This document shows, in pieces, positions 1-25,633 of a stretch of DNA of 25,633 nt. Position numbers and translations under genes: made by a program. The stretch lies in the IMG/VR virus record IMGVR_UViG_3300030329_005946, positions 5,600 through 31,232 of that record. One strand, given 5' to 3'. The number at the start of each line of letters is the position of its first letter. Within the stretch, counting starts at the first letter, position 1. The notes beneath the pieces are model-generated. The model was not told the DNA's origin and did no database searches. It worked only from the letters and a program-made list of their open reading frames with translations. The DNA is from a virus.

Positions 1-19
1 GGCTTCCCGGCGGGCTGCT

Positions 20-59
20 GCTGCCGGAACCGTGGTGTTGCTGCCGGAATCGTGAAAAA
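20..59. repeat. Two adjacent copies of a ~20-base repeat at the window edge
   Basis: Two back-to-back units begin with GCTGCCGGAA (20-39 and 40-59). The first continues CCGTGGTGTT, and the second diverges into an A-run that becomes the T-tract of the neighbouring minus-strand terminator. A partial unit (GCTGCT at 14-19) precedes them, so the array probably continues to the left of the window. The units resemble, in the same orientation and with the same 20-base period, the nine-unit array at 1993-2174 (consensus start GCTGCCTGAA). This looks like the end of a related array, but with two units seen that remains an inference. Confidence 0.6.
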
Positions 60-81
60 AGCAAGTCGCGAAGCGACTTGC
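55..81 (-). terminator. Rho-independent terminator of the minus-strand gene pair
   Basis: A perfect nine-base-pair stem (GCAAGTCGC at 61-69, GCGACTTGC at 73-81) closes a GAA loop. Read on the minus strand it is followed at once by six Ts (the A-run 55-60). It lies 13 bases beyond the stop codon of the minus-strand gene at 94-390. On the plus strand a looser T-rich tract (87-94) also follows, so it could act in both directions. Confidence 0.85.
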
Positions 82-93
82 GAAAAATTTTTT

Positions 94-390
94 TCACATT
101 TCGTCAAGTATTTCTCCGTAGTCCATTTTGAACACTGGTGCCTCTGGGATTCTTTCGATGCAGTGCGCGCGGCGGGGCCTTTGCACGGATTGCCATGTCG
201 CCTGAAGTAGGCGCAATTCGTCGCGGCGTTTGCGCGTTGTCTTGAAGTCGCGGAGTTCGGCAAATTCTGCCGGGGGTTGGTGTTCGTCCGTTTGGAAGCC
301 GTCTGTTTGATATTCGCGGCGGTGGTGATGTTCGGGCTCGTTGTCTTCATCGAAACTGTTGAGTCTTTCGCGTTTGTGAAAAAATGCCAT
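94..390 (-). CDS. Unrecognised small charged protein (98 aa)
   Basis: I do not recognise this protein. It is hydrophilic and charged, with a His/Glu/Arg-rich first half (MAFFHKRERLNSF, then an EPEHHHRREY stretch), a basic middle (FKTTRKRRDELRLL) and an acidic C-terminus (DYGEILDEM). There is no membrane segment or signal peptide, so it is probably cytoplasmic. The ATG at 390 is chosen because GAGG lies seven bases upstream on the minus strand. An in-frame extension to 516 would run back through a strong hairpin and into the preceding gene. It is the second gene of a two-gene minus-strand unit and is followed by a terminator. Codon use is not T-biased like the late genes on the opposite strand. 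An early or accessory role is a guess from position only. Confidence 0.6.
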   Translation of the reverse strand: MAFFHKRERLNSFDEDNEPEHHHRREYQTDGFQTDEHQPPAEFAELRDFKTTRKRRDELRLLQATWQSVQRPRRAHCIERIPEAPVFKMDYGEILDEM

Positions 391-402
391 TGTAAAACCT
401 CG

Positions 403-435
403 AAGGGGGGGCGCGGTAAACCTGCGCCCCCCCTT
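403..435 (-). promoter_or_regulatory. 12-bp GC-rich hairpin ahead of the ribosome binding site of the 98-aa gene
   Basis: Perfect inverted repeat: AAGGGGGGGCGC (403-414) pairs with GCGCCCCCCCTT (424-435), with a nine-base loop. On the minus strand it fills the gap between the two minus-strand genes and ends two bases before the CGAGG ribosome binding site of the second one. No T-run follows, so it is not a classical terminator. An mRNA stability element, processing site or translational control element fits better. Confidence 0.7.
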
Positions 436-449
436 GTGCTTGTTGTTGT

Positions 450-902
450 TTATAGACCGCTGATCAGGCCCTTGAATTTGTTCTCCTTTCGGGCGGTGTT
501 GGTGGGTGCTTGCCATTTTTCAAGCTCTGCTTTGGCTCGGGTTTGGCGCGCTTCCCATACTTCCCGGGTGTTGGAGCACCAGAAAAACAGTTGTGTTCTG
601 GCGGTCTTGTAATCGGGCTTTTCCCTTCGGAGCAATTCTTTCAGGCTCAAACACAGGTTGCCCTCGTGAATTGTCCAATGTTGCGCGTTGCACTTCAGTG
701 GGCGCTTGGATGCACTGGCCAAGTCGCTAATCGCGGCTTCCCAGTCGACACGCGCCGGCGTGTGCATTTTTCGCAGCGGTTTTTGCAGATCTTCGTAATC
801 CTCTGGAATCCGGAACAATTGAGCCAAGACGTAGAGCGCGTTCGCCCTTTCCATATTTTCAAACTCAAAGTTATAATTGAACTTTTTAAACCCATTACTC
901 AT
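450..902 (-). CDS. Unrecognised acidic/basic mixed protein (150 aa)
   Basis: I do not recognise a family. The protein is soluble and mostly helical in appearance, with an N-terminal stretch rich in Asn/Phe/Glu (FKKFNYNFEFENMERANALY), a middle part with several Trp residues, and a charged helix (EVWEARQTRAKAELEKW) near the C-terminus. No signal peptide or membrane segment is visible. The ATG at 902 is supported by GGAG nine bases upstream on the minus strand (912-915). It is the first gene of the minus-strand pair; the next starts 59 bases after its stop. A GC-rich hairpin lies immediately upstream of its ribosome binding site. Only strand, position and compact arrangement suggest an accessory or early phage gene, and a host or plasmid origin cannot be excluded. 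Confidence 0.65.
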   Translation of the reverse strand: MSNGFKKFNYNFEFENMERANALYVLAQLFRIPEDYEDLQKPLRKMHTPARVDWEAAISDLASASKRPLKCNAQHWTIHEGNLCLSLKELLRREKPDYKTARTQLFFWCSNTREVWEARQTRAKAELEKWQAPTNTARKENKFKGLISGL

Positions 903-917
903 TTTTATTTACTCCAA

Positions 918-938
918 GCCGGCCAAGCTTCGGCCGGC
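918..938 (-). promoter_or_regulatory. GCCGGCC hairpin just upstream of the 150-aa gene
   Basis: GCCGGCC (918-924) pairs with GGCCGGC (932-938) around a seven-base loop. On the minus strand it ends two bases before the GGAG of the gene starting at 902, the same geometry as the hairpin in front of the second minus-strand gene. On the plus strand a run of eight Ts (943-950) follows four bases later, so it could also stop leftward-origin plus-strand transcripts. Its function is unproven. Confidence 0.6.
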
Positions 939-988
939 AACATTTTTTTTCGTGGCCTCCAAGGGGCAGTGCCCCAACGAGAAACGGG

Positions 989-1051
989 CAAGAGTTTTCT
1001 GGGCGGCCTTTGGCCGCACCGAGCTTTAGCTCGGGGACAGACAAACTCTTG
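989..1051. other. Possible three-way-junction (cloverleaf-like) structure
   Basis: An outer stem pairs CAAGAGTTTTCTG (989-1001) with the arm at 1038-1051 (CAGA, one bulged C, AAACTCTTG), 13 base pairs in all. It encloses two further hairpins: GCGGCC/GGCCGC with a TTT loop (1003-1017) and CGAGC/GCTCG with a TTTA loop (1020-1033). The pairing is read directly from the sequence. Whether it acts as RNA (non-coding RNA or leader) or as DNA is not known. Confidence 0.55.
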
Positions 1052-1052
1052 A

Positions 1053-1095
1053 GGCTCGCACTGCCCACGCCAAACACACCCTACTTGTGCGAGCC
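1053..1095. repeat. Nine-base inverted repeat next to the three-way junction
   Basis: GGCTCGCAC (1053-1061) is the exact reverse complement of GTGCGAGCC (1087-1095), with 25 bases between. It starts one base after the three-way junction, so the two may form one larger folded element of about 107 bases (989-1095). Confidence 0.5.
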
Positions 1096-1221
1096 GACCG
1101 TTTTCGTGGGGTCTGCCACTCCAAGGACACAGAAAAAAAATTTTGCCGAGTCCGAAGCTGAAGGCGCGCTTGGAGAACAAAGCCAGGCGAAGCCTGTCCA
1201 ATAAAAAAATAAGCAAGGAGC

Positions 1222-1268
1222 TTGAGGAGGAGCATTCTCCTCAACGGGGTGCAGGGGCAGAGCCCCTG
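1222..1268. repeat. Double-hairpin unit, copy 1
   Basis: Hairpin A: TTGAGGAG (1222-1229) with CTCCTCAA (1237-1244). A linker CGGGGTG follows, then hairpin B: CAGGGGC (1252-1258) with GCCCCTG (1262-1268), loop AGA. It shares layout and linker with copy 2 at 1349-1394. Arrangement and size resemble bacterial REP-type palindromic repeats, but I cannot assign a family. Confidence 0.6.
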
Positions 1269-1348
1269 TCCACGTCTGTACAGTGTTACGATCAGTACCT
1301 AACCTGAGTCCTGTTCCGAATTGCGCAGCAATTGGGTCGGGGGATTCT

Positions 1349-1394
1349 AAGGGAGCCGACGCTCCCTTGGCGGGGTGAAGGGGCAGCGCCCCTT
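1349..1394. repeat. Double-hairpin unit, copy 2
   Basis: Hairpin A: AAGGGAGC (1349-1356) with GCTCCCTT (1361-1368). The same CGGGGTG linker follows (1371-1377), then hairpin B: AAGGGGC (1378-1384) with GCCCCTT (1388-1394), loop AGC. Relative to copy 1 the outer base pair of hairpin B changes from C-G to A-T on both sides, and hairpin A differs in sequence while keeping full pairing. A third lone hairpin B (AAGGGGC AGT GCCCC) is at 961-975. Confidence 0.6.
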
Positions 1395-1483
1395 TCCACA
1401 GTCCTGCTAAACGTGACACTCGCGCGCGCGGAATTGTTGACCGTTCATCGGTGCTTAGGCAGTCTGTAATTTGTGAGGTGACT

Positions 1484-1993
1484 ATGGGTAGGCAGGTTAA
1501 GCACATTGAAGTGCCAGATTCAGATGTGTCCGAGCTGGAAGATATGCTCGATGATCCAAGACTTACTGAGCGCATGAAAACGAGGTTCCGCATTGTGCTA
1601 TTGAAAGCAGACTTTCTGAGCCATTCTGCGGTCGCCGCTCAGTTGGGAACTAATAAGCAGTCCGTGATCAAGTGGATCAAGCGCTACCAAGAGGGAGGCA
1701 TTCCGGCATTGCAGGATGATCGTGCAGGCAAAGGTGGTCCATTAGGGAGACGTCGCGTCAGACGCTCGTTAAAGGGTGCCGCAGACAAGCTGCTGTCGTC
1801 TAACAGGTCACTGAGCCACGAGGATGTGGAGAGACTGGTCCTTACGCAGTTGAGAGAGGAGCCAGACGATGAACCGGGGCAGCCATATGCTACGCATAGC
1901 AAGGTGAAGGTGCAGTTGTTGAACGTCCTGGCTGACGTAGTAAAGAGCAAGAGTGATGGTGAGAGCGTTGAAGATCTTCTGGCATCATTGTAG
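1484..1993 (+). CDS. IS630-type helix-turn-helix DNA-binding protein (169 aa)
   Basis: Residues about 26-80 match the N-terminal helix-turn-helix region of IS630-family transposases: an arginine-rich helix ending RIVLLKADFLS, then HSAVAAQLGTNKQSVIKWIK and the tail RYQEGGIPALQDDRAGKGGP, equivalent to the usual 'WRxRFxxxGxxGLxDxxRxGRP' segment. The DDE catalytic domain that should follow is absent; instead there is a short charged C-terminal part (residues ~81-169) with no known motif. It should bind DNA without transposing it: either a domesticated regulator or a transposase remnant. ATG 1484 is preferred over an upstream ATG-less extension because GAGGTG lies five bases before it. The stop codon's last base is the first base of a nine-unit tandem repeat, so the repeats are plausible binding sites. 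Codon use is less T-biased than in the late genes. Confidence 0.75.
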   Translation: MGRQVKHIEVPDSDVSELEDMLDDPRLTERMKTRFRIVLLKADFLSHSAVAAQLGTNKQSVIKWIKRYQEGGIPALQDDRAGKGGPLGRRRVRRSLKGAADKLLSSNRSLSHEDVERLVLTQLREEPDDEPGQPYATHSKVKVQLLNVLADVVKSKSDGESVEDLLASL

Positions 1994-2174
1994 CTGCCTG
2001 AACAATAGTGCGGCGGCCTGAACGCTGATGAAGCTGCCTGAACGCTGAGATGCAGCTGCCTGAACAATAATGAAGCTGCCTGAACGCTGATGTAGCTGCC
2101 TGAACACTGGTGTAGCTGCCTGAACACTGATGTAGCGGCCTGAATGATGGTGCTGCGGCCTGAATGGTGGTGCT
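1993..2174. repeat. Nine tandem 20-base repeats (iteron-like array)
   Basis: Nine contiguous units fit the consensus GCNGCCTGAA followed by ten more variable bases ending mostly in TGATGNN or TGGTGNN. All are 20 bases except the third, which is 22. A truncated tenth begins GCT at 2175. There are no spacers. The array begins on the last base of the stop codon of the helix-turn-helix gene. Related units lie at 20-59. Iterons of a replication origin, a partition centromere or an operator array for the adjacent protein are all possible. Confidence 0.85.
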
Positions 2175-2290
2175 GCTAAAAAAACCGAAGCGACCCCCCT
2201 CCTTTTATATATCCGTAGAGACCCAAAATCTTGGGGAGACAGTTTTGGACCAGGCACCCTACCTTTGGTGGGGCCTCCATTACCCACGTG

Positions 2291-2525
2291 TCGGGCACTT
2301 CGGACCCCTATCGGGCACTTCGCGGGCACTTTTCGGGCACTTCGCAAAAAATCAACTGTCTGTAATTACTACTGTTTTACCCTAATCGGGCACTTGGGCA
2401 GATAGATGCATATATAAGGACCATCGCGCACGAGGCTTTTATGGCTCTAATATGGCATTTATCTGCCCAACTGCCCGACTACTGATTTTCGACCCTTCGG
2501 TGTTGCGTTTATGGGTCGGGCACTT
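2291..2525 (+). repeat. Six copies of the motif TCGGGCACTT upstream of the terminase
   Basis: Copies at 2291-2300, 2311-2320, 2323-2331 (CGGGCACTT, lacking the first T), 2333-2342, 2386-2395 and 2516-2525, all in the same direction. The first four are spaced 20, about 11 and about 11 bases apart, close to whole turns of the helix, as expected for side-by-side protein binding. Lambda-like phages carry terminase-binding repeats just before the small terminase gene, so a packaging site is one reading. An operator or replication origin is another. Confidence 0.75.
2386..2478. repeat. 19-base inverted repeat with 55-base AT-rich spacer
   Basis: The left arm (2386-2404, TCGGGCACTTGGGCAGATA) and the right arm (2460-2478, reverse complement TCGGGCAGTTGGGCAGATA) match at 18 of 19 bases. 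The left arm contains the fifth copy of the ten-base repeat and the right arm an inverted variant of it. The spacer (2405-2459) includes CATATATAAGG and CTAATATGG. It may be an operator pair around a promoter, a recognition site for terminase, or a replication element. Confidence 0.75.
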
Positions 2526-2567
2526 TAGCTATTGCATTTTGGGTGCGTGCGCCCCACCCTCTCGGTT

Positions 2568-3143
2568 ATGACAAAGATTGAACTTTCCAAAGAATCCGTT
2601 CCTCCGTTTCCGTTGCTCGAGGGTGTCTTACAGGCGTCTCTTGAGAGCATTGCCGGTGGGTTTGATTGTTTAAGGAACCCGCCGACTGGCCTTAGTTTTT
2701 CTGAGAACGTTGCTGCGACTTATTGGCTGTGCCGAAATGAGTTGTTGTTTTCTGAGAATCTTCGGAGACATAACCCTGCGGTTTTTAATCCCCGCCATCG
2801 GTGGGTTGTTCGTATGATTTGGCGTTTTGTTGATGAGCTTCGGTCTGATGACTTATGTCAGCCTGCTGGGACAGGGCTTGGACCAGGTGTCGAGTCGCTT
2901 GGTCCGGTTTCTGGCGAGGATGATCCTCGTGCTTTGTGGTTTGTTCGTTGGCTTATAGACTTTATGACTGCTTATCACCTGCTTTTTCATGCGGATTCCA
3001 AGCCTTTTGAGAGATCTAAGGTTTATCGTCTGTTTTGTTCGGGTGAATTGAGCGAACATAAAGACTGGGTAGGTGAAGTTGCCAAGCGAATTGAAGGGCG
3101 AAAAAAGAAAGCAAGCTCTAATTGCAGAGCTGCGGCTGTGTAA
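2568..3143 (+). CDS. Probable small terminase subunit (191 aa), by position
   Basis: No clear family motif is visible. The assignment rests on its place directly before the large terminase and just after a repeat-rich region suited to DNA recognition. Small terminases bind the packaging site and hand the DNA to the large subunit. The protein is mixed helical, has several Trp residues in the middle (NPRHRWVVRMIWRFVDEL), no membrane segment, and a strongly basic C-terminus (KRIEGRKKKASSNCRAAAV). No classical helix-turn-helix can be called. ATG 2568 is chosen for the start codon, but it has no good ribosome binding site; GTG 2547 or TTG 2532 would add 7 or 12 residues. Its last 71 bases overlap the large terminase in another frame. 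It could instead be an unrelated early or structural gene. Confidence 0.5.
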   Translation: MTKIELSKESVPPFPLLEGVLQASLESIAGGFDCLRNPPTGLSFSENVAATYWLCRNELLFSENLRRHNPAVFNPRHRWVVRMIWRFVDELRSDDLCQPAGTGLGPGVESLGPVSGEDDPRALWFVRWLIDFMTAYHLLFHADSKPFERSKVYRLFCSGELSEHKDWVGEVAKRIEGRKKKASSNCRAAAV

Positions 3144-4749
3144 GGGTGACTTTTTCTATTTTTGTGAAAAGTATCTTCAGGTAGTTGCCAAATCTCGCGA
3201 TTCATCCGGTAGCTATTTGGTTAAATTGGTTCCCAATCGGGCGCAACGAGAGATTATTGCCTCCTTGGTTCGTGGTGATCGTGCTTACGTCTTGAAGGCT
3301 CGTAAGCTTGGTGCCAGTACCATTGTGGCTGCCTACTTTTTTTGGCGATGTCTTTTTACTCCTCACTTTAAGGTGCTTGTTGTTGCCCACAAGCGCGTTG
3401 CTGCTAAGGAGATTTTTAGTATTTACTCTCGTTTTTATGCGAATTTGCCTTCTTTTTTGAAATTTAAGACTCAGGCCGCCAGTACCGAGATGCTTCGTTT
3501 TTCTCATGGTGGAGTTGTTCAGTGTACTACAAGCAGTTCGGACGATGCTCGCGGCGGCACGCCCCACGCTCTGCATTTGTCTGAGTTTGCTCACTATAAT
3601 GATCTGAACAATACGTTTGCTTCGATTATGAACTCTGTTCCCGATAGTGCGATGGTTGTTCGCGAGACCACTGCTAACGGTTTGAACCTGGCCCATAAGC
3701 TTTGGCTTGAAAAGGATGGTTTTGAGAAGGTCTTTATTCCTTGGACTTGGGATATTGACTATGTTTCTGATGATAAGCCTCGTTCAAAGTTTCCTCCTTG
3801 GTTTTCTCAGTATTGTCGAGACCACAACCTTTCGCGTGGCCAACGGTGGTGGGCTTATAAGAACTGGAAGGAGAAGCAGGGCGGTAATTGGGATCTTTTT
3901 AACCAAGAGAATCCTATTTCTCCTGATGTTGCTTTTATTACGAGTGGTGGGCGGTTTTTTCAGGCGCATTTTGCTGGTTATCGAATTACCAGAGACAATG
4001 TTCACAGTTATCTCGGTTATAAGGAGTTTGTCCCTCCGCAAAAACACCGGCTTTACATTACTGGCGTGGATAGTGCGAATGGAGATCCTAATGGAGACTT
4101 GAGCGCCTTTTGTACGATGGATGTTACTGATCCCCGTAAACCTGCGATTGTTTCGTCATACTATAACTGGATGCCACTTCGTCCTTTTTCTGAGATTGTT
4201 GACGAACAGGTTAAGAGGTACGGGTCTCTTGCTGTTGTTGAGACCCCCGCCGGCACGGTTATTACTGAGCTTTTGGCCGAGAGAGGCAGGTATTTGTACC
4301 GAAGGGTCCAACATGACAAGTTTAAGGGCAGGTGGACAGAGAAACTTGGATTTAATACCAACAAAAGTACTCGCGATTTGCTTTTGAGCAGACTCCATAC
4401 TGTTGTTGAGAATAGGTCTCTTACTATTCCTTGTTCTCGTTTGAAGGCTGAGATTAATACTTTTGTTTTTAAGAAGGGTAAGCCGCAGGCTGAGTCTGGG
4501 GATCATGACGATATGATCTTTGCGGCTGCTCTTGCTTTGGCTGGAAGGTCTCAGGTTGCTCAGATTGAGCGTGTTGTTCGTACTCGTCGCCCAGATAATT
4601 TAAGAGATGTTTTGGCGTTTGAGATGACTACTGGGAAGATGTTTGAGGAGGCCGTTGGTGAGGGTTATTTTGTTTCTGAGGAAGCTGACAATCCTCTTAT
4701 TGATGCTATTGGCGAAATAGATAGCTTGCAGTCCCGGTGGGATTCGTGA
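3073..4749 (+). CDS. terL: Terminase large subunit (558 aa)
   Basis: This is the DNA-packaging motor, with an ATPase that drives DNA through the portal and a nuclease that cuts genome units. The N-terminal ATPase shows a deviant Walker A at about residues 73-85 (VLKARKLGASTIVAA) and a Walker B ending in Ser-Glu at 166-171 (ALHLSE, E171 catalytic). The C-terminal RNase H-like nuclease shows D333 in GVDSANGDPNGD, E390 in VVETPAGT and D477/D479/D480 in GDHDDMIFAAAL. The length is normal. The start is less sure: GTG at 3073 gives a 71-base overlap with the upstream gene and only a weak binding site; TTG at 3079 or 3091 is possible and would not affect any motif. It is followed after 26 bases by the scaffold candidate. 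Confidence 0.95.
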   Translation: MKLPSELKGEKRKQALIAELRLCKGDFFYFCEKYLQVVAKSRDSSGSYLVKLVPNRAQREIIASLVRGDRAYVLKARKLGASTIVAAYFFWRCLFTPHFKVLVVAHKRVAAKEIFSIYSRFYANLPSFLKFKTQAASTEMLRFSHGGVVQCTTSSSDDARGGTPHALHLSEFAHYNDLNNTFASIMNSVPDSAMVVRETTANGLNLAHKLWLEKDGFEKVFIPWTWDIDYVSDDKPRSKFPPWFSQYCRDHNLSRGQRWWAYKNWKEKQGGNWDLFNQENPISPDVAFITSGGRFFQAHFAGYRITRDNVHSYLGYKEFVPPQKHRLYITGVDSANGDPNGDLSAFCTMDVTDPRKPAIVSSYYNWMPLRPFSEIVDEQVKRYGSLAVVETPAGTVITELLAERGRYLYRRVQHDKFKGRWTEKLGFNTNKSTRDLLLSRLHTVVENRSLTIPCSRLKAEINTFVFKKGKPQAESGDHDDMIFAAALALAGRSQVAQIERVVRTRRPDNLRDVLAFEMTTGKMFEEAVGEGYFVSEEADNPLIDAIGEIDSLQSRWDS

Positions 4750-4775
4750 GAGATTTCGATTTATTGGAGGTTTAG

Positions 4776-5495
4776 ATGCTTTTGAGTCCAGAAAAATTTG
4801 CAGACGCTGTACAGAGTGCTGAATCTGCCGTTTCAGATGAGCCGGCGGTTTCTGGTGATGATTCGTCTACTGAAGATGTGGTGGAGGCTAAAGAGGACAG
4901 CGCCGAAACCGAGACAGAGGCCGAGGGTCAGTCGGAGCAGTCCTCCGACGAAGAGGTGGCTGCTGCCGCTGGGCCGGAAGAAGAGTCGGCTGACGACGAT
5001 GATGGTATTGTTGGTTTATCTGAGGAAGATGAGGCTTGGCTTGATAATTATCTTGCCGGTGAGTCTTCTGAGCCAGATGCGCCTGATGGTTCTGAGATGA
5101 GCTCTCTTCTTAAGAGGATTGCCCAGCTTGAGCACGATCGGGCTGTTTCTTTGGCCGAGCGTAAGTTGAGCTCCGAGATTGATGCCGCTTCTAAGCGTTA
5201 TCCCAATGTTGCTGTTGACGATATGATTGCTGCTGTCCATTCAAACCCACAAATAAAGGTCGAAGAGTGGGCATCTCGTGAGGCGAAGCGCCTTGCCGTT
5301 GTTGAGAGCCGTATTGAGGCTAGGCTTCGTAAGGAGCTTAAAATTGAGAAAGCTTCTCGTGCGGATGAGCGTTCTCCTGCTAGAGGCAAGAAGTCTAAGA
5401 CTTCTTCTAAGCCTTCTGGCAAGAAGTACGGCAATGTTCGTGATGCTACGGCTGCTTTGCGCCGCGATGTGTTGTCCGGTCGTTTTGGCCGATAG
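4776..5495 (+). CDS. Probable capsid scaffolding protein (239 aa)
   Basis: Residues ~15-105 are extremely acidic and low in complexity (Asp/Glu/Ser/Ala rich). Residues ~108-190 form predicted charged helices with coiled-coil character (SSLLKRIAQLEHDRAVSLAE onward), and the end is basic (RGKKSKTSSKPSGKKYG, ...LRRDVLSGRFGR). An acidic, helical protein with a basic C-terminal hook directly before the capsid gene is the usual picture of a phage scaffold, which guides shell assembly and then leaves. No serine-protease motif is seen, so no maturation protease is claimed. The start is well supported by GGAGG seven bases before ATG 4776. Nine bases separate its stop from the capsid start. Function is inferred from composition and context. 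Confidence 0.75.
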   Translation: MLLSPEKFADAVQSAESAVSDEPAVSGDDSSTEDVVEAKEDSAETETEAEGQSEQSSDEEVAAAAGPEEESADDDDGIVGLSEEDEAWLDNYLAGESSEPDAPDGSEMSSLLKRIAQLEHDRAVSLAERKLSSEIDAASKRYPNVAVDDMIAAVHSNPQIKVEEWASREAKRLAVVESRIEARLRKELKIEKASRADERSPARGKKSKTSSKPSGKKYGNVRDATAALRRDVLSGRFGR

Positions 5496-5504
5496 GAGAG
5501 CAAA

Positions 5505-7013
5505 ATGACTTTGCCTATGTTGAGCACAAGTAGCTTGCAGTCGATGCTGCAAGAATACTATCGGGGTCCGGTTGCTGATCAACTGAACCAGGAAGTGCTG
5601 GCTGTTGAACTGTTCGAGAAGGGCAGTTTCACTTGGGCCGGTAAAAATGTGATTATTCCATTGCACACTGGACGTAACACTGGTGTTGGCTATCGTAATG
5701 AAGCCGGCGCTGCTACAGGTGGAGCTTTGCCTTCCGCTGGTATGCAGATTCACAATCGTATTGTTTCGAATGCTACGTTCTTGTATGGGCGTTTTGAGCT
5801 TTCGGGGCCGACGATGGCTTCTGCTTCCAAGGGTGGCATGAACTCGTTCATTGGCGCTCTTGATAACGAAATGACCCGTCTTGTTCAGGACATTCGTAAT
5901 CATGCAAACGTCAACTTTTTTGTTGGCAATGAGTGTCGTGGTCTGATTAATGAAAAGAAAGTTGGGCCAACTCTTGTTGGTGCTTCTACTTACAGCGCAA
6001 ACCCTGCTTTGCAGGTAATGGGTCCGGCTGTCACTTTCGAATATGATGGTGATTTTTCGGTGTTTGATGGCACTTGGGTCAGCTCTGCTGGTACTGCCCC
6101 TGCTGCTGTTAACGGCGTTGCTGCTGGTCAGGCTCAAAATGCTGTTCGCATTGATTTGGTTCGTCTGGATACTTACGAAAAGTTGCCATTGACCGGTAAC
6201 GATGCCGGTATCTTTGTTTCTGGCTTCAATAAGTCGCTTCGAACAATTGATATTGCTGGCGCTTCTTCGAATGTTCCAGGTACGCCTATCTTTACCACTG
6301 CTACGGTGACGCCTGGTGTTGGTATTGCGGTTTGCATGAACCAGAATCAGTTGTTTACTGCCGCTGTTCCTGCCAACTTGATGGGTACTTTCCGTTCTGT
6401 TGATCACGAGCCTCATGGCATTTTGCAGAATCTCTGCGATGATGCTTTGTTTAATATTGCTCGTAGTAATGGTTCTGCTGACGGCGGCGAGAGCTTGCAG
6501 TCAACTATTAGTACGCATGTTGTTGGTGTTGGTGCCGATGCTCGTGGTGCAGGTGCTTTTGATCCTGACCGTTTGCAGAAGCTTCTTGATGACATCGATG
6601 TTGTGTCTGGCAAGGCTCCGAATATGTGGATTATGCACAATTCGACCCGCCAGACTTACATTGCTGGTGCAATCTTGATTTCGGCTACGACTGGTGCGCG
6701 TGTTCAGCAGACTACTTCTGCTGTTACCGCTTCTGGTCTCGATGTTGGCTATGATGACAATGCTCTTGGGTACGGCGGCATTAAGATGCGCCGTAGTCGT
6801 CATTGTCCGAAGGGCATGTTCATTGCTTTGAGCACTGATGCATGGAAGCTGGCTGAGTTGAAGTCCGGTGATTTTGCCGATTTGGACGGCGCGATTCTTT
6901 CTCGTAAGGCAAATTCTGATGCTTGGGAAGGTTTCTGGCGCTGGTATCACCAAGTTGTTTGTTGTTACCCGAATGCCAACGGCATTCTCTTTGGGTTCAA
7001 CTTGGCTACATAA
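5505..7013 (+). CDS. Major capsid protein (502 aa)
   Basis: The N-terminal segment (YYRGPVADQLNQEVLAVELF then WAGKNVIIPLHTGRNTGVGY) and an all-alpha/beta, Gly- and Ala-rich body of this length fit the HK97-fold major capsid proteins of podovirus-like phages. It has no signal peptide or membrane segment. The C-terminal part (residues ~430-500: MRRSRHCPKGMFIALSTDAW, then WRWYHQVVCCYPNANGILFG) is typical of the end of such proteins, where the last strand returns to the core domain. The binding site AGGAG lies six bases upstream of ATG 5505. It follows the scaffold candidate and is followed at once by a strong terminator, as expected for the most heavily expressed late gene. I am confident of the role but not of the exact capsid family. 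Confidence 0.88.
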   Translation: MTLPMLSTSSLQSMLQEYYRGPVADQLNQEVLAVELFEKGSFTWAGKNVIIPLHTGRNTGVGYRNEAGAATGGALPSAGMQIHNRIVSNATFLYGRFELSGPTMASASKGGMNSFIGALDNEMTRLVQDIRNHANVNFFVGNECRGLINEKKVGPTLVGASTYSANPALQVMGPAVTFEYDGDFSVFDGTWVSSAGTAPAAVNGVAAGQAQNAVRIDLVRLDTYEKLPLTGNDAGIFVSGFNKSLRTIDIAGASSNVPGTPIFTTATVTPGVGIAVCMNQNQLFTAAVPANLMGTFRSVDHEPHGILQNLCDDALFNIARSNGSADGGESLQSTISTHVVGVGADARGAGAFDPDRLQKLLDDIDVVSGKAPNMWIMHNSTRQTYIAGAILISATTGARVQQTTSAVTASGLDVGYDDNALGYGGIKMRRSRHCPKGMFIALSTDAWKLAELKSGDFADLDGAILSRKANSDAWEGFWRWYHQVVCCYPNANGILFGFNLAT

Positions 7014-7036
7014 TCACAAACTTGTGGTTTAGTCTG

Positions 7037-7073
7037 GCTCCAGCCGTCCTTCGGGGCGGCTGGGGCTTTTTTT
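7037..7073 (+). terminator. Strong terminator after the capsid gene, with TTCG tetraloop
   Basis: Thirteen consecutive base pairs (two G-T) link 7037-7049 to 7054-7066, closed by C(TTCG)G, an extra-stable tetraloop. Seven Ts follow (7067-7073). The next gene begins five bases later with no room for a promoter, so downstream genes depend on read-through or on a promoter inside the capsid gene. Confidence 0.93.
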
Positions 7074-7078
7074 CTTAA

Positions 7079-7300
7079 ATGGGGTTTTTTGTGGATTGGA
7101 CTTGGAAGATTTTTGTGTTGACTCTTGCCGCTACCGTCGTGCATTTGAATATTTGGTTTGCGCGTTGGGTCTGGTTTCGATTGCGATTTGTTGAAGATAG
7201 GACCATGCTGGTGCCATCTGAATCTGGTCCGTTTGCGGATGCTATGTTAGATGATTTGGATCCAGAGATAGCGGAGATTATTGGCGATGGCTTCAGGTAG
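7079..7300 (+). CDS. Small membrane-anchored protein (73 aa)
   Basis: Unrecognised. A hydrophobic, Trp-rich segment at residues ~7-32 (WKIFVLTLAATVVHLNIWFA) is followed by a short basic stretch (RLRF) and an acidic C-terminal half (SGPFADAMLDDLDPEIAEII). This is a single-pass membrane or membrane-associated protein. ATG 7079 has no ribosome binding site, because the terminator T-run lies directly in front. GTG 7091, four codons later and preceded by GGGG, is an equally good start and would begin MDWTWKIF. The gene is wedged between the capsid terminator and a gene it overlaps by 14 bases. A role in head assembly or in membrane contact cannot be told apart. It is accepted as real because of its clean overlap with the next gene and its coding composition. 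Confidence 0.6.
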   Translation: MGFFVDWTWKIFVLTLAATVVHLNIWFARWVWFRLRFVEDRTMLVPSESGPFADAMLDDLDPEIAEIIGDGFR

Positions 7301-7652
7301 ATCGTTTGCAGATAGGCAGGCCGCTGCTGCTAGAATGTCTAGGAAAAGAAAAAAGAGCGCTGGCCTTCAGGCTGGCATGACTGGCCTTGGTGCTGTCATT
7401 GGCACTATTGTTCCAGGTGCCGGCACTGTTGCCGGTGCCGCTTTGGGCGGTGCTATTGGCGGTGCTATTGATACTGCTAGTGATGCTGCTTCTCGTGGGG
7501 TTCCTGATGAGCCTTCTGGGGGCCCTTTGGCGGGTTCTCCGCGTGGTGCTCTTGCCGATGTTGTTGACAGTATTGAAAAGGCTGACAAGTATAAGGGCGC
7601 CTACGACAAGATTTCTGATTGGGCTAAGAATTTTAGTCTCGGGGGGTTTTGA
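7287..7652 (+). CDS. Small Gly/Ala-zipper protein (121 aa)
   Basis: Unrecognised by name. A basic N-terminus (residues 1-28, ending SRKRKKSAG) is followed by a glycine-zipper segment (~29-65: GAVIGTIVPGAGTVAGAALG and GGAIGGAIDTA). Such segments insert in or pack against membranes and occur in phage internal and ejection proteins. The C-terminal part is polar (DSIEKADKYKGAYDKISDWA). ATG 7287 is preferred because GGAG lies ten bases upstream; TTG 7281 in the same frame is the alternative. It overlaps the preceding gene by 14 bases, and its stop codon shares the base A with the portal start (TGATG). Possibly a minor virion protein that helps the genome cross the membrane; this is inference from composition. 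Confidence 0.65.
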   Translation: MASGRSFADRQAAAARMSRKRKKSAGLQAGMTGLGAVIGTIVPGAGTVAGAALGGAIGGAIDTASDAASRGVPDEPSGGPLAGSPRGALADVVDSIEKADKYKGAYDKISDWAKNFSLGGF

Positions 7653-9508
7653 TGGGTTTGCCTTCAAAGATGACCGAGGCTGTTAGTAAGTCTAAAGAAG
7701 AAAAGGTTAGTCATCGTCGTCGTTGGAGAATGGCCTCCCTTTATCTTGCAGATCGTCAGTATTCTGATTTTACAAACAGAACTGGGCGTTATGTTGTAGA
7801 TCCGGACAACTCTAAGCGCCGTATAACCATAAATCGTATTGCTCCTATTTATCGTTCAGCTCTTGCTGCCCTTGCTGTTGATTATCCTAGTTGCGCTGTT
7901 GTTCCTTCCTCCGGAAGCTATGATGAGATTGTGAAGGCGATGGCGACCGAGCATTGGCTTAGGTGGTTTTGGAAGTCGGATCGTGTTCGCCATAAGGCCC
8001 GTAAGCTTTTTGCTTGGCAACTTCTTACTGGTACTGCCGCTCTTCATACTGTTCATGACCGCTCTCCCGGCATGACTTACGGTAATGTTTCTTTTGAGGT
8101 TGTTCGTCCTCAAGATTTATTTAAAGAGGAAGGCGCAAGAGACGAGTTTGAGGCCGAGTGGCTTGGTGTTCGGAGTTTTTATCCTCGGTCTGAGCTTAAG
8201 AAGATGTTTCCTGAGCGTTCTTCTGTGATTGATAAGATCATTCCTGCTGATCAGCGTTCAGAGAATGATGTTGGTCATCTTCCTGCCGATCGCATTGAAG
8301 TCTTTGATATTTATTCTAAAGATGGTTCTTGGGGTATTTGGGCAGGTTCGGACTGGCTATGGAAAGGTGAGACCCCAGACAAGTGTTGCCCTGTTTCTGT
8401 TGGCCGCTTTTTGGAGCTGCCAGGTGAGTTTTGGGGCGTGGGTCTTGTTGCTCCTCTTATTAGCATTCAGAACCAGTACAACCGCTCTCGTGCTCAGTGG
8501 CTTTTGAACACTGAGCTTATGGCAAACCCTATTTGGAAGGTTCCGCGCACTGCCGGGGTTCGAAAGATTCCAAGTAAGGCGGGCGCAATGTTGATGTACA
8601 ATATTGCTGGAGGAGAGCCGACTCAACAGGCCCCGGCTCCTCTCCCCGCCTATTTTAATGATTCTATTATGCAGCTTATTTCTGAGATGCATGATTCTGC
8701 CGGCGTTCACGGCCCTAGTCTCGGTAAGCGTGCTGTTGGCATTACTGCTGCTAAGGCTATGCAGGAGCTTAAGAGCGCAGACAATGCTCTTCTTGATTTG
8801 GTTCGAATTCAGGGTGAGGAGATGTTTGAGCGGGCAGCTACTTCTGCTTTGCTTTATGCTCGTCATTATATTGATGAGGAGTCGAACATTGGGGCCATGA
8901 GCTCTGAGGGTCACATTGTTCATCGTGCTATTGCTGGCGTGAATCTTGTGGATAATCCGCAGGTTCATATTGAGGCTGGTTCTTTGTTTACTGACCAGGT
9001 TGGCAATCGAGAGGATCGAATTGTTCGTTTGCTTGAGATGCAGCTTATTGATCCTGAGACCGCTTCTCGTGAGATTGCCTTTAGGACTGGCAACAAGTTT
9101 ATGCTGGATAAGATGAAGGCTTATAGTCGCGCTCAGGATGCTTTGCGTGCGATTGTCGTTGGTGGTCGCGCAATTAAGATTTATCCGGACGAAGACCTGA
9201 AGGCCTATAAGGATGTGTTTGGGGAGTTTGTTCACTCTGAGCGATTCTACCTTCTTGATCCTGTTCGTCAGGAGTATTTGCGAGATACTTTTGCTGCTAT
9301 TGCAACTTACGGGCAAGATCCACAGGCCTATATGATGCTGGCTCGCGGTACTGTTGTTCCGCGTCAAGACCCTCCGCAGCAGGCTCCTCGTGCTGCCGGT
9401 TTTAGTAATTCTGACGCCACTCGCCAGCAGATGTTTGAGTCTCAACAAGAAAGTTCTGCTATAAAGCAGGCCGCTGAGTCGACTCAGGGTGTAAGGAGTC
9501 CGATGTGA
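7652..9508 (+). CDS. Portal protein (618 aa)
   Basis: Forms the ring at one capsid vertex through which DNA is packaged and released. The length and pattern fit podovirus-type portals: an N-terminal alpha/beta region with RITINRIAPIYRSALAALAV (residues ~51-70), then the central VRPQDLF and WLGVRSFYPRSELKKMF segments. The region ~255-300 (FWGVGLVAPLISIQNQYNRS, then LMANPIWKVP) corresponds to the long crown and stem helices, and a Gln/Ala-rich C-terminal tail follows. No protease fusion is seen. ATG 7652 overlaps the previous stop (TGATG) and is preceded by a GGGGGG tract; an ATG-preceding TTG three bases upstream is unlikely. It lies downstream of the capsid gene, an unusual order, and is followed by two lysine-rich genes, the first starting inside the portal stop codon. 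Confidence 0.88.
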   Translation: MGLPSKMTEAVSKSKEEKVSHRRRWRMASLYLADRQYSDFTNRTGRYVVDPDNSKRRITINRIAPIYRSALAALAVDYPSCAVVPSSGSYDEIVKAMATEHWLRWFWKSDRVRHKARKLFAWQLLTGTAALHTVHDRSPGMTYGNVSFEVVRPQDLFKEEGARDEFEAEWLGVRSFYPRSELKKMFPERSSVIDKIIPADQRSENDVGHLPADRIEVFDIYSKDGSWGIWAGSDWLWKGETPDKCCPVSVGRFLELPGEFWGVGLVAPLISIQNQYNRSRAQWLLNTELMANPIWKVPRTAGVRKIPSKAGAMLMYNIAGGEPTQQAPAPLPAYFNDSIMQLISEMHDSAGVHGPSLGKRAVGITAAKAMQELKSADNALLDLVRIQGEEMFERAATSALLYARHYIDEESNIGAMSSEGHIVHRAIAGVNLVDNPQVHIEAGSLFTDQVGNREDRIVRLLEMQLIDPETASREIAFRTGNKFMLDKMKAYSRAQDALRAIVVGGRAIKIYPDEDLKAYKDVFGEFVHSERFYLLDPVRQEYLRDTFAAIATYGQDPQAYMMLARGTVVPRQDPPQQAPRAAGFSNSDATRQQMFESQQESSAIKQAAESTQGVRSPM

Positions 9509-9642
9509 TTAGTTATGGTCATAAAATTCGCGTTCAGGCGGCGAAGAATCTTAAGAAGAAGACCAAAAAGAAGAAGTTCTTTGATTACAATGACACTCCC
9601 GCTTGGGTCAAAAAGATCAAAAAGAAGAAGAAGAAGAAATGA
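9505..9642 (+). CDS. Tiny lysine-rich protein (45 aa)
   Basis: A GTG start at 9505 lies inside the last codons of the portal gene and has a near-ideal ribosome binding site (AAGGAG, 9493-9498, six bases upstream). It encodes MISYGHKIRVQAAKNLKKKT, a short aromatic/acidic middle (FFDYNDTPAW), and ends in a run of seven lysines. About 21 of 45 residues are Lys or Arg. It is too short for most gene finders. Its stop overlaps the next gene's ATG (ATGA), so the two are translationally coupled. The charge suggests binding to DNA, RNA or the acidic inside of a particle, for example as a minor packaged protein; this is inference. I recognise no family. Confidence 0.65.
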   Translation: MISYGHKIRVQAAKNLKKKTKKKKFFDYNDTPAWVKKIKKKKKKK

Positions 9643-10094
9643 ATGTTAAGTATAAGGTTCTCCGTGATGCGGCCAAGAAGTTGAAGAAGAAGTTGAAGAA
9701 GAGCTCGACGCGCAGTTCTCCCAAGGATGGCACTCGTGGTCCTTCTTCTTCTAAATCTTATGGTAAGCGAAAGAAGCAGCCAAAGGATGGCACTCGTGGT
9801 CCTTCTTCTTCTAAATCTTCTGGTAAGCGAGAGGAGTTGCAAGCGAGGCGATTGGCAAGCTTGAGAAAGCAGCCAGAGGATGGCACTCGTGATTATGGTT
9901 CTCGTAAATCTTTTCCTACTAGCCATTGGGAAAAGATACAGCCATTGGATGGCTTTCCCGTCCCTATGCACCCCCACTATGATCCTGACGTCCTCTATAA
10001 TGATGAGGATGACTTCCCTCACATGCAGGAGCATGAATATGGCGCTTTAGATAAGAAACGCGATAAAAAGCGAAAGAAGAAGATGAGGGCCTGA
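9639..10094 (+). CDS. Lysine-rich protein with internal tandem repeat (151 aa)
   Basis: Unrecognised, strongly basic and low in complexity. The N-terminus is a lysine-rich helix (residues ~8-24: DAAKKLKKKLKKS). A 20-residue unit follows twice (KDGTRGPSSSKSYGKRKKQP and KDGTRGPSSSKSSGKR...), then once in decayed form (EDGTRDYGSRKSF), a Pro/His/Asp-rich segment (DGFPVPMHPHYDPDVLYNDE) and a basic tail (KKRDKKRKKKMRA). ATG 9639 overlaps the stop of the 45-aa gene; a longer reading frame from 9603 would overlap that gene and lacks a start signal. The stop overlaps the adaptor candidate's start (TGATG). The basic ends and disordered, repeat-built middle suggest a nucleic-acid or virion-interior protein, or a hub for binding partners. 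No function can be assigned. Confidence 0.65.
   Translation: MNVKYKVLRDAAKKLKKKLKKSSTRSSPKDGTRGPSSSKSYGKRKKQPKDGTRGPSSSKSSGKREELQARRLASLRKQPEDGTRDYGSRKSFPTSHWEKIQPLDGFPVPMHPHYDPDVLYNDEDDFPHMQEHEYGALDKKRDKKRKKKMRA
9721..9830 (+). repeat. 60-base tandem duplication inside the lysine-rich gene
   Basis: Bases 9721-9770 and 9781-9830 are identical at 48 of 50 positions with an exact 60-base period. A shorter, more diverged third copy begins near 9876 (GAGGATGGCACTCGTGATTA). The period is a multiple of three, so the frame is kept. The near identity suggests a recent duplication. Confidence 0.85.
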
Positions 10095-10756
10095 TGAATA
10101 CTGGTGAAGTGAAGGCGTTTTTCCGCAGACTGGCCGCAGAGCCGGACCTCACCTTCTTTGACGCTTCTGCCGAGCAGGGAGCGTGCAAGCGTGGCCATAA
10201 TCGTTTTCGTCGCATTGTTATTAAGCATCGCCCTAAGTTTTGGGAAACGTTTGTTGATATTACGATTTCAAATTTGAAGGAGATTGATCTTGCAGGAGGT
10301 CCTGTGACTTTGTTTGGGGCGGCCCCTTCTGTTGGTCATGCGGCCCTTAAGATAACCTCGATGGCACAGATTGATTCTTCTTCGGCGATTACTTCTCTTT
10401 ATCGGTTTTGCAGGTCTCGTTCTGAGCTTCTTTCCGCTTATGATTTGACCGATCCTGTTGCCCTTATGTCTGGCCGTAAGATTGAGTTTCCTGATAAGAT
10501 TTCAGGGACTTTTAGGCTTTATTATGTGCCTAACTCTTCTGTTGACTGGACTTCTAATGTCGCGTTCGTTGACGACTTCTCTGAGTATCATGATTTGATT
10601 GCTTATTTTGCTTATGAGGAGTATGCCGCTCTTGATCAGGCATTTCCTGATGCTATTCGCTTGAAGTTGGATAGACTTCAGCGGGAGTTTGTTGAGCACC
10701 TTTCTGAGGGTGTTGTTCTTGATGTGGACCAGGTTAGTTATGAGGCTAATTGGTAG
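10094..10756 (+). CDS. Probable head-tail adaptor or minor virion protein (220 aa)
   Basis: The last third (residues ~138-182: FRLYYVPNSSVDW, then VDDFSEYHDLIAYFAYEEYA) has the pattern 'RLYYVP...DDF.....I.YAA...' common in phage adaptor-like proteins placed just after the portal in podovirus-like genomes; these form the ring that joins portal to tail. The first half is alpha/beta with no motif I recognise and contains AAPSVGHAALKITSMAQIDS. No membrane segment is present. The ATG overlaps the previous stop (TGATG). It lies 12 bases from the next gene's start. The adaptor call depends on position plus this C-terminal resemblance and is moderate. Confidence 0.6.
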   Translation: MNTGEVKAFFRRLAAEPDLTFFDASAEQGACKRGHNRFRRIVIKHRPKFWETFVDITISNLKEIDLAGGPVTLFGAAPSVGHAALKITSMAQIDSSSAITSLYRFCRSRSELLSAYDLTDPVALMSGRKIEFPDKISGTFRLYYVPNSSVDWTSNVAFVDDFSEYHDLIAYFAYEEYAALDQAFPDAIRLKLDRLQREFVEHLSEGVVLDVDQVSYEANW

Positions 10757-10768
10757 TTGGAGTTTCTG

Positions 10769-11344
10769 ATGTCTCGATCTTTTGGTAAAATGCTGCACTC
10801 TGGTGCTACCGGAACTGACCCTGTTCCTTCTATGCGCGGCGTGTTTGTTGCTGCTGGCCCAAACCAGCTTACGTTGGCTCCCGGTGGTCATTTTGCGGAT
10901 GATTACTTTAACGGCTGGTCTGTTTCTGTAGACACCGGCGCTTTGGCTGGTTCTGAATATACTATTACTGATTTTGTTGGTGCTACTGGCGTGGCTGTTG
11001 TCAGCCCTAATTGGTCGTCGGTTCCTGCGGCTACTGATTTTTATTCTGTTACCAACGACTTGAATTCTTATGCTTGCGGAAGAGGCATGGCTGTTATTAC
11101 AACCATGGTTACTTCTGGCACAAAGACCTTCACCCTCTGGGGTCTTACTTCGAGTGGCTGGGGGATTATCTTGGATTATGGCGATAATCCGAGTGCCGCC
11201 CATCCTGCTTCTACTGGTGAGCGGGCCGCTACTGTCGCTGGCCGCCTGTATCGCGACGTTGTTAATGTTGCTCCTTATGATTCTCTTTTTCTTCAGATGT
11301 CCGGCGGAACAGGGACGGCCTGGTCTTGGATAGACGCGGTTTGA
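10769..11344 (+). CDS. Beta-rich accessory virion protein, fibre- or decoration-like (191 aa)
   Basis: Residues ~24-75 show a compact beta motif (NQLTLAPGGHFADDYFNGWS, then ALAGSEYTITDFVGATGVAV and a closing Pro-Asn-Trp) of the kind that recurs in phage fibres, spikes and decoration proteins, usually read as 'yYngw.i.i.sG...G....I.dY.G.t.va.v...w'. The C-terminal half is also Gly/Ser/Thr-rich and probably beta, with GWGIILDYGDNPSAAHPAST and a final WSWIDAV. There is no signal peptide. ATG 10769 has GGAG six bases upstream; a TTG at 10757 in the same frame lacks that. It sits between the adaptor candidate and the lysis cassette. Which surface structure it belongs to is open. Confidence 0.55.
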   Translation: MSRSFGKMLHSGATGTDPVPSMRGVFVAAGPNQLTLAPGGHFADDYFNGWSVSVDTGALAGSEYTITDFVGATGVAVVSPNWSSVPAATDFYSVTNDLNSYACGRGMAVITTMVTSGTKTFTLWGLTSSGWGIILDYGDNPSAAHPASTGERAATVAGRLYRDVVNVAPYDSLFLQMSGGTGTAWSWIDAV

Positions 11345-11345
11345 T

Positions 11346-11636
11346 ATGGCTGATTGGCTTTCTGGTCATATTGAAGTTTTGCTGATGTTTGTCGGCGGCC
11401 TTTTTTCCCTTGGCGCTTTGTTGTGGCGCGGGGCTAGCGACACCCAGAAGGTTATAGGCAGTCTGACAATGATTGGTCATCGTCTTTCTGAGGTTGAAAA
11501 GAGCATTCGTATTGCTAGTGACTCTCGCGCTAAGTTGCATTCTCGTATTGATGATTTGGCCTCTCAGACTGATGGTCGCGTCAACGAGGTTCGTGAGCGT
11601 GTTGTTGTTTTGGAAACTAGGGTTGGTGGGGCGTGA
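11346..11636 (+). CDS. Membrane-anchored coiled-coil protein 1 (96 aa), lysis-cassette accessory
   Basis: One transmembrane segment near the N-terminus (residues ~9-27: IEVLLMFVGGLFSLGALLW) and then a long charged helix with heptad spacing (~45-95: RLSEVEKSIRIASDSRAKLH, RIDDLASQ, ERVVVLETRV). No signal peptidase or lipobox site. Size, topology and place before the endolysin suggest a holin accessory or spanin-like protein that sits in the inner membrane. Its start is one base after the previous stop. Its stop overlaps the GTG of a second protein of the same design (GTGA), and the two may pair through their coiled coils. The exact lysis role is inferred. Confidence 0.65.
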   Translation: MADWLSGHIEVLLMFVGGLFSLGALLWRGASDTQKVIGSLTMIGHRLSEVEKSIRIASDSRAKLHSRIDDLASQTDGRVNEVRERVVVLETRVGGA

Positions 11637-11980
11637 ACCTTGATGCTGGTGATATTGCCGTCGTGGGTGGGGGCGGGACTGCTGCTCTTGGTTTTGTTCT
11701 TGGGGTGGTCACTCGCTATGTTTCTCCCCGCCTTTCAGCCTTGAGTGGCCGTATTGAAAAGCTTGAGTCCGGCCTTGGTCGTGTTGATGAAAAGCATGAC
11801 TTGCTTTTGGATCGGGTTAAGGAAGGTCTTCTTGAGCAGAGGGAGATAACAGGCAAGAAGGTTACTGAGGTTCACCTTAAGCTTGATGCAGAGCTTGCTG
11901 ATCTTAGAAAGGATATTTCCACTGTTCGCGAGGGACTTGGCTACCTTCGTGGCAAAACCACAAAGTCGGGGTCTGAGTAA
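11633..11980 (+). CDS. Membrane-anchored coiled-coil protein 2 (115 aa), lysis-cassette accessory
   Basis: Same plan as the gene before it: a Gly/Val-rich transmembrane segment at residues ~7-30 (DIAVVGGGGTAALGFVLGVV) followed by a long coiled-coil helix (~33-105: LSALSGRIEKLESGLGRVDE, KKVTEVHLKLDAELADLRKD). GTG 11633 overlaps the preceding stop and has GTGGGG upstream. Its stop TAA shares its last base with the endolysin ATG. The pair could be diverged duplicates or a hetero-oligomer in the inner membrane. It may regulate lysis timing or span the periplasm; no named family is claimed. Confidence 0.65.
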   Translation: MNLDAGDIAVVGGGGTAALGFVLGVVTRYVSPRLSALSGRIEKLESGLGRVDEKHDLLLDRVKEGLLEQREITGKKVTEVHLKLDAELADLRKDISTVREGLGYLRGKTTKSGSE

Positions 11981-12645
11981 TGAGTTTTGTTCGCAATTCC
12001 GATGCGATTGATTGGGTAAAGGGGAAGCTGGATTCTTCTGAAAAGCTTACTTGGGATGACATTATTGAGCTTATAAGGTTTGCCCAGGACGAGCTTGGCG
12101 TTGCTCCTGACGGGAAGCCCGGAGCAAAGACTCTTTCTGCGCTTCGCGCCAACTCTGATTCTTCTTCCGATGTCCCCATCCCGCGTGGCCGTATTGGCAT
12201 GAAAAAGGTTTATGGTGATCCCAGCTGGGTCAAGCTTCCTCGTGGTCGTGCGGTTGATTTGGATGATGACTGGGAGAAAAACAATATCCGCTGGTTTCGA
12301 TTGCACACAGGAAAAAGAGTTCGCCTTCATAAGCTTATTGGCCATGAGTTTGTTGCTTTGTTTGAAAAGGCGTGCAAGGAGAGCGGGTATACCCCAAAAA
12401 GTGTTCAGACTTTTGTTCCGAGAGTTATCGGAGGAACGAACAGGCTTTCGACACACGCTCTTGGAATTGGAATCGACTTTGACCCTCGCGAAAATGCAAT
12501 GGGCGGCAGGAATTTGGTCAACCCCAATGAGCCGACTTTGGTTAGGCAGTTTCCGAAATTTCTAGAAGTCTTTCGTTCGGCAGGGTACACCTGTGGCGCC
12601 GACTGGAAAATGAAGGATGACATGCACATACAGAGAGGTGGATAA
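11980..12645 (+). CDS. Endolysin: peptidoglycan-binding domain plus M15 peptidase (221 aa)
   Basis: Cleaves peptide bonds in the cell wall at the end of infection. Residues ~20-57 look like a small peptidoglycan-binding helical domain (LTWDDIIELIRFAQDELGVA, then DGKPGAKTLSAL). Residues ~105-221 are an M15-type zinc peptidase (VanY/L-Ala-D-Glu endopeptidase group): the ligands are H159 and D166 in RLSTHALGIGIDFDP and H216 in DDMHIQ, with nearby D213/D214 and W209 fitting the active site. No signal peptide is seen, so release through a holin is expected; a holin candidate follows directly. The ATG overlaps the previous TAA (TAATG). The next gene has the same overlap. The two-domain layout is common in phages of Gram-negative hosts. 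Confidence 0.9.
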   Translation: MSFVRNSDAIDWVKGKLDSSEKLTWDDIIELIRFAQDELGVAPDGKPGAKTLSALRANSDSSSDVPIPRGRIGMKKVYGDPSWVKLPRGRAVDLDDDWEKNNIRWFRLHTGKRVRLHKLIGHEFVALFEKACKESGYTPKSVQTFVPRVIGGTNRLSTHALGIGIDFDPRENAMGGRNLVNPNEPTLVRQFPKFLEVFRSAGYTCGADWKMKDDMHIQRGG

Positions 12646-12899
12646 TGAGCGTCCCTATGGCTGTTTCTACTACAGAGGTTGTTGCAAAGGCCGCAGAGGC
12701 AGCCGGCAATAGTCTTTTGGACAGTGCTTGGCCTGTTCTTTCCCAATACTGGTGGCTGCCTACCGCGCTTTTGGTATTGCGCATTTCTCAGCCCTTTCTT
12801 TTCAAGCTTTCCCAGCGAACTGAGGCGACATGGGATGATAAGCTTGTGAAGGTTCTCGCTTGGATTATCGGTGCCGTTGAGCGCCGTAAGGACGATTAG
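12645..12899 (+). CDS. Putative holin (84 aa)
   Basis: Holins form inner-membrane holes that set lysis timing and release the endolysin. This protein has one clear hydrophobic segment (residues ~29-53: WPVLSQYWWLPTALLVLRIS) and then a polar turn (QRTEATWDDKLV) and an amphipathic C-terminal helix (KVLAWIIGAVERRKDD) with a charged end, common in small phage holins. The position between endolysin and spanin genes supports the call. A GAGG site lies shortly upstream of ATG 12645, which overlaps the endolysin stop. Another membrane protein of the cassette could be the true holin, so confidence is moderate. Confidence 0.65.
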   Translation: MSVPMAVSTTEVVAKAAEAAGNSLLDSAWPVLSQYWWLPTALLVLRISQPFLFKLSQRTEATWDDKLVKVLAWIIGAVERRKDD

Positions 12900-13165
12900 T
12901 GAAGTCTTTGCTGCGCCTTATTGGCGCGCTTTCTCTTCTTATTGAGGAGTTTGTTGAGGTTGGCGGTGTTAGACTTTTGGTCGAATATCTTCGCTCAGGA
13001 AAGTCTCGGGCCGACGCTCAGGCTCAGCTTGCGCTTGCGGAGCTTCTTGAGATGCGTGACGTTGATGGCGTTGCTTCTGCTTGGGACGATTGGGATGATG
13101 AGTTGCAGCGGGCCGGAGTCTCCTCGCGCCCCTCTGGGGAAGACAGAGGTGAGCCGCAATTCTGA
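12899..13165 (+). CDS. Putative i-spanin-like protein (88 aa) enclosing the o-spanin start
   Basis: The N-terminal hydrophobic stretch (residues ~3-30: SLLRLIGALSLLIEEFVEVG) is followed by a charged helix (RSGKSRADAQAQLALAELLE) and an acidic, Trp-containing segment (VASAWDDWDDELQRAG). The layout is that of short spanin-type proteins of Gram-negative phages, where an inner-membrane protein pairs with a nested lipoprotein to disrupt the outer membrane. The membrane segment is weak, so the call rests largely on the lipoprotein read from another frame within its 3' half. GTG 12899 shares a base with the holin stop (TAGTG) and has AAGGA upstream. The C-terminus (SSRPSGEDRGEPQF) is probably disordered. 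Confidence 0.6.
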   Translation: MKSLLRLIGALSLLIEEFVEVGGVRLLVEYLRSGKSRADAQAQLALAELLEMRDVDGVASAWDDWDDELQRAGVSSRPSGEDRGEPQF

Positions 13166-13253
13166 TGGCTCTTATCGGGTTAGTGCGGGCTGGATGGCCC
13201 GCAGGATGTCTTTTGAGCGGAGCCTTCTTCAACAACTAAAGAGGTGTCGGTGA
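13056..13253 (+). CDS. Putative o-spanin lipoprotein (65 aa), nested in a second frame
   Basis: Frame-shifted by one relative to the 88-aa gene. From GTG 13056 (or ATG 13065, three codons on) it reads MTLMALLLLGTIGMMSCSG: a short hydrophobic signal ending in a lipobox-like MMSC, with Cys17 as the expected lipidated residue. The mature part contains RNSDGSYRVSAGWMARRMSF and a basic end with a last Cys (QQLKRCR), a pattern I associate with small phage lipoproteins next to spanin genes. O-spanins sit in the outer membrane and join the i-spanin to fuse the membranes. Position -3 of the lipobox is Met rather than the usual Leu, a mild departure. The ribosome binding site is weak, as often in nested spanins. 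Its stop overlaps the next gene (TGATG). Confidence 0.65.
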   Translation: MTLMALLLLGTIGMMSCSGPESPRAPLGKTEVSRNSDGSYRVSAGWMARRMSFERSLLQQLKRCR

Positions 13254-16048
13254 TGGCTAGCGCAGGACAGGAGGTTGAGCTTCTTTCTTCTGGCATGAAG
13301 GCCGACTCCGCAGATAAGGGCACTTTTTATCAGAACCTTCGTTTTCGTCGTGGCGAATGGTCTACGCGCCCCGGCTTTGGCCAGGTTGCTCAGTTTGATT
13401 CGACAATGAGCCTTCAGACTGAGGACAAGTCTACTCAGTATGGCTATGGCGAGCCTTTAGGCTCTTATTCTTTTGTTACTAACTTCGGCCATACCCAGTT
13501 GCTTACATTGTTGCCTTTGAGGGCGTTTACCGGCGACACCGAGATGGGCAACCTTGGTGTCTGGATCGACGGTGTTGCTGTTAGCATTTACGACTATACC
13601 TCTGACTCAAGATGGGAAGAGGTTTTGTGTCGTCATACTTCTAAGATTACTGACGATCTTTTTCCCGTCAGGGACATGAAAGGGGTTTATCAGACTTCTC
13701 GTGATGCTGATTTTTCGGACTGGGAGTATCAGGGGTCTTCAAATTGGTTTTTTGAAGAGTTTAACGATGCTGTTTATTTTGGTTCTCCTGAAGTCGGCAT
13801 GTTTGTTTATGTTCCTGCGGACTTTTCTTCGCCTAGAAGGCAACAGACTGAGGGCGCTGCTGATTATTCCTTTATTCGCGGTTATGGCGAGTCGGCGGTT
13901 GTGAAGCGCGTTTCTGCTAGTGAGGGTTCGGAGTACCGTTCTTTTTCTTATTTTGATCGGGCAACTTATCCCCAACCTGTTGATGTTTGCTCTTGGCAAA
14001 ATAGACTTGTTATGGCTTCTGGCAGGGATCTTTATTTTAGCGACGAAGGCCGTCCTGCCGCAATTATCAGCACGAATGTTGTTTCTGTTCCCGGTGACAG
14101 CGAGATTGTTGCCATTGAGCGTTCTCGTGATGGCGTTCTTGTTTTTTTTAAGAACTCAGTTTGGCTTTATTCTCCGAGCCGAGGGCTTTTATCCAATGCC
14201 GGTCGCAGTGTTCGCATGTGCGACGGCGTTGGCTGCATTTCCTCTCAATGTGTGGTCGCCGCTGATGACGGTGTGTTTTGGGCCGACAGGAATGGGGTTT
14301 ACCTAAGTTCCGGAGGTTTGACTTACAAGAGGATTAGCGATGATATTTTTCCCTTCTTTCAGAGCTTTTTGAGCAATCCTTTATCTTCTTATTGGACTGA
14401 CCAGGGGCATACTGATCTGTCCGGTGAAAGCCCGACCACCTTGTATTCTGTTGTTGATGCTGGCCGGATGACGCTTTCTTTTGACAATGTTGATCGTCAC
14501 TTGTTTTTTGTTTGCCCTGATCTTGGCATCTCGTTTGTTTTTTCGGACGGCATCTGGACAGTCTGGAATTTTGAAAGCAATGCAGAGGCTGCCGTAGAGT
14601 CTGGCGTTGGGGTGGCTCGGAATTTGAGGTCGCCGCAGATTGTTTGCGCTGATGAGTCTGTTTTTTTGGTTGGTTGGGATTTGTATACCCCGAACGACCC
14701 GACTCTTGTCGCTGGTACTGGCGCTGCTGATGCTAGGAACTCTCCGATGGGTTCTTATTTTATTTCTGTTTTGGGTAGAGGAGGGGCGCTGGACAGGAGC
14801 GTTGAGTCTTTTGAGGACATGCGCTTGTGCTCTGGTTCTTATCGGACTGAGCAGGTTACTGCTGCCCCAGAGTCTGGCTACACCCTTGGCGGCGACGTTT
14901 ATATTGGCGAGCCTGTTTATCCAAGGCAGGTTGATTATCCTTTGCCTTCCGGCGCGACAAAGAGCAATGTGGTTCTTGTCCCTGTTTATTTGGCTCCGAA
15001 CTCAACTTTGGCGGGGCTTTCTATACACCCCGGCGGTATTGACCAGTTTAGGTTGGACTTCAAGTTTGATAATACACACTGGAAGCCCGCTTCTTTTTCG
15101 CACAATGTGACCTGGCCTTCTGTGTTGGAGCTGATCTTCCCGCCTGAGCGCACAGCTATGATGAAGTGCTGGGGCGCCGATGGCGCTTCTGCTGTGGTTA
15201 ATTTGAGCGAGGCTAGCGTTTATGATTCAGGCGGATCTAGGTCTGCTGTTGGCAACGAGATTCGTTTGCGTTTTGACGGAAACAACGCGGCTGTTCCTCC
15301 TGCAACTAATGTTAGTGCGCCAAATTTGAACGTGACTTCTAATTGGAAGAATCTGCTTTTTTATATTCCCTTTGAACGCCTGAATGCGGCGGCGGACACC
15401 ATGAGCTTTGGTATTGATGTTGATTATGCCACCGCTCGTTTTGTTTATCCTCATGTTGGCCTTCCGGGGACCATGTTCCGTTTTACCATCCACCATTGGC
15501 TTTACGCGGCCCCTTCTTCTAAGCACAGCCGTGATGATGTTGCGCAGCCGGTTGATTGGGTTGCCCTTCCCGGCGCTGTTACGGTTGGTGGCGGCCAGGC
15601 GCTTCTTCGTGCTTTGTATTTGCGGGTGACTTCCAACAGCTCTGCTTTGTTTGCGGTTCGTGGGGCGTCAACTTTTGGCTTGCTGAACTTTTTGCTTTCT
15701 GGGGATTCTCGCCGCTGGGCCGCTCAGATAATTGATTATACCGGAGGGGCTGTTCAGTCTATTGTTAATAAGAATTCTATTCGCACCAGAATGCAGGCTT
15801 CCTCTGTTATGAAGGACGTTACTTTTGATGGCGATGCTACTTGGGGAACCAAGACCAATTCTTCTCATGGCAATGTTCTTATGGGCGATGACCCGGTAAA
15901 TGATATTGCTGTTTCCGATGCTGTTCGCGGTTCGGAGCTTCGCGCAATGATGTTCGGTCATGTTCGTAATCGTGCTGAGAGGATTGGCCTTTCTTCTGTT
16001 TCAATGATGTACAGGCTTCTTGGCGGGAGGCGTCGCCGTGGTCGATGA
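13253..16048 (+). CDS. Tail nozzle-like beta-propeller protein (931 aa)
   Basis: Large beta-rich protein. The first part (ELLSSGMKADSADKGTFYQN, RPGFGQVAQF) and a central block at residues ~240-330 (WQNRLVMASGRDLYFSDEGR, then FFKNSVWLYSPSRG and DDGVFWADRNGVYL) are characteristic of podovirus tail-nozzle proteins, the propeller-bearing component at the end of the tail tube (T7 gp12 / P22 gp10 functional type). The C-terminal ~450 residues are additional beta-domains without clear identity, ending in a basic tail (LLGGRRRRGR). ATG 13253 is chosen because GAGG is eight bases upstream and it overlaps the o-spanin stop; GTG 13244 in frame would be inside the binding site. It is longer than T7 gp12, so extra receptor-contact or fibre-binding parts are likely. 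The family is inferred from pattern. Confidence 0.75.
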   Translation: MASAGQEVELLSSGMKADSADKGTFYQNLRFRRGEWSTRPGFGQVAQFDSTMSLQTEDKSTQYGYGEPLGSYSFVTNFGHTQLLTLLPLRAFTGDTEMGNLGVWIDGVAVSIYDYTSDSRWEEVLCRHTSKITDDLFPVRDMKGVYQTSRDADFSDWEYQGSSNWFFEEFNDAVYFGSPEVGMFVYVPADFSSPRRQQTEGAADYSFIRGYGESAVVKRVSASEGSEYRSFSYFDRATYPQPVDVCSWQNRLVMASGRDLYFSDEGRPAAIISTNVVSVPGDSEIVAIERSRDGVLVFFKNSVWLYSPSRGLLSNAGRSVRMCDGVGCISSQCVVAADDGVFWADRNGVYLSSGGLTYKRISDDIFPFFQSFLSNPLSSYWTDQGHTDLSGESPTTLYSVVDAGRMTLSFDNVDRHLFFVCPDLGISFVFSDGIWTVWNFESNAEAAVESGVGVARNLRSPQIVCADESVFLVGWDLYTPNDPTLVAGTGAADARNSPMGSYFISVLGRGGALDRSVESFEDMRLCSGSYRTEQVTAAPESGYTLGGDVYIGEPVYPRQVDYPLPSGATKSNVVLVPVYLAPNSTLAGLSIHPGGIDQFRLDFKFDNTHWKPASFSHNVTWPSVLELIFPPERTAMMKCWGADGASAVVNLSEASVYDSGGSRSAVGNEIRLRFDGNNAAVPPATNVSAPNLNVTSNWKNLLFYIPFERLNAAADTMSFGIDVDYATARFVYPHVGLPGTMFRFTIHHWLYAAPSSKHSRDDVAQPVDWVALPGAVTVGGGQALLRALYLRVTSNSSALFAVRGASTFGLLNFLLSGDSRRWAAQIIDYTGGAVQSIVNKNSIRTRMQASSVMKDVTFDGDATWGTKTNSSHGNVLMGDDPVNDIAVSDAVRGSELRAMMFGHVRNRAERIGLSSVSMMYRLLGGRRRRGR

Positions 16049-16613
16049 GCTTGCTGGCCCGTTTGATAATCCTTCTGTTCTTTTGAACAGGTTTTATCGC
16101 GATGAGCGCGGTCGTGGGCTTGACGGCCTTCTTCATCTTCCAACCGACAGCCTTTCTGAGTCTTCGAAGGTTGAGAATTATTTTTTTCTTTCTTCTGGAG
16201 ACCATGGAGGGGCGCTTTTTTCTTCTGATCGCCTTATTGTTTCTGGCGTTCCCGGTGCCCGCGTAACAGGTCGTTGGTTTTTTGAATCGTCCTTTGCCTT
16301 AGTTACAGGTGTTCATTTTGTGGCAGGTCGTGGCTCCGACCCTCTTGCCGATGTTCGTTCTGGCGCCCGTGTCCTTTTCAGGAACTGTGTCTTTCAGATG
16401 TCTCCTGCTGAAAGTTCGGTTGCCGTTAATGTTGCATCTGGCGGCAAGGCTATGTTTGACGGCTGCGCCTTTCTTCCTGCCCTTGGCGGCGGTACTGGCC
16501 ACCCGATCAATTGTGGCGCAATTCCGAATCCGCCTGTAGTGTTGTCTGGCGTAAACATCACCGGACGCGCACATGCCGCCGCTGTTGTTATTGCTGTTCC
16601 GGAGATGACGTGA
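16038..16613 (+). CDS. Small beta-helix-like tail protein (191 aa)
   Basis: Residues ~50-180 show the recurring short turns of a right-handed parallel beta-helix: GARVTGRWFFESSFALVTGV, GARVLFRNCVFQMS, GKAMFDGCAFLPA and VVLSGVNITG, with alternating hydrophobic residues and repeated aromatic or Cys positions. Such helices form phage tailspikes and fibres. At this length it is too short to be a full spike, so a capping or accessory piece is more likely. The N-terminus (DELAGPFDNPSVLLNRFYRD) may attach it to the tail. GTG 16038 is chosen because GGGAGG sits seven bases upstream and the overlap with the nozzle stop is short; TTG 16020 lacks support. The stop overlaps the next GTG. Confidence 0.55.
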   Translation: MVDELAGPFDNPSVLLNRFYRDERGRGLDGLLHLPTDSLSESSKVENYFFLSSGDHGGALFSSDRLIVSGVPGARVTGRWFFESSFALVTGVHFVAGRGSDPLADVRSGARVLFRNCVFQMSPAESSVAVNVASGGKAMFDGCAFLPALGGGTGHPINCGAIPNPPVVLSGVNITGRAHAAAVVIAVPEMT

Positions 16614-17500
16614 GTTTTAGGCTTTTTAGTAAAGAGCAGATTTCTGCCGGCACAACTATCAGCTCTCGGCTTGATAAGCTTTTGTCTGATTTTCTTTCTC
16701 GTTGGAACAATGTTCCGAAGAGGGATATTCGTCGTCGTTGGCTTTGCGACACCATTGTTGGTGGCTACACGCCCTCAAGGCCTTCTGTTTTGAACTACTC
16801 AAATGATAGACATCCTTTTTGCGTTGCCTACAATCACAACGATATGGTTATTAGCGCTGGCATGGAGCCTGATCAGCTCGTTCGTAATCGTTGGCGAGTT
16901 AAGGGACACAGGGTTGACGGCATTCTTGGTGATGCTAATTCTCGCGCAACTTCTGGTTGGCAGTATGTCTGGTCGACTTCTATTGGCGTTGGAGATCCTG
17001 TCCGTGTTGGCAGCATTGCTGTTTGGCTGATTACAGACACCGTTTTTATTAACACGTTCCAGTATGGAGCCGCCCCTCCTCCTGGTCATGCATCCGGAGA
17101 ATGGTCTGAGGATTTTTGCATTTCTTTAGAAGTTGATGATCCGTTCCTTCCAGAGGACAGGCGGCTTTCTTCTCAGGTTTTTTTGAGGGCGGCAACGACT
17201 ATTGAGGGTTGGTTTATGCAGAGGCAGGCCCCCGGAGCCCCTTTGTCTGAACCAACGACGATTCCCCCGAATACTCTTGCTGAGTGGGGGACCGGGCTTC
17301 CAACTGGTTTGGTTTTTGTTGCGCAGGACTTGAATATTCCTATTCCTAGAAATTCGAGGTTGCGTCTTTCTCTTGTTGTGCCTGATTATGCTGATATTAC
17401 AGCCTCTGGTTGGCGCGACACAGCTAATGATTATGATCGTTGTCCATGGTCTCGCCAGAACATTGGTTGGAACCTTGGTCTTGTTGAGGGAGTTGTTTGA
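16610..17500 (+). CDS. Unrecognised tail/virion protein (296 aa)
   Basis: No known motif. An N-terminal helical segment (residues ~5-45: EQISAGTTISSRLDKLLSDF, RWNNVPKRDIRRRW) precedes a Trp-rich beta region with WQYVWSTSIGVGDPVRVGSI, GEWSEDFCISLEVDDPFLP and a jelly-roll-like end (RLRLSLVVPDYADITASGW). It has no signal peptide and no membrane segment. GTG 16610 overlaps the preceding TGA (GTGA) and has GGAG five bases upstream. The reading frame is open further upstream to 16511, but that part would be Cys/Arg-rich and overlap the previous gene. Position suggests a tail or fibre-associated structural protein. The gene after it begins on its stop codon. Confidence 0.6.
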   Translation: MSFRLFSKEQISAGTTISSRLDKLLSDFLSRWNNVPKRDIRRRWLCDTIVGGYTPSRPSVLNYSNDRHPFCVAYNHNDMVISAGMEPDQLVRNRWRVKGHRVDGILGDANSRATSGWQYVWSTSIGVGDPVRVGSIAVWLITDTVFINTFQYGAAPPPGHASGEWSEDFCISLEVDDPFLPEDRRLSSQVFLRAATTIEGWFMQRQAPGAPLSEPTTIPPNTLAEWGTGLPTGLVFVAQDLNIPIPRNSRLRLSLVVPDYADITASGWRDTANDYDRCPWSRQNIGWNLGLVEGVV

Positions 17501-18021
17501 TGGGTTCTGTTCTTTCTGTTGTGTGTCGTTCGAATCAGAAGCTTTTTGTTTTTTCTTCTCCGCTTTTGCACGGCCCTGCCGTTGCTGAGTTTCGTGCGGC
17601 TTACACTGCCGGCAATGGCGAGAATTCTGATTTGCAGGCTGATGTTGATCGTTTTGGCATTTTGGACTTTGAGGTTAGGTTTCACGAGAAGTGCGAGGAC
17701 TCAAAGTCGGAAGACCGCGTTAAGTTTTATTCTGAGATGTTTGGTTCTGCCAACCCTTTGGTTGGTTATAACGGCGCTTCCGTTTCAAAGGCAGCCCCGA
17801 AGGCCGCTTCTAAGCCTAAGCCAAAGTCTAAGAAGAAGTCTTCTGTTGGCCCGAAAGCCGTTCTTCGTGTTGAGAGCGGGCTTGTGACCGGGGAGTTCCC
17901 TTCGATGGCCGCTGCAGCCCGAAAAGCCAAGGTAACTTCGGCTGCTTTGCGTGAGGCTATTGATACTGGTGATCTGCTAAAGGGCGCTGTTTGGAAGTTG
18001 GCTGATGGCGAAGGTAACTAG
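17500..18021 (+). CDS. Degenerate GIY-YIG-like plus NUMOD1-like protein (173 aa)
   Basis: Residues ~4-92 follow the order of a GIY-YIG nuclease domain: a short beta pair (SVVCRSNQKLFVFSS), a helix with Arg (AEFRAAY), then DLQADVDRFGILDFEVRF and the closing SANPLVGYN (residues 83-91), the part usually ending in GYN. The GIY and YIG sequences themselves are not conserved, so it is probably catalytically inactive. A Lys/Pro-rich linker (~98-118) leads to a NUMOD1-like DNA-binding repeat (~121-168: VESGLVTGEFPSMAAAARKA, then VTSAALREAI and KGAVWKLADG). Both domains are known from phage homing endonucleases. It lies inside the tail operon, with ATG 17500 on the previous stop (TGATG) and 17 bases of overlap with the next gene, so it is read with the structural genes. 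It may be a virion-associated remnant or regulator. Confidence 0.6.
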   Translation: MGSVLSVVCRSNQKLFVFSSPLLHGPAVAEFRAAYTAGNGENSDLQADVDRFGILDFEVRFHEKCEDSKSEDRVKFYSEMFGSANPLVGYNGASVSKAAPKAASKPKPKSKKKSSVGPKAVLRVESGLVTGEFPSMAAAARKAKVTSAALREAIDTGDLLKGAVWKLADGEGN

Positions 18022-19699
18022 AAGTAAGCTTTCTAGAGGTCTCAAGCTTCTTGTCGAGCAGGTTTTTGATCCTATTTCGGCTGTAGCTTCGGAGCTTTCT
18101 CTTCCTGCGAAGCTTGTTTCTCGTGATCAGCGGGATGAGCAGTGGGGAAAGACCAGGTTGACTTGGTCTGTTCCTGCTATGGGGGACTGCCCGGAGGTTC
18201 TTTATACCGCCCCTGTGATTCTTCCTCCTTTACAGGAGGAGTGGAATCTGCATTTTCGTTCTGGCATTGATTATCGAGTTGAGCTTGATACGCCCTCTTT
18301 GGTTCTTGATGAGATTCAGTTTTCGTTTGATCAGAGAGCAGAGCCTGCCTTGGTCTCCTCTGGGGGCCATAGCTCCGGCATTGGCAAGATTGATTATGAC
18401 GTTTTGAGTGACTGCAAATTCTTTTTGTCTGTTGATGAGAAGATTCCAAATGTCGCTCAGTCTGAGAATTCTTACCTTGCCAGCAGAGAGATCGCCTCTC
18501 TTGAGCTTGATGGCGTTTCCTTTATGGATCCGATGTATCGGCTAAATCCTTTTCGGATGAGCTTTTCAAAACCTCTTAATCCGTATCGGACTTACGTTGT
18601 TCGTTTTCGTGCTGTCGGCTTGAATCCTGCTGCCGGTAAATATTTTAATCTTCCGGGTCTTCAGTTCTCTATTGTTGTCCGCCGTCCGCTTGTGAAAACA
18701 GAATCTTCTGTTGCGTCCCAAAATAAGCCTTCTGTTGCGATTGCTGGCGCTCAGAGCGTTGTACCCACAGTCCCGGCCTCAAACACCGCTGTAGAGGCAG
18801 GAAACACCCCTTTAGACCAGGTTGGCGGCGATGGTATTGCTGCCAATTTGATGAAGCTTGAAAATGTTTTTCGCTCAAAGCTTTCTGGCGGTCGACACAA
18901 GGATGGCTCTCCTCCTGATTTTCAGCATCTTCTTGAGGATGCTGGCTATGAAATTATTGTTGTTCCGATGTGGGGTAACTTTGGGGCGAAGCGTGAGGTT
19001 AACGCGGCAAACGCTTATAATTGTTTTCCTTATTTGACCTCACCTGCTCAGGGCCTTGGCACGACCGGCGTCCGTCAGTTTCTTTTTCTTGATTATCCTT
19101 TGGAAATTCATCACGTTTTTGCTGTGGTGAACTACTGCCAACGAAGCACTGGCATCAACTCTGGCCGCCATCCTACTTCCGCGACCTATACGAATAGGGT
19201 TACTGTTGAGATGGCGACCGGCCTTCGCGGTGATTTACTTGAATATGCTACTTTGGCTGATCAGTCTTGGACTCCTGCCAACAAGTCTACGAAGATTGTT
19301 GATCGTGTTCTGGAGTTTAACGGAACGACCGGGATTCATCCTGCGATTGGTCTTGAGTGGACTCATGAGATTTATGGCGTTCCGCTGACTTCTTCTGCTC
19401 CGGGCGGCGTTGGCTTTGTTGGCAATGGTCGGCCTATTTATGTTGGAAAGGGAAGTTCAAGGACTTTTGCCCGCTCCACCCTTGGCGGCTCCGCTCCTGC
19501 TACCGCAGGGGCCGAGCAGTGGCTGGAGATTCGTTGGACCATGACAGATGCCGGCGGCCTTATGCCGGGGACATCTGGCGATCCAGCCAACGGTGCGGCT
19601 GGCAATAACGACGAGATTTATGTCGGGCAGGGCGGGCATTTTGTCTATCTTGTCTGCAAAAAGATGGGCATGGGCGGCTCTAGAGATGTGAGGGTGTGA
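18005..19699 (+). CDS. Unrecognised large virion protein (564 aa)
   Basis: No family recognised. An N-terminal domain (residues ~5-225), mainly beta-structured with segments such as DCPEVLYTAPVILPP and KPLNPYRTYVVRFRAVG, is joined by a Ser/Ala/Pro-rich linker (~226-275, including SQNKPSVAIAGAQSVVPTVP) to a C-terminal domain (~285-564) with RSKLSGGRHKDGSPPDFQHL, a hydrophobic core GYEIIVVPMWGNFGA and a Gly-rich end. No signal peptide or membrane segment. The ATG overlaps the previous gene by 17 bases, and the binding site is a modest GGAAG. Size and setting suggest a tail fibre-linked or internal tail component. The stop overlaps the next ATG (TGATG). Confidence 0.6.
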   Translation: MAKVTRSKLSRGLKLLVEQVFDPISAVASELSLPAKLVSRDQRDEQWGKTRLTWSVPAMGDCPEVLYTAPVILPPLQEEWNLHFRSGIDYRVELDTPSLVLDEIQFSFDQRAEPALVSSGGHSSGIGKIDYDVLSDCKFFLSVDEKIPNVAQSENSYLASREIASLELDGVSFMDPMYRLNPFRMSFSKPLNPYRTYVVRFRAVGLNPAAGKYFNLPGLQFSIVVRRPLVKTESSVASQNKPSVAIAGAQSVVPTVPASNTAVEAGNTPLDQVGGDGIAANLMKLENVFRSKLSGGRHKDGSPPDFQHLLEDAGYEIIVVPMWGNFGAKREVNAANAYNCFPYLTSPAQGLGTTGVRQFLFLDYPLEIHHVFAVVNYCQRSTGINSGRHPTSATYTNRVTVEMATGLRGDLLEYATLADQSWTPANKSTKIVDRVLEFNGTTGIHPAIGLEWTHEIYGVPLTSSAPGGVGFVGNGRPIYVGKGSSRTFARSTLGGSAPATAGAEQWLEIRWTMTDAGGLMPGTSGDPANGAAGNNDEIYVGQGGHFVYLVCKKMGMGGSRDVRV

Positions 19700-20439
19700 T
19701 GGCTTTGAAGAATCCATATTCAAAAGAAGACCTTGATGCTGACTGGAAAAGACGGCAGGACTTGAAGAGGCGTGCGATTGATAGCCTTAAGGGTAAAGTG
19801 AAGGTTTCAGGAGAGATTGCTTCTGGCGCCCGCGACATGATCTCTCAAATGAAGGCCGACCAGGCCGCTTTTAAGAAGTCCGCAAAAAAGACCACAACGG
19901 CTGGTGTTACCGATATTAAGACTTCGTCTGCCGAGGCCATGGGCAGGGCTTTTGGCTCTGCTGCCCCCGGCAGCGTGGGAGCAAAGTACGGCGTTCAACG
20001 TCAGGCCGCAAAAGACGCAGGCATGACTGCCGCATCTTTTCGGGATAAGAGAGACGAGCAGGTTCGGGCCGCAGATGATCGGTATCGTCAAGAAGAGGTA
20101 GCGCTTAGAGGTCAAGCAAGCGCAGCCGATCGCCAGCGTCTTCAGGATGAGGGGGAGCTTGCGAAGTTTGAAGTTGAGTCTATGGAAGATCCGGGTGCCA
20201 AAATAGCCTCTTACAAGAGGGATATTGATGGCGTTTTTTCCCAGTACAGCGGTTATTTTGATGACAACGAGGCTGGCGCCGCCAAGGAAATTCGCGAGAT
20301 GGCTGCCGACGAGAAAGACCCGAAGATTAGGCAATGGCTTGAAGATATTGCCGCCGGTGTTGAAAGTGGCGATATTGATTTTGGCGACAAGTGGTCGTTC
20401 ATTCCCGGTCAGGAAGGGCACCCGGATGTTTCATATTGA
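19699..20439 (+). CDS. Helical internal-virion-like protein (246 aa)
   Basis: Charged, Ala-rich and almost wholly helical in composition. It has a basic N-terminal part (PYSKEDLDADWKRRQDLKRR), a central region with AEAMGRAFGSAAPGSVGAKY, coiled-coil-like segments (FRDKRDEQVRAADDRYRQEE) and an acidic C-terminus (IAAGVESGDIDFGDKWSF). It lacks membrane segments. It begins a trio of helical proteins of increasing size (246, 549, over 1176 residues), the pattern of the T7-type ejection proteins gp14, gp15 and gp16, which leave the particle and form a conduit through the host envelope. That parallel is by order and composition only; no sequence match is claimed. ATG 19699 overlaps the previous stop. 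Confidence 0.55.
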   Translation: MALKNPYSKEDLDADWKRRQDLKRRAIDSLKGKVKVSGEIASGARDMISQMKADQAAFKKSAKKTTTAGVTDIKTSSAEAMGRAFGSAAPGSVGAKYGVQRQAAKDAGMTAASFRDKRDEQVRAADDRYRQEEVALRGQASAADRQRLQDEGELAKFEVESMEDPGAKIASYKRDIDGVFSQYSGYFDDNEAGAAKEIREMAADEKDPKIRQWLEDIAAGVESGDIDFGDKWSFIPGQEGHPDVSY

Positions 20440-20447
20440 GGTGATTT

Positions 20448-22097
20448 ATGGCAACTATTGAGGGAAGCCTTTTTCGTGACCACATTGTTTCTTCTATCCC
20501 CCCTGGTCGCGCAGCTCAGGCTGTTCGCCGTGAAATTGAGGGCTCGGGAAATATAAACAGCATTGTTAATGCAATCAGGGCCGCCAAGGTTGTAGGGGAT
20601 TTTGCCTCTCCTTTTGTTGAGCGGGCTATCCGATCTTCGGAGGAGGGCAAGGTTGATGATTTGCGCTCTGCCGCAGAGCAGCGCGTGGCGAAGCTTCGCG
20701 ATGCGGAGTATGCCAAAAGACGAGCTGATTATACTCCTCAAATGCATCAACAAAGAAAGGCGGCTCGCCTTGAGAGGGCTCGCGTTCAGGGCTCCCTCGG
20801 GCTCTCCCCTCGCGGCGGTCCTGATTTTGAGCAAGATATGGCTGATGCCCAGTGGGTTGCCGAGACAGACCCTCCGGAGTTTACCGACCCGAAACAGGCT
20901 TGGTATGAGAAGGCAAGAAAGGATTATGCAGAGGCAAACGCCGACGCTTGGGCGCAGAGAATTAAGACTGCTGGGGATGAGGCCGCAGCGGGAGTTCCTA
21001 CGTTTAGTTTGCAGAGAGCAAAGATGATTGATGCCTTGAAGGCTGGCGACAGAAAGGCCGCCCAGGCCGCTATTGACGAATGGGAGAAGGGCGGAAGGCT
21101 CGGGGCCAGAGCGAAGAATGTTTGGGAGCGTATTTCAGGCGCTCACGTCGCTCGTCATCGTTATGATTTGCAGAACATTCTTTCTAAGTTTCCTACTGAT
21201 GAGCAGTTGAAGGCTTCTAGACGGAAGGAGAAACAGGCGAAAGAGGATCGCGACTGGGAGATGAAGGAAAGGTCTCAGAAACAAAAGGAATGGGATTTCG
21301 GGAAGGAGAAAGAGGCGGAGGCCCGCAAAGAATGGAAGCGCAAAGCGGATGCTGCCGAACCTGCTCTTAAAAAGAGTAAAGCTCAGGCTGCGAAGGCCGA
21401 GATTAGCTCCAAGATCGCTAAGGCGGAGGTTGCGCAGACTTCTATTGAACACCTTGCTGCTCTTAATTTGCGACTAAAGGAGGCGGGCGTCCAAGTGAAG
21501 GCCACTCAGGCTGATCTGAACAAATGGACGGTCATGAGCGAATACCAAAGGAAAAAGGCCTTGGCCGATCTTAAAAAGAAGGAGGCCCGCGATTACGAGG
21601 AGGACCGACGGCTTAACCAGCAGCTTAAGCGGTCCCAGATTGCTCGAGCTAAGATTCAGGCAAAGGTTTCTGCCGTAAACCTTAAGAATCTTAATAAGAA
21701 GGCCGCAAAGAAGGCCCCTAAGCTTTCTCCTCGGGAGAAAATGGAGCTTGACTCCGCAAAGAACGCCGTGGATGCGGACAACAAGGCCTACAAAGCCGCC
21801 CTTGTTGCTCTTAATAAGGCCAAGGCGGTTTATGATAACTTCAGAAAATTGCCCGCGCCGAAAGGGAGTCTTTGGGTTGAAGGCCCAACCAAGGCCCAAC
21901 AACAATATGAAAAAAATAAGGCCCGGACTAAAGAGGCTTACATTAAGGCGAGCGCCGCTGTTACCTCGACTTCTAAGAACCTTGATGTTTCTTATGCTCG
22001 TTTTCGTAATGCCGCCTCTGGAAAAAGCGTGCTTAGTGGCCCAAATAAAAAGAATGTTAAGAGTTCTGGCGCTTATAAAAACCCAGAAGAACCGTAA
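20448..22097 (+). CDS. Long coiled-coil internal-virion-like protein (549 aa)
   Basis: Extremely rich in Lys, Ala, Glu and Arg, with long continuous helices. The N-terminal ~190 residues are mixed helix (GRAAQAVRREIEGSGNINSI). From ~245 to ~340 there is an almost unbroken charged helix (RRKEKQAKEDRDWEMKERSQ, KEKEAEARKEWKRKADAAEP), then LKKKEARDYEEDRRLNQQLK and a basic C-terminus (GPNKKNVKSSGAYKNPEEP). No enzyme motif. GAGG stands seven bases before ATG 20448, and eight bases separate it from the previous stop. It is likely the middle member of an ejection-protein set; such coiled-coil composition would suit a tubular assembly. Other roles, such as tail measure or scaffold, cannot be excluded, although a podovirus-like tail would not need a tape measure. 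Confidence 0.6.
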   Translation: MATIEGSLFRDHIVSSIPPGRAAQAVRREIEGSGNINSIVNAIRAAKVVGDFASPFVERAIRSSEEGKVDDLRSAAEQRVAKLRDAEYAKRRADYTPQMHQQRKAARLERARVQGSLGLSPRGGPDFEQDMADAQWVAETDPPEFTDPKQAWYEKARKDYAEANADAWAQRIKTAGDEAAAGVPTFSLQRAKMIDALKAGDRKAAQAAIDEWEKGGRLGARAKNVWERISGAHVARHRYDLQNILSKFPTDEQLKASRRKEKQAKEDRDWEMKERSQKQKEWDFGKEKEAEARKEWKRKADAAEPALKKSKAQAAKAEISSKIAKAEVAQTSIEHLAALNLRLKEAGVQVKATQADLNKWTVMSEYQRKKALADLKKKEARDYEEDRRLNQQLKRSQIARAKIQAKVSAVNLKNLNKKAAKKAPKLSPREKMELDSAKNAVDADNKAYKAALVALNKAKAVYDNFRKLPAPKGSLWVEGPTKAQQQYEKNKARTKEAYIKASAAVTSTSKNLDVSYARFRNAASGKSVLSGPNKKNVKSSGAYKNPEEP

Positions 22098-22105
22098 GGT
22101 GCATT

Positions 22106-25100
22106 ATGCCTAAAAGCCCAACTCTTCTTGATGCTTATCAACGTTCCGTTAAGTTTCAGCGACGCCAGTGGAAGTCTTCTGACGCTGCTACTAGCGCGGC
22201 CTCTATTGAGTTTAAGAAAGAGTTTGGGATTACTCCGAGCGAGGCTTTTTCTCGTTTTGGTCAAGATGCCCTTATTTCTGATATTCGTAAGTCTTTGGAC
22301 CAGGAGGCCTCTTCTCGGAAAGAGTATGTCGATGCGATTGCTGGCAAGTCTCCTGATGCTAAGGCTTTTGGCGAGTATGTGGACCACAAGACTTCTCGGG
22401 GCACCCAGCAGGCTTTGGATCGTGGTGATTTTGCCGCTGCTTATGGTCTTCATTCTGAGCATAAGCGCTCCTTGGTTCCTCCTCGCCCTCCTATCGCAAA
22501 GACAAAGCCGGGGTTTATTGCTCGAGTAAAGCCCGTTTGGGATGAGGCGAAACAAACGATTGTTTCTGGCACGGCGGGTGTTGCGGCAAACATTGCGGGT
22601 GGCGTTTATGGCGCGGCTGATAGCACTTATAAGTCCGCCATTTCTCCTCTTATTACGCAGCAGCTTCGGGATCTTGAGGAACTTAAGGCTTCTGGCGCGC
22701 AGTACGCTCCTCCAGATTCTGAGCTGATTGGTCGTCGCTGGATGTCTCCGCGTCTAATGGAGGCTCAACTTCGAGGCGGCGGCGGATCTCAGTTTCGCCC
22801 GAAGAGGGAGCCCCGTCCTATTGATCAGGCTATTGATAGCGCAAGGCGCTTGGTTGCCGAGGTTGGCCCATCTCCAATGCTTGCCCAGCTTGAGCACGCC
22901 GAACTTGAGCTTCAGAAGAAGCTTTCTGAGGGTGGTTTTGCTGATAATTTGTGGAAAGACAAGGACGATGTTCAGCGTGGAGTGAAGGAGCTTATTCAGT
23001 TTGCGGTAAACTGGAAGGAAACAGGAAAAGAGGGCGAAGGTCTTTGGGCCTCTGTTGCGGCTGATTTTGAAAAAGGAAAAGAGTTTGGCGGCATGATGGC
23101 TGCCGGCCTTCTCGGGATGACTCTTCACCAGTTGACTACCCGGCCTGACAAGCAGTTTATTACGCGCCCCCTCACTACGCTTCTTACTCTCTTGCCTGTC
23201 GCCCGAGCGCTTAAGCACACCAAGATGATGCAGAATCCGCACATTGTTAAGGCGATGGGTTATGCGGAGGTCGCTGAGGCGGCGGCCCTGCGGGGAGCGA
23301 CGAGCGGCGCTCTTTTTGGTTCCTTTATAGGCGACACCGCTGCTTTTGCGGCAGGCGCCGTCATTCCCCCTGCTATGCGTTTGGTCTTCGGGAAGGCTTG
23401 GGCGGAGGCCGCCAAGCGGGGGGTGGTGACACCGGGCGCTGTTGCTGAGGCGCAGCAGAGGTGGAAGCGCAACCTTATAGACCAGGCCGCGGCTGAGAAT
23501 GTCGAGGTCAGTCAGGTCTATGAGAGCCTTGCCGCAGATCCCCAGCAGCTCGCTATGACAATCAGACAGGCGATGAATCCCGCCTCGGGCGAGGTCGCGA
23601 GAGGCGAGGCGAGGATGGCGTCGCCGAAGCAGCGCGACCCTTCGATGAAGGAGATCCCCGGCGATGCCCCCGGCCCCGCGACGCTAGACCCCGCCGCTCC
23701 TGTGGCGGCCTATGACAGACAGACAAGAACATTTCAGGTTAACGAGGCGCGACTTCGCCAGACTTACGACAATCGCGCTTGGAGAAACCCGCTCCCCGGC
23801 GTTGCCGCCCTTCCTGAAGGTGTTATCAGGAGTTTAGACGACTGGCGCAATTTCAATCGCACTCGACAGTTTGTCATGGCGATGAGCAAGAGAAACCCTG
23901 AGTGGACTCCTTTTGAATACCAAAATAAAGTTAACCAGTGGGCAGTCAATCAGCTTCTTAGGGAGCGCGGAGAAAGAATCCAGAAGCCTATTGATGTCTG
24001 GCATGACGGAGACGGGGTTCCTAATTTCGTTGAGACCTTTGAATGGGACCCCGCGCCCAAGATGCTTGTTGAGCGTCCGCAGGTCGGCGACGTTGGCCCT
24101 TCCGCAAAAGTTGTTGGCGAGATTAAGCCGGAAAAGAAAAAGGCGGTTGTTGTTGGAACATCACAGCCTATTTATGTGTTTGGCCGCAAGGTGACCGAGC
24201 ATGAATGGGGCTCCAAAGATTTTATTAAGGCTCGCGAGAGCGTTAGGTCGAAGGATGGCAGTTTTGCTCGGCCTTATGTTTTAGAGCCTCCTCCTCTTGA
24301 TTCCGGGCTTGTTTCTCCTGATTTTAAGAAAGGCGCTGCCGATCTTAGAAAGAGACATGCCGAGCTGTTGTCTAAGCAAAAAGAATTTCAGCATATGTTT
24401 ACCGCCCATGCTGATGGCAGGTTTGATTTGACCCCTTCTCCGGGGTCTCTCGCTGGTAAGCGCAAAACTAAGCTTGAAAGACAGCTTGAGGAGTACAATC
24501 AAGATCTTAGCGAGTTTCATTTTTCAATGCATGAATTCGAGATCACGGCTCAGGCGGAGACAAGGAAGGGGTTTGTTGATACTGGAGATCGCGTCCTTGA
24601 TATGAAGGCAAGAGAGAAGGAAGGCCCTGTTGCGGCCAACGAGGACGTTCCTCTTGCTGACGTTAAGAAGCTTGAGCCCCTTCAGCAGGCAAAGGCCAAA
24701 ACGGCTCCCGGTGCGAAGCAGACCAGGCAGCGTAGTGTTCGGATGGATATGCCCGATTTCAGCAAAGACCCGGCTGCCAAGCCTGTCTGGAATGAGCTTA
24801 TTGATGCTTTAAATGCAGATGTTGCCCGAACTGGGCGTTTTTCGGATGAAAATTACAGTCGCTTTAGGGATCTTGAGACACGGCTTCTTAATAAAGGGGC
24901 CTATAAGTCTTTCTCTCGCCGTAGAGGCCCCGGCCCCATGGAGCCTGCTCCGCTGGGCGGCATTAGAACTGAGGTTGTTGCTGACGGCGTTTCTCTACCT
25001 TATTACAAAAGGATGGACGGTGGCTTGAGGCGTGTTTTTGATATTGAGTCTGACGGAACAGTTCTTCCTGTTGACGCCGACAAGCTTGAGCCCTCCCGCC

Positions 25101-25633
25101 CGAAGCCTCCCAGACAAATGCCTGCTGTTGCTGAGTCCCCTCACCTTAAAGCCGGTGTAGATATTATTGCCGAAAGGCTTAAGAGGAGTTATGGCGATCT
25201 CGTGAGCGTGGACAAGAAGAAGATTGCCGCTGTTTTTGGCAGCGTCTTGCTTGATGACGCGGTTACTTTGTTGAAGGGCGAGTCCTTCCGTGGCCGCGTT
25301 GTTGGCATTCTTGCCGACCGCATGGGCCTGAAGGGGAAGGAGGCGAGGAATCTTTATAAGTCTCTTTCTGACAAGCTGTTTCAGATTGCCAGGGACAGCT
25401 TTGACCCCAACAAGGTTCAATCTGCTGAGTTTAGAGTTGACGTGGGGCACACGGGCGGAAAGGCCGATAGCGCTGGCCGTGTTGTGATTACTCTTGAAGA
25501 TCTTATCTTTGAGGCCGTCTCGACTATGAAGAAGCAGGGAAAGACCAAGCTTCTTGATGATGCTCGAGCCCGAGCCTTGCAGATTACCGCCGAGGGTTTC
25601 GCTCAAAAGTCGGAAAGGGCCCAGTATGTGATC
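22106..25633 (+). CDS. Very large internal-virion-like protein, 3' end outside window (>1176 aa)
   Basis: One frame stays open from ATG 22106 to the last base of the window (exactly 1176 codons), so the protein is incomplete. AAGGTG lies five bases before the ATG. The N-terminus is helical and basic (YQRSVKFQRRQWKSS). Gly/Ala-rich, partly hydrophobic stretches occur near residues ~155-170 (GTAGVAANIAGGVYGAAD), ~328-345 (GGMMAAGLLGMTLHQ) and ~400-425 (FGSFIGDTAAFAAGAVIPPA), which could contact membranes. The rest is mostly charged helix with Pro-rich linkers. I saw no transglycosylase, protease or polymerase motif. By order it matches the largest ejection protein (T7 gp16 type). Residues ~387-538 (bases ~23265-23725) use GC-rich, C/G-ending codons unlike the flanks. 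An unread C-terminal enzyme domain is possible. Confidence 0.75.
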   Translation, partial: MPKSPTLLDAYQRSVKFQRRQWKSSDAATSAASIEFKKEFGITPSEAFSRFGQDALISDIRKSLDQEASSRKEYVDAIAGKSPDAKAFGEYVDHKTSRGTQQALDRGDFAAAYGLHSEHKRSLVPPRPPIAKTKPGFIARVKPVWDEAKQTIVSGTAGVAANIAGGVYGAADSTYKSAISPLITQQLRDLEELKASGAQYAPPDSELIGRRWMSPRLMEAQLRGGGGSQFRPKREPRPIDQAIDSARRLVAEVGPSPMLAQLEHAELELQKKLSEGGFADNLWKDKDDVQRGVKELIQFAVNWKETGKEGEGLWASVAADFEKGKEFGGMMAAGLLGMTLHQLTTRPDKQFITRPLTTLLTLLPVARALKHTKMMQNPHIVKAMGYAEVAEAAALRGATSGALFGSFIGDTAAFAAGAVIPPAMRLVFGKAWAEAAKRGVVTPGAVAEAQQRWKRNLIDQAAAENVEVSQVYESLAADPQQLAMTIRQAMNPASGEVARGEARMASPKQRDPSMKEIPGDAPGPATLDPAAPVAAYDRQTRTFQVNEARLRQTYDNRAWRNPLPGVAALPEGVIRSLDDWRNFNRTRQFVMAMSKRNPEWTPFEYQNKVNQWAVNQLLRERGERIQKPIDVWHDGDGVPNFVETFEWDPAPKMLVERPQVGDVGPSAKVVGEIKPEKKKAVVVGTSQPIYVFGRKVTEHEWGSKDFIKARESVRSKDGSFARPYVLEPPPLDSGLVSPDFKKGAADLRKRHAELLSKQKEFQHMFTAHADGRFDLTPSPGSLAGKRKTKLERQLEEYNQDLSEFHFSMHEFEITAQAETRKGFVDTGDRVLDMKAREKEGPVAANEDVPLADVKKLEPLQQAKAKTAPGAKQTRQRSVRMDMPDFSKDPAAKPVWNELIDALNADVARTGRFSDENYSRFRDLETRLLNKGAYKSFSRRRGPGPMEPAPLGGIRTEVVADGVSLPYYKRMDGGLRRVFDIESDGTVLPVDADKLEPSRPKPPRQMPAVAESPHLKAGVDIIAERLKRSYGDLVSVDKKKIAAVFGSVLLDDAVTLLKGESFRGRVVGILADRMGLKGKEARNLYKSLSDKLFQIARDSFDPNKVQSAEFRVDVGHTGGKADSAGRVVITLEDLIFEAVSTMKKQGKTKLLDDARARALQITAEGFAQKSERAQYVI

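Follow-up and report, generated by a model that had tools for sequence, protein, structure and literature searches.

What does a phage gain from a gene for a transposase-type helix-turn-helix (HTH) protein whose stop codon runs into an array of tandem repeats? The gene and array lie in a 25,633-nucleotide stretch of viral DNA (hereafter the window), which covers positions 5600-31232 of a virus record 39,987 bp long, a tailed phage of about 40 kb. A preliminary description of this DNA had suggested that gene and array may form a new initiator, segregation or repressor system. Our analysis suggests that a replication or partition role is unlikely, and sequence comparison points to a stand-alone, selected IS630 DNA-binding-domain protein in a phage, adjoining a conserved repeat element.

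The HTH protein and its genomic setting

The window encodes a large terminase, a major capsid protein (MCP), a P22-like portal, an M15 endolysin and large virion proteins, all recognised as tailed-phage genes with Pfam and PHROG. In the phage genome the leftward arm contains the replication genes (a PrimPol-D5 helicase, a DEAD/ResIII helicase and an exonuclease), and the rightward, late arm contains the structural genes. The rightward arm opens with the HTH gene, at the divergence from the leftward arm; next come the gene for a 191-aa helical protein (ORF191) and then that for the large terminase (terL). The leftward arm also carries a C-5 cytosine DNA methyltransferase (L002:1991-3526, minus strand) with a possible anti-restriction role, and a predicted protein of 1934 aa (window 22106-25633; L003:7705-13509) closes the late arm. 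On direct reading, hairpin motifs resembling GGGGTGCAGGGGCAGAGCCCCTGTCCAC recur between the divergent arms, at window 1250-1410.

The HTH gene (1484..1993, plus strand) runs from an ATG at 1484 to a TAG at 1991-1993; the homologous gene of a sister phage begins at the equivalent ATG, and a good Shine-Dalgarno can be read upstream of the gene in both phages. The 169-aa product contains a homeodomain-like HTH at residues 30-88 (Pfam HTH_23, 1.4e-9; HTH_29, 7e-9). Over residues 1-118 it is matched by IS630 transposases in a tblastn search of 7.3 Gb of plasmid sequence (E-values down to 1e-6), and from residue 1 onwards it is about 30-36% identical to intact IS630 transposases; an alignment with four intact transposases gives 29-34% over the N-terminal module. 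The local match extends to residue 142 and includes the conserved ATH motif, with a linker insertion of about 25 residues in the phage protein. The reading frame stops at 169 aa, and neither the window nor the sister locus (L004) yielded a DDE domain, or what is left of one, to tblastn with full transposases. Two statements of the preliminary description, that the gene keeps the DNA-binding half of an IS630 transposase and that the DDE catalytic part is missing, are thus borne out by the Pfam matches, the tblastn searches and the alignments. Judged by its sequence, the protein corresponds to the N-terminal DNA-binding module of the IS630 type, standing alone and lacking the DDE domain.

IS630-aware alignment identified 80 related loci in bacterial and archaeal genomes, about half of which are full-length (~365 aa) IS630 transposases with a DDE domain. 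Most of the shorter loci are interrupted by stop codons or frameshifts or run off a contig end, and many still have a DDE stretch nearby. Because the transposase family is broad, descent was probably from transposase to phage protein. Homologues with an intact DDE domain, which the preliminary description would have counted against its module, do exist among bacterial transposases, and only there: the phage homologue is without one. A profile search of genome contigs with the two-phage alignment returned no match, and a collection of 50,697 phage records contains nothing that matches the HTH protein (at E 0.01) or the DNA. A distant relative has an annotated HTH protein, Shocker gp12, encoded upstream of a terminase; it was considered as a homologue and set aside, homology not being detectable.

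Conservation between two sister phages

Relatives were sought in IMG/VR with the HTH protein, TerL, the MCP and IS630-aware alignment. This yielded one sister phage, a 40,571-bp record of identical gene order, the remaining matches being unrelated phages or IS630 elements. The records of the two sisters are colinear but open the circle at different points, and both are therefore probably near-complete. Among four proteins compared, the HTH protein is the most conserved, at 88% amino acid identity (TerL, 82%; MCP, 62%; ORF191, 61%). Its gene is only 42% identical at codon position 3, with dN at 0.11 and dS saturated. Within this one comparison of two genomes, from which all conservation values in this report are taken, the sequence data indicate that the HTH gene is under strong purifying selection, and the gene is therefore very likely to be functional.

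Between the HTH gene and terL there is a single gene, ORF191 (2568..3143, plus strand), which encodes an all-helical protein and overlaps the start of terL (3073..4749, plus strand; TerL_ATPase, 1.2e-5; phrog_5989, 6.6e-27), making it a positional small-terminase candidate. ORF191 matches no family, and its AlphaFold model (pLDDT 74) has no convincing match in the PDB. Three unnamed viral proteins match it in BFVD and provide no function; since one of them is 60% identical (A0A516LN09), there may be a larger group of such phages beyond the collections covered here.

The array itself (1992..2173, plus strand) comprises nine tandem units with the core GCkGCCTGAA, eight of them 20 bp long and one (unit 3) 22 bp long, and is detected by TRF with a score of 169 at period 20. 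Identity at a lag of 20 is 0.72, whereas none of 5000 shuffles exceeded 0.40. Twelve of the 20 columns are invariant (GCkGCCTGAA..T..TG), which exceeds random scatter in a test that ignores copying between units and is suggestive only. The array DNA forms no stable hairpin (z 0.3), and its two-unit pattern occurs in no other viral contig. Rfam searches gave no significant family. The nine repeats, reported earlier as running from the stop codon, are real, and the exact start is the second base of that codon. They are not a constant companion of the gene: the 20-bp repeat is missing from the entire 40.6-kb record of the sister phage, even with one mismatch allowed, and so does not follow the stop codon of its HTH gene. 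A homologue without neighbouring repeats is one part of what the preliminary description named as refuting its own proposal.

In the sister phage, the intergenic stretch that corresponds to the array carries an unrelated 37-bp tandem repeat in two copies that are 95% alike (L004:7035-7108). A structured element of about 87 nt also occurs there in two copies (L004:5635-5720 and 6906-6992), 1272 bp apart and on either side of the HTH gene. The copies have identical outer strands, and their inner stems differ in sequence but still pair (z of the RNA fold, -4.4 and -2.8). The element has no Rfam match and is not in the window's genome, and its core is found in no other viral contig.

What the two phages do have in common is a noncoding element of 235 bp (2292-2526) between the array and ORF191, a repeat cluster directly downstream of the array that the preliminary description did not report. 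Nucleotide identity to the sister over 2301-2526 is 75%, above that of several structural genes. In both phages exact copies of the CGGGCACTT 9-mer number six per genome, all inside the element. Four CGGGCACTT repeats, spaced 20, 11 and 11 bp apart, occupy 2292..2342 (plus strand), and a 35-nt block at 2323..2357, containing two CGGGCACTT repeats, an A-tract and ATCAACT, is identical in both phages according to alignments and a sliding identity profile. Further downstream is an inverted repeat with 27-nt arms that are 89% complementary and separated by 45 nt (left arm 2383..2409, right arm 2455..2481, plus strand), the sister counterpart having 21-nt arms. The single-strand DNA fold has a z of -6.5 here (RNA fold, -8.3) and -5.9 in the sister, and the argument from structure is modest because one compensatory pair change between the phages is set against one broken pair. 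The last CGGGCACTT copy lies at 2515..2525 (plus strand), ahead of ORF191.

Possible functions of the locus

The reading that we prefer, tentatively, is that the N-terminal DNA-binding module of an IS630 transposase was taken over by a tailed phage and now serves as a protein in its own right. This protein would bind DNA repeats in the control region that separates its gene from the terminase genes, and would either regulate entry into late/terminase expression or mark that region. Because the HTH is near-identical in the two phages, a shared DNA target is to be expected, and because the element is shared and the array is private, the element is favoured as that target. The CGGGCACTT/inverted-repeat element (2292-2526) is thus more likely to be the selected site than the 20-bp array, which may provide extra, lineage-specific sites. 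It is quite possible, though short of probable, that the co-opted domain acts on the CGGGCACTT element region as a late/terminase regulator with the array as an accessory. Against this, the AlphaFold model of the HTH protein, built on a two-sequence alignment, has a pLDDT of 41, too low for a fold search, the conserved element contains no convincing sigma-70 promoter, and a packaging site or an origin recognised by the PrimPol-D5 helicase would fit the element just as well. The readings weighed here are not mutually exclusive, and an element that is an origin or a pac site, a protein that is a regulator and an array that is neutral may co-exist.

A neutral array, which would have arisen by tandem duplication and persisted without function because the intergenic stretch tolerates variation, is possible but somewhat unlikely. 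The sister phage fits this explanation, as it lacks the array and has the unrelated 37-bp tandem repeats in that stretch; yet the units in the window have diverged from one another and still retain the invariant columns, with the caveat on copying between units given above. It is similarly doubtful, if conceivable, that the domesticated IS630 domain is a recognition factor for phage packaging (a small-terminase function) or for the start of the late genes at the CGGGCACTT element, with the fast-evolving private array as a second binding region.

Rather unlikely is a packaging-site factor in the narrower sense, in which the HTH protein, alone or with ORF191, would be small-terminase-like and the repeats up to terL would constitute the pac region for headful packaging. 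The HTH gene is two genes upstream of terL, and by analogy the private array with its conserved neighbour resembles the SPP1 boxA repeats that are missing from SF6 (PMC4737164). By position, however, ORF191, which overlaps terL, makes a stronger small-terminase candidate. The colinear records with different cut points would fit circularly permuted genomes, but contig cut points may be an accident of assembly. No small-terminase family is matched above the cut-off by the HTH protein; its match to Terminase_5 (E 0.019) is below the curated score, and many small terminases are too diverged for profiles.

Equally improbable, in our judgement, is that the CGGGCACTT/inverted-repeat element serves as the replication origin and is recognised by the PrimPol-D5 helicase through its C-terminal domain, in which case the HTH protein would be a separate regulator and the array incidental. 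The phage does encode a protein with these two domains (Prim-Pol, 7.3e-30; D5_N, 6.6e-30), with a sub-threshold match to an RFX-type DNA-binding domain at the C-terminus, and SCCmec Cch2 and SaPI Rep offer possible analogues (PMC7581432), although the helicase gene is not adjacent to the element as it is in SaPI and SCCmec. On either arm the genes are oriented away from this region. In the sister phage the cumulative GC skew has its minimum near here, but the skew tracks gene direction and is weak evidence, and the minimum lies elsewhere in the window's own genome.

The originally proposed module, in which the HTH protein and the 20-bp array would act as an iteron-type initiator or segregation unit, is highly improbable: the array does adjoin the gene, is helically phased (20 bp) and has a conserved core of invariant columns, but the only homologous phage, and only close homologue of the gene, keeps the gene without the array, family searches with the HTH protein gave neither Rep nor ParB (Pfam; for Rep also PHROG), the locus is a late/terminase one, and the reading is weakened by the phage having its own PrimPol-D5 replicase encoded elsewhere. 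The repressor role that the preliminary description also suggested, or a regulator role, may still apply.

In eukaryotes, the DNA-binding domains of transposases are often re-used as regulators. A search of open-access papers returned none whose title and abstract concern phage-domesticated IS630 HTH proteins. If confirmed, the co-option preferred here would show how phages gain new genome-recognition factors and, since near-identical HTHs should share a target, the pair of phages offers a simple test of co-evolution between a protein and its DNA site.

Comparison with known systems

The closest relatives of the phage protein are found in IS630-family transposases (ISPpu2-like; Tc1/mariner superfamily), with which it can be aligned from residue 1 to about residue 142, across the N-terminal HTH, the linker and the ATH motif. 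Unlike these transposases, the phage protein has no DDE domain, carries a 25-residue linker insertion and has a different C-terminus.

In gene layout, the locus is reminiscent of late control in lambda, where the Q gene is followed by its late promoter. Here also, a regulator-like gene stands directly ahead of noncoding control DNA and of the late genes; unlike in the case of lambda Q, no promoter was identified, and family searches revealed no homology to Q.

The origins of SaPI and SCCmec elements, which involve D5/Rep helicases, provide a second parallel. SCCmec Cch2, a D5_N-type protein, binds direct repeats that share an intergenic region with inverted repeats, its C-terminal domain having been assayed on the repeats it binds, and the C-terminal domain of SaPI Rep recognises the iterons of the origin (PMC7581432). 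Direct and inverted intergenic repeats and a PrimPol-D5 helicase are also present in the phage. In SaPI and SCCmec, however, the origin is beside the helicase gene, whereas the phage repeats are not and are a putative origin only.

Finally, the pac region of SPP1 and SF6 spans the small-terminase promoters and the start of the gene and holds direct repeats; the boxA repeats of SPP1 are not found in its relative SF6, yet packaging works alike in the two phages (PMC4737164). The phage locus differs from these in that ORF191 intervenes and the HTH is of the transposase type. Like the small terminase and pac of SPP1/SF6 (PMC4737164), it nevertheless combines an HTH protein with direct repeats near terL, and these repeats vary between relatives.
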